Shown here: in pieces, positions 1 through 64,000 of the stretch | Position numbering within the stretch: position 1 is the first letter of the stretch | Layout: each line of letters starts with the position of its first letter | Assembly: GCF_006152115.1 (NCBI RefSeq) | Contig: NZ_VDFU01000002.1 | Location: 62,001-126,000 of the forward strand | DNA length: 64,000 nucleotides | Direction: 5' to 3' | Source: Rubellimicrobium rubrum | GTDB lineage: Bacteria > Pseudomonadota > Alphaproteobacteria > Rhodobacterales > Rhodobacteraceae | The notes under the pieces: generated by a model | What the model was told of the DNA's origin: nothing | Databases searched by the model: none | What the model saw: only the letters and a program-made list of their open reading frames with translations | Position numbers and translations under genes: made by a program

Positions 1-84
1 GCGGTGGGAGAGGACCGCGTCCGGCGGCCGCCCCGGGACGGCGGCGCCTCGGGGCCGCCCGGGACTGCGCGCGAGGGCATGGGG

Positions 85-1293
85 TCAGTTCCCCAGCACG
101 TCGTCGATTTCGGCCTGGGCCTCGGCCAGGGCCTCCTCGGCGGTGGCCTGCCCGGTCAGCGTGGACTGGATCGCCGTCTGGATCGCGCCCGAGACCTGGG
201 GCCAGTCCGACTCGGGGCCGCGGTTGCGGGCGTACTTCATCGACTCCTCGAAGACCGCATAGGCCTCGGGGTACTTGGGATCGGTCACTTCGACGGCGCT
301 GGCCGGCAGGTAGCCGAAGTCGTTCCAGACCCGGTCCATGTCGCCGTACAGGAACTCAAGGAAGGCAAAGGCCTCATCGGGGGTGTCGGTGTTGGCCAGG
401 ATGACGTTGTCCCCCTCGCCCAGCGCCGAGGCCCGCTCGGCCCCGTCCTCCGGAACGGGCAGCAGCGCCACGCGCCATTCGAACTGGGCTTCCTCGCTCA
501 TGCGCGGGATCTCCCACGGGCCCGAGATCGCCATGGCGGCGTTGCCCGCGTTGAAGGTGCCCGTGCTGTCCCACTGGCTGCGGATCAGCGTGTCGGGGCT
601 GGCGATGCCTTCGTCGATGAACTGCTTCCAAAGGTTCAGCGCCCGGGCCGCGCCTTCGGTGTTGATGTTGTTGTAGTCGCCCCCGGTCATCTGCAGCCAG
701 GGCAGGAACTGGAAGGTCCCCTCCTCCGTCCCGACCGCCGAGAAGGCGAGGCCGTAGACGTTGCTCTCCGGGTCGGTCAGGGCCTTGGCGGTCTCGTAGA
801 GCTCGTCCCAGGTCGCGGGCGGGTCGTCGGGGTTCAGGCCGGCTTCGCGGAACTTGTCGGCGTTGTAGTAGAGGGCGATGGTATTGGCGCCGCGGGGCAG
901 GCCGTAGATGCCGCCCTCATAGGTGACCGAGGCCAGCGGGCCGGGATAGATGTCCTCGACCTTCACCACCTCGGACGCCTCGATGTAGGGCGTGAGGTCC
1001 AGGAGCATGCCCCTGGAGGCGAAGAGCGCCACTTCGGGGTTGTCGATGTAGGTGATGTCCGGAGCGTCCCCCGTCGCGATCGACCGGGCGAGGTCGTTCA
1101 CCATGTCCTCGAACTGCACCGTCCGGACGTTGATCGTCACGTTCGGGTTCGCGGCCATGTATTCCTCGGCCATGACGTAGTGGTACTCGCCCGGGTCGTC
1201 GATGGTCCACAGGTCCAGCGTCACCTGCTCCTGCGCCAGGGCCGGGGTCGCCAGGATGACGGCCGAGCCGGCCAGCATCGCCTTGATGGTCAT
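85..1293 (-). CDS. Sugar ABC transporter solute-binding protein
   Basis: A 402-residue periplasmic solute-binding protein of the carbohydrate (COG1653, cluster B) family. It captures a sugar and delivers it to an ABC permease, here presumably encoded beyond the left edge because no permease lies between this gene and base 1. The N-terminus has a short Sec signal (MTIKAMLAGSAVILATPALA, cleavage before QEQ). The mature part shows the usual LDLWTIDD strand, a GDAPDITYIDN segment and a GPWEIPRM segment. The ATG at 1293 is chosen because GGAGGA lies 8 bases upstream; a longer in-frame start at 1311 would overlap that ribosome site and spoil the signal peptide. The gene is third in an operon with the isomerase and dehydrogenase, under the LacI-type regulator. 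The substrate cannot be read from sequence. Confidence 0.93.
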   Translation of the reverse strand: MTIKAMLAGSAVILATPALAQEQVTLDLWTIDDPGEYHYVMAEEYMAANPNVTINVRTVQFEDMVNDLARSIATGDAPDITYIDNPEVALFASRGMLLDLTPYIEASEVVKVEDIYPGPLASVTYEGGIYGLPRGANTIALYYNADKFREAGLNPDDPPATWDELYETAKALTDPESNVYGLAFSAVGTEEGTFQFLPWLQMTGGDYNNINTEGAARALNLWKQFIDEGIASPDTLIRSQWDSTGTFNAGNAAMAISGPWEIPRMSEEAQFEWRVALLPVPEDGAERASALGEGDNVILANTDTPDEAFAFLEFLYGDMDRVWNDFGYLPASAVEVTDPKYPEAYAVFEESMKYARNRGPESDWPQVSGAIQTAIQSTLTGQATAEEALAEAQAEIDDVLGN

Positions 1294-1363
1294 GGGTTCA
1301 GTCTCCTCCACTGATGCTTGGTCTGTCCCCGCCGCCGGTCTTGGTCGCCGGCCAAGGGGTCGT

Positions 1364-2305
1364 TCACTGGGCCGCGATGGCCGGATCGCCCCCCTCGTAG
1401 GCGCCGCTGGCGTTCACATGGACCGCCCCTCCCCGCGCCTGCTTGAGATGCCGGAGCGCCGCCATCTGGCCGGTCATCTCCAGCTCGTCCCGGTAGACGG
1501 GATCGTGCCAGCCCTCGATGTCGATCGAGCCCTGGTAACCCGCGAGCCGCAGCTCGCTGATCACGTCGGTCCAGTTGCTGTCGCCGAACCCCGGCGTGCG
1601 CATGAACACGAAGGGCTCGCGGCCAAAGATCCCGTGCTCGCGGATGACATGCCACCGGACGGTCGCGTCCTTGCCGTGGACGTGGAAGATCTTGGACGCC
1701 CACTTCCGGATCTGCGGCAGGGGATCGATGAGGTACACGAGCTGGTGGCAGGGCTCCCATTCAAGGCCCAGGTTCTCGTCCGGGGTTTCGTTGAACATCA
1801 GATCCCAGGCGTCGGGGTTGTGGGCGATGTTCCAGTCCCCCGTCTGCCAGTTGCCGTCCATCGCGCAGTTCTCGAAGGCGATGCGGACGCCCTTGTCGGC
1901 GGCGCGCCGGGCCAGGTCGGACCAGACCTCGCGGTAGCGCGGCAGGCTGTCGGGCAGCGACTTGCCCCGGACGCGGCCGGTGAAGCCCGCCACGCAGGTC
2001 GCGCCGAAGTGGTGGGCGTTGTCGATGCAGTCCTTCCAGCCCTGGAGCGTCTCGCGGTCCATGGGCTGATCCTCGAGCGGGTTGCCGAACATTCCCAGGG
2101 TCGAGATGGTGATGTCCCGGTCGCCGATGGCGTCGCGGCAGCGCTTGCCCAGCTCGGCCAGGTCCTGCCCCCGCGTGGTCTGCCAGAAGAAGGGCTCGAA
2201 GCTTTCGAAGCCCATGTCGGCGATCTCGGCGATCCGGGTGGCAGCCTGACCGCCCGTGGCCTGGATCATGGTGCCGATGCGGATGGTCTTGAGCGGGTCC
2301 GTCAT
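1364..2305 (-). CDS. Sugar phosphate isomerase/epimerase (xylose-isomerase-like TIM barrel)
   Basis: A 313-residue protein of the AP-endonuclease-2/xylose isomerase-like TIM-barrel family (IolE/IolI/hydroxypyruvate isomerase relatives). Visible features are the alternating strand/helix pattern, an IAFENCAMDG strand with the metal-site glutamate, LGLEWEPCHQ, KIFHVHGKDA with paired histidines, and SIDIEGWHDPVY near the C-terminus carrying a further Glu and His. These fit a divalent-metal isomerase or epimerase acting on a keto-sugar. The start ATG overlaps the stop of the upstream dehydrogenase in ATGA, implying translational coupling. With the dehydrogenase and binding protein it forms a sugar or inositol-like catabolic unit; the exact substrate is unknown. 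Confidence 0.9.
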   Translation of the reverse strand: MTDPLKTIRIGTMIQATGGQAATRIAEIADMGFESFEPFFWQTTRGQDLAELGKRCRDAIGDRDITISTLGMFGNPLEDQPMDRETLQGWKDCIDNAHHFGATCVAGFTGRVRGKSLPDSLPRYREVWSDLARRAADKGVRIAFENCAMDGNWQTGDWNIAHNPDAWDLMFNETPDENLGLEWEPCHQLVYLIDPLPQIRKWASKIFHVHGKDATVRWHVIREHGIFGREPFVFMRTPGFGDSNWTDVISELRLAGYQGSIDIEGWHDPVYRDELEMTGQMAALRHLKQARGGAVHVNASGAYEGGDPAIAAQ

Positions 2306-3345
2306 GCGGCCTCCTTCAGCGTTTCGATGGCGACGCGCCGGCTGGTCTCGGCGCTCTCGATGGCGCCCAGCACCATGGCCAGACTGCGGATGTTATCGGT
2401 GCCGGGGGTCAGTGGCTTGCGACCCAGACGGACGGCCTCCACGAAATCGTGGATGACGCCGGCGTGCCCTTCGGTCAGGGCCTCGGATAGCGGAGGCACC
2501 TCCACCTCCTCCACGGCGCGCAGGAAGCCTTCGTTCTCGGCGACACGCTCGGCCCGGAAGCCCTCGTTCCCGTCCCAGAGCAGGGTGCCCCGCGTGCCGA
2601 TCACGCGCCAGGAGGCCTCCCAGGCCGTGCGGAGGCCCTCGGCGCACCACGAGCCCCGGTAGGTCATGGTCGCACCGCTGGTCAGGTCGAACAGGGCGTC
2701 GGCCGTGGCTCCGTGCGCGTACCAAGAGCCCTTGGGGTTCACCTCCCGGCAGTAGACCCCGGTCGCATCGAGCCCCGTCAGGTAGCGGGCCGCGTCGAAT
2801 GTGTGGATCGCCATGTCGAGCAGGAGCACATGCTCCATCGCGTCGCGGAAGCCGCCAAAATGGGCCCCAATGAAGAAGTCGCAATGCACGGCCGTGAGAT
2901 CGCCCAGAGCACCGGAGGCAAGGAGGCTTCGGGCACGGCGGATGCCGGGCAGCCAACGCCGGTTCTGGACGATCCCGTGCAGCCGCCCCGCCGCCTGGGC
3001 CAGGTCGATCAGCCGCTCGGCCTCGGCCAGCGAGGTCGCCATCGGCTTTTCGGACAGGACGTGGCAGCCGTGGTTCAGGGCGGTCTCGACCACGCCGCGC
3101 CGCGCCGGGGGCACCACGATGTCGAAGACGAGGTCAGGCCTCAGCTCGGCCAGCATCGCCCCGAGATCACGGCCGGCCTGCGCCTGGGTCCAGCCGTACT
3201 CGTCCGCGCGGGTCCGGGCCAGGCCCGGATCGAGGTCCACGAACCCGACCATCTCCACGGTCCGGGACAGCGTCTCGGTGTCACGTATCGCCCGGAGCCA
3301 GCCATTGGACATGGCTCCGCAGCCCACCATCACGGCGCGCAGCAT
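2302..3345 (-). CDS. Gfo/Idh/MocA family NAD(P)-dependent oxidoreductase
   Basis: A 347-residue sugar or cyclitol dehydrogenase. The N-terminal Rossmann fold begins AVMVGCGAMSNGW (residues 4-16) and the family EKP motif is at residues 99-101 (HVLSEKPMATS). A C-terminal alpha/beta domain follows, with HTFDAARYLTG contributing a conserved His/Asp. The ATG at 3345 is used because GGAGGAG lies about 9 bases upstream; the ATG at 3381 sits inside the regulatory region and would add 12 residues before the Rossmann strand. It is the first gene of the operon and lies next to the divergent LacI gene with operators between them. It probably oxidises or reduces the sugar imported by the binding protein at 85-1293. 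Confidence 0.92.
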   Translation of the reverse strand: MLRAVMVGCGAMSNGWLRAIRDTETLSRTVEMVGFVDLDPGLARTRADEYGWTQAQAGRDLGAMLAELRPDLVFDIVVPPARRGVVETALNHGCHVLSEKPMATSLAEAERLIDLAQAAGRLHGIVQNRRWLPGIRRARSLLASGALGDLTAVHCDFFIGAHFGGFRDAMEHVLLLDMAIHTFDAARYLTGLDATGVYCREVNPKGSWYAHGATADALFDLTSGATMTYRGSWCAEGLRTAWEASWRVIGTRGTLLWDGNEGFRAERVAENEGFLRAVEEVEVPPLSEALTEGHAGVIHDFVEAVRLGRKPLTPGTDNIRSLAMVLGAIESAETSRRVAIETLKEAA

Positions 3346-3395
3346 CGACGGAAGCTCCTCCCCAGAAGCCCGGACCAGCATGTTTGCAGCCCGGC

Positions 3396-3409
3396 CGTAA
3401 ACGTTTACG
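3396..3409. promoter_or_regulatory. LacI-family operator O1 (perfect palindrome)
   Basis: CGTAAACGTTTACG is a perfect 14-bp palindrome with the central CG typical of LacI/GalR-family operators. It lies just downstream of a candidate minus-strand -10, where a bound repressor would block the catabolic operon. The adjacent LacI-type gene is the obvious ligand. Confidence 0.85.
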
Positions 3410-3439
3410 AGGCTAGAAGGCGACCGGCCGATCTGTCAA
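3410..3439 (-). promoter_or_regulatory. Candidate sigma-70 promoter for the catabolic operon
   Basis: Read on the minus strand, TTGACA (3434-3439) is followed after 18 bases by TAGCCT (3410-3415). The -35 is perfect and the -10 weak. It points at the dehydrogenase gene, and operator O1 abuts its downstream edge, which is consistent with repression. Confidence 0.5.
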
Positions 3440-3448
3440 CATCTATTT

Positions 3449-3462
3449 CGGAAACGTTTACG
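3449..3462. promoter_or_regulatory. LacI-family operator O2 (imperfect palindrome)
   Basis: CGGAAACGTTTACG differs from O1 at one base and shares its AAACGTTTACG core. The two centres are 53 bp apart, about five helical turns, so a looped tetramer or joint control of both divergent genes is possible. It lies about 40 bases upstream of the LacI-type start codon and may give autoregulation. Confidence 0.8.
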
Positions 3463-3500
3463 GCAGGGCTGTCCTGTCCGCCGCGCGACAGAAGGGGCTC

Positions 3501-4541
3501 ATGACCGGCATTCGACAACTGGCCAGCCGGCTCGACATCTCCATTGGAACGGTGTCCCGCGCGCTGAACGACCGCCCCGGTGTCAACGCCGAGACGCGGG
3601 CCCGTGTCCTGCAGATGGCGGACGAGATCGGCTACTTCGCCAACGCCTCGGGCCGATCGCTGCGCCGGGGTTCGACCGGCGCAATCGGGGTGGTGATCGA
3701 AACCGGAAGTCCGTCCGCTTTGGGTGGGGACAACTTCTTCTTCGCCCTGCTCGATGCCATGCAGGAGGTCCTGACCGAACAGGATTACGATCTGGTTCTG
3801 CTGCCCACCCGGCACGCGGCCGATCCCCTCGACTCCTTTCGGCGGATGATCCGTCGGGGGATGGTCGATGCCATCGTGCTGACAGCGACGCGCCGCAACG
3901 ACCCCAGGATCGAACTCCTGCTCGGCTCGAAGGTGCCGTTCCTGACGCTGGGACGCTCCGAGACGCCTGGGGACTACTCCTGGATCGACCTGGATTTCGA
4001 ACGAGTGGCGCGCACTTCGGTCGATCGCCTGGTGGCCCTCGGTCATCGGCGGATCGCGGTGGTGACCCCCACCGGCGATGCGAACCTGGCCTTTCTTTAT
4101 GCCGACGCCGCCGTCCGCGCGCTTGCCGAACATGGCATCGACGGCCCACCCGACCTGATCCTTCGGGCCGAGCCCAGCGAAGGCGGCGGAGTCATGGTGG
4201 CGCGGGATCTGCTGACCCGGCCGGAAAGGCCCACGGCCATCATGTGCTGCTCCGAGCCGATGACGACCGGCCTGTACTCGGAGTTTCTGCAAGCGGGACT
4301 GCGGATCGGTCGGGACATGTCGGTCATCGGCTTCCGGGACAATCCCCACTGCCGCTACCTGTCGCCCGCGCCGACCTGCTTTGCCCTCGCGTTGGACGAA
4401 CTTGGCCAGCATGTCGCGAACGCGATCGCCAGCATCGCCGCCAAGGATCGGACTGCCGCTCCGCGCATCCGCACCATCTGGCCCATGGAGTTCCGGGAAA
4501 CAGCCTCCATCGGCCCGCCACGGTCTCCGGATCGGAGTTGA
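3501..4541 (+). CDS. LacI-family transcriptional regulator
   Basis: A 346-residue DNA-binding regulator. The N-terminal helix-turn-helix is clear (residues 3-25, IRQLASRLDISIGTVSRALN), followed by the hinge-helix region (ANASGRSLRRG) and a periplasmic-binding-protein-like effector domain from about residue 60 (TGAIGVVIETGS) to about 335. It is divergent from the dehydrogenase/isomerase/binding-protein operon, and both matching palindromes lie between the two. This is the usual arrangement for a local, sugar-responsive repressor. The effector is unknown. Confidence 0.94.
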   Translation: MTGIRQLASRLDISIGTVSRALNDRPGVNAETRARVLQMADEIGYFANASGRSLRRGSTGAIGVVIETGSPSALGGDNFFFALLDAMQEVLTEQDYDLVLLPTRHAADPLDSFRRMIRRGMVDAIVLTATRRNDPRIELLLGSKVPFLTLGRSETPGDYSWIDLDFERVARTSVDRLVALGHRRIAVVTPTGDANLAFLYADAAVRALAEHGIDGPPDLILRAEPSEGGGVMVARDLLTRPERPTAIMCCSEPMTTGLYSEFLQAGLRIGRDMSVIGFRDNPHCRYLSPAPTCFALALDELGQHVANAIASIAAKDRTAAPRIRTIWPMEFRETASIGPPRSPDRS

Positions 4542-5020
4542 AGGTCCGGGCATCGGCATTCACCTTCGGGGGCCTCGAAGGACCGCCCTGCGGGCGTCGG
4601 CCTCCGTGACCGGTCCGGCCATAGCCAAGCTGGGCGATCACCGCTCCTGAGCGCCCCGGCAGGGGCGACCAAGCGTCGAAGATCGGCCGCATCGCCGGAC
4701 GGCAGTCTGCCTGGCAGCTCATGTCAGTGGCCGGGGCGCCGTGGGCACGTGCGACCGGACCCCACAGGCATCGGCCCGGCAAACATCGAGGTCATGGCGC
4801 CCCCGCTCCTCCCGCCTTGTTCTTGCAGGGCACATCCAATTTTACGGCAGGGCCACTTGATGCTGTCCATTGATGCAAGGCCGAGTCGCTCCGGCAGCTT
4901 GCGCCTTGGCCAGGCACTGCGGTTCACTCACCGAGACGATGCTCGTGCAAGGCAAAGCATCTGGGTGCACTTCGGCGCTGAAGTCCGATGCCGCCAAGAC
5001 TTCGGCATTCGGGGAGCTGC
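4542..5020. other. Intergenic region, no gene seen
   Basis: This 479-base stretch lies between two convergent genes. The only structure I can support is a small stem-loop after the LacI-type gene (CCTTCG at 4563-4568 pairing with CGAAGG at 4576-4581), without a following T-run, so terminator function is doubtful. Open frames here have no recognisable protein features. Confidence 0.5.
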
Positions 5021-5962
5021 TCAGGGCGTCAGGCGCCGACCGCTGGCCGCGACGACGATGGCAACGATGATCACCCCGGTCAGGATGAGCCGCACACCTG
5101 CGCCAAGCCCGTAGGAGTTGAGCATCGACACGATCAGGAACATGAACAGCGCCGCGCCCCAGATCCCCGGAACGTTGGAGTTTCCCCCCGCGATGGACGA
5201 CCCCCCGATCACCACCACGGCGATGGACATGAGGAGGTACTCTGCCCCCATGTTCAACGCGGCCCCCCCCGAGAAGCACGACAGGAGGAACCCTGCCAGC
5301 GCCGCCATGACGGCCGAAAGCACGTAGGTCGCGGCCCTCACCCCCTCCACCGGAACGCCGGCAAGCCGCGCCGCCCTCGCGTTCTGCCCGATGGCCGAGA
5401 GTCTGCGCCCATAGGCCGTCCGCTCGATGAGCATCCAGAACACCAGCGCCGCAGCCAGCCCGATCCAAGCGGCATTCGGCACGCCAAGCGTCGAGCCGGT
5501 CGAGAACTCCGCGAGCGAGACGGGTGGCTTGATGCGCAGGCCCCGGTTCGACCAGATCGCCACCGACTGGAACACGAAGGACGCCGACAGCGTCGCAATG
5601 ATCGGCGGAATGCGCAGGAGCCAGATCAGGGCGTAGTTCGCCACGCCCGCCCCGAGGCCGATCCCCAGCGCCGCCAGAAGCCCCCAGAGTTCAGTTCCCG
5701 CCGCTCCGCCCATCAGCTTGAGCGACAGGGTCCCGGCCAGGGTCATGACCGCCGGGATCGACAGGTCGACGTTGCCGGGCCCCATGGTGATGACGGCCAT
5801 CTGCCCGAGCCCCACCAACACCGAGAACGAGGCAAAGGTCAGCGCCGCGACGAGGAGGCCCCCGGCTCCCTGCACCCCTGTAAGGACGACCGTCGCGGCA
5901 AAGGCGAGCGCGGCGGCGGCAAAGGCCCAGAACCAGGGCCGGGTCCATGTCGTGGCCATCAT
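5021..5962 (-). CDS. Ribose-type sugar ABC transporter permease (second)
   Basis: A 313-residue integral membrane permease of the RbsC/BPD_transp_2 family with about nine to ten hydrophobic segments. It carries family segments such as MGPGNVDLSIPAVMTLAG near the first third and VVIGGSSIAGGNSNVPG in the C-terminal third. It overlaps the upstream permease by four bases (ATGA), and GGAGGG lies 7 bases upstream of the ATG at 5962. It is the last gene of a four-gene operon and should form a heterodimeric channel with the permease at 5959-6882. Confidence 0.92.
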   Translation of the reverse strand: MMATTWTRPWFWAFAAAALAFAATVVLTGVQGAGGLLVAALTFASFSVLVGLGQMAVITMGPGNVDLSIPAVMTLAGTLSLKLMGGAAGTELWGLLAALGIGLGAGVANYALIWLLRIPPIIATLSASFVFQSVAIWSNRGLRIKPPVSLAEFSTGSTLGVPNAAWIGLAAALVFWMLIERTAYGRRLSAIGQNARAARLAGVPVEGVRAATYVLSAVMAALAGFLLSCFSGGAALNMGAEYLLMSIAVVVIGGSSIAGGNSNVPGIWGAALFMFLIVSMLNSYGLGAGVRLILTGVIIVAIVVAASGRRLTP

Positions 5963-6882
5963 CGCACAGCCCTCCGCCGCACGAGAAGACGCGCGGCCAG
6001 GACCACGATCAGGATCACCCCCTGCGCGCCGATCTGCCAGTCGGGCGACAGGCGGATGAAGGTCAGGAAGCTCCCCGCGAGGGTGAGGGTGAGCGCCCCT
6101 ATCACGGCGCCCACCGGCGACACCCGGCCCCCCGTGAACTCGCCGCCGCCCAGGATCACGCCCGCGATGGACAAAAGCGTGTATCGCAGCGCGATGTTGG
6201 CGTCGGCCGAGGTGGTGAGCCCGACAAGCGCCATGCCTGACAGCACCCCGAAGACCCCGGCAAGTCCGTAGGCCGTGGCCTTGAGCCGGACCACCGACCA
6301 GCCAACGCGCGACACCGATCGCGCGTTGCCCCCTACCGCGCGCAGAAGCGTGCCAAGCGACGACCGGGTGACGAGCAGGTGACCCACGACGGCCAGAACC
6401 ACGCAGGCAATGATGGCCATGGGCACGAGCGGCGGCCGTGCCTTCATCAGCGCAGTGATCCAGGCGGGTGAGGATCCCCCCGGGGCAGGCAGCATGAGCA
6501 CCGCGAGCCCGCTCCAGACAAAGGACATGCCCAGGGTGACGACGATGGCGGGGAGACCGCGCAGTTCGATCAGCGCACCCAAGGCCGCATAGGCTGCGAC
6601 CGCTGCGCCAAGGATCAGGACGCCAAGGAGGGGCGTGTCGTGGAGGAACGTCGCCGTGACGCAGGCGCAGAAGCCCACGAACGTCCCGATGGACAGGTCG
6701 ATGTCGTCCACCATGATGACCAGCATTTGCGCGATGGTGGCCAGGGCGATGGGCACCGACAGGTTGAAAAGAAGGTTCAGCCCCGTGTAGCTCATGGCCC
6801 GGGGCTGCATCCAGAACACCGCCCCGAGAAGCAGCAGCAGCGACAGCGTCGGCAACAGAAGGCGCAGGTCCATGCGTCTCAT
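5959..6882 (-). CDS. Ribose-type sugar ABC transporter permease (first)
   Basis: A 307-residue RbsC-like inner-membrane permease. The signature region is MVDDIDLSIGTFVGFCACV in the N-terminal third, and the C-terminal loop is GVILGGGEFTGGRVSPVGA. Hydrophobic segments fill most of the rest. Its start overlaps the stop of the ATPase gene (ATGA at 6879-6882). In ribose/galactose/AI-2-type systems with two permease genes, both copies contribute to the channel. The second copy here is clearly diverged from the first, so heterodimerisation is likelier than recent duplication. Confidence 0.92.
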   Translation of the reverse strand: MRRMDLRLLLPTLSLLLLLGAVFWMQPRAMSYTGLNLLFNLSVPIALATIAQMLVIMVDDIDLSIGTFVGFCACVTATFLHDTPLLGVLILGAAVAAYAALGALIELRGLPAIVVTLGMSFVWSGLAVLMLPAPGGSSPAWITALMKARPPLVPMAIIACVVLAVVGHLLVTRSSLGTLLRAVGGNARSVSRVGWSVVRLKATAYGLAGVFGVLSGMALVGLTTSADANIALRYTLLSIAGVILGGGEFTGGRVSPVGAVIGALTLTLAGSFLTFIRLSPDWQIGAQGVILIVVLAARLLVRRRAVR

Positions 6883-8294
6883 GCGGCGGCTTCGCCCATG
6901 TCGAAGGAGGCGGCGAGCATCCGCTCCTCGGTGATCTTCTCGCCCCGAAGCTCTGCCGCGATGCGGCCGTTCCTGAAGACGTAGACGCGGTCGCAGAGCG
7001 TCATCTCCTCGGCTTCCGTGGAGTACCAGAGGATTGTTCGGCCCGCTGCGGCCTCGGAACGGATCATCTCGTAGACGTCTCCCTTGGTACCCACGTCCAC
7101 GCCGCGCATGGGATCGTCCATGACGATCAGCGGTGCCCCGGTCGCCAGGGCCCGCGCAAACAGAACCTTCTGCTGGTTGCCCCCCGATAGCGACAGGATG
7201 GGCCGGCCGGTGTCATCGGTGCGGATGCCGATGCGCTCGCGCCAGTCCGCAACGAGCCTCGCTTCCCTGGCACGATCTACGAAGCCCGCCCGGCGAAGCA
7301 TCGCCAGCCCTGCGAGCGACAGGTTCCGGGCAATGGACCAGATCGGCATGACCCCATCGCGGGCCCGGTCCCCTGCCACAAAGGCCGCAGGCACCGGGCT
7401 TCTGCCCCGCCAGTCCGAGGTCCGCTCCAAGTAAAGCCGCGCCAGGGCTTCGGCCTGCCCGTGCCCGGCAAGGCCAGCGAGCCCCACGATCTCGCCCTGC
7501 CCGGCGCGAAGCCCCTCGGGAGTGGAGACGACCTCCACGCCCGAAGCAGCGATGCGCCGCTCCCGCGCGCCCTCCCGCGCGACGTGTCCCATGGCCTCCA
7601 CGAGGCTCGTGCGCGTGTAGCCCCCGGCGGGGCGGTCGTCCACGACGCGCCCGTCGCGCATGACGACGACCCGCGTCGCCACGGCAAAGACCTCGTGGAG
7701 GATGTGGGAGATGAAGATGACGGCCCCGCCGCATTCGCGGAAACGGTGCACGTGACGAAGCAGCTGGTCCGCCCGGCTGGCGTCGAGCGAGGACGTGGGC
7801 TCGTCAAGGATGACGAGGCGCGGCGCGGGTCCACCTTCCGCAAAGGCCATCGCGATTTCCACCATCTGGCGCTTGGCCAATGGCAGGTCGCCCACCACCG
7901 TATCCGCACCGATCCCGTGGTCGGGAAACACCTCATCCAGTGCCGACCGGATGCGGGTTCGCGCCTTGCCGCGCCACATAAGACCCCGCAGGTCGCGTTG
8001 CGGGATGCGCAGGTTCTCGGCCACCGTGAGGTTCGGCGCCAGAGCAAGCTCCTGGGCGACCACCCTCACCCCTGCCTCGCGCGGGGTGCCGCCAGCGTAG
8101 ATCGCCTGGCCCTCCGACGGCGGCAGGACGCCGGTGACGATGTTGACCAGGGTGGATTTGCCGGCGCCGTTGTGACCTACCAGGCCCAGGACCTCGCCGG
8201 GAGCGATGGAAAGCGTCACGTCCGACAGGGCGCGGACCGCTCCGAAGGCACGCCCGACCGCCTGCAAGCTCACAACGGGAGCAGCCGACTCCAT
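6879..8294 (-). CDS. Sugar ABC transporter ATP-binding protein (two fused ABC domains)
   Basis: A 471-residue RbsA/MglA-type ATPase with two nucleotide-binding domains. Domain 1 has a normal Walker A (GHNGAGKST, about residues 38-46) and Walker B (LVILDEPTSSLD), with a modified signature LPLAKRQ. Domain 2 has a degenerate Walker A (GLAGLAGHGQAEA), an intact LSGGNQQK signature and a Walker B with Asp in place of the catalytic Glu (VMDDPMRGVD). Asymmetry is usual in this family, but loss of the second catalytic Glu suggests only one competent hydrolysis site. It is a little shorter than the usual ~500 residues. It lies between the binding protein and the first permease. Confidence 0.93.
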   Translation of the reverse strand: MESAAPVVSLQAVGRAFGAVRALSDVTLSIAPGEVLGLVGHNGAGKSTLVNIVTGVLPPSEGQAIYAGGTPREAGVRVVAQELALAPNLTVAENLRIPQRDLRGLMWRGKARTRIRSALDEVFPDHGIGADTVVGDLPLAKRQMVEIAMAFAEGGPAPRLVILDEPTSSLDASRADQLLRHVHRFRECGGAVIFISHILHEVFAVATRVVVMRDGRVVDDRPAGGYTRTSLVEAMGHVAREGARERRIAASGVEVVSTPEGLRAGQGEIVGLAGLAGHGQAEALARLYLERTSDWRGRSPVPAAFVAGDRARDGVMPIWSIARNLSLAGLAMLRRAGFVDRAREARLVADWRERIGIRTDDTGRPILSLSGGNQQKVLFARALATGAPLIVMDDPMRGVDVGTKGDVYEMIRSEAAAGRTILWYSTEAEEMTLCDRVYVFRNGRIAAELRGEKITEERMLAASFDMGEAAA

Positions 8295-8316
8295 TCGTCC
8301 GCTCCCGTCCAGCCCG

Positions 8317-9327
8317 TTAGTTCGAAGCGCCGGCGATCACCGCCTGCGCATCCTCCAGCGAGTACTCCACATTCGCCACGCCACCTTCGGGCGTCGCCTC
8401 GAGCGCGGCATCAAGCCCGTCCTGCTGGATCTCCAGGAATGGAACGATCAGGTCCTGCGGGACGGTCTGCCCGTCCAGCACCTGCTGCGCCACCCAGAAG
8501 GCCAGGGTGGACACACCCGGTGCAATGGACACGGACATCGTCTCGTAGCCGCTCGCGTCCCGCTGCTCCTTCCACCAAAGAAGCTCGTCCTGCCGGTTGC
8601 CCATGACGATGATCGGCATCTCGCGGCCTGCGGCGGCAAAGGCCTGCGCCGCACCGTAGCCGTCGCCGCCCTGGGTCACGACGCCGACGATGTCGTCCGG
8701 CAGGCTGGGCAGGATCCCCGCAACCGCCCGCTGCGCCACGTCCTGCGCCCAGTCACCATGGACCGAGCCCGCGATCGAGAACTGAGGGAACTGCTCCACG
8801 CCCGCATGGATGCCCGCGCTGATCTCGTCGTCCACGAACACGCCGGCGAGGCCACGGATTTCGAGGAGGTTGCCGCCCTCCGGCAGCCGCCCGGAGAGAT
8901 ACTCGACCTGCTTGCGGCCCATCTCCTGAAAGTCCACGGCGATGCGGTAGGCGCAGGGTTCGGTCACGATGCCGTCGAAGGACACGACCACGATGCCCGC
9001 GTCGCAGGCCTCCTTGACGGCGCCGTTCAACGCCGTGGGCGAGGCCGCGTTGACCACGATGGCGTCATAGCCTTCGAGGATCATGTTCTGGATCTGCGCG
9101 GCCTGCTCGGTCGCCTGGTTCTCGGCGGTCGTGAAGGCGGGCGCCTCGGCCACGACCCCGTCCGCGACGGCTTGGCCCGTCACCTTTTCCCAGCTTTCCA
9201 GCATCGCCTGGCGCCAGGAATTACCGGCATAGTTGTTGGACAGGGCGATCCGCCGCTCGGCGGTGTCCGCCAAGGCCGGAGTCGCGAGCGCCAGCACGGC
9301 GGTCGCCGTCATCAGTCTGGTCATCAT
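8317..9327 (-). CDS. Ribose-type sugar ABC transporter solute-binding protein
   Basis: A 336-residue periplasmic binding protein of the RbsB-like (Peripla_BP_4) family. The signal peptide is MMTRLMTATAVLALATPALA. The mature N-terminus (IALSNNYAGNSWRQ), the ALNGAVKEACDAGIVVVSFD region and the VVTQGGDGYG loop are typical. The ATG at 9327 is chosen because GGGGAGG lies about 10 bases upstream; a longer frame to 9429 runs through the untranslated leader. It is the first gene of the operon (binding protein, ATPase, permease, permease). No dedicated regulator is adjacent; inverted repeats upstream may supply control. Confidence 0.93.
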   Translation of the reverse strand: MMTRLMTATAVLALATPALADTAERRIALSNNYAGNSWRQAMLESWEKVTGQAVADGVVAEAPAFTTAENQATEQAAQIQNMILEGYDAIVVNAASPTALNGAVKEACDAGIVVVSFDGIVTEPCAYRIAVDFQEMGRKQVEYLSGRLPEGGNLLEIRGLAGVFVDDEISAGIHAGVEQFPQFSIAGSVHGDWAQDVAQRAVAGILPSLPDDIVGVVTQGGDGYGAAQAFAAAGREMPIIVMGNRQDELLWWKEQRDASGYETMSVSIAPGVSTLAFWVAQQVLDGQTVPQDLIVPFLEIQQDGLDAALEATPEGGVANVEYSLEDAQAVIAGASN

Positions 9328-9386
9328 GGTCTTAAGTCCTCCCCACCATTTCACGGGAGATGTCTTTGCACCCCTCGGCCCTGACC

Positions 9387-9431
9387 ATGTGCCTGGATCC
9401 CGTTCGGGATGCACATGAGTCGGCTGCATCC
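9387..9431 (-). promoter_or_regulatory. Nested inverted repeats upstream of the binding-protein gene
   Basis: Two overlapping inverted repeats lie 60-105 bases before the start codon. In the first, ATGTGC (9387-9392) pairs with GCACAT (9411-9416) and ATCCCG (9397-9402) with CGGGAT (9405-9410), giving a hairpin with a 4-base bulge. In the second, GGATGCA (9407-9413) pairs with TGCATCC (9425-9431) across 11 bases. The two cannot form at once as RNA, so they may be competing structures, or one may be a dimeric regulator site. Confidence 0.45.
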
Positions 9432-9965
9432 TGACATGGCCGTGACGGGGCGAAAAGACATCTCATCACGAACCCGCGCTCGTCGACCTTTCTCTTGCCG
9501 GAAGGCGGAGAGGTCCGGCGTGCCGATCTCTCCAGCAACAATCCCACCGACAGCAAAACGCCTGACCTTCAGCGGGTTTGTAGGCCGGCTTGACGTCATC
9601 CATCGAACAAGACCACCCTCCGACACGGGAGCCCGAGAACCGGGAAGGCCCCTGAACGGCCCCCCGGCAGCCAACTCGATCTGGCCGATGATTTAAGCGT
9701 TCAGTCTGACTGCGCTGCTGACCGGTGCCGTCGGAGCGGAGCCTGTGGCCATGGCTGTTGGGAAGTCATGAGAGCTAGGGTATGGAAGAGCGGAGACGGC
9801 GGGTCTGGCCCGACGCGAAGAGGCAGGCCAATCGGCAACCAGGCGCGGGGGCCGGGGCTCTGGTCAAGTTATCCAATGGAAATCCGTCATGCTCATCGTA
9901 GATCTTGAGAGCCAGCAGGCCGAGAGGCTCTTGGTTAAACAGGCGAGCAATTGAAGGAGAACGCT
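9432..9965. other. Intergenic region, no gene seen
   Basis: About 530 bases lie between the divergent transporter operon and the PP-loop gene. Base composition becomes noticeably more AT-rich over the last ~100 bases, marking entry into the foreign-looking gene. I see no tRNA, integrase or repeat that would define an insertion boundary. Confidence 0.5.
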
Positions 9966-11054
9966 GTGAGGGCCAAGATCACCAGGGCAGACAGCAGCAG
10001 AATTACAGTGCAGATCAGTGGAAAGGAGAAGATCTTCTTTGACTTTGGCGATGCATTCTCGCCAGCTCTGGACGATCATTCTATGTCAAACTTCCTGGTC
10101 AGGACGGCTTTCGGAGCGGCCATGAATGACGGAGCCGACCTTGAAGTAGACGTTCCAGTCGATGCACGTTTGGCGCGAAACCTAGAGAAGTTTTCGACCG
10201 CTTGGTGCCAGTACCGGCCGTGGCGCTTCAAAAAGGCATCGCGAATTGCCGCCCCTTCCTACCTCCACGGCGAAGGAAACCACGAACAAAGCTTTGTTGC
10301 GGCATTCAGCGGTGGATACGATTCTTCGTATATGATAGAGAAGTATGGGCGAAAAAACGACCTTTCGCCGTTTCCTAGGATAGATTCAGCCGTAATGATA
10401 GATGGATTCGGCTATAACTTGGAAAATAAATCGCCATATCAGAGGGCATTTGGTACGGGAAGTGCGTTTTGCTCGGCTGTGGGGGATATAAAGCTCCACT
10501 CAGTAGAGAGCAATTGGTCTAAGATCGTCGGTCAGTATGCAATACTGCATGTCATGGGCATCTCGGCGGTCTTGGGCTTGAAGTCGAATGTTGCCGGAGG
10601 AGGATACGTAGGTCTAGACTTTACGGCAGCCGAAGAGTTCGCCCTCGGCTCTTGGGGAAATCTAGATGGCAATGATCGCCTTTTCTCTTCCTACGACTTC
10701 GAGATACTCCCCGTTGGGAACGATGTTCCGAGAATCTCCAAGATCCGCCACCTGAGGAACATTGGGCTCGATGGGCACATCGTTGTTTGTAATGCCGAAA
10801 ACAGGGTGGGCTCGAACTGCGGCGCGTGCGAGAAGTGCCTGAGAACACAGCTTTCATATCGTGCGCTCGGAATGCAACCACTTGACGGTCAGTTTGAGGA
10901 ACCCCTTACCGAGGAAGCGGCGTCCAAGCTTATTATCGAGAAAAAGACCCAGCTGATATTCTATAAGGCAATTCGACGTGCTTGGCTGGACCGGTCGGAT
11001 GTGTATTTTGCCATTGTTAAACGTCTGATAAAGAATGCAGGTCCGCTTCACTAG
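9966..11054 (+). CDS. PP-loop (ExsB/QueC-like) ATPase, function unknown
   Basis: A 362-residue protein with the adenylating PP-loop SGGYDSS at residues 115-121 and a Cys cluster CGACEKC (about 285-291) like the zinc site of QueC/ExsB-type enzymes. Known relatives adenylate a substrate carboxyl or carbonyl before amide or thiol transfer. This protein is longer than QueC (~220-230 residues), with an extra N-terminal domain of about 105 residues, and no queuosine or deazapurine genes are nearby, so the product is unknown. The GTG at 9966 is preferred because GAAGGAGA lies 5 bases upstream; TTG 9951 overlaps that site. Codon use is far more AT-rich than neighbouring genes, suggesting transfer. 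It stands alone. Confidence 0.8.
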   Translation: MRAKITRADSSRITVQISGKEKIFFDFGDAFSPALDDHSMSNFLVRTAFGAAMNDGADLEVDVPVDARLARNLEKFSTAWCQYRPWRFKKASRIAAPSYLHGEGNHEQSFVAAFSGGYDSSYMIEKYGRKNDLSPFPRIDSAVMIDGFGYNLENKSPYQRAFGTGSAFCSAVGDIKLHSVESNWSKIVGQYAILHVMGISAVLGLKSNVAGGGYVGLDFTAAEEFALGSWGNLDGNDRLFSSYDFEILPVGNDVPRISKIRHLRNIGLDGHIVVCNAENRVGSNCGACEKCLRTQLSYRALGMQPLDGQFEEPLTEEAASKLIIEKKTQLIFYKAIRRAWLDRSDVYFAIVKRLIKNAGPLH

Positions 11055-11482
11055 AACGAAATGGATAGACCTGCTCTGGCGAGCAACGTCGGAAAGCCCT
11101 CCCGCACACTGCGCATCATGGGTAGGCAGGCTGTCGGGAAACCTGTCGCTTAAGGTCTACCGCACGTCACTGATCATGACGTTCGCTTTTGCTCAGTCAG
11201 CGAGCAGACGAAGCCACAGCTGTGCCTGCCAATGCCAACGCCGCATGCCACTCGAGATGTTCAGGACTTTACCACGCAGCAAAGTCTGACCGGCCGGTGG
11301 GATCGTGTGCCTTGCACGGCAGCCCCCTTCTCGCCCTGGCCCAAGCGCAAGGCCACGGCCGGGCCTAGACCGCGGACGGAACAGCGGACCGGAGCGGTTG
11401 GCCTCTTGATTCCCACCGGTTTGGCGCTGATTCCGCTTGGATGGCCGAGCGCGATCTTGGGCCCTCCGGCGGCCAGGAACCC
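11055..11482. other. Intergenic region, no gene seen
   Basis: About 430 bases lie between the convergent PP-loop and RTX protease genes. Composition returns to the host GC level within about 100 bases of the PP-loop stop. No terminator hairpin with a T-run and no recognisable protein remnant is evident. Confidence 0.5.
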
Positions 11483-12985
11483 TCAGAGTGCAAAGTCCGC
11501 AGCCGAAAGGCGGCTTGTCAGGCCCAGAAGCAAGATCGACATCTCGGCCTGCCCGTCGCCGTCGAGGTTCATCTCGACCAGGAGATCGCCGTCTCTCGTG
11601 ACGCTCTGTCGTATCTCGCCCCGGCTGAACGCACCGCCGGCATCGAGGCGGAAGACCCCGTTCCCCGCGCCGCTGCCGTTTGCATCGATGGCGGTCAGGA
11701 CGATGTCGTCCAGCCCCTTGGCAAAACCCGCGATCCGGTCGCGCCCCTCGCCTGCGACGCTGTCGCGCACGGAGGTGAAAACGAAATCGTCCGCTCCGTC
11801 GTCGCCACGTAAGTGGTCGGCTCCGGCGCCGCCCCGCATCATGTCGTCGCCCGTGCCCCCCGACAGCGTGTCGTTCCCTGACCCGCCCCGCAGGTCATCG
11901 GCCCCCGAGCCACCCAAGAGCGTGTCCATGCCCCCCAGCCCGTCCAGCCGGTTTGCCGCCCCGTTGCCGCGGATCAGGTCGGCCCTGCTCCCGCCGGTGG
12001 CGTTCTCGATCACCACGCCGTTGGCGATCGTGAAGCCGCCATGAATGCCCTTGGCATGGGACACCCACCCTCCGCCGCCTTCCTCGAACCCCAGCGTAGC
12101 GGCGCGCAGGTCGATGGTGTTGGCGCGGGCCTCCGCCCCCAGAATGCGATCCGTCCCGCCAGCATCCCAAAGGCACAGGTAGTAGGTCCCGCCCCGGTTG
12201 GCCTCAGGCAACTCATAGGTGTCCGCCCCGGCGTGGTAAGACATGTTCCTGCCGTACATTCTTTGGAGCGCGGCGATGTCGAGCGCCATGGGCCCGGCTT
12301 GGTAGCCCCAGGCCCAATCGGGGCTCGGCCCTGAGGGGCCAGTGTGCCACCCATCGTTATAGGACATCATCGTGTAGATGCCCTGGTTCATGGCAAAGGC
12401 GCCCGGAGTTTCGGACACCTCGGGGATCACACCGGGAAAGACAGTGGTGCCGTCGCCGCCATCATGCGGGTGAACGAGGCCTACCACATGGCCCAACTCG
12501 TGAATGAAGACTAACCACTCGGCGCCGCCCCGAGCCAGATATGCGGGATCGTCACTCGGTGACTGGGCCTCTCCGTTCATGAGGATTAGGCTCTGCTCGT
12601 CGCCAACAGCTCGGTTGTAGTAATCACCTGGGAAGTAGCCAATCCCGCCGGCTCCATCTGCATCCAAGTTGCTGACCGTCGCCCAGATTATGTCAGCATC
12701 GGCCTGCGACGAGACAGCCCGAAAGTCGATGTTGCAGACGGCCTCGAAGGACGCCATCGCCGCTCTCATGGCGGCGACCTCTCGGGGATAGGGCTCCAGC
12801 GCGGTGACAGCGGTCAAAGGCTCGAATGGAGGCAGCGCGACCTGCTCCTGGCCATCCGTCCCAGCGATATAGACCGATATGACCGTTCCATCGCCGGGTG
12901 AGGACCATCGGGTGTCCCACATCAAGGTCCTCAGCCAGACGTTGTTGGAGTCGGGTGCGTCCGTGACGTCCGCGGTTCCGGCCAT
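11483..12985 (-). CDS. RTX metalloprotease of the serralysin (M10B) type
   Basis: A 500-residue secreted zinc endopeptidase. The metzincin motif HELGHVVGLVHP is at residues 162-173 and the Met-turn TMMSYN at about 205-210. Glycine-rich calcium-binding nonapeptide repeats (GGSGADDLRGGSGNDTL and similar) run from about 325 to 400. The C-terminus ends SAADFAL, resembling the acidic/hydrophobic tail used for type I secretion. There is no Sec signal, as expected. GAAGGAGG lies upstream of the ATG. Serralysins normally leave through a T1SS (ABC exporter, membrane fusion protein, TolC), but none is encoded here. A second, divergent member lies at 41080-42753. Confidence 0.92.
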   Translation of the reverse strand: MAGTADVTDAPDSNNVWLRTLMWDTRWSSPGDGTVISVYIAGTDGQEQVALPPFEPLTAVTALEPYPREVAAMRAAMASFEAVCNIDFRAVSSQADADIIWATVSNLDADGAGGIGYFPGDYYNRAVGDEQSLILMNGEAQSPSDDPAYLARGGAEWLVFIHELGHVVGLVHPHDGGDGTTVFPGVIPEVSETPGAFAMNQGIYTMMSYNDGWHTGPSGPSPDWAWGYQAGPMALDIAALQRMYGRNMSYHAGADTYELPEANRGGTYYLCLWDAGGTDRILGAEARANTIDLRAATLGFEEGGGGWVSHAKGIHGGFTIANGVVIENATGGSRADLIRGNGAANRLDGLGGMDTLLGGSGADDLRGGSGNDTLSGGTGDDMMRGGAGADHLRGDDGADDFVFTSVRDSVAGEGRDRIAGFAKGLDDIVLTAIDANGSGAGNGVFRLDAGGAFSRGEIRQSVTRDGDLLVEMNLDGDGQAEMSILLLGLTSRLSAADFAL

Positions 12986-13291
12986 GGTGGAGCCTCCTTC
13001 CTATGTGACTGCGATGATCGGGGGCGGCGCGCCCTGGAAGTTGCGGGCCGGTGCCGCTCGACCACTCTGGAGCAAGCCGGACGGCTGGTGATCCGCACTT
13101 CTCAGGATCGGCGCTGATTTCACCCACCAGATGCCCTTCCTGCACGGGCCCCGATCCGTTTGAACCGGGTGCGACAGCCAAGCGAACCAGGAGCGGGCTC
13201 AAGGGATATCGGCCTTGGGTCCGTGGGCCCATCCTATGACTCGGGACGGCGGCGTGTAAACGGCCTGCACCAAGGTCGGAGCACTCTCGCG
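12986..13291. other. Intergenic region, no gene seen
   Basis: About 300 bases lie between the RTX protease start and the decayed aldo/keto reductase. It should contain the protease promoter; no clear -35/-10 pair was found, and no intact gene is seen. Confidence 0.45.
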
Positions 13292-13900
13292 GCCTAGAAA
13301 ATCCAGGGGATGCACGTCTGGAACGAGGTGACCCCTGCCGACAAAATCCTGCAAACGCTGGGCGATTTCGTTCGGGCCGGCAAGATCCGATACTTCGGGT
13401 TCTCGGACATGCCCGCCGAGTTGGTCATGAACGCGGTCGCGATCGCAGCAGAGCGCCGCGTAACCCAGTCCCATCACCATGCAAGTGGAGTACTCTCTGG
13501 TCGCGCGATGTGGAGCGGGAGCACGTGCGGATCGCATGCGAAGCGGGGATGCCTGTGGGGCCCTGGAGCCCGGTCCCAGCGGCTTCTTCACGGGCAAGTA
13601 CCGGCAGCCGGCTCAGCGGCGTCAACCCGTTCGGCGACAGGGAGCTCACCGACCGCAACTGGGCCCTTCCCGACGCGCTGCGCCAAGTGGCCGACGGGGG
13701 CGGCCGCCCGCCCGCGCAGATAGCCATGGCCCGGCGTGACCTCCACCTTGGTGGGCGCGCCAAGTCGAGCAGCTCCACGAGGCCGTCGCTGCCTCCGACC
13801 TGACGCTCACGGCGGATCAGCTTGGCCGACCGACCGAGGCAAGCGCGCCCGCGCCCGGCTTCAGCGACAGCCCGACCTCTGCCCCAATCCGGTATGGTGT
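13292..13900 (+). pseudogene. Decayed aldo/keto reductase (C-terminal half, several frameshifts)
   Basis: Pieces of one aldo/keto reductase appear in order but in different frames. MHVWNEVTPADKILQTLGDF then VRAGKIRYFGFSDMPAELVM start at 13310. QVEYSLVAR follows from about 13482, EREHVRIACEAGMPVGPWSP from about 13513, FFTGKYR near 13583, DALRQVADGGG near 13674 and RQVEQLHEAVAASDLTLTAD near 13760. This order matches the family's strand 4 to C-terminus (VRAGKIRY.GFSN, QVEYSL.AR, WSPL, GKYR, ARRVEQL). A stop codon precedes the first piece and the N-terminal half, including the catalytic Tyr region, is not found. At least four frame changes make it a non-functional remnant. Confidence 0.82.
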
Positions 13901-14511
13901 CCGGCGGGCACTAGGTGCAGATCTGGGGCGAAACGCAGCCTCGTGCTGGCGTCCCGCCGGACCGTCCAGTCCTTGGGGTCCGTACGGGCACGCGCCGGGC
14001 CGTCGCCCCCAAAAGGGCGGATGGGGATAGCAGTCCGTGCGCGATCGTTCCGCGTAGTGCCCTGTCGCCTAAACCCTCGATAGATCACGGGCCACTCGCC
14101 GCACCCTCATGCGATTGGTACCTCATGCATACTGAGGCCACAGGCTGAGCCGAGGCTGCCATCTGCCTGCCGTTGGTCGCTTCATCCAAGCGGACGAGGT
14201 TTGGGAAGCGGCGCTGTCCAGGCGGCACAGGCCGGTGGGTGTGAACATCGGGCCTGCCAGCGAAAGGAACCCGCGCTCCGGCGATTGCGGCTTGGACCAC
14301 TTCTGTGATCGTTAAGGAAAGATGGGCGATGACCGTCAAGCAAGGTCAAGACGGTCTGGCCGCTTCGATCCCGCGCGTTGCTTTCAGGACGCCTGCAGGG
14401 CACACCGACCGCAACTGTCCTATCCTGATGTCCCAGGGGGTCGCGACAGGAACTAACCTTCGGGTCCCCGAGTTGGACGTCAATAACGTTTGCAGCAGAA
14501 CCCAAGCCAGC
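13901..14511. other. Intergenic region, no gene seen
   Basis: About 610 bases follow the aldo/keto reductase remnant. An in-frame upstream extension of the next gene (from 14305) has composition and residues unlike a real protein and was not used. No RNA gene or repeat is recognised. Confidence 0.45.
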
Positions 14512-14844
14512 ATGCCTCTCAGCCCGCGTGTCCGCCAGAAACGCCGCCTTCTTCGTCAGTTCGCAGCGCTGGAACGCCGTGTGCCTCCGGCACGGCGGCT
14601 CATCCGCCTTCTGGTGCGCCATAGCCCGGTGGTGGTCCGCCTGCCTGTCGCGCTTCTGCTGATGTGCGGTGGCCTGTTCGCGGTGCTGCCGTTCCTGGGG
14701 CTATGGATGCTGCCCCTTGGGCTTCTGCTGCTGGCCGTCGATCTTCCGATGCTGCGGCCCGGGGTTTCCGCCCTGATGATCCGGTCCCGTCGCTGGATGT
14801 CGGAACGCCTTCGCCGCCTGAGGAAGAAGCGAGCCTGGGCCTGA
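14512..14844 (+). CDS. Small inner-membrane protein
   Basis: A 110-residue protein with a basic N-terminal third (RRLLRQFAALERRVPPARR), two closely spaced hydrophobic segments (about residues 45-60 and 63-80, including FLGLWMLPLGLLLLAVD) and a basic C-terminus (RRWMSERLRRLRKKR). Similar short proteins with a PxLGxWMLPLGLxLLAxD core occur in alphaproteobacteria and are often misnamed tryptophan synthase beta; I know of no demonstrated function. The ATG at 14512 lacks a good ribosome site, so the start is uncertain. The real reading is supported by the membrane core rather than by context. Confidence 0.6.
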   Translation: MPLSPRVRQKRRLLRQFAALERRVPPARRLIRLLVRHSPVVVRLPVALLLMCGGLFAVLPFLGLWMLPLGLLLLAVDLPMLRPGVSALMIRSRRWMSERLRRLRKKRAWA

Positions 14845-15322
14845 TCAAGGCCGGCCGACATCACGTGACGGGCCGCCGTTGCCAATCCTTGATTCAGTCC
14901 CTGTAGGCTGCCGGTGAGCTCATGCGATCCCAGGCCTTGGATCAGGCACGGCTCAGGGGCCGCCGACGGTGCAAGGCCGATCAAGCAGGATACCTGATGA
15001 CGGTGCACCAGCCGTCTGCGGTGGACCGGACAAAACTCTGGCCCCAGAGCTTGGAAGGGCTCTCAAGACATTGGACTGGGGTGCGACCGCGACCTCCGCC
15101 GAAGCCCTTCGTCTAAGGCCTGACCAAAATGCCGTAGATCGGTGCCGGATCAGCGCCGATACAGGGGGGGATGCGACCCAGGTAGCAGGTTCGGAGCGAC
15201 ATCACGCGACCGGGAGAGCTAGATCGCATCTCGGGTCCAACGGAACGGAGCCGGCGGGCCGTGCCTTCGATGTATGGATTGTTCAGCCGCATCCGTTCAA
15301 TCAGTTGAACAAGGACAGGAAC
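14845..15322. other. Intergenic region, no gene seen
   Basis: About 480 bases lie upstream of the YihY/BrkB gene. The frame of the next gene stays open but without recognisable content. No promoter could be assigned with confidence. Confidence 0.45.
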
Positions 15323-16180
15323 ATGCGCGTATTTTCCGATTTCCCGCGTCTGGTCAGGATGGCCGCTGCCGGGTGGTGGAACGATCGTGCCATGAGCCTT
15401 GGGGCGTCCATCTCCTTCTTCACGATCTTCTCGCTGGCGCCGATGCTCCTGGCCGCCATCAGCGTGGCCGGGCTGGCCTTCGGTCATGACGCCGCGCAAG
15501 GGGCCGTGGTCGGTGAGTTGGGCGGCCTTCTGGGCGAGGACGCCGCCGTGGCGCTCGAAGCCATGATCGTCAGCGCCCGCGATGTCGGGTCCGGCATCAT
15601 TGGCACCTCCGTGGGGGTGGTCGCCTTTCTGGTGCTGGCAACGGGGGCCTTCGTGGAGATTCAGGACTCGCTCAACCTCATCTGGAAGGTTCAGTCTTCC
15701 AGCACCGGTGTCTGGGCGTTCATCCGCACCCGCATCCTCAGCCTGGCACTGGTGGTCGGGATCGGCTTCCTGCTCCTGGTGTCGCTCATCATCGACGCCG
15801 GAGCCAACGCTGTCGGGGCCTATCTGCAGGGCGGCCTGGCCGAGGAGATCGCGATCCTGAGCATCCTCAACAGCGCCTTCACCTTCGTGATCGCGTTTCT
15901 CCTGTTCGCGATGATCTTCAAGATCCTGCCTGCGATCAGACTGGCCTGGAGGGACGTCTGGACCGGGGCCCTGGTCACCGGCCTCGCCTTCACGCTGGGC
16001 AAGTTCCTGATCGGCTTCTATGTCGGCCGCAGCGGCATCGCCTCCAGCTACGGGGCGGCTGCCTCGATCATCACCATCCTGCTGTGGATCTACTACTCCT
16101 CCCTGATCCTGCTCTTCGGGGCCGAGTTCACGAAGGCCTTTGCCGAGACCAAGGGAAGCCGCGTCCGATCGCGAACCTAG
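15323..16180 (+). CDS. YihY/virulence factor BrkB family membrane protein
   Basis: A 285-residue polytopic inner-membrane protein with about six hydrophobic segments. Family landmarks are the N-terminal WWNDRAMSLGASISFFTIFSLAPMLL stretch (read in two parts: the WWNDRA helix, then SISFFTIFSLAPML), IQDSLNLIWKV in the middle, and near the C-terminus SYGAAASIITILLWIYYSSLI followed by FGAEFTKAFAE. It is often mislabelled ribonuclease BN; the true role is unclear, with transport or membrane-integrity roles proposed. The ATG at 15323 has AAGGA about 8 bases upstream; an open frame to 14969 is ignored. It is a single gene. Confidence 0.9.
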   Translation: MRVFSDFPRLVRMAAAGWWNDRAMSLGASISFFTIFSLAPMLLAAISVAGLAFGHDAAQGAVVGELGGLLGEDAAVALEAMIVSARDVGSGIIGTSVGVVAFLVLATGAFVEIQDSLNLIWKVQSSSTGVWAFIRTRILSLALVVGIGFLLLVSLIIDAGANAVGAYLQGGLAEEIAILSILNSAFTFVIAFLLFAMIFKILPAIRLAWRDVWTGALVTGLAFTLGKFLIGFYVGRSGIASSYGAAASIITILLWIYYSSLILLFGAEFTKAFAETKGSRVRSRT

Positions 16181-16611
16181 TATGCGGGGTGCCAGCCGGC
16201 GACTGGCCCGACCGCGCCGATCCTGCTGTGATCCAGACCAGTAGCACCAGGCAGTCGACGCGGCTGCGCGCTCCCTTTTCCGCGAGCCGCAGCCATCGCT
16301 TCTCCGGCCCAGCCTGGACGATGCTCGGGTGGGTGCGGGCAAAGCGCCCGCACCGCGCTCGACCTCCGGACCCTTAGCACCCTGGGCTGGAGCGCGTCCG
16401 AGGCGAGGTGACGGGCGCGCAGATTGTGCCCGTCATTGCCTCTTGGCCACGCCCTGGAGGCTCCGATCGCGCGATCACCCGCTGGGGGCCGAACCCATGG
16501 GTCAGGTCCCCAGAAGCCTGTCACCGCATCCTTCATCTCATGGCAGGCAGGTGAGCGGCCTGCCTGACAGGGCGGTTTGCCAGCCTGGCTGGATGAGGCG
16601 CGGCTGAATGC
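16181..16611. other. Intergenic region with one hairpin
   Basis: About 430 bases lie between convergent genes. A perfect 9-bp hairpin (GGTGCGGGC at 16332-16340 pairing with GCCCGCACC at 16346-16354, 5-base loop) is present. It has no T-run on either side, so it is at best a weak terminator for the YihY/BrkB gene 150 bases upstream. Confidence 0.45.
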
Positions 16612-16866
16612 TCAATCGTCGTCCCTCTGCAACTCGGCATATTCCTCCTCGCTCAGCGAGGTGAAGCCCACTTCGGCAGCGTCGAGCTCCCGCTCGGATT
16701 CCTCGTCGGAGACCTCCGTTTCGTCGCCCTGGTTCTCGACGGTGCCCCGGACGATGCTGTCGTTCTCGATGTCCATGAGAACCTCCCCGATCTCGTCCCG
16801 CAGGTCGAGGCCGGCCTCGCTGGTATAGAGCGTCACGGTGTAGCGGCGGCGGAAGAGCGTGGTCAT
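16612..16866 (-). CDS. Small acidic hypothetical protein
   Basis: An 84-residue protein I do not recognise. It starts with a basic, possibly strand-forming segment (LFRRRYTVTLYTSE). It then becomes strongly acidic (GDETEVSDEESERELDAAEV) and ends EEEYAELQRDDD. It has no signal peptide or membrane segment. The second of two adjacent ATGs (16866) is chosen because AAGGA lies 6 bases upstream; the first would leave only 3. The charge profile suggests a soluble, perhaps partner-binding protein. It sits just after a PAS-domain remnant on the same strand. Confidence 0.6.
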   Translation of the reverse strand: MTTLFRRRYTVTLYTSEAGLDLRDEIGEVLMDIENDSIVRGTVENQGDETEVSDEESERELDAAEVGFTSLSEEEYAELQRDDD

Positions 16867-16882
16867 CATGCATCCTTCTGTA

Positions 16883-17098
16883 TCAGGTCGTGACAGGCGC
16901 CAGGGACTGGCCTGTGCGGCAGACGTAGAACTCGTTCGGCCCGATGCCCGCACTTTCGGCGCGCGCCTCGGTCGGATCTGGGAACTGCTGGCGGAAGATG
17001 GCGTCAAAGGTCTCGGTGCCAGCCAAGGCATCCCAGGCCCAGGTTCCCGCCCCCGACGCGTCGAGGACCTGGCGGAGGCGGGACTCGCTGTCGCGCAA
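16883..17098 (-). pseudogene. PAS-domain fragment of a sensor protein
   Basis: An open stretch of about 70 codons reads RDSESRLRQVLDASGAGTWAWD then FDAIFRQQF, the typical beginning of a PAS/PAC sensory domain. It stops after a further ~35 residues that no longer look like PAS. No kinase or effector domain follows in any frame before the next gene, and there is no ribosome site. I read it as the remnant of a PAS sensor related to the kinases downstream. A genuine 71-residue single-PAS protein is a less likely alternative. Confidence 0.45.
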
Positions 17099-17527
17099 CT
17101 GGCGGTCTGGCGGTCGGTCGCGTGGTCGCCGATCTCATGCTCCAGAAGACTTGCGCTGCCTTGCAGGATGGTCAGGTGGGACAGCCGCCAGAACCGGGGC
17201 TGCCATTCGGCCTATCCGGTGAAAGGCGGATTTGGCGTGCTGACCGGTCCCGTCCGAGACCGGCAGGCTCCGTGCCCCGGTCGGCCGATCCGCCCATGCC
17301 ATCTCGTCCAGGCCCGGATCCTCGCCATCCCGTCCGGCGGTCCGGCCGACCCGCCTCGTGCGCATGGGCCGCCCGATCCGGCGTTCCAGGTTGCTTCGTG
17401 GTTAGTTCCCACCTAAAAACATCCCCTGGGGCACGCGGCGCAGTCGTTCTGCACGGTCGCCCGCCCGATGGGCGGTCCCGTGTTGGCACGGTCTCTGGCC
17501 TGCGGGCTTCTGGATTGGTTTGGATCG
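17099..17527. other. Intergenic region, no gene seen
   Basis: About 430 bases precede the GAF kinase gene. The part adjacent to the PAS fragment may hold more decayed sensor sequence (a short SASLLEHEIGDH stretch on the minus strand), but not enough to assign. Confidence 0.4.
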
Positions 17528-18784
17528 ATGATGGACGCCCAGACTTCGGACGTGACCGCAGCCGAACGGATGGCGGCGCTAGCCCGCCTGCAGATCCTCG
17601 ACACTCCACCCGAGATCGACTTCGACGACGCCGCTCTCTTGGCCAGCGAGATCTGCCAGACCCCCGTGGCATTGGTCACTCTCGTGGCCGAAGACCGGCA
17701 GTGGTTCAAGGCTCGCCTGGGGTTCCCCCGCCACGAGACCGCGCTCGACCAGTCCGTCTGCCGGCACGCCCTGACCGGGACGGACGTGCTCGTCATTCCG
17801 GATCTTCGGCACGATCCGCGCACGGCGGGCAACACGCTGGTGACCGACAGCCCGTTCCTGCGCTTCTACGCCGGCGCGCCGCTGCACGATGCGGGGGGCA
17901 TTCCGGTCGGGGCCTTGTGCGTGATCGACACCGCGCCGCGACCCGGCGGCCTCACACAATCCCAGGCCGCGGGTCTGCATGCGCTCGCGCGGCAGGTGTC
18001 GGCGCTTCTGGAAATGCGGCGCCGCCTGCTGGAACAGGGCCGCTGGATCAAGGAGGAGCATGTCCGCCTTACCTCGGAGCTGATGGATGAGCGGCACCAG
18101 GCCGAACGGCGCGAGCGGTCCATCGCCGTTCTGAGCCACGATCTCCGCAATCCGCTCGCGGCCTTCGACGCCGGGCTGCGGCTCCTGTCCCGAGACTCTG
18201 GTCCCCGGCACGTCGCCTCTGTCGTGACCATGCTGAAGCAGAGCGTGATGCGGATGACCCGGCTGATCGAGACCACGCTCGACTTCGCGCGCGCGCGCCT
18301 CGGGGGCGGCCTCGATGTCGTCCACGCCACCGACGTGCTTCTGGGGCCAGTGCTGGAGCAGGTCATCGCAGAGTTGCGGCTGGCCCATCCCGAAGCGCGC
18401 ATCGAGAGCAGGCTCGACCTGAGCCGTCCGGTCACCTGCGACCCTGAACGGCTGGCGCAGTTGGCCTCGAACCTCATCGCCAACGCCCGGATGCACGGCG
18501 ACTCCAGCAAGCCGGTCGAAGTCACGGCAAGCACGGAGGACGAGGCATTCACCCTGTCGGTCGCCAACCAGGGCGCGCCGATCCCGCCGGCCGTGCAGGA
18601 GCGCCTGTTCCAGCCTTTCGCTCCCCGCGCGACCTCGGGCCGGTTCGGCCTGGGGCTGGGGCTCTTCATCGCGTCCCAGATCGCTCGGGCGCATGGAGGA
18701 ACGCTCAGTGCCACCTCGACGCCCGAACGGACCTGCTTCACGTTCCGGATGCCGCTCAGGGCAGGCTTGCAGGACGGCGTCTGA
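17528..18784 (+). CDS. GAF-domain sensor histidine kinase
   Basis: A 418-residue cytoplasmic histidine kinase. Residues about 10-165 form a GAF domain with the LQILDTPPEIDFDDA start seen in many bacterial GAF kinases. A coiled stretch and the HisKA dimerisation domain follow (SHDLRNP, His at about 204). The HATPase domain has its N-box at LASNLIANARMHG and its G-box at GRFGLGLGLFIAS (about 373). There is no membrane segment or signal, so it senses a cytosolic ligand. No cognate response regulator is adjacent, making it an orphan. The ATG at 17528 (next to 17531) is used because the GAF domain starts shortly after; the ribosome site is weak. It leads the signalling cluster. Confidence 0.9.
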   Translation: MMDAQTSDVTAAERMAALARLQILDTPPEIDFDDAALLASEICQTPVALVTLVAEDRQWFKARLGFPRHETALDQSVCRHALTGTDVLVIPDLRHDPRTAGNTLVTDSPFLRFYAGAPLHDAGGIPVGALCVIDTAPRPGGLTQSQAAGLHALARQVSALLEMRRRLLEQGRWIKEEHVRLTSELMDERHQAERRERSIAVLSHDLRNPLAAFDAGLRLLSRDSGPRHVASVVTMLKQSVMRMTRLIETTLDFARARLGGGLDVVHATDVLLGPVLEQVIAELRLAHPEARIESRLDLSRPVTCDPERLAQLASNLIANARMHGDSSKPVEVTASTEDEAFTLSVANQGAPIPPAVQERLFQPFAPRATSGRFGLGLGLFIASQIARAHGGTLSATSTPERTCFTFRMPLRAGLQDGV

Positions 18785-19155
18785 CGCGGCTGGTGGGACG
18801 CCCGAGCCGGAACCGTTCGTCGCCGTGGCGACGGCCCGGTCCTTGGATCGCACGAGGTCGAGGGTGATCCACAGGATGCATGGTCTCGTTTCGGCCGCGA
18901 CTCTCTCCAAGACAGCGGCCCGGGCGGTCTGGACCCGCAGCTGTCTGGAGCCCCGCATGATGCCCGTCCCGGGCGTCAGGCCGGACCGACGCAAGACGCC
19001 CATGGTCACTGCGACGCCACGGAGTCCGGGAACAGGATTGTTCCCCACAACCTTTACTTGCAAGATGCTGATGGGGTACGGCGCGGATCACAGGGACCGG
19101 CCCCACGAGCCGCGACGATGATCAAGGATGGACAGTCATGTCCTTGGAGGATGTC
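18785..19155. other. Intergenic region, no gene seen
   Basis: About 370 bases separate the GAF kinase from the small ORF and the hybrid kinase. I found no convincing terminator or promoter. Confidence 0.4.
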
Positions 19156-19251
19156 ATGAGTTCGTTGGAAATCCTGAGAGCGGCTCTCGTCAGGGTGGGC
19201 CTGAGCCGGATCGGGGCCGACCCGGCCTTCCGTGGATCCGCAGCACCCTGA
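19156..19251 (+). CDS. Possible 31-residue small ORF or leader
   Basis: The frame MSSLEILRAALVRVGLSRIG plus 11 further residues begins 5 bases after a strong GGAGG ribosome site (19146-19150). It ends 45 bases before the hybrid kinase start. It is amphipathic and basic, with no known domain. The good ribosome site contrasts with the poor one of the kinase that follows, so it may be a real small protein or a leader whose translation affects the kinase. Evidence rests on one ribosome site only. Confidence 0.35.
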   Translation: MSSLEILRAALVRVGLSRIGADPAFRGSAAP

Positions 19252-19295
19252 CCCCACAACCTGGCGAACCTGCAACGAGAGACGGAAACGACGGC

Positions 19296-22148
19296 ATGGA
19301 TCAGCGCGATACACAGGGCTCACCGGCATCGGACGCCGGGCTCGAGCAGCTGGTGGTGCGTCTGCGCGATGCCGAGGACCGGCTGCGGGCCGTCACCCAA
19401 CAGGTTCGCATCGGCCTGGCGGTCACCGGACCCGACCATCGGTACCGGTTCGCCAACCAAGCCTATGCCGACCTCCTGCGCCTGCCGACGGGGGATCTGG
19501 TCGGCCAGCGGGTCGCGGACGTCCTCCCCGAGGTTTACGAGACGCAGATCCGACCTCGCCTGGACAGGGCCCTAACCGGCGAGACGGTCAGCTACGAACT
19601 CGTGACGCCCGCTCATGGCGAGTTGCAGGAGCGGCGTTATGCCGTCACCTACCAGCCGGGGCGGGAGGAATCGGGGGAACCCGAGGTCACGGTAGTGGTC
19701 CAGGACATCACCGAGCAGGCCACGACGGCCCGGCGCCTCAGGGACAGCGAGGAGCGTTTCCGGGCCGCGGTCCAAGCGGTGCAGGGCGTGGTCTGGACCA
19801 ATGACGCCGAAGGACGGATGTCGGGCGAGCAGCCGGGCTGGGCCGCCCTGACAGGACAGACCGAGGACGAATACCAAGGTTACGGCTGGTCCTCGGCAGT
19901 CCATCCCGACGACGCGCAGCCCAGCATCATGGCCTGGACCAGGGCCGTCTCCCTCCGCGAGCCGTTCATCTTCGAGCACCGGGTGAAGACCCGGGGGGGC
20001 GAGTACCGTCGCTTCGCGATCCGCGCCCTTCCGCTGCTCGGGCCGGACGGGTCCATCCGCGAATGGGTGGGCGTCCACACGGATGTGACCGAACAACGCG
20101 CGAGAGAACGGCGCGACGCCTTCCTGCTGGCTCTCGAGGACCTGCTCGGCCGCGCCGCAACCCCCGAGGAGGCAAGCGCAGGGGCATCCGAACTCCTCGG
20201 CCGGAGCCTGGACGCAGGCCGCGTCACCTATGCCGAGATCGACGAGGCCACGGACAGCCTGACCGTCTCACGCGAGTATCTGGCGGCCGGCATGCCATCG
20301 GCAGCGGGCACCTACCCTCTCTCCGGTCTGGGGCCGGCGCTCGACCACTATCGTCGGGGCCAGCCCATCATCGTGACGGACAGCCGCCAAGACCCTCGAA
20401 CGGCCGCGTTCGCTGCCCGGCCGGACACCCTGGCCATGCGCACCCGCGCCATGCTCGACATGCCACTCGTCCGGCAGGGACGCCTTGTGGCCATCCTGGC
20501 CGTCAACCACCCCGCTCCAAGGGAATGGACGCGCGAGGAGGTCGAGCTGGTCCGCGCCACCGCTGAACGCACCTGGGACGCCTTCGAACGGACGCGGGCC
20601 GAGGCGCGCATCCGCGAGTTGAACGCCACCCTCGAGCGCCGCGTGAGCGAGGCCGTCAATGAGCGCAACCGGCTTTGGGCCGTGAGCGAGGACCTTTTCG
20701 TCACGGCCGATTTCACGGGGCGGCTCCTGGAAGTGAGCGAAAGCTGGACCCGGCTGCTCGGCTGGGACCGCGAGACGCTGCTGCGGGACGGCTATGTCCA
20801 CCTGATCCATCCCGATGACCTCGACCTGGCTCGGGATCAGCTCGAGGCATTGCAGCGCAGCGGCCGCTCGGTCAGCTATGAAAACCGCGTCCTGAAACAG
20901 GATGGCGAGTGGAGGCTGATCGACTGGACGCTCAACATGGAGCCGGACGGGGGGCGGCTTTACGGCGTCGGGCGCGACATCACGCGCGAGCGGGCGCAAA
21001 CCCAGGCGCTGGCAGAGGTCCAGGCCCAGCTCCATGAAGTGCAGAAGCTGGAATCCATAGGCCAGCTCACCGGCGGCGTCGCGCACGACTTCAACAATCT
21101 CCTGACCCCCATCGTGGGCGCGCTCGACATCCTGAGCCGGCGGGTCACGGATGACCGCGCGCAGCGGCTGATCACAGGCGCCCTGCAGTCGGCGGACAGG
21201 GCCAAGACCCTCATTCAGCGCCTGCTGGCCTTTGCGCGTCGCCAAACGCTTCAGCCGCAAGCCGTCGTGCCCGCCAAGCTGGTCCTGGGCATGCGCGACC
21301 TGATCGAGCGGAGCCTGGGGCCCTTGATCGAGGTTCGCCTCGATCTGCCGGCCGACCTGCCGTCCATTCTCGTGGACCCCAATCAGCTGGAGCTCGCTCT
21401 CCTGAACCTCAGCCTCAACGCTCACGACGCCATGCCGGATGGGGGGCGGCTCTCGATTGCGGCTCGGGTGATGGATGTCGGGACCAGGACGCGCTCCGGT
21501 CTTGCTCCGGGCCGCTACGTCCGCCTCATGGTGAGCGACACCGGATCCGGCATGGATGCCGATACCCTGAAGCGGGCGATCGAGCCCTTCTTCAGCACCA
21601 AGGCGGTAGGTCGAGGCACGGGCCTGGGGCTTTCCATGGTCCATGGGCTCGCGGCGCAGTCGGGCGGGTTGTTCGAACTCGAAAGCCGCCCCGGCGAAGG
21701 CACGACCGCCGCTCTGTGGCTGCCCGTGGCGGACGAGCAACCCAAGGCCGAAGCGGTGCAGCCGCACGAGTGGCTTGGGACAGGCCGCTCGGTCAAGGTT
21801 CTGCTGGTGGACGACGAGGACGCCGTCCGCACCGTGGCGGCCGAAGGCATGCGCGAGCTGGGCTATGAGGTGGTCGAGGCCGTGAACGCGGCAACGGCGC
21901 TCGAGTTGGTGGGCAATGGCCTCCGAGCGGACATCGTCGTCACCGACCACATGATGCCGGGGATGACAGGGGCCGATCTGGCCGGCGAGCTGCGTCGGCA
22001 GCAGCCAAGCCTCCCTGTTCTCCTGATCACCGGCTACGCCCATCTGTCGCCCGAGCGGGCAAGGGGCCTTCCCGTGCTGCCCAAGCCGTTCCGCCCGGTC
22101 GAGCTGGCAGCCACCCTGTCGGAGATGCTGGCTGCAGCGGGGCGCTGA
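19296..22148 (+). CDS. Hybrid histidine kinase (PAS-PAS-GAF-PAS-HisKA-HATPase-REC)
   Basis: A 950-residue cytoplasmic hybrid kinase. Two N-terminal PAS/PAC modules (about 20-135 and 145-270) are followed by a GAF domain (about 275-430), a coiled coil (EARIRELNATLERRVSEA) and another PAS (about 455-565). The kinase core has phospho-acceptor His597 in [12 protein letters not shown]-binding motifs LLNLSLNAHDAMPDGG and [11 protein letters not shown], and a C-terminal receiver with phospho-acceptor Asp884 in VVTDHMMPGM. Core and receiver closely resemble those of the kinase at 26921-29302. There are no membrane segments. ATG 19296 is chosen because upstream residues are not protein-like. No partner regulator is adjacent; output may pass by phosphorelay. 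Confidence 0.92.
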   Translation: MDQRDTQGSPASDAGLEQLVVRLRDAEDRLRAVTQQVRIGLAVTGPDHRYRFANQAYADLLRLPTGDLVGQRVADVLPEVYETQIRPRLDRALTGETVSYELVTPAHGELQERRYAVTYQPGREESGEPEVTVVVQDITEQATTARRLRDSEERFRAAVQAVQGVVWTNDAEGRMSGEQPGWAALTGQTEDEYQGYGWSSAVHPDDAQPSIMAWTRAVSLREPFIFEHRVKTRGGEYRRFAIRALPLLGPDGSIREWVGVHTDVTEQRARERRDAFLLALEDLLGRAATPEEASAGASELLGRSLDAGRVTYAEIDEATDSLTVSREYLAAGMPSAAGTYPLSGLGPALDHYRRGQPIIVTDSRQDPRTAAFAARPDTLAMRTRAMLDMPLVRQGRLVAILAVNHPAPREWTREEVELVRATAERTWDAFERTRAEARIRELNATLERRVSEAVNERNRLWAVSEDLFVTADFTGRLLEVSESWTRLLGWDRETLLRDGYVHLIHPDDLDLARDQLEALQRSGRSVSYENRVLKQDGEWRLIDWTLNMEPDGGRLYGVGRDITRERAQTQALAEVQAQLHEVQKLESIGQLTGGVAHDFNNLLTPIVGALDILSRRVTDDRAQRLITGALQSADRAKTLIQRLLAFARRQTLQPQAVVPAKLVLGMRDLIERSLGPLIEVRLDLPADLPSILVDPNQLELALLNLSLNAHDAMPDGGRLSIAARVMDVGTRTRSGLAPGRYVRLMVSDTGSGMDADTLKRAIEPFFSTKAVGRGTGLGLSMVHGLAAQSGGLFELESRPGEGTTAALWLPVADEQPKAEAVQPHEWLGTGRSVKVLLVDDEDAVRTVAAEGMRELGYEVVEAVNAATALELVGNGLRADIVVTDHMMPGMTGADLAGELRRQQPSLPVLLITGYAHLSPERARGLPVLPKPFRPVELAATLSEMLAAAGR

Positions 22149-22735
22149 ACCAGGAGCGAGGACGACGGCAGGTTGACCCGACCTGCCCCGGCCCAACCCG
22201 GCGCGGCCCCTTCTCAAGCTTCTGGCGAACCGTTGAAGCCGACACCCCGATGGCAGCGCGGTGGAACTGGACCATGCGATCGGGCTGCGGCTTGAGACCC
22301 ATGGGGTCGTTCATGCGGCGTTTGCAGCTGGTCGGCTCATGGTTGGCCATGACCTCTGTGACACCGATGCCCGAGAGACCTCATGGGGCTGCGGCGTCAT
22401 GCGGGACGGGTTCCTGTCCCGCCACGTCCGTCGCTTGCATGCTGGCCATGACAGTCCCGACAAGGTCGGGGCCGCCCTGACGACCGTCCGTGAGCGTTGG
22501 GAAGACCGGGTCCGGCGCTCATGGCCTTGGCCAACCCCGGGGCGTCCCGGATCAGTGCCACGCCCAGCACGCCGAAGCCCTCCGGCAGGCAAGGTCAAGG
22601 CGGGGTCGGACAAGAACTGTTCCGCTGCGCCGGTCCGGTCCAACCTCGGATTGGTGACCTTTGCGGAGGATAGGGGCTGGCCGGGCCTGAGGCACCTGCC
22701 CCAGGGCGCTTGCCTGCGATTGGTTGACTGCGCCC
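22149..22735. other. Intergenic region, no gene seen
   Basis: About 590 bases lie between the hybrid kinase and the cupin gene, which converge. Open frames occur on both strands as expected at this GC content. One minus-strand stretch (around 22500-22640) looks weakly protein-like but changes frame, and I cannot name a family. Confidence 0.4.
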
Positions 22736-23074
22736 TCAGGCCTCGTCGCGGCCATGGGCCTGAGCGGGCGGCGAGGTGGCTTCCACCGCCGTGAAGGCCT
22801 CCAGGATGCGGTAGCTGTGCTCGGCACCAGCGGGCACGACCCAGGAGTCGCCGGGTTCGAGGCGCACGGTTTGGCCTTCGGTCACGAGTTCGGCCCGGCC
22901 CGCGATCACGTAGCCGACGGTTTCGTAGTCCCGGCGGCGCGGCGCGGCCACCGTGGGCTCCTCGTTGGTCCAAAGCCGCATCGCAAGGCTCTTGCCAGAG
23001 GCAAGGTAGACCTCGCCCTCGGGGCCTCGGGGTGAATGCTCGCCGCTCACCTTGGTCACGGTCGTGTCGGTCAT
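22736..23074 (-). CDS. Cupin-domain protein
   Basis: A 112-residue single-domain cupin. The second cupin motif is readable (LEPGDSWVVPAGAEHSY, with G, P and the metal-ligand His), and the first is degenerate (YETVGYVIAGRAELVTEG, lacking the usual paired His). The protein may therefore bind metal weakly or not at all. Small stand-alone cupins like this often act as sugar- or stress-linked sensors or enzymes, and none can be assigned here. The ATG at 23074 has AGGAGA 6 bases upstream; a longer frame to 23170 was rejected. It is divergent from the LuxR-like regulator. Confidence 0.85.
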   Translation of the reverse strand: MTDTTVTKVSGEHSPRGPEGEVYLASGKSLAMRLWTNEEPTVAAPRRRDYETVGYVIAGRAELVTEGQTVRLEPGDSWVVPAGAEHSYRILEAFTAVEATSPPAQAHGRDEA

Positions 23075-23242
23075 GGAAGTCTCCTGCTCGCTGGACCGCC
23101 TCAACGGCCCGGTCCCGGTTCCGTTCCCGGCAGGAGAGCGGAACGATGCCCTGCGGCCCGAACGGCGCAAGGTCCCGACCTTGCCAAGGTCAGGGCCGTG
23201 GTTCAGTCTTGGCCGATCTGATCAGGGGCTACATGGGGCGAC

Positions 23243-24370
23243 ATGAGGGCATACCGGCGCGACCTTCTTGCCGCGGTCAACCGGGCTGCCATCGATCCCG
23301 ACGCCTGGCAGGGCGTGATGGACAGCTTGGCCGCCAGCCTTCCGGGGCTGAAGCCGGGCCTTGTGGGATATGACGCTGCCCTTCATCGCAACCGGCCCGG
23401 CGTACAAGCCAATTATGATCCGGACTTCGTCCAAAGCTACGCGGCGCATTACGGGGCGCAGTTTCAGGGCCTCGATGCCTGGACCAGCCTGCCCGTCGGA
23501 TATGTGGCCCACAGCTTCGAGATCATCGCCGAGGCGGATCTGCTCGCGACCGAGCTTTACAACGACTGGCTCCGCCCGCAGGGCGATCTGCGGCACGCGG
23601 CCATGACCGTCCTGAGCCGCGGCCCCGGTCAGTTCTTCCTGTTCACGGCCCAGCTCGAACTGCACGTGGCCGAGCGCCGGATGGCCGGGCTGCTCCAAGA
23701 GACCCGCGACCTTGTTCCGCAGATGATGCATGCGCTCGACATGAACCGGATGCTGCTGGGCCTGCGGCTCGACGCCGTCCTGCTGCGTCAGGGCGTCGAG
23801 CCGCAGGACGCCGGCGTTCTTCTCCTGAGCGACGAGGGCATCATCCTCCATGCCAATGCCAGGGCCGAGGCGATGCTGGCCGAGGGAGACCTCTTGCGCC
23901 ACGACTGGAGCGGCCGCCTCGCCTTTGTTGCAGCCAGCCCGACCGCCCGGCTGCGGGCGGCTCTCCGCGGCCAGGCACGGACAAGGGACCTGACCTTTCA
24001 ATTGGAGCGGTCTCAGGGCGGCCACGAGGTGCGGCTCGCTCGGGTGACGGACGAGACGCTGGGTCAGCTCGCCTTGCCGGCGTTCCTGCGGGCCTGGAGC
24101 CCCGCCCTCCTCGTGGTCGTGCGTCCCGCTCACCGCCTGACCGACGAGGCTCGCCCCCTCATGGCGCGTCTGGGCCTCAGCCGGAGCGAGGCCGAGGTGA
24201 CGCTCGCGCTGGCCAAGGGCGCCACGCTGGCCGAGATCGCCGAAGGCCGGGGCGTCGCCCGCGTCACGGTGCGCGACCAGATTCGCGCGGCCATGGGAAA
24301 AGCGTCCGTTCACCGGCAGGTCGATTTGGTGCGCCTCGTGCTGGAACTGCGCCGCACCGACCGGACCTGA
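23243..24370 (+). CDS. LuxR-family-like transcriptional regulator
   Basis: A 375-residue protein with a C-terminal LuxR-type helix-turn-helix (about 308-365: LSRSEAEVTLALAKGATLAE then IAEGRGVARVTVRDQIRAAM). The ~300-residue N-terminal part has no clear receiver or autoinducer domain, but a PAS-like patch occurs at about 190-215 (AGVLLLSDEGIILHANARAE). This matches alphaproteobacterial helix-turn-helix proteins of unknown ligand. No phospho-acceptor Asp context is visible, so it is probably not a classical response regulator. It is divergent from the cupin gene and upstream of the c-di-GMP gene. Confidence 0.85.
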   Translation: MRAYRRDLLAAVNRAAIDPDAWQGVMDSLAASLPGLKPGLVGYDAALHRNRPGVQANYDPDFVQSYAAHYGAQFQGLDAWTSLPVGYVAHSFEIIAEADLLATELYNDWLRPQGDLRHAAMTVLSRGPGQFFLFTAQLELHVAERRMAGLLQETRDLVPQMMHALDMNRMLLGLRLDAVLLRQGVEPQDAGVLLLSDEGIILHANARAEAMLAEGDLLRHDWSGRLAFVAASPTARLRAALRGQARTRDLTFQLERSQGGHEVRLARVTDETLGQLALPAFLRAWSPALLVVVRPAHRLTDEARPLMARLGLSRSEAEVTLALAKGATLAEIAEGRGVARVTVRDQIRAAMGKASVHRQVDLVRLVLELRRTDRT

Positions 24371-25045
24371 TGCTTTATCCTGCGATCGAAGGATGACGCG
24401 CGAACGATATGCGCAAGACTGGCCCGTGTCGGGGGTGAGCGGATGGGTGGCGTGCAGTTGGTGATGGTTGAAAAGCATCCGTCGTTTCAGGGCTGGTGAC
24501 GGCCCTCGAACGGACTTCATCCCCGACAGCAGCTTCAAAGCCTTTACAACATACGCCCTGAGAGCCGTTCGAGTCGCCGTGGTTGGCTGAGCGCCATAGT
24601 GAAGGGGTGGCCGACCTGTCCCAGGCGGGAAGGTGGTCGGCCCTTGCGGCCCGGCTTTGCCTTAGCAAAGTTCCTCCTGCGTGTATCCTAGGCTATGCGG
24701 CCAGGCAGTCCCGGTTCTTCGGGTTCACGGTGCCTCGGCCTCAGGTCGACCAGGACGGTGGACTCACCACATCTGGGACGGGTCGGCCATTCCACAGCCC
24801 GCGATGGTGGCTCGTCCACTTGACCCCTGCTGACCCAGCGCCGGTGATCCGATCGTCCGAGCCCGGATTTGCCCGGCGAGCATCGAGGTCATCATTTCTT
24901 CAGTCTCAGGCTGTAAAGCCCGATAAAGTGCCTTGATCAGAAAGGATGGCATCTCCTTGTCCGTCTTTGCACCGCGGAATGCTGCTGGCTGGTCTGACCA
25001 ATCGGACGAGACGCCCGGGCCGAACGCGCCACGATGGAGGATGTC
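24371..25045. other. Intergenic region, no gene seen
   Basis: About 675 bases precede the GGDEF-EAL gene. The last ~150 bases are slightly AT-richer and probably hold its promoter. No remnant, repeat or RNA can be supported. Confidence 0.45.
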
Positions 25046-26848
25046 GTGCTCCTGACCTCCGGAAGCGACAGTTCCGGCGAGCCGGTTCGCCCCGAGGCAT
25101 CGGACAAGCCGCTCGGACCGGCATCCGTCGACGAAGGCACGGCAGCCTCTGGCCTTGGAGAATCGTCCGACGACCGCAAGCGCTTCGAATCCATCGCGGC
25201 GCTGTCGCTCGACGCGATCATCTGCGCCGACGGAAACAACCGCGTCACCTTCTGGAACCGCGCGGCCGAGGCGACCTTCGGCTATTCCGCTCAGGAGATG
25301 CTGGGCCAGTCCCTGAGCCTGATCGTTCCACCCGCCCTGCGCGCCACTCACGAGACCGGCCTGGGCCGCCTGGCGGCTGGCCATCGGGCACGGTTGGTGG
25401 GATCGCTTGTGACGGTAACGGCGGTGCGCCGCGATGGGGCGGAGTTTCCGCTGGAACTGTCCCTCACCCACTGGATCGAGAACGGCGCGCATCAGTTCGG
25501 CGCCATCGCCCGGGACGTGTCGGACCGGCGTGCCGCCGAGGCGCAACTTCGGCGCGAGGCCGAGATCGATCATCTGACGGGCATCGCGAACCGCAAGTTC
25601 CTGGCCGACCGGATGCAGGCCGCGTGCGATCGCGGTGAGGCGGCGGCCCTGCTGCTCTTCGATCTGGACGGCTTCAAGGACGTCAATGACAGCCTCGGCC
25701 ATGCGGCGGGCGACGAAGTTCTGCGGCACGTGGCGGACCGGCTCGCGGAGGCCATGGAGGACGAGGGCTTCGTGGCCCGGCTCGGCGGGGATGAGTTCGC
25801 CGTCCTTCTGGCGGGGTTGCATGACCCCGCAAAGGTCCAGGCCCTCGGCCGCCGTCTGGTCGCCTCCATCGAGAAGAGCATCGAGGTGCAGGAACGCTGC
25901 ATCTATGTCGGGGCAAGCGCAGGCGTCGCCCTGGTCCCGCCCGGCTCCTGGACGCCCGACGACCTGCTGGGCGATGCCGACCTTGCGCTTTATCGCGCCA
26001 AGGGCGATGGGCGCAGCACTGTCCGGATCTTCACCCCCGAGCTTCGCGCCGTGTCCCGGACACGCTCCTCGGTCAGCTCCAGCCTCCGTGAAGCCTGGGA
26101 GCGTCGCGAGTTCGAGCTGTACTATCAACCTCAGGTTCAGCTGGCCGGGCGAACCCTGACGGGGGCCGAGGCGCTGATCCGCTGGAACCACCCAACCCGT
26201 GGGCTGGTCGGGCCCGCCGCCTTCCTGCCGGTCCTCGAGTCCAGCCTTCTCGCCATGCCAGTGGCGGAGTGGATCCTGCGCACCGCCTGTGCTCAGGCCA
26301 GCCGCTGGCGCCGGGCAGGCTTTCCCGACTTCCAGATGGGCGTGAACCTGTTCGCGGCGCAGTTCCGCTCTGGCGACCTTCCCGAGATGGTCGCCGACGC
26401 GCTGACCGACTTCGACCTGCCCGGCGAGGCTCTGGAGCTGGAGATCACCGAGAACATCATCCTGCGGAGCGACGACCGGATGCTGACGGACCTTGCAGCA
26501 CTGCGTTCGATGGGGGTCGGCATAGCCTTCGACGATTACGGCACCGGCTATGCCTCGCTGACCATGCTGAAGCAGTACCCGGTCACCCGGCTGAAGATCG
26601 ACCGCTCCTTCGTCAGCGCCGTGGACCGCAGCCGTGCGGACCAGACCATCGTGGAGGCGATCGTCCGGCTGGCCAAGGGCTTCGACCTCGACGTCATCGC
26701 GGAAGGAATCGAAACGGCCGAGCAGGCCGCGCTCATGGAAGCCTACTGCTCCGAAGGCCAGGGATACCTGTTCGGCCGGCCCAGCGCGGCCCCAGTCTTC
26801 GAGGCGCAGCACATGGTCCCTGCCCAGCCGCAAGCCGCACGACGGTAG
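25046..26848 (+). CDS. PAS-GGDEF-EAL cyclic di-GMP protein
   Basis: A 600-residue cytoplasmic protein with a PAS domain (about 45-165), a diguanylate cyclase domain with an intact GGDEF (about 247-251, LGGDEFAVLL) and a phosphodiesterase domain with EALIRW (375 onward), LEITENI, FDDYGTGYASL, LKIDRSFV and IAEGIETAEQ. All EAL metal and catalytic signature residues appear present, so both activities are possible. The RxxD inhibitory site expected five residues before GGDEF is absent (EDEG there). GTG 25046 is preferred because GGAGG lies 5 bases upstream; ATG 25034 contains that site. It is divergent in orientation from the adjacent KaiC/hybrid-kinase operon, whose last gene it meets tail to tail. 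Confidence 0.92.
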   Translation: MLLTSGSDSSGEPVRPEASDKPLGPASVDEGTAASGLGESSDDRKRFESIAALSLDAIICADGNNRVTFWNRAAEATFGYSAQEMLGQSLSLIVPPALRATHETGLGRLAAGHRARLVGSLVTVTAVRRDGAEFPLELSLTHWIENGAHQFGAIARDVSDRRAAEAQLRREAEIDHLTGIANRKFLADRMQAACDRGEAAALLLFDLDGFKDVNDSLGHAAGDEVLRHVADRLAEAMEDEGFVARLGGDEFAVLLAGLHDPAKVQALGRRLVASIEKSIEVQERCIYVGASAGVALVPPGSWTPDDLLGDADLALYRAKGDGRSTVRIFTPELRAVSRTRSSVSSSLREAWERREFELYYQPQVQLAGRTLTGAEALIRWNHPTRGLVGPAAFLPVLESSLLAMPVAEWILRTACAQASRWRRAGFPDFQMGVNLFAAQFRSGDLPEMVADALTDFDLPGEALELEITENIILRSDDRMLTDLAALRSMGVGIAFDDYGTGYASLTMLKQYPVTRLKIDRSFVSAVDRSRADQTIVEAIVRLAKGFDLDVIAEGIETAEQAALMEAYCSEGQGYLFGRPSAAPVFEAQHMVPAQPQAARR

Positions 26849-26920
26849 CACCAGGCACGGCTCGCGGGACGCGCAGGGCAGCGCCTCGGGCCAGACGCCC
26901 CTAGCCTTCCTCTGGTGCGC

Positions 26921-29302
26921 TCAGCCGACCCGTTCCTCGTCGGGCAGGATCGAGGCCACCCTTTCCGCAAGCTCCGCCGCCCGGAACGGCTTGACGAGCC
27001 GCGGAAGGTCAGGGGCCAAACCATCGACCTCCGCATAGCCAGACACGATCAGGACCGGCAGCCCTGGGCGCCGCACCTTGACCTCGCGCGCAAGCTGGGC
27101 GCCGGTCATCCCCGGCATGAGGTGGTCGGTGACCAGCAGGTCGAACGGCGCTCCGTCCTCGATCAGTTGCAGGGCCGCCTCGGCTGACCCGGCCTCGATC
27201 ACGTCGAACCCGAAATCGACGAGCATGTCGGCCGTGCTCATGCGGACCAGGTCCTCGTCATCGACGAGAAGCGCGCATCCTCTCGTGCTTGGCCGGGACG
27301 CCACGGCCGAGGCGGTAACCGCTTCGGCGATCGGCTCGCTGCTGACCGGAAGCCAAAGCTCGACCGTCGTGCCCTGCCCCACCGCGCTCCGAATGGTCAG
27401 CCCGCCCCCAAGCTGGGCCGCAAGCCCGTGCACCATGGAGAGCCCCAGCCCCGTCCCCTTTCCGATTCCCTTCGTGGAGAAGAAGGGCTCCACGGCACGT
27501 CCGAGCGTGACCTTGTCCATGCCCGTGCCGGTATCAGCCACGGATAGCCGGATGTAGTGGCCCGCCTTCACGCCCGAGCGGTGCCCCCCGCGCACGCTTT
27601 CCACCGAGGCGGCGACGCTCAGCGTGCCCCCGTCCGGCATGGCGTCGCGGGCGTTCACCGCGAGGTTGAGCAACGCCATCTCGACCTGGTTGGCATCGGC
27701 CCGCGCCGGCGGCAGGTCGGGGACGACATCGAGCCGCATCTGGATCTTGGGTCCGAGCGTCGCGCCGATGAGGTCGGCCATGCCCTGCACGAGCCGCGGC
27801 AGATCGACGGCGGTGGCCTGAAGCGGCTGGCGGCGGGCAAAGGCCAGGAGCCGCTGGACCAGTGTCTTGGCCCGCTCGGCCGATTCGAGCGCGCCCGCCA
27901 TGAGCCGCCGTTCGCGGTCGGTGCCAAGCCCCCGCACCAGCAAACGGTCCAAGGAGCCGATGATCGGAGTGAGCAGGTTGTTGAAGTCATGCGCCACGCC
28001 GCCCGTGAGCTGGCCCATGGCCTCCATCTTCTGGGCTTGGCGAAGCGCCTCCTGCGCGGTCTGCAGGTCGGCCTCGCGCTGGCGCACATCGCTCAGGTCA
28101 CGGCCCACGGCGATGAAGTTGCTGCCGTCAGGCTCGGGCGCGACGGTCCATTCGATGGGGGTCCAGCCACCGTCGCGGCGGGCGATCCGGTTCTCGTAGC
28201 GCGCGGGCTCCCCGGTTTCGGCCATGCGGGTCAGGGCCGCAAGCGTCGCCCCGGCGTCCTCGGGATGCATGAAGCTTGCGTAAGGGCGGGCCAGCAACTC
28301 TGCCTCTGTCCAGCCCAGCACGCGCGTCCAAGCGGGGCTTACGGCCGACATCATGCCATCGAAGGCGGCCCGCGCCAGCATGTCCTCGGACAGGCGCCAG
28401 AGCCGGTTGAGCTGGGTGGTCCGCTCCTCGACACGCAGTTCAAGCGTTTCATTGAGCTTGCGCAGGGCCGCCTCGCTGTCGCGGAGCTGGACCTCGGTGC
28501 TCTTGCGGGCCGAGATGTCCTGGAACAGCACGGCGACCTGACGGCGGCTCGCGGGCTCGACGCGAAAGGCCGACAGCTCCAGATGCCGCCCCGTGGCCAC
28601 CAACTCGCGCTCGAACCGGACGGGCTCACCGGTCCGCAGCACGCGGCCGTAGAGCTCGACCCAGCCTTCGGCCTCGTCCGGCAGTATCTCGCGCACCCGT
28701 TTGCCCACGGCATCGGCCAAGCCCGCATGAACGCTGTAGGCGGGGTTCGCTTCGAGGTGGACGTAGTCGCTGAGCGGCCCATGGGGCCCGTCCAGGAACT
28801 CGATGACGCAGAACCCTTCGTCGATGGAGTCGAACAGCGTCCGGTACCGCTCCTCGCTGTCGCGGAGCGCTTCCAGGCGGCTGCGGGCCTCGTACTGCCG
28901 GCGACGGCCACGGAGGGCGGATTGGGCCAGGCTGACCAGGGTCGTCGGATGGAAGGGCCGCTCCAGGAACGTCACGTTGCCCAGGATGTCCAGAAAACGC
29001 CGGGCGGCCGGATTGCGCTCCACCCCGCCACCCTGGCTGGTGAGAAGCACGAACGGCATGTCGGACCATTCCTGCTGGTCGGCCAGCCAGTCCGACAGGG
29101 CCGACAGGTCAGCGGTGGCAAGCGACTCCTCGGTGACAAGGACGAAGCCCGCCCCCCGGTCGAGTTGCCCTATCAGGTCGGGCAACGACGCGCACGGCTC
29201 GGCCAAGATTCCAGCCTCGCGCAGGAGGGAGGTCGCGATGGCGGCGTCCCGCCCGCGCGGGGTCAGGACGAGGGCCCGCTCCGAGACTGTGATCCGCTTC
29301 AC
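26921..29302 (-). CDS. Hybrid histidine kinase with N-terminal pseudo-receiver, KaiC-linked
   Basis: A 793-residue cytoplasmic kinase. Residues 1-125 have a receiver-like fold ([19 protein letters not shown], then FVLVTEESL and VTFLERPF) but lack the phospho-acceptor Asp, with Glu-Glu at that place. Two PAS domains follow (about 150-275 and 310-420), then HisKA with His438 (GGVAHDFNN), HATPase ([27 protein letters not shown]) and a C-terminal receiver with Asp726 ([10 protein letters not shown]). Its ATG overlaps the stop of the KaiC-like gene by four bases, so the two are co-translated and probably work together. Core and receiver are paralogous to the kinase at 19296-22148. Confidence 0.92.
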
Positions 29303-30789
29303 TTCGGCTCGGCTCGCAGAAGACCGGCACCATCGCCGACCAGCGTCGGCACGCCGCGCAGCACGCCCTGGAACTCGACCAGGGGCTCACCGAGATGGAT
29401 CCCTCGTCCGCCGATGCGGAACTCGCGGATCGTGTCCTCGTGGGCACCCGTGCGCTTCTTGATGACCGAGATGGCGCGCCGCACCCGGCCCAGCGCCTCG
29501 AAGTAGCGCAGCAGGATGACCGTGTCCGCAAGATAGGTGACGTCCACGGGCGCCTTCATCTCTCCGACAAGGCCGTGCTGGGCCACGGTCAGGAACGTCG
29601 TGGCCCCCTGCCGGTTCAGGTATTGCAGAAGCTCGTGCATGTGCAGCACCAGCGCGTGCTCGCCCGGCATCGCGGCCTCATAGCCGTTTAGGCTGTCGAT
29701 CACGATCGTCCGGGCGCGCCCCTCCTCGACGGTGCGGCGGACCCGCTCGGAGAACTCGCCGGGCGTGAGTTCGGCGGCGTCCACCTGCTCGACGGTCAGG
29801 CTTCCCGACTCGACCATCGCCCGAAGGTCGATACCCAGCGCCAGGGCGCGGTTGAACAGCAGGCCAAGCTCCTCGTCGAAGACGAACAGGGCGGCCTTTT
29901 CCCCGCGATGAATGGCACCTTGCAGGAAGGTGAGGGTCAGGAGCGACTTGCCGGTGCCCGAAGGCCCCAGGATGAGGGTGCTGGAGCCCCGCTCCACTCC
30001 GCCCCCAAGCAGCGCATTGAGCTCCGTGGCCTCGGTGGGCAGCACATCGCGCACGAACGAGGTCCTGTGCTCGGCCGAAACGAGCCGGGGGAACACGCGC
30101 ACGCCGCCCTGCTGGATGGCAAGGTCGTGGAAGCCGCCCCGGAACCCGCGGCCGCGATACTTGAGCACCCGCAGCCGCCGCCGCTCGGCCCCGTATTCGG
30201 GGGCCATCTCCTCTAGCCGGATCACGCCATGCGCGACGCTGTGGACCGTGCGGTCGGTCGCTTCGGAGGTCAGGTCGTCAAGCAGCAGGACGGTCGCCTT
30301 CTGCTGGGCGAAGTAATGCTTGAGGCTCAGGATCTGCCGTCGGTAGCGCAGGGAGCTTTGCGCCAGGAGCCGGATCTCGGACAGGCTGTCGAGCACAACG
30401 CGCTGCGGCCGGACCCTCTCGAAGGCATCGAGGATCCGCTTGATCGTCTCGCCCAGTTCGAGATCCGAGGAATAAAGCAGGCTCTGCTGCTGGTCCTCGT
30501 CGAGCAGGTTCTCGGGCGGAACCAGTTCGAAGACGGTCACCCCTTCGAGATCCCAGCCATGCGACAGACCCCCGGTCCGCAACTCCTCCTCGGTTTCCGA
30601 CAGGGTGATGTAGAGCACCCGCTCACCGGCGGCGGCGCCCGTGATCAGGAACTGCATGGCGATCGTCGTCTTGCCGGTTCCGGGACTCCCTTCCAGGAGG
30701 AACACACGCTCCCGTTCGAGGCCTCCGCCCAGCACGTCGTCCAGACCCACGACGCCGATCTTGGCCTCTTTGCTCGCTCGCTCGACCAA
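29299..30789 (-). CDS. KaiC-like double-domain ATPase
   Basis: A 496-residue KaiC-family protein with two RecA-like domains. Walker A1 is GSPGTGKTT (34-42), followed by an acidic SETEEEL; Walker A2 is GPSGTGKSL (about 275-283), followed by FDEELGLLF. The C-terminal IREFRIGGRG region aligns with cyanobacterial KaiC. The two phosphorylation positions (Ser431/Thr432 in Synechococcus) align with Thr418 and Tyr419 (DVTYLADTVILL). Start TTG 30789 is chosen because AAAGGAG lies about 5 bases upstream and the KaiC homology begins a few residues later. No kaiA or kaiB is in the window. It is first in a two-gene operon with the hybrid kinase, so a signalling rather than a complete clock role is likely. 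Confidence 0.93.
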   Translation of the reverse strand: MVERASKEAKIGVVGLDDVLGGGLERERVFLLEGSPGTGKTTIAMQFLITGAAAGERVLYITLSETEEELRTGGLSHGWDLEGVTVFELVPPENLLDEDQQQSLLYSSDLELGETIKRILDAFERVRPQRVVLDSLSEIRLLAQSSLRYRRQILSLKHYFAQQKATVLLLDDLTSEATDRTVHSVAHGVIRLEEMAPEYGAERRRLRVLKYRGRGFRGGFHDLAIQQGGVRVFPRLVSAEHRTSFVRDVLPTEATELNALLGGGVERGSSTLILGPSGTGKSLLTLTFLQGAIHRGEKAALFVFDEELGLLFNRALALGIDLRAMVESGSLTVEQVDAAELTPGEFSERVRRTVEEGRARTIVIDSLNGYEAAMPGEHALVLHMHELLQYLNRQGATTFLTVAQHGLVGEMKAPVDVTYLADTVILLRYFEALGRVRRAISVIKKRTGAHEDTIREFRIGGRGIHLGEPLVEFQGVLRGVPTLVGDGAGLLRAEPK

Positions 30790-31158
30790 GGCCGCTCCTT
30801 TCAGGGAAGATCTGCCTGGATATAGAAGCCGGGTGGGCCATCGAACAGGCCTCCGTCGCGCCAAGGCGGCCCCTTCCTCATCCTCTCTGCAGCATCCCGG
30901 TCCAACAGCCGAAGCGCACGCCGGACCTGGGCGAAGGGTTCGAGCCAGCCGAGCCGTCAGTCACAATGTCACCATAAACGCGACAAACTTCGGCAAATTT
31001 GAGCGATTACTCGCCTCCCGGTAGCAATGAAACCTCGCACCGCGAACGGCCAGAGATCCGCCTCCCCCCGACGTCCGGCCCATCGTCTGGATCGGATGCA
31101 TCGTTTCCACCGGTTCCCGGCCGATGGCCGGCCACCTCAGCCGATGAGGCTCAATCCC
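30790..31158. promoter_or_regulatory. Divergent control region between the KaiC operon and the surface operon
   Basis: A gene-free ~370-base region serves both the minus-strand KaiC operon and the plus-strand surface operon. It contains a locally AT-rich patch (30960-31010) within GC-rich flanks. In it, two 10-base near-repeats abut: CGACAAACTT (30981-30990) and CGGCAAATTT (30991-31000), in phase by about one helical turn. This looks like a tandem regulator site but matches no consensus I know. Confidence 0.45.
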
Positions 31159-31716
31159 ATGACATCCATGCGACTTCTCGCGACCGCCCTTGCCGCCCTG
31201 ATGGCGTTTCCGCTCCATGCCCAGGACGCCGCCCCCGCGCCGGCCGCGCCGCCGGCCGCAACAGAAGGCGTCCAGGCCGGCCTGCGGATCGAAGTCCTCA
31301 AGCCCACCCTGGACGAGTCGGGCCAACCCGTCCTCGACGCCAGCGGCCAGCCCGTCCTCGGGTTCCAGCCCGTGGCCTACGACCTGTCGCTCCTGCCGGG
31401 CGACGAGTTCCGCTACATTGCCGAACTCGTGAACGATGGCCCGGATGCCGAGGCGATCGAGATCGGCCTCGACGTCCCTTCCGCGAGCCGCCTCCTTCCC
31501 GAAACCGTCGTCGCCTCGACCGACGCCGTCTTCGAGCTGGGCTCCACCACCGACGCAACCCTGCGCCTGCCCCTCTTTGTGGAGGTCGATGGCGCCAGCG
31601 TTCCGAACCCCGAATGGGCCGCAACGCCCGAGCGCTTCGACCGGCTTTATGCCCGGATCCAGCGCATCCCGTCCGAGCAGACGGCGACGGTGACCTATCA
31701 CCTCGTCGTCCGCTGA
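31159..31716 (+). CDS. Secreted hypothetical protein, first gene of the surface operon
   Basis: A 185-residue exported protein I cannot assign. A Sec signal peptide is clear (MTSMRLLATALAALMAFPLH, then AQD cleavage), followed by an Ala/Pro linker and a predicted all-beta domain (EFRYIAELVNDGPDAEAIEI, LDVPSASRLLPETV). The NDGPDAEAIEI segment resembles the start of a DUF11-like beta-sandwich, fitting its neighbours. A duplicated motif, SGQPVL, occurs twice around residue 60. ATG 31159 fits the signal peptide and has GAGG about 9 bases upstream; the frame from 31027 adds arginine-rich non-signal sequence. Confidence 0.75.
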   Translation: MTSMRLLATALAALMAFPLHAQDAAPAPAAPPAATEGVQAGLRIEVLKPTLDESGQPVLDASGQPVLGFQPVAYDLSLLPGDEFRYIAELVNDGPDAEAIEIGLDVPSASRLLPETVVASTDAVFELGSTTDATLRLPLFVEVDGASVPNPEWAATPERFDRLYARIQRIPSEQTATVTYHLVVR

Positions 31717-31759
31717 CCTCCGAAGCACCCTCAAAACCTCGAACAAGGGGAAGAACTGA

Positions 31760-32782
31760 ATGCGTTTCTTCAACATGGCCCTTTCCGCTGCAGCGGCTCT
31801 GGCCTTTTCGACCACCCTGGCCTCGGCGCAGGCCGCGCCCGGCACGACGGTCACCAACTCCATCGACCTGAGCTACAGCTCGGGCGGGACCACGATCTCG
31901 ACGACCGGCGCCGCCACGGCGAGCTTCAGGGTGGACCGCAAGATCAACCTGAACGTCACCGGCCTTGACGCCAGCGCGACGGTCTTTGCCGAACAGGGCG
32001 CGAACGACCCGGTGCTGACCTTCCTGGTCGACAACCTGGGCAACGCCACCCAGGGCTTCGACATCAACGTCGCCTCCTCGGGCGCGCTCGGACTGACCTA
32101 CGACCCGGCCGGGACCGGGGCCGAAGGCACCTTCTGGATCACGATCGGCACGACCCAGGCGGTCGGCGCGAACGAGCCCGTCTACAACGCGAACGGCCTC
32201 GTGAACGCGGCCGATCTCGCGCCCAATGGCAAGTTCTACGTTCACGTCCGTGCCAACGTCGCCAACAACGCCGCCAGTGGCCAGTCGCGGAACTTCGACG
32301 TGACGGCGACGGCGCTCGAGAGCGGGACCGCGAACGCGGTGGCTCAGTTGCTCGGCCAAGGCTTGAACGGCGTCGACACCGTCTTTGCCGACCCGGGAAC
32401 GGACGGCAGGCAGACGGCGGCCGAGACCCTGCGGATCAACGCCCCGGCCCTGACCGCCAGCAAGACGGTGACCGTCATCTCGGAAAACCGTGACGGCACG
32501 TTCAACTGCGCGAACGGCCAGCCCGACAGCGGCGCGCAGGCTGCCATCCCGGGCGCCTGCATCGAATACACCATCACGATCAGCAACGCCGCCACCGCGA
32601 CCCTGCCCGCGCGCAACCTGACGATCACCGACGCCCTGCCGGCTGGCGTGGCCTTCGCGAGGCTGGACCGGGGCGGCTTCAGCACCGTCACGCAGTCGGC
32701 TGGAACCGTCACGGGGAACCTGACGAACCTGGCCCCCGGCGGGACGGCGTCCTTCACGATCCGCGCGACCGTCAGCAACTGA
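31760..32782 (+). CDS. Secreted DUF11-type surface protein
   Basis: A 340-residue exported beta-rich protein with signal peptide MRFFNMALSAAAALAFSTTL followed by ASAQA. The N-terminal domain begins TTVTNSIDLSYSSGGTTIST, and a DUF11-like beta-sandwich is at the C-terminus (IEYTITISNAATATLPARNL then TITDALPAGVAF). Its C-terminal ~110 residues match the end of the 859-residue protein in the same operon (KTVTVIS, IPGACIEY, TDALPAG), indicating a duplicated module that includes a conserved Cys pair. It lies 43 bases after the first operon gene with AAGGGGAAG before its ATG. A structural role at the cell surface is an inference. Confidence 0.82.
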   Translation: MRFFNMALSAAAALAFSTTLASAQAAPGTTVTNSIDLSYSSGGTTISTTGAATASFRVDRKINLNVTGLDASATVFAEQGANDPVLTFLVDNLGNATQGFDINVASSGALGLTYDPAGTGAEGTFWITIGTTQAVGANEPVYNANGLVNAADLAPNGKFYVHVRANVANNAASGQSRNFDVTATALESGTANAVAQLLGQGLNGVDTVFADPGTDGRQTAAETLRINAPALTASKTVTVISENRDGTFNCANGQPDSGAQAAIPGACIEYTITISNAATATLPARNLTITDALPAGVAFARLDRGGFSTVTQSAGTVTGNLTNLAPGGTASFTIRATVSN

Positions 32783-32880
32783 TCCGCGCCGAAGCCATGA
32801 CACAGGTCCGAGCGGGTCTGCCGCTCGGACCACCTTGCGGGGCCTTCAGGCCCCGTTCCCTTGCCGCACTCTGGTCCCGA

Positions 32881-35800
32881 ATGCCAATACCCCGCCCGTG
32901 GCGCGCCTTCGCAAAGGCGGCCCTTCTCGCCCTCGTCCTGACGCAGGCCATTCCTGGTCAGGCGGACACTCGGGTCGGTGTGGGCGATGCGGCGTCCGGT
33001 CAGGTCATCACCAACACCGCCTACTGGCGCGCCGATATCGGCGAAGGCTCGACCAACGGCGACGTTTCCGCGACCATCGTGGTACAGGAGGCGCCCGCAC
33101 CGCCCACGCTGCGGGTCTATGAGGCCGCACAAGGCCGGCCTACCTCCAGCAGCTTCCACTTCCGCCGCACCGACTACCTCAAGGGTGGGCGCTTCCACCG
33201 GTCGGCCATGCCGGCCGATGCGTCGGGCCTTGCGGACCGCACCGGTCCGGTGAACCTGTCCGGCCCGCTCGACGTGATCCGGACCCAGCGCATCCGCTAC
33301 GGCGCGCCGCTGTTCTACGTCCTCACCGCCGAAGCCCTGAACCGCAGCCCCAGTTCGGTCGAGACGGCCATCCTGACGGTCACCGACCGCCTGACGGGCG
33401 ACAGCGAGACCCTCCGCCTCTACGAGACCGCCCCGGATTCGGGCCAGTTCGGCGGCTGGACCGACACGCGCCGCACCTCTCCCACGCATGGCGATGGGCG
33501 ACTCGCCACCGGCGGGCATTCGACCATCGACGGCGTCTGGACGGACGCGGCCCCGTCATCCACACGGCTTGCGACGCAGGTGCTCGTGGGTCCGATGGAC
33601 CCGCACGGCCTGGTCTATGACAGCTCCACCGGCGCGCCGGTGAACGGGGCGCGCGTCACCTTGATCAACATGCGGACCGGAAAACCCGCCGAGGTCTTTG
33701 GCGAGGATCTCCGTTCATCCTATCCGGCCACGATCATCACGGGCGGCACCGTGTCGGACGGGGCAGGTCGCGATTACGACCTGAAGCCCGGAGAGTACCG
33801 CTTCCCCTTCGTGCTGCCCGGCACCTACCGCATCATCGTTTCGGCTCCGGAAGGCTATGTGGCCCCGTCGACCCGGTCGGACGACCAGATCAACGCCGAG
33901 GCGCCCGAAGGCATGGACGTCACGCTGGGCTCCCGCGGGGAGCCGTTCACGATCAGGGCGGGCCGGCCGGTGGCGCTGGGCGTGCCCGTGGACCGCATGG
34001 GCGAAGGCTCCGTGGATCGCGACGGATCGATCTCCCTGGCTCAGGCCGGGGACTTCGTGACCTACACGGTCACGATCGAACCCCCGCCGGTCGCCGCCAT
34101 CACCATCTCGGACACTCTCCTGCCCGAGATCAGGATGGTTCCCGGCACCCTGCGCCTCGACGGCAAGGCCGTGACCCCGCGCGAGGTCCGGGACGGCTTC
34201 GTGATCGAGGAGGTGCCCGTCAACGGCCGGGACGTGGTCATGACCTATCTGGCCCAAGTGTCGGTCGGCGCGGCGGAAGGGGCCAGCCTTCCCACGACGA
34301 CCACCGTGACCGAGGCGCTGACCGGCTCGGCCCGGATGTCCGACGATCACCTGATCGACATCGAGGCCCCCTTCGGCACCGACGAGACGGTCATCCTCGG
34401 GCAGGTGATCGCCGGACCCTGCGGTGCGCCCACGGACGGCCGCGACCTGTCCGGCCTTCGCATCCTGCTCGAGTCGGGCGACATGGCCGTGACCGACTCT
34501 CAGGGGCGCTTCCATTTTCAGGGAATCGCGCCGCGTCCGCATGTGGTCCAGCTCGACCAGACCACCCTGCCCCGCCATGCCACCCCGATCCTCTGCCGCC
34601 GCGACACCCGCAACGCGGGGAGCCCGATCTCCTCCTTCGTGGACCTGCGGCCCGGCATGATGGCCCGTGTCGAGTTCCACGTCGACTTCGACGAGGCGGC
34701 GGAAACGGCCGAGTCCGCGACGGAGGCAGCCCTGGCCGAGATCCCCGAACCCGCCGACCCTGCCCAGATCTATGACCGGGACTGGCTCGCGCGGCAGGGC
34801 CTAGATCCCGAGCCCGCCCTTCTCACCCCGGCCGAAGGCTGGACGCCCGGCTCGGATGCCATCGATGCCGTGATCCTGAAGCCCGCCGGGGCCGTGACCG
34901 AGCTGCGCCTCAACGGCGAGCCCGTGCCCGAGATGCAACTCGACCAGCCCATTCTGGACCCGATCTCGGGCGCGAGCCTTGAGCGGTGGCACGCCCTGCG
35001 CCTCCGCGAGAGCCGCAATGTTTTGGACGTGGTGATGAAGGATGCGGACGGCCACGAGATCCTGCGGGAACAGCGCATCCTGTACTACGAAACGATTCCG
35101 TTCCGGGCCGAGCTGGTCACGGCCGGTTCCGTGCTCGAAAGCGACGGGCGCACGACGCCGGTCCTGCAGCTGCGCGTCCTGGGACGATCGGGCGGGCCGG
35201 TCCGGCCCGGAACGCGGGTGCAGTTCTCGGTGGCGGAACCCCATGGCTTCGAAAACCCCGTCGAGCGCGATTCCCAGCCCGGCTCCGCGCGCGGTCCCCA
35301 GCCATCGGCCACCGCCGTGGTGGCCGAGGACGGGCTCGTGCGCCTGCGCCTGGCCCCTGTCCGCGAAACCGGCACCGCCCATGTGACCGTCATGACGCCC
35401 GACCGCGCGCCGGGACAGGAGATCGTCGTGGACGTGCCGATCTCGGCCGCCGAGCGGCCCTGGGTCCTCGTGGGTCTGGCCGAAGGCACCCTTGCCGAAC
35501 GCACCATCCGATCGCATCTGCGGCGCTCGGGCGACATCGGCAACGACCTCGCCGGGCGCGTGTCGCTGTTCGCCGAAGGCGTGGTGGCGGGCAAGTGGCT
35601 CCTGACCCTGCGCCTCGACACTGCCCGCGACGGGACCGGGCCGTTCTCGGCCATCGACCCCGAGCGCGACTATGTCGTCTATGGCGATGCCTCCTATCAG
35701 GACGACGCCGCGCCATCGCGCTTTCCCCTGTATCTTCGGCTGCGGAGCGAGGAGGCCGAAACCCTCGTCGGCGACTTCGCGGCCGAGATCGACACCCGCC

Positions 35801-37872
35801 TTGTCGATCTGTCGCGGCAGGTCACCGGCCTGCGTGTCACGCGCGAGACCCCCACCTACCGCGTCATGGCCTTTGCGGCCCGGACCACCCAGCGCTACGT
35901 GGAGGATCGCATCGCTCTCGACGGCACGTCGGGGCCGTATGAGCTCAGCCGCACCGACATCGTGCCGCGGTCCGAGACGGTCACCCTTCTTGAGGTCGAC
36001 GGCGACGACATCTCGCGCGTGGTGTCCGAGGAAACACTCGTGCCCGGCCAGGACTACGTCCTGAGCGCCACCACCGGCCGGCTGTTCCTGCGCCGCCCGG
36101 TCCCGGCCTTCACCCCCGACATGAACCGCTTCGTCCTGAAGGTCGGATACGAGACCGACGAGGAGATCCAGTCCGGCGTTCTGGCCGGCATCCGGGCCGA
36201 ACGGCAACTGAGCGACCGCGTCCGAGTGGGCGCGACGTTGGTCCATGCCGGCAACGCCGATGGCGGAATGGTGGACGTCACCCTGCTGGGGGCGGACATT
36301 GCCGTCATGCTCAGCGACAGCCTCGCGGTGGGCGCCGAGGTGCTTCAGGCCCTCCGGAACGGCCCCGAGGGCGAGATGCGCGGCAAGGCGGACGAGCTTC
36401 ATGCCGAGTTCGACGACGGCACGAGCAGCGCCCGCCTTTACCTGCGTAGCGAGGATGGCGACGTCAGCCTCGCCTCCAGCATGGACGAGCGCCGGATCGA
36501 CAGCCTGGGCGCCGAGGGCGAGGTGCGCCTGCTGGATCGCGGCAGCGAGGAGAACCCGGACGACGGCCTCTGGCTTTCGGGCGAGGCCCATGCCGAGCGG
36601 AACCGACTGGAGGACGATCGGACGGCCAGCGGCGATCTCGAGATCCTGCGCCGGACCGGGGGCAACGAAAGCGCGCTGGGTCTGTCCTTCCACAACACCG
36701 AAACCGGCGATGCAGCCAGCGGCACGCTTCATGCCACCGCCCGCCTTGCCTGGAGCCCCGACGAGGGCCGCGTCGCCTATGGCCTGGAACTGCGCGAGCC
36801 CCTGTCCGAGAAGGGGGACGCGGACGCCGAAAGCGAGATGCTCCTCAGCGCCGCCATCGACCTGTCCGACCGCTTCGCCCTGACGGCGACCTGGGACGGC
36901 GCGAGCCCCCTGGACACTGACGGGAGCGACTCGGGCGTCGTGTCGGTCGGGGCCGTCTGGGCCTGGGGCGAGGACGGGGAGGTCCGCGCGGGTTTGGCCA
37001 GCGCCTATGGCGACGGGACGTCCGGGCAGGCGCTGTTCCTGGGCCTCGACCGGTCCTGGAAGATGCGGCCTGGCCTGGAGCTCAGCTTCGGCCTCGACTC
37101 TCAGAACGACCTCGGGGCTTCGGAGATTCCGCTCGGGCTCGGGTCCGACAATCCCTGGATCGAGTCCTCCTTCACCGCGACGCGAACGGGCCTGCGCTAC
37201 ACGGCGGACACCTGGTCGCTGGGCATCGAGGTGGAGGGACGCACCGCCCCCGAAGGGGATCGCGCAAACCTGCGCCTGTCGGGTGACGGAGAACTGGGCG
37301 ACGGCTGGACCTACGGCGCCGAAATCCAGCACGGCGTGTCGGACGAGAATGGAAAGGACCGCCGCGACACCGAAGCCAAGATCAGTTTCGCGCATCGCCT
37401 GGGCGGATATGCCCCGATCACTCTGTTCGAGTTGGAGGCGGAAGGCTCTCTCGACGATGGGGTGGACACGCGGCGCCTTCAGGCGACCGCCCTGCATTCC
37501 CGTTATCTGAGCGAGCGTGGCGAGTTGGTCCTGCGCGCCTCCCTCAAGGGGCTGGCAACCGAGGCGGATGGCGCCCGCGCCACCGATGCGCTGACCCTTC
37601 TGGGGGCCGAGTACCGCCACCAACTGAACGAGACCTGGAGCCTCGGCGGCCACGGATCGCTGATGCGCTCGGCCCGCACGGGCAACACCCGGTCGAGCTA
37701 TGGCGTGTCCGTGGGCATGACACCGTTCGAGAACGGGTATCTGGAGCTGGGCTACAACGTCGAAGGCTTCGAGGACGAAGCCTTCTCGGAGCACGGCACC
37801 ACGAACAAGGGTTTCTTCCTGGAGTACCGCATGAAATTCGACCAGGAGAGCTTCCGGAGGGCATTCCGTTGA
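32881..37872 (+). CDS. Giant outer-membrane surface protein with C-terminal beta-barrel
   Basis: A 1,663-residue exported protein with signal peptide MPIPRPWRAFAKAALLALVL, cleaved near PGQAD. In order: an N-terminal beta domain like that of the preceding protein (SGQVITNTAYWR), a carboxypeptidase-regulatory/Cna-B-like fold at about 243 (GLVYDSSTGAPVNGARVTL), a DUF11-like sandwich at about 410, and a second Cna-B-like domain at about 507 (LRILLESGDMAVTDSQGRFH). An invasin-like Ig region spans about 740-850. The last ~580 residues alternate short beta strands and turns (RVRVGATLVHAG, LELGYNVEGF, GFFLEYRMKF), a pattern typical of a large outer-membrane barrel. No autotransporter or TonB-box signature is seen. 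ATG 32797 is an alternative start. Its stop overlaps the next gene's start. Confidence 0.85.
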   Translation: MPIPRPWRAFAKAALLALVLTQAIPGQADTRVGVGDAASGQVITNTAYWRADIGEGSTNGDVSATIVVQEAPAPPTLRVYEAAQGRPTSSSFHFRRTDYLKGGRFHRSAMPADASGLADRTGPVNLSGPLDVIRTQRIRYGAPLFYVLTAEALNRSPSSVETAILTVTDRLTGDSETLRLYETAPDSGQFGGWTDTRRTSPTHGDGRLATGGHSTIDGVWTDAAPSSTRLATQVLVGPMDPHGLVYDSSTGAPVNGARVTLINMRTGKPAEVFGEDLRSSYPATIITGGTVSDGAGRDYDLKPGEYRFPFVLPGTYRIIVSAPEGYVAPSTRSDDQINAEAPEGMDVTLGSRGEPFTIRAGRPVALGVPVDRMGEGSVDRDGSISLAQAGDFVTYTVTIEPPPVAAITISDTLLPEIRMVPGTLRLDGKAVTPREVRDGFVIEEVPVNGRDVVMTYLAQVSVGAAEGASLPTTTTVTEALTGSARMSDDHLIDIEAPFGTDETVILGQVIAGPCGAPTDGRDLSGLRILLESGDMAVTDSQGRFHFQGIAPRPHVVQLDQTTLPRHATPILCRRDTRNAGSPISSFVDLRPGMMARVEFHVDFDEAAETAESATEAALAEIPEPADPAQIYDRDWLARQGLDPEPALLTPAEGWTPGSDAIDAVILKPAGAVTELRLNGEPVPEMQLDQPILDPISGASLERWHALRLRESRNVLDVVMKDADGHEILREQRILYYETIPFRAELVTAGSVLESDGRTTPVLQLRVLGRSGGPVRPGTRVQFSVAEPHGFENPVERDSQPGSARGPQPSATAVVAEDGLVRLRLAPVRETGTAHVTVMTPDRAPGQEIVVDVPISAAERPWVLVGLAEGTLAERTIRSHLRRSGDIGNDLAGRVSLFAEGVVAGKWLLTLRLDTARDGTGPFSAIDPERDYVVYGDASYQDDAAPSRFPLYLRLRSEEAETLVGDFAAEIDTRLVDLSRQVTGLRVTRETPTYRVMAFAARTTQRYVEDRIALDGTSGPYELSRTDIVPRSETVTLLEVDGDDISRVVSEETLVPGQDYVLSATTGRLFLRRPVPAFTPDMNRFVLKVGYETDEEIQSGVLAGIRAERQLSDRVRVGATLVHAGNADGGMVDVTLLGADIAVMLSDSLAVGAEVLQALRNGPEGEMRGKADELHAEFDDGTSSARLYLRSEDGDVSLASSMDERRIDSLGAEGEVRLLDRGSEENPDDGLWLSGEAHAERNRLEDDRTASGDLEILRRTGGNESALGLSFHNTETGDAASGTLHATARLAWSPDEGRVAYGLELREPLSEKGDADAESEMLLSAAIDLSDRFALTATWDGASPLDTDGSDSGVVSVGAVWAWGEDGEVRAGLASAYGDGTSGQALFLGLDRSWKMRPGLELSFGLDSQNDLGASEIPLGLGSDNPWIESSFTATRTGLRYTADTWSLGIEVEGRTAPEGDRANLRLSGDGELGDGWTYGAEIQHGVSDENGKDRRDTEAKISFAHRLGGYAPITLFELEAEGSLDDGVDTRRLQATALHSRYLSERGELVLRASLKGLATEADGARATDALTLLGAEYRHQLNETWSLGGHGSLMRSARTGNTRSSYGVSVGMTPFENGYLELGYNVEGFEDEAFSEHGTTNKGFFLEYRMKFDQESFRRAFR

Positions 37873-40448
37873 TCCCGATGCCCTTCCTCCCTCCTCCCGT
37901 CTGCCCGATCCCCCTCCGCCCTGCTCTAGTCCGCCCGGCCCTTATTCGCCTCGTCGGAGCAGCCTTCCTGGCCTTCGCACCGGCCCTTGCCCTGGCACAG
38001 GCATCCACCGAAATGACCCAGGGCGGGGGCTCGGAGACATCTATCACGGCCCCCACTCTGGAACCCGTGACTGTCACCTTGCAGAACAACAGCAACAACC
38101 CGACCGGGTCCACATTCGTCCCAATCTCGGCGGAGGCGCCCACGGCATCCCTGGAAGTGGGGAGGCTTTACTACTCATCCACTACCAACTTCACGACTCA
38201 TGGCGTTTACGTCGGCGATGCCCAGAACCAGTTTGCCCGGCTTGCGCCCCTAGGCGTGCGTGGGACACCTGCCAGCGGCAACTTCACCTCGCTGCCAGGC
38301 ATTACGGCTGGGCAGGGAATCTCGGTGGACGCCAATTATGCCTGGTTCGTAGAAGCCCGCACTCGGGGACTTGCCGCTGCAGACGTGAGGGATACAGGCA
38401 GTTATCTGGTAGCCGACCTCGTGATCAGGCTACAGGTCCCAATGACCAATGTAGTGCTGCACTTTGCCGGGCTCGGGGGCATCGCCGGCAAGCGGTTCTC
38501 CTCGGAGTTCGTATTCGACGCTGCGCAGTCGGCCGGGGCACAAAGCCTCAGCCGGTTATCCGGTACTTCGAACTTCGCCGTCAGTGGAACGGTGATCAGC
38601 AACTCGGCCACATCCCTGGGGGCCGATTGTGGAAACGGGGGCGCCTGCGGGTCTGTGGCAATCGTTGCCGCGAGCGGTCAAGCGATCACCAAGATCGTGC
38701 TGCACCATTATCTGCGCAGCCGCGATTCAGAAGCCTGGGGTAATACCGGCGTTGATGCTTTCACCCTGAGCCTGTCCGGCGAGGTCGCGGACATGGTGCC
38801 CACCCTGACCCTCCCCGACCTCCTTTGGGGAGAGACTTACCGCGGTCTGACGGCCACCTGCACGAACGCCGGCCCCAACACCGTCCGCAACCCGACCTGT
38901 GCCGTCACCATGTCGGGGGCCGGCACGATGACGACCCCAGTGTGCGGTGCCGCCCCCGGGAGCGCCTTGGCCGTCGACGCCGCGCTGACCTGCACCTTCG
39001 ATTACACCGCGCCAGCCTACAACCCGAACGGCCCCGCCTCCGCTCCCGTTACCTTCACGACGACCACAGGCGGCTTGAACGACAGGAACGGCGGCACGAC
39101 GACACTCGGCAACAACCAGCGCGCTCCGGCCTCGACAGTGACCGGAAGCCCCTATGCGCCGTCGCAGCCCGGCCAAACCTGTTCCGCCACGGCGAACGTG
39201 CTCAGCTTCGCCTTCCCCGGCGCGGGCGGAACCGAGACCGGATCGGGGTATGACCTGATCTCCCACTCGCCGTTCTCCTTTGACGTTAACGGCAAACCCG
39301 TGCTCATGACCGCCAGCGGCACCCCCACGACGCAGACCATCACCATGTCTCCCGGCGCCCTGTTCAAACCGAACGAGGAGGTGACGCTGGGGCTTCCCGC
39401 ATTGGGGGCGTCCAGCCGAGGCGAGATCGTCGTCGTCACCTCCCGCATCGTTGGCCGGGCGGGATCGTCCATGACGGTCACGGTGTCGGATGCCGGGGAC
39501 GAGGACCACGATGTCTTCACCATCGAGAACGCGGCGGGCGGCATGATCGCCCGGGCTCCAACATCCGGCTCGAACAACGCAGACGGGGATCTCGTGCTCT
39601 CCTTCACCATGCCGTCCGAAGGATACGTGTTCCTGCGCCAGTACGTCACCGACTACGCCGCGCTCTACGGCGCGCGTCGCGACGGCGGCTGCCTGCGCAC
39701 CGACCTCCGGACGGTCAAGGGCCGGACCTCGGCCGCCAGCATCGAGGTGGGCCAGACGGCCACCTTCACGATCACGGTCACCAACACCGGTCCGTCGGCG
39801 GCCAGCAACGTGCAACTGACGGATCTGATGCCCCCGACCCTGACGGGCGTGACCGTTACGGCTCCGGCCGAAACCACCTACAACACCGCGACCGGGCTCT
39901 GGACCGTCCCACGCCTCGCCAACGGGGCTGCGGCCACTCTCACGCTTACGGGTACGGCCACCATGGCGGCCTCCAATACCACGGTCACCAACACGACGAC
40001 GGCCGCAATCGGGGATCAGCCGGATCCATCAACGGCCGGCGATGTTCTCTCGGCCTCGGTCCTCGTACTTCAGGCCCCGATGGTGCGGGCGACCAAGACG
40101 GTGACCCTCCTCTCGAACCAGTCAGCCAACTGCGCCACCCGCCCCTCGACCCCCGACACCGGCGTTCAGGCCTTCATCCCGGGGTCCTGTGTCGAGTACC
40201 TGATTGGCCTGACCAATCCGACAGGGTCCGTCGCGCGCGACATCCTCATGACTGACGTGCTTGCGGCTGGGCTGACCTTCATGGGTGCTGCGGCCACGGG
40301 CTTCGACACCAGCGATCCGTCCTATGCGCTGCTTGTGCCGTCGTCCGGGACCGCCTGCACGGCAACGACTTGCACGATCCGCCTCGACAAGGCCCGCCTG
40401 GCGGCCAACTCCACCGGCCAGGTCCGGATCCGGGCGGTGCTGCGATGA
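37869..40448 (+). CDS. Large secreted DUF11-repeat surface protein
   Basis: An 859-residue exported beta-rich protein with a proline-rich basic leader and a hydrophobic signal core (IRLVGAAFLAFAPALALAQA). Residues about 30-300 form a unique N-terminal region. Ig-like segments and DUF11 beta-sandwiches follow (FTITVTNTGPSAASNVQLTD at about 635), ending in a C-terminal module paralogous to that of the 340-residue protein (TKTVTLLS, IPGSCVEY, MTDVLAAG). TTG 37869 has CGGAGGG about 8 bases upstream and overlaps the preceding stop in TTGA, so coupled translation is likely; ATG 37878 is the alternative. The first ~250 codons use more A/T than the rest. Confidence 0.83.
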   Translation: MIPMPFLPPPVCPIPLRPALVRPALIRLVGAAFLAFAPALALAQASTEMTQGGGSETSITAPTLEPVTVTLQNNSNNPTGSTFVPISAEAPTASLEVGRLYYSSTTNFTTHGVYVGDAQNQFARLAPLGVRGTPASGNFTSLPGITAGQGISVDANYAWFVEARTRGLAAADVRDTGSYLVADLVIRLQVPMTNVVLHFAGLGGIAGKRFSSEFVFDAAQSAGAQSLSRLSGTSNFAVSGTVISNSATSLGADCGNGGACGSVAIVAASGQAITKIVLHHYLRSRDSEAWGNTGVDAFTLSLSGEVADMVPTLTLPDLLWGETYRGLTATCTNAGPNTVRNPTCAVTMSGAGTMTTPVCGAAPGSALAVDAALTCTFDYTAPAYNPNGPASAPVTFTTTTGGLNDRNGGTTTLGNNQRAPASTVTGSPYAPSQPGQTCSATANVLSFAFPGAGGTETGSGYDLISHSPFSFDVNGKPVLMTASGTPTTQTITMSPGALFKPNEEVTLGLPALGASSRGEIVVVTSRIVGRAGSSMTVTVSDAGDEDHDVFTIENAAGGMIARAPTSGSNNADGDLVLSFTMPSEGYVFLRQYVTDYAALYGARRDGGCLRTDLRTVKGRTSAASIEVGQTATFTITVTNTGPSAASNVQLTDLMPPTLTGVTVTAPAETTYNTATGLWTVPRLANGAAATLTLTGTATMAASNTTVTNTTTAAIGDQPDPSTAGDVLSASVLVLQAPMVRATKTVTLLSNQSANCATRPSTPDTGVQAFIPGSCVEYLIGLTNPTGSVARDILMTDVLAAGLTFMGAAATGFDTSDPSYALLVPSSGTACTATTCTIRLDKARLAANSTGQVRIRAVLR

Positions 40449-41029
40449 GACCGTGGGTCGCAGCCCTGACCCTGTCCCTGACCCTCTGCGGCTGGTCCGG
40501 GACCGCCCGTTCCGATACCGGGGAGGTCGATGCAGGGTTTGGCGCCAATGATGTCGACTTTCTCAACCTGATGGGAAACGTCGAGGCGCCGGATGGGTTC
40601 GGGGACGTCTTCAACGGCGTTCCCCTGCTGCCGCCCGAGCGGCTGGAGGAGATGACGATCGGCGAGGTGCTGTCCTACCAACGCCAAGTTCGGGCCATGG
40701 GCACGATCTCGAGCGCGGTGGGACGCTACCAGTTCATCCACGACACGCTGCGCCGCCTGGTGGATGAGCTGGGGCTGACCCCCGACCTGGTGTTCGACGA
40801 CGAGGTCCAGACCTTCCTCGCGCGGGCCCTGATGTCCGAATGCGGCTTCTACGATCCCGACCGCGACAGCCGTTTGCTGGCCGACTGCCTGGCCGGTGTA
40901 TGGGCCTCGTTGCCGCTGGTGACCGGCCTGCACCGTGGCGAATCGGCCTATGCCGAGGATGGGGTCAACAGCGCTCTGGTCAGCCCCGAAGAGGTCCTGG
41001 CGGTCCTTGACGCCCGCTATCTCTGGTAA
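40445..41029 (+). CDS. Exported lysozyme-like (murein hydrolase) protein
   Basis: A 194-residue protein with signal peptide MRPWVAALTLSLTLCGWSGT, cleaved near ARSD. The central segment MTIGEVLSYQRQVR and then SSAVGRYQFIHDTLRRLVDE resembles the lysozyme-like fold of phage-type muramidases and GH104-like enzymes (A.GRYQF motif). The Glu in TIGEVLSYQ is a candidate catalytic acid. Four cysteines could form disulfides in the periplasm. Its ATG overlaps the previous stop (ATGA), so it belongs to the surface operon and may open peptidoglycan for assembly of the large outer-membrane protein. Activity is inferred from weak similarity only. Confidence 0.65.
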   Translation: MRPWVAALTLSLTLCGWSGTARSDTGEVDAGFGANDVDFLNLMGNVEAPDGFGDVFNGVPLLPPERLEEMTIGEVLSYQRQVRAMGTISSAVGRYQFIHDTLRRLVDELGLTPDLVFDDEVQTFLARALMSECGFYDPDRDSRLLADCLAGVWASLPLVTGLHRGESAYAEDGVNSALVSPEEVLAVLDARYLW

Positions 41030-41079
41030 GGGACGTCGCCCTTCGGACCCTGGGACAAACACGCCTCGGGACCACAAGG

Positions 41080-42753
41080 TCAGAGCAGTATGTCTCCGGC
41101 CCCCAGGGCCTCGATACCCAGAATGCGGATCTCGAAGTCGGCCCGGCCATCGCCAGAGACGTCGCCCCGCAGGGTCACCCCGTCCGATCCGGCTGCCCAC
41201 CAGACCGAGTAGGCGGCGGGCCCATCGTCCGCGAATGCGAGGTTTCCATTCCAGTGGGCTGCCGATCCACCAGCACCGATCCTTTGCAGATCCAGATCGT
41301 CCACGCCGGGAACGAAGCCCCGGATCACGTCCGCTTCTCGTCCGGCCAGAGTTTCGGCCGCGCTGGTAAAGATGAACACGTCCCTGTCCCGATCGTTGCC
41401 GCCGTCGAGAATGTCGCGCCCCAGACCGCCACTGAGCCGATCCTGCCCCGACCCGCCCAGGAGCCGGTCCCGGCCCGGTCCCCCGATCAGGTCATCGTCG
41501 CCGGCGAGACCAGCCAGGACGTTAGAGCCCTTGTTCCCGACGATGCGATTGGCAGCGTCGTTGCCCGTACCCCACGCAGCCGAGGCTCCGATGAGCCGCA
41601 ACGCCTCGAACTCGGGCGGGAGACGGGCCGAACCGCGGGATACGATCGTGTCGAACCCTTGGCCGGCTCGTTCGACCAACCGATCCGAGGAGTCCTGGAC
41701 ATAGGTGTCGTCGCCGGCTCCGCCCATGAGGAGGTCGCGCCCCCGACCCCCGCAGAGAGAGTCGTCGCCCGAGCCCCCATCGATCGTGTCGGCCCCATCG
41801 CGGCCGCGGATCACGTCGGCTCCGCCTCCACCCCGAAGCCTGTTCGCCGCGGCGTTTCCCCCGATCCAGTCGGCTCCGCTGCCGGCGCTGTAATCCTCGA
41901 TCACGGTGCCCTGCGCGATGCCCAAGCAGTCCTTGTGGCCATAAACGGTCGAGAACATGCCTTTCCGCAGGTCCACGCGCTGAGAGGCCGGGTCATCGCT
42001 GAAGTCGAGGCGGTCGTGGCCGCCCTCGTCATAGACGGTCATGACATTCCGAGCCAGCTTTGCCGGGGAACTGCTTCCAGCTTGGAACATATCGCCCAGA
42101 TAACCGACCAGATTGGTCCCGACGCCGTAAACCGTGTCTCCTGCAGTCGCACCTCCTTTCGGCGCGCCGTAAATCCGCTGAATGGCCGCGATATCCGCCA
42201 TCATGGGCGTGATGACGAAGGAGGGAAATGCTGCTGACGAAACATTCGGATTTTCGTCCTGATCGAAATAGGACATGACGCTTTGCTGCCAGGAATCATT
42301 ACGGAACAGCGCTTCCTTGAAATTGTCGCTGCCCCGGTATTGAGCCGGATGCCCCAATCCAAGGGCATGGCCGATTTCGTGAAGGTAAACCTGGAACGCA
42401 TAGGTTCCCACCTTCGTGCCCGAGAAATCCAGCCATGAACGACCGATCGCCACGGTGGCCCAGTTCATGTGCCCATTGGCATCATGGTCGCCGGACGTCG
42501 TCGCCGAAAGGCCGCTGTCCGTGAATCGGATATGCCCACCGTCGTCGACCTCCTCGAACTCAAGGTCGGCAACACTTTCCCAGGCCGAAAGAGCGGCCCG
42601 CGCCAGAGCCGCCCCTTCGCGATCCAGCCCTGTCAGGTCGACTTCGATGATGTCAGTCGTAGTCCAGTCACGCGCGATCTGCCCTCGATCCTGCCAGAAA
42701 CCTTCGACGAGATATTTAATCAGTTCGGAATTGGATCCGTTTTGCGCCGACAT
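41080..42753 (-). CDS. RTX metalloprotease of the serralysin (M10B) type, second copy
   Basis: A 557-residue secreted zinc protease with HEIGHALGLGHP at residues 125-136 and Met-turn SVMSYF at 158-163. Two blocks of glycine-rich calcium-binding repeats (about 295-345 and 435-465: GGRGRDLLMGGAGDDTY and similar) follow, with a tail GAGDILL suited to type I secretion. It differs strongly from the copy at 11483-12985 in sequence and repeat spacing, so it is not a recent duplicate. ATG 42753 has AAGGA 9 bases upstream; ATG 42840 would add 29 residues without support. It converges on the surface operon. No T1SS genes are in the window. The protease-coding half is more AT-rich than the repeat half. 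Confidence 0.92.
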   Translation of the reverse strand: MSAQNGSNSELIKYLVEGFWQDRGQIARDWTTTDIIEVDLTGLDREGAALARAALSAWESVADLEFEEVDDGGHIRFTDSGLSATTSGDHDANGHMNWATVAIGRSWLDFSGTKVGTYAFQVYLHEIGHALGLGHPAQYRGSDNFKEALFRNDSWQQSVMSYFDQDENPNVSSAAFPSFVITPMMADIAAIQRIYGAPKGGATAGDTVYGVGTNLVGYLGDMFQAGSSSPAKLARNVMTVYDEGGHDRLDFSDDPASQRVDLRKGMFSTVYGHKDCLGIAQGTVIEDYSAGSGADWIGGNAAANRLRGGGGADVIRGRDGADTIDGGSGDDSLCGGRGRDLLMGGAGDDTYVQDSSDRLVERAGQGFDTIVSRGSARLPPEFEALRLIGASAAWGTGNDAANRIVGNKGSNVLAGLAGDDDLIGGPGRDRLLGGSGQDRLSGGLGRDILDGGNDRDRDVFIFTSAAETLAGREADVIRGFVPGVDDLDLQRIGAGGSAAHWNGNLAFADDGPAAYSVWWAAGSDGVTLRGDVSGDGRADFEIRILGIEALGAGDILL

Positions 42754-43726
42754 GATCGGACATCCTTGCACATCGATTACCCCGATGTTTCGTTGACCGA
42801 TTAAGCGCGCCATTCTGACGTCGGAAGCCGACGAACTCACCCCATGGAAACCCTAAGGAGAGGTGTGTTAATGCGTCCTTGCTTTTTCCAAGCCGCATGA
42901 AGCGATAGTTAACGTTGCAAAATGGATTAAATGAAGCTTCGAGATTGAGGCGCGGACGCCCCAGGGCAACCTGCACTGCGGCGCTCCGTTTCGCCGGATG
43001 CCGAAGGCCTTCCGTCATTGATCGGCGCTGTCGCAGCACGAAGGGGAGTCGCCAGTGTGACAGCTCCGATGTCCGCGATCGCGCTGACATGGCTCCGCGC
43101 TGGAAGAAGTCCCAGCCTGTGCCGTCCCAAGCACGGCGCTGAAGAGGGCCCGTGGCGAAGTGTTCCATGGGGGATCGCTGTTGTCCGTGGTCTTGGACGT
43201 CTTGCATCCCACGCCCATGCCTGCCCCGTGGTCCTCGCGAAGTTGCGGACTGACGGGACCGGGTCGGGCCCCTGTCATCAGCCGGTCACGCGATCAGATG
43301 ATCCGATCCAGCCCTCGGCAGGGCGACCAGCTGGGATGCTCCCTTGAGCTCAGCAGCGTGCACTGACCCGCTTGGGTCGTCAGGGCGCGCCCTTGCCGCG
43401 TTCGGCCGCTGTCCAAGGGGAGCCAGTCGCCAACAGGGTCGCACAGCGCGAGGCCGCTCGTTAGCTGAACAGGAGTTCGCGCACAGTGCCGGGTCCGAGT
43501 TGGGCTGAGCTTGGGACAGCTTCGATGCCAGACCCGCCGATGACAGGGCGGTCAGTGGGCTGGGGGCAAGGCCAGAGATCTGTTTCCAGGCCTGGGGTTT
43601 GGTCCTGCCGTCAGGGTACGGATGTCGGCGCAAACCGCGATGGAAAGCGCCGAACCCTGCCGTGGAAGCCCCCAGTCCACCGTACCCGCCCGCGCATGAC
43701 GGCTTTTGAACAAAGGAAATAGGTAA
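42754..43726. other. Long gene-free region upstream of the second RTX protease
   Basis: Nearly 1 kb without a supportable gene. Bases 42835-42950 are AT-rich (TTAACG and GGATTAAATG patches) and probably hold the protease promoter. The remainder is GC-rich with only short random-looking frames. No transposase remnant, tRNA or repeat array could be recognised. Confidence 0.5.
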
Positions 43727-43763
43727 GGGCGCGGATCCCCTCCAGAGATCCGCGCCCGGTTTT
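43727..43763. terminator. Strong terminator hairpin after the chemoreceptor gene
   Basis: GGGCGCGGATC (43727-43737) pairs perfectly with GATCCGCGCCC (43747-43757) across a 9-base loop, giving an 11-bp GC-rich stem. GGTTTT follows on the plus strand, while the minus-strand exit reads TTACCTATTTCC. It lies 30 bases past the chemoreceptor stop and probably terminates that transcript, possibly in both directions. Confidence 0.75.
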
Positions 43764-43786
43764 CGTGCTGTAACGAGCAGCCGTGC

Positions 43787-45457
43787 TTAGGCCCGACGGA
43801 CCGTTCGGGTGAACTGGCTGTCGAGGTCGTCCTCGCCGCCGAGATCGAGGGCGAACCCCTTGGCTGGCGGCTGGCGCGGAGCGGGGGAGGCCACGACCGG
43901 TTCGGGCTGCGCTTGAACGGTGGCCGCAGGCATGGGCTGCGGAGCGCGAGAAGCTCCGCCGTCCAGCCGGAAGAAGGCCATGCCGCTTTGCAGTGCATCC
44001 GCCTGACCGGCAAGCTCCTCGGCGGTCGAGGACACCTGCTGGGACGCGGAGGTGTTCTGCTGGGTGACTCCGTTCAGCTGCTCGATGGCTTGGGTCACCT
44101 GCTGGGCGCCGGTGTCGAGCTCCTGGTTGGCATGCGCGATCTGGCCGACAAGCTGGGCGGTGCGCTCGATGCTGGGCACCAGCGTTTCGAGCCGCCGCCC
44201 GGCCAACTGGGCCACCTGCACGGTGTTGCCCGACAGCCGGCTGATCTCACCTGCTGTGTTCTGAGTACGCTCGGCAAGCTTCCGGACCTCGGAGGCCACG
44301 ACGGCGAAGCCACGCCCATGCTCCCCGGCCCGCGCGGCCTCCACGGCGGCATTGAGCGCAAGGAGGTCGGTCTGGCGCGCGATCTCCTGCACCACCAGGA
44401 TCTGCTCGGCGATGGTCCGCATGGCGGCGACCGCCTCGGTCACGGCCTGCCCCGAGTCACGGGCTTCCGCGGCCGAGCGCGTGGCCATCGCTTCGGTTTC
44501 CGCGGCGCTGTGCGCGGTCTGCTTGATGTTGGCGGCCATCTGCTCCATCGCCGCCGACGCTTCCTCGGTCGCGGCGGCTTGCTCGCTCGCTCCCTGGCTC
44601 AGCTGCGATGCCGTCGAGGCGAGCTCGGCCGAGGCGGACGCCACCTGACGAACATTCGCCATGGCATCCCCGACGACGCGGCGGAGCCGTTCGATCATGG
44701 CGTTCTGGTTGCGCAGCGCGTCCGCGATCTCGTCGGTGCCACGCACTTCGGTCGTTTCGGACAGGTCGCCCTCGGCCACAGCGCGGGAGATGCGCAGGTT
44801 CCGGGCCATGCCACGAGAGATGCCCACCGTGATCCAGGTCGCGCCCATTACGCCGATCAGGGTGCTCAGGCCAGCGATGCCGATGAGCAGGGTGCGGGAC
44901 CGGGCATAGGTGGCGTCCGTCTCCGACACTGCAGCGGCCATGTCGGCCCGCGCCTTGTCGATCAACTGCTTGAGGAGGGGTTGCATCTGGGTCCAGAGCT
45001 CTTCGCCCTCGCCGGACAGAAGCGCGAAGGCGCGGGCATTTCCCTCGGGCGTGCTGAGCCGCGAAGCCTCGGTCCCTCGGTTGTTGATCTCCCGCAGCTG
45101 CATATTGAGCGCCCAGAACTGCTCGATCAGCGCGCGACCGGCCTCATCCTCAAGGGTGAGAAGCTTGTCCTTGATGGCGCTGGCTTCCTGGCGCGCCGTA
45201 GCGATCCGATCCTCGATGGCCTTCATCCCAGTCGGGTCGTCATACAGGATGTGATTGCGCGCCTCGCGCTGGATCACAAGGGTCTTGTTCTCGAGTTCCT
45301 CGGCCAGACGCAGGGTTTCGACGTCATTGTCGACGATGATGTCGACACGCTTGTCCAGAGCCTGAAGGCTTTGCAAAGCGAGCACGACGATGCCGCCCGC
45401 GGCGAGCATGATCACCGCGAACACGGCAGCGAGCTTGAGCTTGAGGTTGAGACGCAT
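43787..45457 (-). CDS. Methyl-accepting chemotaxis protein
   Basis: A 556-residue transmembrane chemoreceptor. TM1 is at about residues 7-28. A four-helix-bundle sensor (4HB_MCP type, about 30-190) is followed by TM2 at about 192-213, HAMP (about 213-265) and a long coiled-coil signalling domain. The hairpin tip is [20 protein letters not shown] then [20 protein letters not shown]. Glu/Gln pairs in the flanking helices are candidate methylation sites. The C-terminal tail (Pro/Ala-rich, ending FTRTVRRA) lacks the CheR-tethering pentapeptide. No other che genes are nearby, so it is an orphan receptor feeding a pathway elsewhere. A near-CtrA site lies upstream. Confidence 0.94.
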
Positions 45458-45805
45458 TTGACGGTCCTTGGGTCACGAGACACGGCCCGATCATGGTCGG
45501 GCGGTTGCCATGATCACTGGCACATAGGACCTAATGAGCCGTTACTGGCCCGCGTGGTGATCGACCCTCATGATGAACGAACTATGAACGCCTCGGGCAG
45601 GCCACTTCGAAACGCGGGCAGGAACCCGATGTTCCGCGCCCTGCCGCACATCTCCACGGGCCAACACACTGCCCGCACGCTGTCGGAGCGGACCACGAAC
45701 CGCGCGCATGGGCCAGCGGTAAGACCGAAGGGGTCCGCGACCTTGGCCGGGTCACGGCCTCGGCGCCCATCCTGACCGGGCACCGAGATCGTGGGGCCCC
45801 GGCGT
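45458..45805. other. Intergenic region with a near-match CtrA site
   Basis: About 350 bases lie between the chemoreceptor start and the glyA fragment. CTAA-N7-TTAC (45531-45545) matches six of eight bases of the CtrA full site about 75 bases upstream of the chemoreceptor ATG. Nothing else is recognisable. Confidence 0.35.
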
Positions 45806-46035
45806 TCAGTCGGCGGTGATCGGGAAAGCACTGCAAAGGCCATGCACCTCGGCCCGGACCTCGCCCTCGACGGCCGGATCTCCCTCATCACCCTTGTCGG
45901 ACAACGCCCGGAGCACCCGAAGGATCAGCGTCCCGACCTGCACGAACTTGGCCTCGCCCAAACCGCTCGTCGTGCCGGCCGGGTTGCCGAGGCGGATGCC
46001 CGAGGTGATGGCCGGCTTCTCGGGGTCGACGAGGC
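45806..46035 (-). pseudogene. glyA: C-terminal fragment of serine hydroxymethyltransferase
   Basis: Starting immediately after the soxG stop codon, in another frame, about 75 codons read VDPEKPAITSGIRLGNPAGT then TSGLGEAKFVQVGTLI and end CSAFPITAD followed by a stop. This matches the C-terminus of SHMT (DP.KP..TSGIRLGTPAGTT, GFGE.EF...G.LI). The rest of the enzyme, including the PLP-binding lysine region, is absent. glyA commonly neighbours sarcosine oxidase operons, where it uses the C1-tetrahydrofolate and glycine produced. The remnant therefore probably results from a deletion or recombination that joined soxG to the glyA tail. It has no start codon or ribosome site of its own. Confidence 0.85.
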
Positions 46036-46566
46036 TCAGAGCCCGAGCGCGATCTCTCGGGCTCCGCGTTGGAGGAGTTCCTCCACATGCGGGGAGAAGC
46101 TGCGCCAGACCGCCAGGGTGAAGCGGTCCTCGGCCTCGCGGACCAGCACGGCCTGCACGCCGTCGAAGACGGTGCGCGTGCCGCGCCCCACCTCCATGCG
46201 CGACACATCTCGCGCAATCCCGACGGCAAGGAGGTCGAGAACCGCAGGTCCTTGCAGGCGGAAGGTCACCTCGCGGTCCGTCACCTCGACCAAGGCGTGG
46301 GCCAGGCCGCGCGGCAGGGCGCGGCGGATCGCATCCGCTTCGGCCTCGGGCGCGTCGATCTGCCATTCGTCGGGGCCAAGGCAGAGCGCGCGGCGGGCGC
46401 CCTCGGTCGCTGTCCGCCCGATGCGGTCGGGCAGCGGCAACCCGAGGGCGGCCTTGGCCTCCTCCCGGTGTTCGGGACGGAGGCGGAGGGAGAACCGCGC
46501 GGCGAGCGGAAGCGTCTCGACGGTGATGGCGGGCGAGGGGGGGAAGGAGTGAATCTGCGCGGTCAT
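46036..46566 (-). CDS. soxG: Sarcosine oxidase gamma subunit
   Basis: A 176-residue subunit of heterotetrameric sarcosine oxidase (alpha-beta-gamma-delta). The family pattern is seen in LCLGPDEWQIDAPEAEADAI, LAHALVEVTDREVTFRLQGP and FDGVQAVLVREAEDRFTLAV. Gamma contacts alpha and has a fold like the C-terminal part of aminomethyltransferase-type proteins. GAGAGG lies just upstream of the ATG, 10 bases after the soxA stop. The following DNA is the broken glyA tail, so the operon ends here. Confidence 0.93.
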   Translation of the reverse strand: MTAQIHSFPPSPAITVETLPLAARFSLRLRPEHREEAKAALGLPLPDRIGRTATEGARRALCLGPDEWQIDAPEAEADAIRRALPRGLAHALVEVTDREVTFRLQGPAVLDLLAVGIARDVSRMEVGRGTRTVFDGVQAVLVREAEDRFTLAVWRSFSPHVEELLQRGAREIALGL

Positions 46567-46576
46567 GGGGTGCCTC

Positions 46577-49576
46577 TCAGACCTTGAGCCTCAAGCCGTC
46601 GGGATCGACGAAGTTGGCGGCTGCGACGGTGGCTCGCAACGTGCGGCCCGGCATCGGGATGTGCAGCACCTCGCCCATCCGGTCGCGCCCGCCCTCGATC
46701 AGGGCCATGGCGATGGAGCGGCCCATCGCTTCGGACCAGTAGGAGGAGGTGACATGGCCGATCATCGTCATGGGCAGGGGCTGGTTCGGGTCCGCGACGA
46801 TCTGCGCCCCTTCTTCCAGCACGACCTTGGGGTCCTCGGTCAGAAGGCCGACGAGCTGCTTGCGGCCCTTGGCCACGATGTCCGGCCGCTGCAGCGACCG
46901 CTTGCCCACGAAGTCCTTCTTCTGCTTGCCGATGGCCCAGTCGAGCCCCGCATCGCCCGGCGTCACGGTCCCGTCCGTGTCCTGCCCCACGAGGATGAAG
47001 CCCTTCTCGGCCCGCAGGATATGCATCGTCTCGGTGCCGTAGGCGGTGATCCCGTGCGGCTGGCCGGCGGCCCAGATCGCCTCCCACAGCGCGAGGCCGT
47101 GGCGGGCGGGGACGTTGACCTCGAAGCCCAGCTCTCCGGTGAAGGACACGCGGAACAGGCGCGCGGGGAACCCGGCCACCGTGCATTCCGCGACGGCCAT
47201 GTGCGGGAAAGCGGCGTCCGACAGGTCCAACCCCTCGACCAGCGGCTCCAGCACCGTGCGGGCGTTCGGCCCCTGGAGCGCGACCACGGCCCATTGCTCG
47301 GTGGTGGAGGTGAGCCAGACATCCAGATCAGGCCATTCGGTCTGGAGGTAGTCCTCCATCATGTTCAAGACGCGCGCGGCGCCCCCGGTGGTGGTGGTGA
47401 CGTGGAACTTGTCGTCGGCCAACCGCCCGATCACGCCGTCATCGCGGATGAACCCGTCCTCTCCCAACAGCAGGCCATAGCGGCAGCGGCCGGGCTGAAG
47501 CCTCGCCCAGGGGTTCGTGTACATCCGTTCGAGGAAAGCGGCGGCGTCCGGCCCCACCACCTCGATCTTGCCGAGCGTGGAGGCGTCGAACATGCCGACC
47601 TGGGTCCGCACCGCCCGGCATTCGCGGGCGACGGCGGCGTGCATGTCCTCGCCGAACTGCGGGAAGTACCAGGCCCGGCGCCAGAGAGCGACGGGCTCGA
47701 AGACCGCGCCCTGCGCCTCGGCCCAGGCGTCGATGGGCGTCCTGCGCGTGACCTCGAAGTGGCTGCCCTTGTGGTACCCCGCGAGCGCGCCGAATGTCGT
47801 GGGCGTATAGGGTGGGCGGAAGGTGGTGAGGCCCACCTGCGGTGCCTCCTTGCCCAGGGCGTCGGCCGCGATCATCAACCCGTTGATGTTGGACAGTTTG
47901 CCCTGGTCGGTAGCCATCCCGTTGGTGGTGTAGCGCTTGACGTGTTCGATCGACCGCATCCCTTCGCGCACGGCGAGGCGGATGTCCTTGGCGGTCACGT
48001 CGTTCTGGAAATCGATGAAGGCCTTGGCGAGGCCCGCGTTCCGGTCGGTCGGCAGTTCCTTGACCACCACGCCGTCACCGGTCCGGTCCGCCTCGACCGC
48101 GAAGGTGCCCACGCCCGCGACGCGGCCCATGGCCTTGGCGGCGGCGGCACCCGCCTTCGCCCCGTCGTCCAGCGCGGCGGCGATGCCCCAAAGGCCCCGG
48201 CCCGCCCCGGCGATCTCGCACTCCTCGGTCTTGCGGTCGGGCAGGAAGGCCCCTGCACCCGCATCCCAGGCCAGCGACCCTTTGGTGTGGGAGAAGAGGT
48301 GCAGCGACGGCGTCCAGCCCCCGCACATGAGGAGCGCGTCGCAGGCGATGGTGCGCCCCGCGCCCACACGGCCGCCGCGCACCGGGTTCACGCGGACGGA
48401 GGCCACACGCAACCGCCCGGTCGTGCCCGTGACCGTATGGCCCGTCAATACCTCGATCCCCAGAGCCTCGGCTTGCCCCGTCAGGACGCGGGACACCTCT
48501 GGCCTCACATCCACGACGGCCGCGACTGCCACACCCGCACGGGCGAGGTCGAAGGCCGCGTGCCAGGCGCTGTCATGGCTGGTGACCACGACGGCGCGGT
48601 GGCCGACCTTGACGCCGAAGCGGTGGAGGAAAGTCCGCGCCGCGCCCGCCAGCATCACCCCCGGCCGGTCGTTGCCGTCGAACACGAGCGGCTTTTCGAT
48701 GGCCCCCTGCGCGAGCACCACCTGCCCGGCCCGGACGCGCCAGAGCCGTTCACGCGGCGCCCCCTCGGGAGGCGCGGCCATATGATCAGTGAGCTTCTGG
48801 CACAGACCCACCATGTTCTGGTGGTAGTAGCCGATGGCCGTCGTGCGGGTCATCAGCCGGACGTTGGGGAGCCCGCGTAGTTCCGCGAGGGCGGCGTCCA
48901 ACCAGCCCCAGGCCCCCTGCCCGTCGATGCGGACACCGGGCTCGGACAGGAGGGTGCCGCCCATCTCGGCGTGCTCGTCCACCAGCACCGTCTGCGCGCC
49001 GGACCGGCCCGCCGACAGCGCGGCGGCAAGGCCCGCCGGGCCACTGCCTACGACCAAGACGTCGCAATGCAGGTGACGGCTCGCGTAATGGTCGGGGTCG
49101 GGCTCGGTCGGCGAGCGGCCCAGACCTGCAGCCCGCCGGATGAAGGGCTCGTAGACCTTGTCCCAGAAGGAGCGCGGCCACATGAACGTCTTGTAGTAAA
49201 ATCCGGCCGGCAGGAAGCGCCCGAAGCGGTCGTTGATCGCGCCCACGTCGAAGTCGAGCCCCGGCCAGCGGTTCTGGCTTTCGACCGTCAGCCCGTCCCA
49301 GACCTCCTGCATGGTGGCGCGGGTGTTGGGCTCGGACCGGCCGGGCCCCCGCGAGGTGCCGACAAGGGCGTTGGGCTCCTCGGAGCCGGCGGAGACGATC
49401 CCGCGCGGGCGATGGTACTTGAAGCTGCGGCCCAGGAGGTGGATGCCGTTCGCGAGCAGCGCCGAGGCGACGGTATCTCCCTCGCGCCCCTCCACGGTCT
49501 TGCCGTCAAAGGTGAAGCGGACGGGTTTGGCGTGATCGACCCGGCCCGCGCCGGGGATGCGGAACGCCTGCGTCAT
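46577..49576 (-). CDS. soxA: Sarcosine oxidase alpha subunit
   Basis: A 999-residue subunit, the family's normal length. Order: an N-terminal 2Fe-2S-like fold (VRFTFDGKTVEGREGDTVAS), a FAD/NAD-binding half with GSGPAGLAAALSAGRSGAQT (about 180), and a C-terminal aminomethyltransferase/tetrahydrofolate domain from about residue 600 (YFPQFGEDMHAAVARECRAV, GMFDASTLGKIEV). It carries NAD and the folate site where the C1 unit from sarcosine is captured as 5,10-methylene-tetrahydrofolate. Its ATG overlaps the soxD stop (ATGA at 49573-49576). It is cytoplasmic. Confidence 0.96.
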   Translation of the reverse strand: MTQAFRIPGAGRVDHAKPVRFTFDGKTVEGREGDTVASALLANGIHLLGRSFKYHRPRGIVSAGSEEPNALVGTSRGPGRSEPNTRATMQEVWDGLTVESQNRWPGLDFDVGAINDRFGRFLPAGFYYKTFMWPRSFWDKVYEPFIRRAAGLGRSPTEPDPDHYASRHLHCDVLVVGSGPAGLAAALSAGRSGAQTVLVDEHAEMGGTLLSEPGVRIDGQGAWGWLDAALAELRGLPNVRLMTRTTAIGYYHQNMVGLCQKLTDHMAAPPEGAPRERLWRVRAGQVVLAQGAIEKPLVFDGNDRPGVMLAGAARTFLHRFGVKVGHRAVVVTSHDSAWHAAFDLARAGVAVAAVVDVRPEVSRVLTGQAEALGIEVLTGHTVTGTTGRLRVASVRVNPVRGGRVGAGRTIACDALLMCGGWTPSLHLFSHTKGSLAWDAGAGAFLPDRKTEECEIAGAGRGLWGIAAALDDGAKAGAAAAKAMGRVAGVGTFAVEADRTGDGVVVKELPTDRNAGLAKAFIDFQNDVTAKDIRLAVREGMRSIEHVKRYTTNGMATDQGKLSNINGLMIAADALGKEAPQVGLTTFRPPYTPTTFGALAGYHKGSHFEVTRRTPIDAWAEAQGAVFEPVALWRRAWYFPQFGEDMHAAVARECRAVRTQVGMFDASTLGKIEVVGPDAAAFLERMYTNPWARLQPGRCRYGLLLGEDGFIRDDGVIGRLADDKFHVTTTTGGAARVLNMMEDYLQTEWPDLDVWLTSTTEQWAVVALQGPNARTVLEPLVEGLDLSDAAFPHMAVAECTVAGFPARLFRVSFTGELGFEVNVPARHGLALWEAIWAAGQPHGITAYGTETMHILRAEKGFILVGQDTDGTVTPGDAGLDWAIGKQKKDFVGKRSLQRPDIVAKGRKQLVGLLTEDPKVVLEEGAQIVADPNQPLPMTMIGHVTSSYWSEAMGRSIAMALIEGGRDRMGEVLHIPMPGRTLRATVAAANFVDPDGLRLKV

Positions 49577-49875
49577 TCGGCAGCCTCCTTAAGCGCGTCG
49601 AGGTTCGGGCGCGGCTCGCCCGCGCGGTAGGTCATCGCGAACTTGTCCGTCACCGTGTCGCGGATCGCGTTGAAGAACCGCCCGCAGCCGTTAATGTGCC
49701 GCCAGCGCTCGTAATGCGTGCCGCGCGGGTTCGACCGGACAAAGAGGAAGTCCCGCCACTCCTCGTCCGACAGCGCCATCGGGTCGGCGGGCCGCGCGAC
49801 ATGCGCCTCGCCCGCATAGGTGAATTCGGGTTCGGGCAGGGTTTCGTCGCAATAGGGGCAGTGGATCAGGAGCAT
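49573..49875 (-). CDS. soxD: Sarcosine oxidase delta subunit
   Basis: A 100-residue zinc-containing subunit. The zinc ligands are visible: CPYC at residues 6-9, and HINGCGRFFN, whose His and Cys complete the site. The conserved WRDFLFVRSNPRGTHYERW segment is intact. It stabilises the alpha/beta complex. It lies 10 bases after soxB and overlaps soxA by four bases. Confidence 0.96.
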   Translation of the reverse strand: MLLIHCPYCDETLPEPEFTYAGEAHVARPADPMALSDEEWRDFLFVRSNPRGTHYERWRHINGCGRFFNAIRDTVTDKFAMTYRAGEPRPNLDALKEAAE

Positions 49876-49885
49876 CGGGGAGTCC

Positions 49886-51139
49886 TCAGTGCGCGACGGC
49901 GGCGGCGGCGGCTTCGTCGATCAGCCGGCCGGTGGTGAAGCGTTCCAGCGTGAAGGGCGCGTTGATCGGATGCGGCTCGTCCTTGGCGACGGTCCAAGCC
50001 AGCAGGTGCCCCGCCCCGGGCGTGGCCTTGAAGCCCCCGGTCCCCCAGCCGCAGTTCACGTAAAGCCCCTTGACCGGCATCTTGCCCAGGATGGGCGAGC
50101 GGTCGGGCGTCACGTCCACGATCCCGCCCCACTTCCGCAGCATCCGCATCCGCGAAAAGATCGGGAACACCTCGCAGATCGCCGCAACCGTGTGCTCGAT
50201 CAGCGGCAGGCCGCCGCGCTGGGAGTAGCTGACGTACTGGTCGGTGCCCGAGCCGATCACCAGCTCGCCCTTGTCGGACTGGCTGATATAGGCGTGCACC
50301 GTGTTCGACATGACGACGCAGGGGAAGACGGGCTTGATCGGCTCCGACACCAGTGCCTGAAGGGGGTAGCTTTCCAGCGGCATCCGCAGCCCCGCCGACT
50401 GCATCACGACCGATGTGTTCCCCGCCGCCGACACCGCGACCTTCTTCGCCCGGATGAAGCCCTTGGCCGTGTCCACGCCCTGCACCGCACCATCAGGGCC
50501 CCGCCGGATCGCGATGACGGGGCAGTTCTGGATGATGTCCACGCCCCGCGCCGCCGCCGCCCGCGCATAGCCCCAGGCTACCGCGTCATGCCGCGCCGTC
50601 CCCGCCCGCATCTGGAGCGCCGCGCCCACGACGGGGTAGCGCGCGTCTCTGGAGATGTTCAGCGGCGGGCAGAAGACCTTGGCATCCTCCGGCGACAGCC
50701 AGCGGTTGTCCACGCCGTTCAACCGGTTCGAATGGATGTGGCGCTTGAAGCTTTGGACGTCGTGGACGTTGTGCGCCAGCATCATCACGCCGCGCTTCGA
50801 GTACATGACGTTGTAGTTCAGGTCCTGGCTCAGGTCCTCCCACAGGTCGAGCGCGTGGTCGTAAAGCCTGGCGCTTTCGTCATACAGGTAGTTCGACCGG
50901 ATGATGGTGGTGTTGCGCCCCGTATTCCCGCCGCCCAGCCAGCCCTTGTCGATCACCGCGACGTTGGTGATGCCGTGCTCCTTGGCGAGGTAATAGGCCG
51001 CGCCCAGGCCATGGCCGCCCGCGCCGACGATGATCACGTCGTATTCGGCCTTGGGCTGCGCGTCGGGCCACTGCTCGCGCCAGTTCTTGTGGCCGGACAA
51101 GGCGTTCTTGAGAAGCGCGAAGGCGGAGTACTGGGTCAT
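49886..51139 (-). CDS. soxB: Sarcosine oxidase beta subunit
   Basis: A 417-residue flavoprotein subunit that oxidises sarcosine. The FAD dinucleotide fold is DVIIVGAGGHGLGAAYYLAK, followed by WLGGGNTGRNTTIIRSNYLY. The covalent FMN site His is in QMRAGTARHDAV. The C-terminal PVKGLYVNCGWGTGGFKATP is typical. With soxD, soxA and soxG it forms the four-subunit enzyme producing glycine, a C1 unit and hydrogen peroxide. It is the first gene of the operon, divergent from the GlxA/AraC regulator. Confidence 0.96.
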   Translation of the reverse strand: MTQYSAFALLKNALSGHKNWREQWPDAQPKAEYDVIIVGAGGHGLGAAYYLAKEHGITNVAVIDKGWLGGGNTGRNTTIIRSNYLYDESARLYDHALDLWEDLSQDLNYNVMYSKRGVMMLAHNVHDVQSFKRHIHSNRLNGVDNRWLSPEDAKVFCPPLNISRDARYPVVGAALQMRAGTARHDAVAWGYARAAAARGVDIIQNCPVIAIRRGPDGAVQGVDTAKGFIRAKKVAVSAAGNTSVVMQSAGLRMPLESYPLQALVSEPIKPVFPCVVMSNTVHAYISQSDKGELVIGSGTDQYVSYSQRGGLPLIEHTVAAICEVFPIFSRMRMLRKWGGIVDVTPDRSPILGKMPVKGLYVNCGWGTGGFKATPGAGHLLAWTVAKDEPHPINAPFTLERFTTGRLIDEAAAAAVAH

Positions 51140-51208
51140 GGGGAAGCTTTCGGCCGTTGCGTACCGGATCGGACGATCATGACAGAAGCCATGCGCGACG
51201 CCTGTACG

Positions 51209-51236
51209 CTTGCGCCAAGCGCGTTGTATCCTTGCG
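51209..51236. promoter_or_regulatory. Candidate AraC-type direct repeat between soxB and its regulator
   Basis: CTTGCG occurs at 51209-51214 and again at 51231-51236, 22 bp apart, about two helical turns, between the divergent soxB and GlxA/AraC genes. AraC-family activators commonly bind such direct repeats. The repeat is short, so chance is possible. Confidence 0.4.
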
Positions 51237-51261
51237 ACATCACCTCGTTCGGGAGCCCACT

Positions 51262-52242
51262 ATGTCCCCCCCTGCCCCACGCCTGCGCATCGGCTTCATC
51301 CTGGCGCCGCGCTTCACGCTCTGCGCCTTTGCCAACTTCGTGGATGTGCTGCGGCTGGCGGCGGACGAAGGGGACCGCTCGCGCCCGATCCTGTGCCGCT
51401 GGCGTGTGCTGTCCCCCACGATGGACCCCGTGGAGTCGAGTTGCGGCATCCGCATCAACCCCGAGGACCGGCTCGGCGACACGACGCAGTTCGACTACAT
51501 CGTCGTGGTGGGCGGGCTCGTGGACGAGATCGAGCGCCTGCACCCTGACCACACGGCCTTCCTGCGCCGCGCCGCCGAAGCGGGCGTGCCTCTGGTGGGC
51601 GTCTGCACCGGCACGTTCATCTTGCACCGGGCGGGCCTGATGAACGGCTACAAGGCCTGCGTGAGCTGGTTTCACCACGAGGACTTCCTCCACGAGTTCG
51701 ACGGCCTCCTGCCCGTGTCGGACCAGATCTTCGTGGTGGACCGTGACCGGTTGTCCTGCTCGGGCGGGGCGTCGTCGGCTCACATCGCGGCGTTCCTGGT
51801 GGATCGCCACATCGGGCGGGCTGCTGCGCGCAAGAGCCTCGCCATCATGATCATCGACGAAGAACTGAGCGCGGAGCGGCCCCAGCCCGGTCTGCCGCTG
51901 GAACTGACCACCCAGGAACCCTTGGTGAGGCGCGCCCTTCTTGCCATGCAGCAATCGATGGAGGCTCCACCCAAGGTGGAGCAGCTGGCGCGACGCTTGG
52001 GCGTCAGCCGGCGCAAGCTGGAGCGGCACTTCGACCAGGCGCTCGGGGTAACCCCGCGTGAGGCGGACCGCCGCATCCGGCTTGCGCAGGTCAGGCACCT
52101 CCTGTCGCGGACCGACCGTTCGGTGAACCGGATCGCCGCCGAAACCGGCTTCTGCGACGCATCCCACCTGATCCGAACCTTCCGCGACGCCGAAGGCACT
52201 ACCCCGGAGGCTTGGCGGACCGCGCAACACCAGGGTTCATGA
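51262..52242 (+). CDS. GlxA-family (AraC-type) transcriptional regulator
   Basis: A 326-residue regulator with an N-terminal DJ-1/PfpI-like (class I glutamine amidotransferase-like) domain (IGFILAPRFTLCAFANFVDV; elbow GVCTGTFILHRAGLM) and a C-terminal AraC double helix-turn-helix (PPKVEQLARRLGVSRRKLER, then GFCDASHLIRTFRDAEGTTP). Characterised relatives such as GbdR and SouR of Pseudomonas respond to glycine betaine, dimethylglycine or sarcosine and activate sarcosine oxidase genes. Divergence from soxB makes it the likely activator of this operon. ATG 51262 has GGGAG about 6 bases upstream; the frame from 51157 runs through the promoter. Confidence 0.92.
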   Translation: MSPPAPRLRIGFILAPRFTLCAFANFVDVLRLAADEGDRSRPILCRWRVLSPTMDPVESSCGIRINPEDRLGDTTQFDYIVVVGGLVDEIERLHPDHTAFLRRAAEAGVPLVGVCTGTFILHRAGLMNGYKACVSWFHHEDFLHEFDGLLPVSDQIFVVDRDRLSCSGGASSAHIAAFLVDRHIGRAAARKSLAIMIIDEELSAERPQPGLPLELTTQEPLVRRALLAMQQSMEAPPKVEQLARRLGVSRRKLERHFDQALGVTPREADRRIRLAQVRHLLSRTDRSVNRIAAETGFCDASHLIRTFRDAEGTTPEAWRTAQHQGS

Positions 52243-52263
52243 GGATTTGTTCCTCGCAGCGCC

Positions 52264-53493
52264 TCAGGCCGCCTTGCGCTTGCGCGGCACGATCAGGTGC
52301 TCGGGCCCGTAGGGGAAGCCGGTGATGTTGCGGTTGCCGCCCTCGGTGATGACGAGGATGTCGTGCTCGCGGTAGCCGCCCGCCCCCGGCAGGTGGTTCG
52401 GAATGGTGATCATCGGCTCCATGGACACGACCATGCCGGGCTCCAGCACCGTGTCGCAGTCCTCGCGCAGTTCCAGCCCCGCCTCGCGGCCGTAGTAGTG
52501 GCACAGGACCCCGAAGGAATGGCCGTAGCCGAAGCTGCGGTACTGCAGCAGGTTCTCGGCCGCGTACATCTCGTTGAGTTCCTTGGCGATGTCCGAGCAG
52601 CGGTTGCCCGGAACCAGAAGCTCCTTGCCCCGGTCATGGACCCGGCAGTTCAGCTCCCAAAGCCGGATGTGCTCGTCCGAGGCTTCCTCGGCAAAGAGCG
52701 TCCGCTCCAGCGCCACGTAGTAGCCCGCGACCATGGGGAAGCAGTTCAGCGACAGGATGTCCCCGCGCTCGATCCGGCGGCTGGTGACCGGGTTGTGGGC
52801 GCCGTCGGTGTTGATGCCGGACTGGAACCAGGTCCAGGTGTCCAGAAGCTCCCCGTGCGGCCAGACCTTCGCAATCTCACGCACCATGGCGGCGGTCGAA
52901 TGCAGCGCCACCTCGTGCTCGGGGACGCCCACGGCCACCGCCTCGACCACCGCCGCGCCGCCCAGGTCGGCGATGCGGGTCATCTTCTCGATATGCGCGA
53001 TCTCCTCGGGCGACTTGATCATCCGCAGGCGCATCGCGGCCTGGGCGATGTCCACGATCTCCACATGGGGGAACTCGGAGCGCAGCAGGTTCAGCGTGTC
53101 GATGGTGACGTGGTCGAACTCGATGCCGAGCCGCTTCACGCCGGGGATGAGCTGGCGGACGGCATGGAAGTAGTTGTCCTTCTGCCAGTCCGTGTAGGTC
53201 AGGTTGCCGCCCCCAAAGGTGCGCCGCCAGGGCTGGCCGCCGTCGATGCCCGCGCTGACGGTCGTCAGCCGGTCATGGTCGATGACCAGCCCGTAGCGCC
53301 GGCCGAACTGGCAGTAGAGGAAATCCGAATAGTAGTTGATGTTGTGGTACGAGGTGAACAGCGCGGCGTCGATGCCCAGCTCGGCCATGCGGGTGCGGAT
53401 CGCGTCCACCCGGCGCTGCATCTCGGGGGCCGAGAAGGTGGGCTGCACCCGCTGGCCGTTGTTCGTATAATCCTGAAGGCGTTCGCGTTCCAT
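52264..53493 (-). CDS. Creatinase (creatine amidinohydrolase, EC 3.5.3.3)
   Basis: A 409-residue M24-fold enzyme hydrolysing creatine to sarcosine and urea. It is strongly similar along its whole length to Pseudomonas creatinase: FTSYHNINYYSDFLYCQFGR, IDGGQPWRRT, DTWTWFQSGINTDGAHNPVT (His233, matching catalytic His232), GDILSLNCFPMVAGYY, FGYGHSF and LPGAGGYREHDILV. The metal ligands of M24 peptidases are missing, as in creatinase. It sits beside sarcosine oxidase, so the product feeds directly into it. It is divergent from a LysR gene. No creatininase or urease gene is in the window. Confidence 0.95.
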   Translation of the reverse strand: MERERLQDYTNNGQRVQPTFSAPEMQRRVDAIRTRMAELGIDAALFTSYHNINYYSDFLYCQFGRRYGLVIDHDRLTTVSAGIDGGQPWRRTFGGGNLTYTDWQKDNYFHAVRQLIPGVKRLGIEFDHVTIDTLNLLRSEFPHVEIVDIAQAAMRLRMIKSPEEIAHIEKMTRIADLGGAAVVEAVAVGVPEHEVALHSTAAMVREIAKVWPHGELLDTWTWFQSGINTDGAHNPVTSRRIERGDILSLNCFPMVAGYYVALERTLFAEEASDEHIRLWELNCRVHDRGKELLVPGNRCSDIAKELNEMYAAENLLQYRSFGYGHSFGVLCHYYGREAGLELREDCDTVLEPGMVVSMEPMITIPNHLPGAGGYREHDILVITEGGNRNITGFPYGPEHLIVPRKRKAA

Positions 53494-53596
53494 CGGTCAC
53501 TCCCTGTCGTGGCGGGCCGCGCGGCTGGTGCGGCGTCGGGGGCAAGGTCGTGCCGGGACGGGCCGCTTGTCAAAAGACGGTTTCTCGTGCCACCGA

Positions 53597-53609
53597 TGAG
53601 GAAATCTCA
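53597..53609. promoter_or_regulatory. Candidate LysR-type binding site
   Basis: TGAG-GAAAT-CTCA is a 13-bp dyad containing the T-N11-A core typical of LysR-type regulators. It lies in the divergent region between creatinase (start 53493) and the LysR gene (start 53634), 25 bases before the latter. It probably serves both genes. Confidence 0.6.
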
Positions 53610-53633
53610 ACCGGCCGCCGGTGGCCCGCCCTC

Positions 53634-54536
53634 ATGTCCTTTCCCCCGCTGAACGCCCTCCGCGCCTTTGAGGCGATAGCCCGCCTGGGCTCGTTCCGGG
53701 CCGCCGCCGAAGCGCTTTGCGTGACCCAGTCCGCCGTCAGCCATCAGGTGCGCCACCTTGAGGATTGGCTGGGCGGTCCCTTGTTCGAAAGGGGCGGCAA
53801 CCGCCCGCGCCTCCTCCCACACGGAGAGGACCTGGCCCGCGCGCTGTCGCTGTCCCTGTCCGAGATCGATGCCGCCTGCCAGCGGGCGCGCAGCCGCCGT
53901 GAAAGCCAGCCCCTGGTCATCGCGGCCATCCCGTCCATCGCCATCTGCTGGCTGATCCCTCGCCTGTCCGACTTCCGCGCGCGCCATCCGGAGGTGGAGA
54001 TCCGGCTCGTCTACGCCCTGCATGGCCGCGATGTGGATTTCCGGGACGTGCACCTGGCTTTTGTGTTCGCCGCCAAGCCGCCCGAGCGCCTCGGCGTGCG
54101 GGCCGAGCCCTTCCTGCCCGGCATCAGCGTTCCGGTCTGCGCCCCTACCCTTCTCCACCGGCTGGGCAAGGACAGGCCGGAGCCCCTGGACCTGCTGGAT
54201 CTGGGCCTGCTGCACGACACCGACGTCTCGGGCTGGCGCAGTTGGATGACCAGGGCCGGACAGGCCGGGGCGATCCCCACCGGCGGCCCGGTGTTCGAGG
54301 ACTTCAACCTCCTCCGGGCCGCCGCGCTGGCCGGTCAGGGGGTCGCGCTTTGCCCCCTGGCGATGATCCGCCCGGACCTGGAGGCCGGGCGCCTCGTCCA
54401 GCTTTCGGATCGGACGGTGCTGGAGGACCTGGGCTACTGGCTCCTGTCCGGACCCGCCGCAGGAACCGTGGTCGCGCGCGAGGCCGAGGTGTTCCGGGAC
54501 TGGGCCTTCGCGACCCGCGGCAGCGGTGAGAGCTGA
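53634..54536 (+). CDS. LysR-type (GcvA-like) transcriptional regulator
   Basis: A 300-residue regulator with the N-terminal winged helix-turn-helix (LNALRAFEAIARLGSFRAAA, LCVTQSAVSHQVRHLEDWLG) and a GcvA-like effector domain (PLVIAAIPSIAICWLIPRLS). GcvA-type proteins in alphaproteobacteria commonly control amino-acid and C1 genes. Divergence from creatinase and the dyad between them suggest it controls creatine use. ATG 53634 is chosen over the frame start at 53550, which would cover the operator. Confidence 0.92.
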   Translation: MSFPPLNALRAFEAIARLGSFRAAAEALCVTQSAVSHQVRHLEDWLGGPLFERGGNRPRLLPHGEDLARALSLSLSEIDAACQRARSRRESQPLVIAAIPSIAICWLIPRLSDFRARHPEVEIRLVYALHGRDVDFRDVHLAFVFAAKPPERLGVRAEPFLPGISVPVCAPTLLHRLGKDRPEPLDLLDLGLLHDTDVSGWRSWMTRAGQAGAIPTGGPVFEDFNLLRAAALAGQGVALCPLAMIRPDLEAGRLVQLSDRTVLEDLGYWLLSGPAAGTVVAREAEVFRDWAFATRGSGES

Positions 54537-54638
54537 CCCTCGCCCCCTCGACATCGGGCCTGGAGGCGTGTCCAAGGGCGTCGGCCGGGCTGGACCCGGC
54601 AGCCCACAGGCGGGGCCCAACGGCGGAGACCGGCACGC

Positions 54639-55259
54639 ATGATCACTCTCGGCACGCTGGTCGTCGCTCTCGACCTTCTGGGCACCTTCGTCTTCGGCCT
54701 GAGCGGCGGCACCGTCGCGGTCCGGCGGGGGCTCGACATCTTCGGGGTGCTGGTTCTGGCGGGGGCCGCGGCGCTCGCCGGTGGGGTCGTGAGGGACGTC
54801 CTGCTGGGCGCCACGCCCCCTGCCGCCTTGGACGACCGGCGCTACCTGCTCGTGGCCCTCGGCGCAGCGCTCACGGCGTTCCTGTTCCACCCGGTCGTGA
54901 ACCGCCTGCTCAAGCCCGTGATGGTTCTCGATGCCCTGGGGCTCGGGCTATTCGCCGTCACCGGATGCCGCAAGGCGCTGGAGCATGGCCTCGACCCCCT
55001 CGCCAGCGTGCTCCTCGGCGTGCTGTCCGCCGTGGGTGGCGGGGCGCTGCGCGACCTTCTGGTGACCGAGGTGCCGCGCGTGCTGCGCGAGGAGATCTAC
55101 GCCCTCGCGGCCCTGGTCGGCGCGGCGGTGGTCGTGGCGGGCCAGGGGCTCGGCTTGGCGGAAGGGCCGGTCCTGATCGCGGGGGTGGTGGCCGCGTCCG
55201 GGCTGCGCATCGTGAGCGTCCTGCGCAACTGGAGCGCCCCCCGCTCCCCCTGGTCGTGA
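54639..55259 (+). CDS. TRIC-type (UPF0126) cation channel membrane protein
   Basis: A 206-residue membrane protein built of two repeats of three helices. The repeated glycine-rich motif is seen in GAAALAGGVVRDVLLGATPP and SAVGGGALRDLLVTEVPRVL (GGxxRD in both copies). This is the bacterial trimeric intracellular cation channel family, several members of which conduct potassium. It is about 20 bases upstream of no partner gene and appears to stand alone after the LysR gene. Confidence 0.9.
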   Translation: MITLGTLVVALDLLGTFVFGLSGGTVAVRRGLDIFGVLVLAGAAALAGGVVRDVLLGATPPAALDDRRYLLVALGAALTAFLFHPVVNRLLKPVMVLDALGLGLFAVTGCRKALEHGLDPLASVLLGVLSAVGGGALRDLLVTEVPRVLREEIYALAALVGAAVVVAGQGLGLAEGPVLIAGVVAASGLRIVSVLRNWSAPRSPWS

Positions 55260-55435
55260 TCCCATCACAGGAGGACGCGCCAGGCCCTGCGTGGAACAGG
55301 TCCGCCGGACCCCCGCTGCCCGGCTTGGAACAGCGCTCCGCCCCCGGCCGTCGTCGCCCGTCCGTTGACGGCTGGTGGCGACTGGCCTAGCTCGCCCCCA
55401 TGGGCTCTGACGCCCGCGCCACCCCCGGAGCCCCC

Positions 55436-56944
55436 ATGTCCTCCCCGTCCCAGGCCGCCCCGTCCGAGGGGCAGCCAGCCACGAGCGTCCGGCTCGTCAT
55501 CGTGTCGATCGGCCTGCTGCTGCTCCTGGCCGCCCTCGACCAGACCATCGTCTCGACGGCCCTGCCGACGATCGTGGCGGATCTGGGCGGACTGGACCAC
55601 CTGAGCTGGGTGGTGACCGCCTATATCCTGTCCTCGACCGTGGTCGCGCCGATCTACGGCAAGCTCGGGGATCTGTATGGCCGCCGCAACACGGTGGTCG
55701 TGTCCGTGGGCCTGTTCCTGCTGGGCTCGGCGCTTTGCGGGATCGCCACCAGCATGACCTTCCTCATCTTCGCGCGGGCCTTGCAAGGGCTGGGCGGCGG
55801 AGGCCTGTTCGTGCTGGCACTGTCCGTGATCGGGGACGTCATCCCCCCGCGCGACCGTGGCAAGATCCAGGGCGTCTTCGCGGCGGTCTTTGGGGTGTCC
55901 TCGGTGATCGGCCCGCTGATGGGCGGCTGGTTCGTCGAGGCCTTCAGCTGGCACTGGATCTTCTTCATCAACATCCCGCTGGGCGGGCTGGCGGTGGCGG
56001 GCTTCCTCGCGTCGTTCAAGCCGGTGGCCCCGCGCGTCGGCCATGCCATCGACTGGTGGGGCGCCGCGACGCTGTCGCTATGCCTGGCCGCGCTCACGCT
56101 GGTCACGAGCCTCGGGGGGCGGAGCTACGGCTGGACCTCGCCCCAGATCCTGGGGCTGACGGCGGTCACGCTGGCCGCAGGGGCCGCCTTCATCGCCATC
56201 GAGCGCCGCACGCCCGAGCCCATCCTGCCCCTGGAACTGTTCCGACTGAACGTGTTCTGGGTGACCAGCGTCATCGGCTTCATCGCGGGCGCGGCCATGT
56301 TCGGGGCGATCACCTTCCTTCCCATCTACCTCCAGATCGCGCAGGGCGCCTCGCCCACCGAATCCGGGCTCATGCTGATCCCGATGACGGCGGGCATCCT
56401 GTTCGCCTCCACCCTGGCCGGACGGCACATGGGCCGGACCGGCCGCTATCGGCAGATTCCGGTCATCGGCACGGCCTTCATCGTCTTGGGGATGCTGCTG
56501 CTGTCGCGCATCCAGCCGGACACCTCGGTGCCGGTCTTCAGCCTGTCCCTGGCCTGCGTGGGGCTCGGCATGGGATGCATCTTCCCGGTGGTCACCACCG
56601 CCGTCCAGAACGCCGTCCCGCGCGAGATGCTGGGCACGGCCACGGCGGCGGGCCTCCTGTTCCGCCAGATCGGCGGCTCGCTGGCGGTGGCCGCCTTCGG
56701 GGCGCTGTTCGCCGCGCGGCTCGCGGCGGCCCTGGGCGGCTTCGAGCTCGGCTCGGGCGAGATCGGGCCCCAGATGATGGCAGGGCTCGCGCCGGAGATG
56801 CGGGGCGCGGTGGCCCTGGAAGTGGCCGACGCGCTGCGGCCGATCTTCTGGATCGCGGCAGGCCTGGGGGGCCTGGGCGTGCTCTTCTCGCTCATTCTCG
56901 AAGAAGTCCCGCTTGTCGGCCGGCAGGTGGCGACGGGCGAATAG
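55436..56944 (+). CDS. MFS multidrug transporter, DHA2 family
   Basis: A 502-residue proton-driven efflux pump with about 14 transmembrane helices. Motifs: LDQTIVSTALPTIVADLGGL (motif D1), GKLGDLYGRRN (motif A), and GPLMGGWFVEAFSWHWIFFI with NIPLGG (motif C and the DHA2 loop). The C-terminal half has FLPIYLQIAQGASPTESGLM. ATG 55436 has GGAG 5 bases upstream; ATG 55400 adds 12 residues. Substrates cannot be predicted. No TetR or MarR regulator is adjacent. Confidence 0.94.
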   Translation: MSSPSQAAPSEGQPATSVRLVIVSIGLLLLLAALDQTIVSTALPTIVADLGGLDHLSWVVTAYILSSTVVAPIYGKLGDLYGRRNTVVVSVGLFLLGSALCGIATSMTFLIFARALQGLGGGGLFVLALSVIGDVIPPRDRGKIQGVFAAVFGVSSVIGPLMGGWFVEAFSWHWIFFINIPLGGLAVAGFLASFKPVAPRVGHAIDWWGAATLSLCLAALTLVTSLGGRSYGWTSPQILGLTAVTLAAGAAFIAIERRTPEPILPLELFRLNVFWVTSVIGFIAGAAMFGAITFLPIYLQIAQGASPTESGLMLIPMTAGILFASTLAGRHMGRTGRYRQIPVIGTAFIVLGMLLLSRIQPDTSVPVFSLSLACVGLGMGCIFPVVTTAVQNAVPREMLGTATAAGLLFRQIGGSLAVAAFGALFAARLAAALGGFELGSGEIGPQMMAGLAPEMRGAVALEVADALRPIFWIAAGLGGLGVLFSLILEEVPLVGRQVATGE

Positions 56945-57007
56945 ATCTCGCAGCGCGGGGCCTGGTCCATGCTATGCTGCGATCAAGCCGTCAGCGGGAT
57001 CGTGGTC

Positions 57008-59659
57008 ATGAACCTCCCCACCGCCCTTTCGTTTTGGCCGCCGGGCAACAGCCACATGGCGGCCTTCATGCGGGCGGCCGACTGGTCAACGTCCCCGCTG
57101 GGCGCACCGGCCGGGTGGCCGCAATGCCTGCGGACGGCTGTCGGGATCATGCTGGAGTCCCCGGCTCCGGTGGCGATCTTCTGGGGGCCTGAGCGGGTCC
57201 TGCTTCATAACGATGCCTGCATTCCGTTCATCGGCGGCCAGCACTCTGCTGGCTTGGGCAGCCCCGCCGCCAAGGTCTGGCCGGGCGTCCATGACTCGGT
57301 CCTGAAGCCGATCCTCGACCGGGTCTTCGCCGGCGAGGCGGTGACGGTCGAAGATCACGACGTTCCGCTTCGCACGAACCAGGGTCGGGGAGAATGGCCG
57401 CGCGTCGTCGCGGCCTCGTTTTCGCCCATTCGGGATGAAACGGGCGTGGTCGCGGGCGTCTTCCACCTCCTGCCCCCCGCCACCCAAGGGCTGCGTCTCG
57501 ATGTCGCCCAAGGCCCTCGCGATGCGGAAATGGAGTCCCTGACGCGTCTGGTCCCGGCCCTGCTGTGGCAGTCCGATCCATCCGGGGCCGCGATGAGGTT
57601 CCACCCGAGCTGGACCGCCTACACCGGCCAATCCCCCGATGCCGCGCGGGACGGCGGCTGGCTGGAGGCGATCCATCCCGAGGACCGGCCCGGCACGGCC
57701 CGCCTCTTCTCCGAGGCCCAGGCGCGGCAGGAGCCCCTCGAAACCGAGTTGCGCATCCGCGCCAGGGATGGACGCCACCGCTGGTTCCAGATGCGCCACG
57801 CTCCCCTGACCGAGCCGGGCCGTGGGGTCGTCCGATGGATCGGGGCCGCCCTCGACATCCACGAGCATCGCCTTGCCCGCGATGCCCTAGCCGCGAGCGA
57901 GGAGCGGTTCCGGGTTCTCGTCTCGTCGATCGAGGACGTGTTCTACGTGACCGACTTGGAGAAGGGCCGCCTCGAATACCTGAGCCCCTCCTACGAAACC
58001 GTGTGGGGCCGGCCCGTGGCCACGCTCCTGGTGGACCTGTCGGGCTTTCTCGACACGCTCCACCCCGAAGACCGCGCTGCGTTCCTGGCTGGAAAGGAAC
58101 GGCAGCTCCGGGGCGAGGCCGTCTCGATCGAGTATCGCATCCGTCGGCCCGACGGGGCGGAGCGCTGGATCTTGGACCGCAGCTTTCCGGTGACAGGACG
58201 CAGGCCCTCCCTGGCGGCGGGCGTGGCCTCGGACGTCACCGACCGCAAGAGGTCCGAAAAGGCCCTGCGCGCCAGCGAGGAGCGTCTGTCCGGCATCTTC
58301 GCCTCCGCGACCGTGGGCCTGTCCGAGGTCGGGCTCGACGGAACCTTCCTGCAGGTGAATGACGAGCTGTGCCGCATCCTCGGCCGCCCGCGAGAGGAGG
58401 TGCTGCGCCTGAGCATTCCCGACGTCACCCACCCCGACGACATCGCGCCGAGCTTTGCCGCCGTGGCCAAGGCGCTCGAGGGGGAAGGCGGCGCCGATCT
58501 CGACAAGCGCTACCTGCGCCCCGATGGCAGCCTGGCCTGGGCCAACAGCCGGGTCACGCGCCTGCGCCACGGGTCCGGCCGGGCCGACTCGCTGCTCGTG
58601 GTCACGGTGGACCTGACCGGCCGTCGCGCCGCCGAGGCCGCCCTTCGCCACAGCGAGCACCGCTTCCGCCAGTTCGGCGAGGCTTCGACGGATCTTCTGT
58701 GGATCCGCGACGCCTCGACCCTGTCCTTCGAATACCTGAGCCCCGCTTTCGAGACGATCTTCGGCCTGCCGCGCGACCAGGTGCTCGGGGGCAACCATGT
58801 GCTGCGCTGGGCCGGGATGATCCTGCCCGAGGATCGGCCGCGGCTGCTCGACGACATCCGGCGGGTCCGGGCGGGCGACTCGGTCGCGCAAAGCTTCCGC
58901 ATCCGGCGCGGGACGGACCGGGAGATCCGATGGATCCGGGGCACCGACTTCCCCCTGTTCGACGAACGGGGCCGGGTGGAGCGCGTCGCAGGGATCGCCC
59001 GCGACGTGACCGAGGAGGTCGAAACCCACGACCGTCTCCGCGTGCTGGTGTCCGAGCTTCAGCACCGGACGCGCAACCTCGTGGCCGTGATCCGGTCGGT
59101 GGCCGACAAGACCCTGGCCGGGGCGGGCTCGCTCGATGATTTCCGGGACCGCTTCCGCACGCGCCTCGACGCCATCGGGCGAGCCAACGCCCTTCTATCG
59201 AGGCTGGAGGAAGGCGACCGCGTCACCTTTGACCAGCTGATCCGGAGCGAGTTGGCCGCGCACGGGACACTGGACGGCGACGCCCACCCCGCACGGGTGG
59301 CGCTGAGCGGGCCTCCGGGCGTGCGCCTGCGATCCTCCACTGTCCAGACCTTTGCGCTGGCCTTGCACGAACTGGCCACCAACGCCCTCAAATACGGGGC
59401 GCTGTCACAGCCGGACGGGCGGCTCGCGGTCGGCTGGAGCATCGTGGACGGGCCTGGCGGGACGCCGCTGCTTCATGTGGACTGGCGCGAACGGTGCCGG
59501 CTCACCGAAAGGGAGCCGGATGAGTCCGAGCGTCGCGGCTATGGACGCGAACTGATCGAGAGGGCGCTTCCGTATCAGCTCAAGGCGCGCACGACCTACC
59601 AGATCGGCGCCGGGGGCGTGCATTGCACCATCACCCTGCCGATCTCCTCCACGTCCTAG
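57008..59659 (+). CDS. Multi-PAS HWE-family histidine kinase
   Basis: An 883-residue cytoplasmic kinase. The N-terminal PAS-like region (SPLGAPAGWPQCLR start, typical of HWE kinases) is followed by four further PAS/PAC modules (about 180-295, 300-420, 425-550, 555-670). The kinase core has the H-box ELQHRTRNLVAVIRSVADKT (His686), the N-box LALHELATNALKYGAL and the WxE signature DWRERC that defines the HWE family. HWE kinases in alphaproteobacteria often signal to PhyR-type stress regulators or to single-domain receivers; neither is adjacent. ATG 57008 is preferred over 56969, with modest support. Confidence 0.92.
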   Translation: MNLPTALSFWPPGNSHMAAFMRAADWSTSPLGAPAGWPQCLRTAVGIMLESPAPVAIFWGPERVLLHNDACIPFIGGQHSAGLGSPAAKVWPGVHDSVLKPILDRVFAGEAVTVEDHDVPLRTNQGRGEWPRVVAASFSPIRDETGVVAGVFHLLPPATQGLRLDVAQGPRDAEMESLTRLVPALLWQSDPSGAAMRFHPSWTAYTGQSPDAARDGGWLEAIHPEDRPGTARLFSEAQARQEPLETELRIRARDGRHRWFQMRHAPLTEPGRGVVRWIGAALDIHEHRLARDALAASEERFRVLVSSIEDVFYVTDLEKGRLEYLSPSYETVWGRPVATLLVDLSGFLDTLHPEDRAAFLAGKERQLRGEAVSIEYRIRRPDGAERWILDRSFPVTGRRPSLAAGVASDVTDRKRSEKALRASEERLSGIFASATVGLSEVGLDGTFLQVNDELCRILGRPREEVLRLSIPDVTHPDDIAPSFAAVAKALEGEGGADLDKRYLRPDGSLAWANSRVTRLRHGSGRADSLLVVTVDLTGRRAAEAALRHSEHRFRQFGEASTDLLWIRDASTLSFEYLSPAFETIFGLPRDQVLGGNHVLRWAGMILPEDRPRLLDDIRRVRAGDSVAQSFRIRRGTDREIRWIRGTDFPLFDERGRVERVAGIARDVTEEVETHDRLRVLVSELQHRTRNLVAVIRSVADKTLAGAGSLDDFRDRFRTRLDAIGRANALLSRLEEGDRVTFDQLIRSELAAHGTLDGDAHPARVALSGPPGVRLRSSTVQTFALALHELATNALKYGALSQPDGRLAVGWSIVDGPGGTPLLHVDWRERCRLTEREPDESERRGYGRELIERALPYQLKARTTYQIGAGGVHCTITLPISSTS

Positions 59660-59718
59660 CACCGGGCGGCTCGTCGCGCAGACTTGGGACCGGGGTCGTA
59701 ATCTGTCGGCGTAGTCCG

Positions 59719-59955
59719 TCAGGGCTGCGGGGTGCCGTTGCGGGCCGCATCCGCCTCGCGCCGGCGGACCTCCGCATTGAACAGGAGCACCGTCGCCAAA
59801 GGCGAGCGCACCGGCTCGGACGCTCCGGGCTCCGGCTCTCCTTGCAGCAGGCGTTCGAGCCGTCCCAGATCGACCTGGAATCGCTTGGTATCGTAGCGCC
59901 GTCCGTATCGCTTCAGGTCGCGGACCAGCTCGGCCACCGACTCCTTGAGATCCAT
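59719..59955 (-). CDS. Small hypothetical protein, second of a CtrA-linked pair
   Basis: A 78-residue basic protein I do not recognise (DLKESVAELVRDLKRYGRRY, GRLERLLQ, LLFNAEVRRREAD), mostly helical with no signal or membrane segment. ATG 59955 has AAGGGG 8 bases upstream. A longer form starting at ATG 60009 would overlap the stop of the upstream small gene in ATGA and give 96 residues, so the start is undecided. It is co-oriented with and directly follows the gene at 60006-60242. Confidence 0.6.
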   Translation of the reverse strand: MDLKESVAELVRDLKRYGRRYDTKRFQVDLGRLERLLQGEPEPGASEPVRSPLATVLLFNAEVRRREADAARNGTPQP

Positions 59956-60005
59956 GTCCATGTCCCCTTGCCCTGGCCCACACGGTCCGGAGAGGCCCGT
60001 CCGTG

Positions 60006-60242
60006 TCATCCGTTCACGCCCGACACGACCCGCAGCCGGCCCGCCGAAGGCGGTGGCGCCGACGCCAGATCGATCCCCAGGCCCAGTAGGCCCAGAACCG
60101 AAAGGTCCTTGCGCTCCCGCTCGATCTCGTAGGCGACGGCCTTCAAGGCTTCCGCCAGACCCGGGAACCCTGTTCGGTCCGCAATCATCGCGTGCCGGAC
60201 CGCCTGCCTGTACAGGTCGTCGAGCTCGTTCACCCTCGTCAT
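60006..60242 (-). CDS. Small hypothetical protein, first of a CtrA-linked pair
   Basis: A 78-residue protein of unknown function. The N-terminal two-thirds look helical and amphipathic (NELDDLYRQAVRHAMIADRT, EALKAVAYEIERERKDL). A hydrophobic patch (LGLLGLGIDLA) and a short tail follow. AAGGAAG lies 9 bases before the ATG. A perfect TTAA-N7-TTAA site lies about 58 bases upstream, making it a candidate member of the CtrA regulon. It is translationally coupled or closely linked to the next small gene. Confidence 0.65.
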   Translation of the reverse strand: MTRVNELDDLYRQAVRHAMIADRTGFPGLAEALKAVAYEIERERKDLSVLGLLGLGIDLASAPPPSAGRLRVVSGVNG

Positions 60243-60299
60243 TGTCTTGTTCTTCCTTTTTGGAAGTTGCCGCCGTGTGAACCATGTCGCAGGTCTTGG

Positions 60300-60314
60300 T
60301 TAACCGACGCTTAA
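60300..60314. promoter_or_regulatory. Full CtrA binding site
   Basis: TTAACCGACGCTTAA is an exact match to TTAA-N7-TTAA, the CtrA consensus of alphaproteobacteria. It stands in very GC-rich DNA about 58 bases upstream of the small gene ending at 60006, where it could overlap the promoter -35. Confidence 0.7.
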
Positions 60315-60572
60315 AGCGCCACCGGCTCTTGCAGTTTCCCGCGCGCCGTGGCCGGGCCGGAGCCAAGAGTTTTCCGAGTCGATCCAAGCCGCCCCCGGAA
60401 TCGCGACGGACAGGGACCATTTGGTCCGTACGCAGGCGGTCATGCTTTCTTAAGCGATCTTGATGACATGGCAGGACGTATGGCCACACGGTGGCGTCCG
60501 GGGCGGCGTCCGGGCTGGCGGGCAGGGCTGCGTCCGGGCCCGCGGGCGGCCATGGGGCCGGAACCTAGCGGC
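60315..60572. other. Intergenic region, no gene seen
   Basis: The stretch between the CtrA site and the end of the ABC ATPase gene, part of a 330-base gap, holds no supportable gene. Direct GC-rich short repeats (CGTCCGGG-like, 60496-60545) lie next to the ATPase stop. No T-run terminator was found. Confidence 0.4.
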
Positions 60573-61556
<984 letters not shown>

Positions 61557-61559
61557 GGC

Positions 61560-62423
61560 TTACCCTTTCACGGCGCCCGCGGTCATACCCGCGACGATCT
61601 GGCGATTGAAGAAGATGAACACGATCAGCGGCGGGATCGTCACCAGCAGCACGTTCATGAACAGCAGGTTCATCTGGGAGGAGAACTGGCTCTGAAAGTT
61701 GTAGAGCGTGAGCTGCACCGTCACGTTCTCCCGACCCGGCAGGTAGTAGAGCGGGTTGGTGAAGTCGTTGAAGATCGCGATGCTCTGCACGACGATCAGC
61801 GTCACCGTCACCGGCCGCAGCAAGGGCAGGATCACCCGGAAGAAGACCTGCAGGGGCTTGGCCCCGTCGATGATCGCAGCCTCGTCCAGCTCCTTAGGGA
61901 TGGTGGCGATGAAGGCGCGGTAGAGCAGGACGGAGAAGGACAGCCCATAGGCCACCTGGATCAGGATCATCCCGTGGATGGTCTTGAACAGCCCCAGGCC
62001 CTGCAGCACCCAGATCGTCGGCACGACGGCGGGCGGGATCATCAGCCCCGCCAGGACCAGCGCCATGACAATGCCATTGAGCCGCGACCGTCGCCGCTGG
62101 AGCACGTAGCCCACCATCGCAGCCAGCACGATCAGCAGCGCCACCGCCCCCACGGTGATGACCGTGGAGTTGAAATAGGCCAGGAGCAGCATGTAGTTGC
62201 GCTCGGAGATCACGTCCCGGAAGTTCTGCCAGGCCTGCCATTCGCTGGGCCAGGCAAAGTTCAGGCGGCTGGCGTCCCGCCGGTTCTTCACGGCCTGGAG
62301 CGCGATGAACAGGAACGGCACCACGAAGACAACAAAGGCCACGGCCATGGCCAGCGCGCCCGTCACGATGGGGCGCCACTTGGTCGGGCGTCGGCGCGGG
62401 CGGCGGGCAGACATCGCGGTCAC
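61560..62423 (-). CDS. Carbohydrate ABC transporter permease (MalG type)
   Basis: A 287-residue inner-membrane permease with six predicted helices and the EAA loop KELDEAAIIDGAKPLQVFFR then ILPLLRP. The GTG at 62423 is chosen because GGGAGG lies 7 bases upstream and the codon overlaps the previous stop (GTGA). ATG 62414, three codons later, is the alternative. It pairs with the MalF-type permease. Confidence 0.93.
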   Translation of the reverse strand: MTAMSARRPRRRPTKWRPIVTGALAMAVAFVVFVVPFLFIALQAVKNRRDASRLNFAWPSEWQAWQNFRDVISERNYMLLLAYFNSTVITVGAVALLIVLAAMVGYVLQRRRSRLNGIVMALVLAGLMIPPAVVPTIWVLQGLGLFKTIHGMILIQVAYGLSFSVLLYRAFIATIPKELDEAAIIDGAKPLQVFFRVILPLLRPVTVTLIVVQSIAIFNDFTNPLYYLPGRENVTVQLTLYNFQSQFSSQMNLLFMNVLLVTIPPLIVFIFFNRQIVAGMTAGAVKG

Positions 62424-63343
62424 AGGTCCACCTCCCGCCGGTTGAACCACCAGGTCAGCGGCAGCACCACGAGCGCGATGATCCCGAACAGGATCACGTT
62501 CCCCGCCGTGGCGAGGCCATAGAAGCCCGCCTGGTACTGCTTGTAGATGACGGACGCGATCACGTCCGAGGAGAAGCCGGGCCCGCCCCCGGTCATGGCC
62601 CAGATCAGCTCGAAGTAGCGCAGGCCGCCGATCAGGCTCAGCGTGACCACCGTCACCGTGGCGGGCCGCACCAGCGGCACCGTTACCCGCCAGAACAGCT
62701 GCCACCGCGTCGCCCCGTCGATGCGCGCGGCCTCGTAGTAGTCGGCTGGGATCGACACGATCCCGGCCATGAAGATCACCGTGGCCAGACCGACGCCCTT
62801 CCACACATCCACCAGCGCGACCGAGACGAGCGCGAGCGACGGGTTGGTGATCCAGCCGGGCCCGTCGATGCCCACCGCCTCCAGGGCCACGTTGATGACG
62901 CCCTTGGTCGGATGCATCATCGCCTCGAAGGCGAAGCCCACGCCGATGGTGGACACCAGCACCGGAAAGAACACCAGCGTCCGCAGCGTCCCGCGAAACA
63001 GGATGTTCCCCGTCAGCAGCACCGCGAGCAGCAGCCCCAGCACCGTCTTCAGCCCGCTCGTCAGCGCCCCATAGATCAGCGTGTTGACGACGCCTTGGAC
63101 GAGGAACGGCTCGCGGAAGAACTGGCGGAAGTTCTCAAAGCCGATGAACTCGGCCTCGAACAGGGTCCAGCGGGTCAGGCTGAACCACAGGCTCGCCACC
63201 GTGGGCAGCAGGAACAGCGCCCCGTAGATCACCGCCGCCGGCAGGAAGAACCATGTGGGATAGGGCGAGCGGCGGCGGGTTCGCCCAGGCGCCCGCCCCT
63301 GAAGACGGACGTCGGCGGAGGACAGACCGACGCCCGCCGCCAT
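62420..63343 (-). CDS. Carbohydrate ABC transporter permease (MalF type)
   Basis: A 307-residue inner-membrane permease with a hydrophilic N-terminus, first helix YPTWFFLPAAVIYGALFLLP, and EAA loop ADYYEAARIDGATRWQLFWR then VTVPLVRP. It starts one base after the binding-protein stop (TGAgATG) with GAGGG about 8 bases upstream. An open frame to 63397 was rejected because it overlaps the binding-protein gene. Confidence 0.93.
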   Translation of the reverse strand: MAAGVGLSSADVRLQGRAPGRTRRRSPYPTWFFLPAAVIYGALFLLPTVASLWFSLTRWTLFEAEFIGFENFRQFFREPFLVQGVVNTLIYGALTSGLKTVLGLLLAVLLTGNILFRGTLRTLVFFPVLVSTIGVGFAFEAMMHPTKGVINVALEAVGIDGPGWITNPSLALVSVALVDVWKGVGLATVIFMAGIVSIPADYYEAARIDGATRWQLFWRVTVPLVRPATVTVVTLSLIGGLRYFELIWAMTGGGPGFSSDVIASVIYKQYQAGFYGLATAGNVILFGIIALVVLPLTWWFNRREVDL

Positions 63344-63344
63344 C

Positions 63345-64000
63345 TCACCAGCCCTCGAGCCCGAGCTGCTGCGCCTGCTTGACCACGTCCTGGTCATACA
63401 GCGCCGCCGCCTCGGCCGCCGAACGGATGCCCGATCCGACCTCCACGGTGATCTGCTCCAGCGCCGGGCCCTTGATGGGCGACAGGAACTCCAGCGCGGG
63501 CGCGGTGCGGCCTTCGCCCTCGAAGTAGGGCAGCATGTCCGCCACCGCGCGCGGCACGTCGGCCGGAAGCTCGCAGCCCTCGATCAGGAAAGGCCCCGTC
63601 GCTCCGATCGTGTCGAGGATGACCTGACAGGCTTCGGGGCTACCCGCGAAGTTAACGAAGTCCTTGGCGATGTCGGTGTGCTCGCCGCCCTTGGGCACGT
63701 AGATGGCCGACAGGTACCAGACCGTCAGGCCGTTGGGCGCGCCTTCGGGGCCGGGCTGGGCGAAGAAGCCGACGTTTTCCAGGCTCTCGGGATAGGTCTG
63801 CTGGATCGCCCCGATGGAGAAGGTCAGCATCGGGTAATGCGCGGCCTCGCCCTCGGCCACCATGCGCAGCCCATCGTCGTAGGTCGCGGCGCCGAAGTCC
63901 TCGTTCCACCAGCCCTTGTCGAAACCTTCCTGGAGGTGCTCGAAGCCTCGCATCGCGGCGGGCGTGTCGGCGTACTTGGCCTGGTTCGCGGTGTAGCGCT
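63345..64000 (-). CDS. Sugar ABC transporter solute-binding protein (partial)
   Basis: The C-terminal ~218 residues of a periplasmic binding protein of the carbohydrate family; the start lies beyond the right edge, and the frame is open to base 64000. Features include a helical FEHLQEGFDKGWWNEDFGAA region, MVAEGEAAHYPMLTFSIGAI and TVWYLSAIYVPKGGEHTDIA, typical of COG1653 proteins. It heads the operon with two permeases and the ATPase. It is distinct from the binding protein at 85-1293, so the third transporter has its own substrate. Confidence 0.92.
   Translation of the reverse strand, partial: RYTANQAKYADTPAAMRGFEHLQEGFDKGWWNEDFGAATYDDGLRMVAEGEAAHYPMLTFSIGAIQQTYPESLENVGFFAQPGPEGAPNGLTVWYLSAIYVPKGGEHTDIAKDFVNFAGSPEACQVILDTIGATGPFLIEGCELPADVPRAVADMLPYFEGEGRTAPALEFLSPIKGPALEQITVEVGSGIRSAAEAAALYDQDVVKQAQQLGLEGW

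Follow-up and report, generated by a model that had tools for sequence, protein, structure and literature searches.

A solitary, likely transferred PP-loop ATPase of Rubellimicrobium rubrum from an undescribed family with many relatives beside polysaccharide pyruvyl transferase genes

The gene at positions 9966-11054 of the window (the whole stretch of 64,000 nucleotides of R. rubrum DNA that was analysed) encodes a PP-loop ATPase, which we tentatively read, with a probability of roughly 45%, as an ATP-dependent adenylating ligase tailoring a surface glycan that is pyruvylated or acidic in some other way, the window copy being transferred and solitary. Established directly here are the gene, its family, a core of the QueC/QatC type, the conservation of ATP and zinc motifs and the neighborhood link of the relatives. 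Because many of these relatives lie beside pyruvyl transferase genes, the role is probably the tailoring of a cell-surface sugar and not the synthesis of a tRNA base, nor one in phage defence. Motif and predicted fold suggest that the window protein is catalytic; a glycan substrate, as well as a glycan link for the window copy itself, is put forward by analogy, from the neighborhoods of the relatives only.

The open reading frame (plus strand) is intact, begins with GTG and has a product of 362 residues. The features are as follows (window positions, strand):

9345..9965, no strand: stretch without conservation that separates the PP-loop gene from the conserved sugar ABC operon (blastn against four congeners)
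9954..9959, +: ribosome-binding site AAGGAG, 6 nt upstream of the GTG start (sequence)
9966..11054, +: PP-loop ATPase gene, 362 aa, QatC-like overall predicted fold (translation, homologue alignment, AlphaFold model, fold comparison)
9966..10283, +: N-terminal domain, residues 1-106, three strands, helix, strand, helix (family conservation; pLDDT 86 for a model of the domain alone)
10308..10325, +: PP-loop SGGYDS, residues 115-120 (G117 and D119 invariant across 17 homologues)
10656..10688, +: loop GNLDGNDRLFS, residues 231-241, probable substrate-selecting loop (GSHPxxDPLxS in the family)
10731..10742, +: R256 and K259, both invariant, probable counterparts of the TK motif in QueC and QatC (homologue and profile alignments)
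10788..10838, +: cysteine cluster C275-x9-C285-x2-C288-x2-C291, probable zinc site

At the gene's own composition, a frame as long as this would arise by chance with a probability of about 2e-8, and homologues align across nearly the full length; we therefore take the gene to be real. The approximately 106 residues ahead of the PP-loop align family-wide and so represent a conserved domain, not a mis-called start. Scans for promoters and terminators around the gene gave scores near chance level. The composition was said in the initial annotation to differ from that of the neighbors, and it does: the gene has 51.1% G+C and a GC3 of 57%, versus 65-69% and 79-85%, respectively, in three neighboring genes and 67.6% G+C in the window as a whole. 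Since a second AT-rich stretch is found in the window at 42.0-43.0 kb (57% G+C), the low G+C of the gene is marked, yet not unique there.

The invariant positions of the family alignment are G117, D119, G231, R256, K259 and NCGxCEKC together with the preceding C275. The cysteine cluster reads C275-x9-C285-G-A-C288-E-K-C291, with all four cysteines invariant among the 17 aligned homologues; profile alignments match them to the cysteines of the zinc sites in QueC and QatC, and the cluster probably binds zinc. Within the loop at residues 231-241, which the profile alignment places where QatC carries its TRTxHP loop, G231 is invariant and D237 and S241 are nearly so. The family version of the loop is WGSHPxxDPLxS and that of the window protein is WGNLDGNDRLFS, the HP present in most relatives being lost. 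Confidence of the AlphaFold model is low at residues 218-234.

The SGGYDS motif at residues 115-120 and a core that aligns with QueC, Cap9, TilS and LarE place the protein in the PP-loop superfamily, and the QueC-type core proposed earlier is borne out by profile comparison as well as by fold. In profile-profile comparisons over the core region, the family matched QatC with a probability of 94% and QueC with 86%, versus 98.5% between QatC and QueC, which places the family further out in the superfamily that it shares with them. In fold comparisons using the AlphaFold model of the window protein (pLDDT 78, pTM 0.79), the match to QatC extended over residues 1-352 (293 residues aligned at an rmsd of 4.2, Z 17.6), and those to Cap9 (Z 12.5) and to QueC (Z 12.3) were confined to the core; further core matches were TilS, LarE, MnmA and the nitrile synthetase ArtA, the natural-product PP-loop enzymes ArtA and YcfA both being among the fold matches. 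The extra N-terminal region was correctly singled out in the initial annotation as separating the protein from QueC, and the overall arrangement resembles that of QatC. Folded alone, the N-terminal domain had only generic RNase H-like matches (Z ~5), QatC was absent among the matches listed, and the profile of the domain against that of QatC was not significant; homology of the two N-terminal domains is suggested by the full-length model.

Sequence searches turned up no characterised protein that matches over the full length. With a threshold of E up to 0.001, the window protein matched no model of Pfam, NCBIfam or PADLOC, nor any of NCBIfam and PADLOC when this was relaxed to E up to 10; a PDB sequence search returned a chance-level match only, and a PDB search by the family profile returned none. 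Single family members match QueC (PF06508) and DUF6395 weakly. The match to DUF6395 (PF19932), itself a family of unknown function, lies over the cysteine cluster at E 0.003 (17.9 bits versus a gathering cut-off of 25), with 9 of the 17 members matching at E up to 1; a literature search found no paper mentioning DUF6395. MurL, a peptide epimerase, was described as having no known conserved domains (PMC8788868).

About 40 homologues were found in many phyla, the nearest being 27% identical to the window protein, and judged by their sequences they define an undescribed and unnamed family. A scan of 84,980 genomes recovered 16 relatives from Actinomycetota, Spirochaetota, Planctomycetota, Gemmatimonadota, Myxococcota, Omnitrophota, Armatimonadota and Pseudomonadota, as well as one haloarchaeon; since the scan relied on short exact patterns, the family was sampled, not counted. 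Further members, annotated only as hypothetical proteins, are present on plasmids of Gloeothece and Azospirillum. The family profile matched the window protein at E 2.9e-104 (profile positions 11-366 of 400), a value for one of the profile's own 17 rows; independent members reach E 3.8e-103. The PP-loop gene has no second copy in the host genome and was not found in phage records or IMG/VR, and viral predicted structures gave matches only to phage QueC and other PP-loop cores. Some genomes carry several copies: an alphaproteobacterial genome of 1.9 Mb has four, two of them in tandem (contig C5, loci L076-L078), and Williamsia has a tandem pair (L014). At L001:8960-12736 an open frame of 1259 residues contains, mid-frame, a very divergent second family domain and adjoins a stand-alone copy.

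The window gene is solitary and lies between a sugar ABC operon and a serralysin-like RTX gene; no same-strand gene of notable size, and neither PS_pyruv_trans nor any other glycan gene, lies beside it. By blastn, the ABC operon is shared with four congeners, at nucleotide identities of 68-81%, as far as window position 9253-9344; beyond it no match was found in the congener sequence fetched, and synteny breaks about 600 bp upstream of the gene. None of seven congeners matched the PP-loop gene, whose placement is not conserved among them, and the family profile is present in only 16 of 394 genomes of the host's bacterial family and 4 of 337 of its class. Composition, absence from the congeners, patchy presence and the synteny break together indicate that the gene was likely acquired by transfer, in agreement with the initial annotation. 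The flanks of the gene had no match in plasmids and, except for the serralysin gene, no copy elsewhere in the host genome; repeats around the gene were not convincing, and there are no tRNA genes within the 64-kb window. In the phylogenetic tree the window protein falls into a well-supported group of eight with long branches, the other seven members of which belong to the host's own bacterial family.

Serralysin-like RTX metalloprotease genes are found at 11483-12985 (-) and 41080-42840 (-). The former has further genomic copies (the best with 67% DNA identity, contig C47); at the start of the latter there is a dip to 57% G+C (42001-43000). A gene-poor stretch contains a degenerate, apparently frame-shifted aldo-keto reductase fragment at 13310-13800 (+).

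The glycan assignment comes from the neighborhoods of the relatives. Of the 34 family-carrying genomes searched for PF04230 (PS_pyruv_trans), 13 have it no more than 6 kb away from the family gene (the remaining 21 had no such neighbor within this distance), versus 0.15 expected under random placement; 200,000 simulations never gave more than 4. In Gloeothece the family gene belongs to a glycosyltransferase cluster, where it comes after a polysaccharide pyruvyl transferase gene, and on Azospirillum plasmids the family gene and PS_pyruv_trans form a two-gene unit amid unrelated genes. Near-contiguous pairs on the same strand occur at Gloeothece, Azospirillum, Omnitrophota, Streptomyces and Sedimentisphaerales loci, and in a Planctomycetia bacterium (L013) the two are fused in a single open reading frame. 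PS_pyruv_trans and polysaccharide flippases top the Pfam tally of 95 immediate neighbors at other loci. Part of the association could be explained by common polysaccharide islands whose genes do not act together; a direct link is favored by the L013 fusion and by the Azospirillum pair, which stands isolated. Among the contexts offered in the initial annotation, surface polysaccharide thus gains support, by way of the relatives only, and defence and nucleotide modification are not the supported ones. Our literature search found no paper linking a PP-loop protein with polysaccharide pyruvyl transferase, and a recent survey of the QueC superfamily (PMC13329287), as we read it, describes no group like this pyruvyl-transferase-linked family.

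How do other known activities of PP-loop proteins fare? A core fold common to QueC, TilS and MnmA would suit a tRNA- or nucleotide-modifying enzyme, and QueC shares with the window protein the SGGxDS loop, a C(x)8-9CxxCxxC pattern and the core fold. The window protein, however, has the extra N-terminal domain, and the family zinc motif, C(x)9CxxCxxC, is one residue longer than that of QueC, C(x)8CxxCxxC. The QueC motifs YPDC, VPxRN and YxQxHxxE, as given in the survey (PMC13329287), are absent from the family alignment. Neither the window protein nor any site in the host genome matched QueC PF06508 above the Pfam gathering cut-off, and this 99.98%-complete genome also has no QueD (PF01242), consistent with the pathway partners having been noted as missing. 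De novo 7-deazaguanine synthesis is therefore unlikely in the host, likewise queuosine-type or Cap9-type chemistry, and the host probably makes no queuosine precursor de novo. With a very patchy presence in the class besides, we regard a role in tRNA or nucleotide modification as barely credible. A QatC/Cap9-like protein-modifying enzyme, which would place a small acid onto a partner protein at its N-terminus and might act in phage defence, we consider rather doubtful. QatC (PDB 9y01, 9y02; NF041925) is the closest overall predicted fold among solved structures, N-terminal part included; it shares the PP-loop core and four-cysteine zinc site with the family, and the window protein is predicted to have the same overall arrangement of N-terminal extension, QueC core and C-terminal helices. 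The Tyr/Asp pair that binds CDG is lost in both QatC and the family, and the mobile, patchy distribution would also fit. Sequence identity of the window protein to QatC is 10%, however, and where QatC has a TRTxHP loop the family has GSHPxxDPLxS, the invariant QatC threonines T278 and T280 being missing from the aligned window loop, SWGNLDGND. The cysteines follow C(x)19CGxCxxRR in QatC and C(x)9CGxCEKC in the window protein. The curated QatC model NF041925 had no match to the window protein or anywhere in the host genome, PADLOC gave none for the protein, and no qatA, qatB or qatD was seen adjoining the window gene; those PS_pyruv_trans neighbors that were checked do not begin Met-Gly. Cap9 of type IV CBASS (PDB 9nto) has the core fold in common with the window protein; according to two papers (PMC13279940, PMC13329287) it has about 185 residues, no N-terminal domain and a retained CDG-binding motif. 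No CD-NTase gene adjoins the window gene, the host lacks the CDG pathway, and the relatives are placed with glycan genes.

That setting is shared by the sugar N-acetyl amidotransferases of the WbpG/WbuX/NASAT type (TIGR03573), which belong to the same superfamily and would transfer ammonia onto an N-acetyl group of a surface sugar. They too have zinc, and about 120 residues precede their PP-loop (PMC10607449), but their tetracysteine pattern CXXC-Xn-[GN]XCXXC, from the same paper, is absent from the family, which has C-x9-CGxCxxC. The WbuX model matched 1 of the 17 members weakly (E 0.13) and did not match the window protein, and no HisH/HisF-like ammonia supplier was noticed, so we judge this activity unlikely. 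The NASAT structure 8WEX does not figure among the fold matches listed. Tailoring of a secondary metabolite, with a peptide or glycosylated small molecule as the substrate, is suggested by the fold matches to ArtA and YcfA and by the non-ribosomal peptide synthetase genes that adjoin the family gene cluster on two Gloeothece plasmids and recur at a few other loci; such genes are missing at Azospirillum, at most other loci and at the window copy, and we find it quite unlikely. The window gene might also be a decaying, non-functional relic at a transfer-prone spot, being an orphan at a synteny break, with a degenerate aldo-keto reductase nearby and the HP of its loop lost; but the full-length frame, a good ribosome-binding site and retention of the PP-loop, R256, K259 and the cysteines make this very unlikely. 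Our preferred reading, the tailoring of a surface glycan, has its own difficulty: the window copy and six of the seven nearest relatives in its clade have no PS_pyruv_trans neighbor.

PP-loop enzymes cleave ATP into AMP and PPi, thereby adenylating a carboxyl or carbonyl oxygen that is then displaced by a nucleophile. In surface-glycan tailoring, the zinc-containing enzyme would split ATP to AMP and PPi and adenylate a carboxyl (or an amide carbonyl) of a sugar-linked substrate, and ammonia or an amine would attack the adenylated group to give an amide-type bond. In many relatives the neighboring pyruvyl-transferase-family protein may handle the same substrate, a surface polysaccharide or a glycosylated product. 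Choice of the acceptor might fall to the N-terminal domain together with the loop around residues 231-241, in the way that QatC holds its partner by means of extensions and an inserted loop. The window copy could work with glycan genes elsewhere, for example the sole PS_pyruv_trans gene of the host, which is on contig C54 beside a putative glycosyltransferase. A more specific proposal, itself unlikely, is that the partner installs a pyruvate ketal on the sugar, and that the PP-loop enzyme adenylates the free carboxylate and amidates or ligates it.

If true, pyruvate-ketal ligation would be the sugar-side counterpart of QatC/Cap9 ligation on the same two-domain scaffold, and a glycan modification so far undescribed; to our knowledge, the reaction of QatC itself is unsolved. 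With a family of QatC-like predicted architecture tied to pyruvyl transferases by adjacency and fusion, this scaffold would also serve surface-glycan chemistry, and the two-gene unit on the Azospirillum plasmids provides a concrete gene pair.

Follow-up and report, generated by a model that had tools for sequence, protein, structure and literature searches.

A five-gene operon of Rubellimicrobium rubrum with a predicted giant outer-membrane barrel, a candidate system for export and surface display

The ushers of chaperone-usher pili (FimD, PapC) are barrels of 24 strands, and the TpsB barrels of two-partner secretion (type Vb) have 16 strands and carry POTRA domains. The SprA barrel of the type IX secretion system (T9SS) has 36 strands (PMC10994853, PMC7463736), T9SS cargo ends in a conserved C-terminal beta-sandwich (PMC4804311), and in type XI secretion (Slam) the gene for an outer-membrane protein accompanies those for cargo with a common C-terminal domain, an eight-stranded barrel (PMC12282271). 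The locus described here resembles each of these in part, and targeted searches of an open-access full-text library found no description of such a system. The original prediction, which proposed a surface assembly that fits no named secretion type, agrees with the family scans, in which no defining domain of any such type was detected among the families scanned.

The window (the whole stretch of DNA analysed, 64,000 nucleotides) contains five open reading frames, P1 through P5, all on the + strand at 31159-41029:

31159 to 31716, + strand: P1, 185 aa, small exported Ig/DUF11-like protein
31760 to 32782, + strand: P2, 340 aa, exported, two Ig/DUF11 domains; presumed partner or subunit
32441 to 32779, + strand: C-terminal Ig-like domain (CTD) of P2, residues 228-340; CTD profile match
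32881 to 37872, + strand: P3, 1663 aa, predicted giant outer-membrane barrel protein, N-terminal half Ig/Cna-B-like
33607 to 33927, + strand: CarboxypepD_reg domain of P3, residues 271-377 of the 1691-aa ORF; Pfam PF13620, E 7e-12
35545 to 37839, + strand: predicted barrel of P3, about 38 strands, residues 917-1681 of the 1691-aa ORF; AlphaFold2
37878 to 40448, + strand: P4, 856 aa, exported; unmatched N-terminal head and DUF11 domains; the 3' gene of the operon
40080 to 40445, + strand: CTD of P4, Ig-like, same family as the P2 CTD; start approximate; CTD profile E 1.5e-14
40445 to 41029, + strand: P5, 194 aa, exported lysozyme-like protein

On visual inspection each product opens with a Sec-type signal peptide, in keeping with the earlier view of a five-gene operon whose every product is exported. 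The P3 frame is already open from an ATG at 32797, which gives the 1691-aa version. It had also been claimed that the last three genes are coupled by overlapping stop and start codons; this is certain for P4 and P5 alone (ATGA at 40445-40448). The P4 ATG lies 5 bases past the P3 stop, and an overlap of P3 and P4 would require P4 to start at TTG 37869. Scans of the operon for sigma-70 promoters and terminators gave scores no better than those of shuffled sequence.

An AlphaFold2 model that spans half of P3 (pLDDT 83.4, pTM 0.73, from a 37-row alignment) predicts that the C-terminal half forms an outer-membrane barrel with about 38 strands, which would place it in the size class of SprA. Structure prediction was the check proposed with the original claim of a barrel-like C-terminal region, and the model bears that claim out, as Pfam CarboxypepD_reg (Cna-B-like) matches do for the Ig/Cna-B-like domains of P3. 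No family that describes the barrel was found in Pfam or NCBIfam when 20 barrel proteins were scanned, and the Pfam match of P3 to Porin_4 was only weak. VIA-align placed the model level with several kinds of barrel: the usher FimD (9fxb_D, Z 15.4, 320 of 837 residues aligned) was tied with SprA and porins, and SprA (6h3i_A, Z 15.2, rmsd 11.1) had the widest coverage among the matches listed, 634 of 837 residues; the absence of a family from these results is not counted as evidence. TM-scores in Foldseek were low (TMq 0.08-0.25 among the 50 matches listed), so the fold match tells us that this is a large barrel and no more.

The best Foldseek match listed is trimeric SlpA (E 1.6e-7, TMq 0.23), which we take to be the Deinococcus protein. 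P3 could be a giant porin with a structural role, holding the DUF11 proteins in place and joining outer membrane and wall in the manner of Deinococcus SlpA; it would export nothing, and its partners would leave by another route. Parts related to peptidoglycan do recur: P5-like lysozymes are one, an OmpA protein gene follows the Acinetobacter barrel gene, and one of the 20 barrel proteins itself matches OmpA profiles. This reading is nonetheless unlikely, given that the SlpA match is generic at such a TMq, that the barrel is far bigger than a porin needs, and that the C-terminal domain of the partners switches with the class of barrel (see below), which suits a recognition step. A PDB search with P3 or with the barrel profile gave no sequence match to SlpA.

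The parallel with T9SS lies in barrel size (36 strands in SprA and about 38 predicted in P3) and in partners that end in an Ig-like CTD where T9SS cargo has a beta-sandwich. The differences are that no match to the SprA_N domain (PF14349) was found in the 20 barrel proteins at E<=0.01, that neither P2 nor P4 matches a T9SS sorting-domain family (NCBIfam, E<=1), that the genes here form one compact operon within which no shuttle or motor gene was recognised, and that the system is found outside Bacteroidota. Nor was an energy source identified, which counts against export. A search of the R. rubrum genome also gave no SprA_N match, but carries no weight because the control genomes gave none either. 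Homology to SprA suggested by a motif seen by eye, GPY...SE...GxDY, was rejected because a profile search of PDB sequences found no SprA at E<=1 and the 20 members gave no SprA_N match; the parallel is structural only.

Both P2 (33.9 bits, E 4e-8) and P4 (83.8 bits, E 1e-23) exceed the Pfam DUF11 cut-off of 24.6 bits, which confirms that two DUF11 proteins flank P3, and DUF11 was found in this genome in this operon only. Their NCBIfam matches at E<=1 are to DUF11, FxLYD and fimbrial Ig models only. P1, previously called simply a small beta protein, is better described as belonging, in divergent form, to a conserved family of small Ig proteins whose gene stands before the barrel gene in related operons: its residues 78-185 are weakly matched by a profile built from 29 small proteins, and it directly matches the same-position genes of four related loci (L108, L112, L113 and L115) at E 8e-10 to 3e-13.

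A large outer-membrane barrel beside exported Ig-fold subunits is also the pattern of chaperone-usher pili, whose ushers have 24 strands, and FimD is among the top VIA-align matches listed. P3 might then act as a pore of the usher type, with P1 as chaperone or cap, P2 as the repeated subunit and P4 as the adhesin at the tip, the whole being put together through exchange of strands or domains; in addition to the FimD match, this would suit the Ig-type subunits with variable tip heads, the occurrence of two P2-like genes in some loci, and the homology of P2 to the two-domain module at the N terminus of several long barrels (profile comparison, probability 98.7, E 1.8e-16, 237 columns). Such a pilus seems distinctly improbable, however: usher and PapD-type chaperone domains were found neither in P1 or P3 (Pfam, E<=1) nor in the 20 barrel proteins (E<=0.01), and in the AlphaFold2 model of P2 (pLDDT 93, pTM 0.82) the Ig domains are complete and nothing points to strand exchange. 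Polymerisation of P2 was considered separately and rejected, as the fold matches of its model are generic Ig, with a few pilins and pilus chaperones among many others.

The recurrent gene order is (DUF11), small Ig protein, DUF11, barrel, variable 3' gene. It appears as small, DUF11, barrel, DUF11 on a cyanobacterial plasmid (barrel match E 1.5e-127) and as small, DUF11, barrel in Thalassolituus, and overall the set ranges through Pseudomonadota with one locus each in Cyanobacteriota, Deinococcota and Nitrospirota. An Ig/DUF11 partner gene directly adjoins the barrel gene in all 46 loci whose sequence covers the flank; these are 39 of the 40 mapped loci (L094 begins inside the barrel gene), six further loci with the partner before the barrel, and G066 with the partner directly after it. 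A small Ig gene lies nearby in 29 of 31 long-barrel loci, both exceptions being at contig edges (the L083 small gene, masked in the ORF map by a longer overlapping ORF, was counted via profile search). L110 and L114 appear to duplicate the records L030 and L031. Occurrence of the genes separately in other genomes had been named as the observation that would count against the operon; they were found together.

Of 396 Pseudomonadota genomes, 50 have a match to the barrel profile at E<=1e-15, a threshold chosen after the list had been viewed and under which 27 genomes with weaker matches count as barrel-negative. DUF11 is present in 49 of these 50 genomes and in 36 of the other 346, a comparison that includes DUF11 inside some barrel ORFs and is drawn from related genomes. 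Recurrence of the same set in distant genomes indicates that the arrangement is not due to chance. That the exported genes are neighbours by happenstance, with no joint function, has in its favour the limitation of P5 to some lineages; set against recurrence across phyla and the DUF11 co-occurrence, and contradicted by synteny, its likelihood is close to negligible. With P3 alone as query, no match was found in the seven genomes of the same genus that were searched, so the operon seems to be accessory. Searches of a collection of genome contigs with the single P3 query, of a phage collection with P3 and of plasmids with P1 likewise gave no match.

In all 30 long-barrel loci counted, the product of the gene that precedes the barrel gene has one Ig-like CTD at its end, with the profile match ending 0-5 residues from the stop; 14 of these 30 genes were outside the alignment behind the profile, and the count leaves out Novosphingobium L005 (broken gene) and L094. 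In P4 the match stops one residue short of the protein end. Exported 3' genes after long barrels carry the CTD in 13 of 14 cases, behind differing heads (ice-binding, P-domain, Gly-rich plus PKD), these 14 having been picked because they look exported, with lysozyme, OmpA, cNMP-binding, methyltransferase and other 3' neighbours and the Synechococcus one outside the count. In loci with short-class barrels the partner is a giant DUF11 protein that ends in a different conserved C-terminal domain. The profile of the latter matches 13 of 13 short-barrel partners (seven of them held out of its training, all at E<=1.4e-38) and none of 16 long-class tails, and the long-class CTD profile matches all 16 long-class tails and none of the 13 short ones at E<=10, so that the two together separate the tails with zero errors. 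This change of partner domain with barrel class suits a recognition step. In Thermus and Synechococcus the upstream partner gave no match to the long-class CTD profile. An OmpA-like fold for the short-class domain gained no clear support (profile comparison probability 2.3, E 0.021; nothing convincing in Pfam). We note that conservation of the CTD could reflect packing in a surface lattice rather than export.

Short-class loci recall two-partner secretion in that a giant exported partner is encoded right next to the barrel gene, and in several of these loci the two genes overlap stop to start; POTRA, ShlB/FhaC barrel and TPS domains were found neither in P2, P3 and P4 (Pfam) nor in the 20 barrel proteins. 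Co-encoding of a barrel with partners that share a C-terminal domain recalls type XI secretion, from which the locus differs in that the long-class CTD is Ig-like and the Slam cargo domain is an eight-stranded barrel; the DUF560 barrel had no match in the operon proteins (Pfam) or the 20 barrel proteins. P3 runs from an N-terminal Ig region to a C-terminal barrel. Classical autotransporters have the same order of parts, with the barrel C-terminal. The P3 barrel might thus pass its own Ig stalk outward, with P2 and P4 merely decorating that stalk, and the P2-like N-terminal module on several long barrels could be read in this way. We judge this very improbable, since the autotransporter (type Va) beta-domain had no match in the operon proteins (Pfam) or in the 20 members, and short-class barrels lack most of the N-terminal region and adjoin a separate giant DUF11 gene instead. 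The Acinetobacter fil operon, considered as a possible counterpart, was not supported: FilF is described as a protein of 641 residues (PMC4751259) and a T2SS-dependent lipoprotein (PMC12802150), with no link to a P3-type barrel seen there. Brucella and Sinorhizobium papers retrieved as DUF11 literature were false matches on DUF11xx names.

P5 matches the phrog_90 endolysin profile (E 7.4e-14) and has no Pfam match; a Glu, presumably of catalytic type by analogy, is kept in 7 of 7 aligned sequences, in accord with its earlier description as lysozyme-like. As a universal part of the set the wall hydrolase is not supported, P5-like genes being present in 6 of the 40 mapped loci and in 4 of the 9 close relatives L108-L116; several of these nine run out at a contig edge.

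We favour, at a probability of roughly 0.58, the reading that the operon is a dedicated outer-membrane export and display system; the barrel prediction and the conserved gene set both support the surface fibre, adhesin or export system first proposed. In such a system Sec would deliver P1, P2 and P4 to the periplasm, where the N-terminal Ig/Cna-B-like part of P3 would also be situated because an even-stranded barrel has both its ends there. P3, or its N-terminal half, would recognise the partners by their C-terminal Ig-like domain, and the partners would go through the barrel or stay held by it, with their variable N-terminal heads shown outside the cell as an adhesin or short fibre. P5 may locally open or bind peptidoglycan, making room for the machine. 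The direction of transport, recognition by the CTD, surface location, fibre formation and the role of P5 are what we infer from these observations; export or anchoring by way of a CTD would follow, by analogy, a T9SS-like logic without detectable homology. The fuller proposal, an unnamed secretion system with one of the largest single-chain barrels known, cargo sorted by class-specific CTDs and interchangeable heads (ice-binding, P-domain, glycine-rich) displayed on the surface, we hold tentatively, at a little short of an even chance.

The gene set looks like a new machine for placing fibres or adhesins on the cell surface, with a predicted P3 pore about as large as the largest known outer-membrane pore. 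Because neither Pfam nor NCBIfam yielded a family for the barrel, many proteins now annotated as "DUF11 domain-containing" or "hypothetical" may, at a guess, belong to one system. If the proposal is true, giant export barrels resembling SprA, together with a C-terminal sorting domain, would not be confined to Bacteroidota and would be encoded by an operon in which no T9SS parts can be recognised; the widespread exported domain DUF11 would gain a concrete role in Gram-negative bacteria; and the operon would be a compact display system, testable by head-domain swaps.

The predicted five-gene operon of exported-type products was borne out with small corrections: five ORFs lie on one strand at 31159–41029 of the window. 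Intergenic gaps are 43, 14 (or 98) and 5 bases and there is a single ATGA overlap; of the two stop/start overlaps proposed among the last three genes, the P4/P5 one is present, and the P3/P4 one is the 5 base gap unless P4 starts at a TTG (37869). The products, whose signal peptides were assigned by eye alone, are a small Ig-like protein of 185 amino acids (P1), a DUF11 protein of 340 (P2; Pfam/NCBIfam scan), a giant protein of 1663 or 1691 with CarboxypepD_reg domains (P3), a second DUF11 protein of 856 (P4) and an endolysin-like protein of 194 (P5). Among what was found in this genome, DUF11 is confined to this operon. A 30 base tandem repeat (2.1 copies, 37874–37937) spans the P4 start. The flanking genes are on the opposite strand:

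26921–30864, minus strand: KaiC-type double ATPase and adjoining PAS histidine kinase-receiver hybrid, upstream of and divergent from the operon
41080–42840, minus strand: serralysin-like M10 metalloprotease with RTX repeats, directly downstream

Structure prediction of P3 residues 855–1691 from a 37-row alignment gave the large barrel that had been proposed (pLDDT 83.4, pTM 0.73), with 32 long strands over model residues 257–827 and about six more at 63–186, which supports a putative giant outer-membrane barrel as the P3 C-terminal region. Foldseek matches are mainly outer-membrane barrels, with VDAC and apolipoprotein B as well (TMq 0.08–0.25). The leading VIA-align matches are FimD (Z 15.4, 320 residues) and SprA, the barrel of the type IX secretion system (T9SS) translocon (Z 15.2, rmsd 11.1, 634 residues, model residues 31–827); these scores are level with one another and with several porins. 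The barrel profile gave local porin matches among solved structures (OmpT at E 1.4e-6, and TodX). Such structural matches speak for a giant outer-membrane barrel and do not place P3 in the FimD or SprA family.

No Pfam or NCBIfam family describes the barrel region in 20 members scanned, which matched Ig-type domains, generic porin models and, in one member, OmpA-type models; by sequence the family appears to be without a name in those libraries. The barrel profile matched 77 of 396 Pseudomonadota genomes at E≤1e-3, and the 50 at E≤1e-15 were taken as true barrel genomes. The single P3 sequence matched 18 of 292 genomes from its order, 3 of 61 in a search of relatives (its own genome included) and none of seven from the same genus. 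Close relatives include Roseinatronobacter, Natronohydrobacter, Roseicyclus, Loktanella and Tranquillimonas, and one barrel match is from Nitrospirota. Because the same-genus genomes were unmatched and barrel genes are also located on plasmids, the system seems to be accessory. DUF11 is found in 49/50 barrel-bearing genomes and 36/346 others (Fisher p 4e-38, a figure inflated by genome relatedness and by DUF11 within some barrel ORFs), and the two are jointly present or absent within some genera (e.g., genomes G066 versus G068 and G074 versus G078).

Forty barrel-bearing loci (L-numbers) were mapped, of which 31 carry long barrels (1600 amino acids or more), one of them broken; the barrel gene of a Novosphingobium THN1 plasmid (L005, 7608–12774) is split into three ORFs. 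A small Ig gene lies near the barrel gene in 29 of the 31, the remaining two being at contig edges. The window's P1 had no relatives in a single-sequence search and matches the small-gene profile weakly; same-position genes in L108, L112, L113 and L115 tie it to this family. The commonest order is [DUF11]-small-DUF11-(DUF11)-barrel-(3' gene), as in DUF11-small (E 8.6e-31)-DUF11-barrel (E 1.5e-127)-DUF11 on a Synechococcus NIES-970 plasmid and DUF11-barrel (E 2e-16)-DUF11 on a Thermus brockianus plasmid. An Ig/DUF11 partner adjoins the barrel in all 46 loci having the needed DNA, preceding it in 45 and following it in G066, in agreement with the prediction that these genes belong together; that they lack a joint function is very improbable indeed. 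L112 and L113 have all five positions occupied, with a 3' gene that resembles P4 solely by the C-terminal profile and a divergent P5 homologue ahead of P1. P5-like genes are otherwise patchy (6/40 mapped loci; 4/9 of L108–L116). Several barrel operons have response-regulator-like genes nearby, identified by annotation or by eye (L007 3055–3675, L033 1158–1778, L005 17422–18144), which may hint at common regulation.

The P2 model (pLDDT 93, pTM 0.82) is a hairpin followed by two Ig-like domains with generic structural matches. A profile of its C-terminal domain (residues 228–340) matches the gene directly before the barrel in 30/30 Pseudomonadota long-barrel loci, ending 0 to 5 residues ahead of the stop; 16 of these are in the profile's own alignment, and the other 14 match as well. 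It also matches 13 of 14 post-barrel genes, hand-picked as exported-looking and none from that alignment; ten matches end 0–1 residues before the stop, the best-matching stretch ends 13–83 residues earlier in L081, L083 and L092, and L091 is unmatched, as are the upstream genes of the Thermus and Synechococcus loci. In profile comparison the P2 family aligns with the N-terminal module of long barrels from several lineages (probability 98.7, E 1.8e-16, 237 columns), indicating that a unit of the partner type can form part of the barrel protein; by eye the module is reduced in P3.

The N-terminal heads of the 3' genes differ. That of L081 is a P-domain, those of L030, L112 and L113 are glycine-rich with PKD, that of P4 matched nothing in Pfam, and that of L092 is ice-binding (E 2e-60):

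L092 606–1817, minus strand: ice-binding PF11999 protein with C-terminal DUF11-like domain, overlapping the giant-barrel gene's stop

This is how interchangeable adhesins would be expected to look.

Short-class barrels have open frames of about 1130–1420 amino acids (L046 is divided between two ORFs). They are partnered by DUF11 proteins that reach about 4000 amino acids and in several loci overlap the barrel start. A C-terminal domain of roughly 130 residues is common to all 13 of these partners, for example:

L043 6074–6553: strongly conserved short-class C-terminal domain at the end of the giant DUF11 protein

A profile trained on six matched the seven held-out tails at E≤1.4e-38 and 0/16 long-class tails at E≤10; the long-class profile matched 16/16 of the same long tails and 0/13 short ones. 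Ten short-class domains are 43–61% identical to the first over 160 aligned residues, with 32 invariant columns; they do not resemble the P2 family, and Pfam gave nothing convincing for them. G066 has no DUF11 gene before its barrel; a 3520 amino acid DUF11 frame starting 3 bases after it carries the short-class domain (E 9.8e-41). The best hint that barrel and partner recognise each other comes from this switching of partner end with barrel class, which may also reflect plain descent of both.

We favor, with a probability of about 0.58, a barrel that exports or anchors its partners via their C-terminal domain. Partners would enter the periplasm by Sec, the barrel would recognise the C-terminal domain, and export or anchoring would leave the heads displayed outside. 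No gene for a motor or a shuttle was recognised in the operon. Among the rival readings, a surface-layer tether is unlikely, a pilus improbable and an autotransporter-like stalk quite improbable. In function the nearest counterpart is the T9SS translocon; passages of PMC10994853 and PMC7463736 give its SprA 36 strands and call it the largest barrel. Family-level sequence tests placed the operon in none of the named secretion systems tried, and passages of a type XI secretion survey (PMC12282271) name DUF11 once, as occurring with DUF1194. Open-access full text, a coverage outside which most subscription papers and preprints fall, yielded no description of this system. As far as these comparisons reach, they support the original prediction of an undescribed surface or export assembly, most likely an outer-membrane export or display system.
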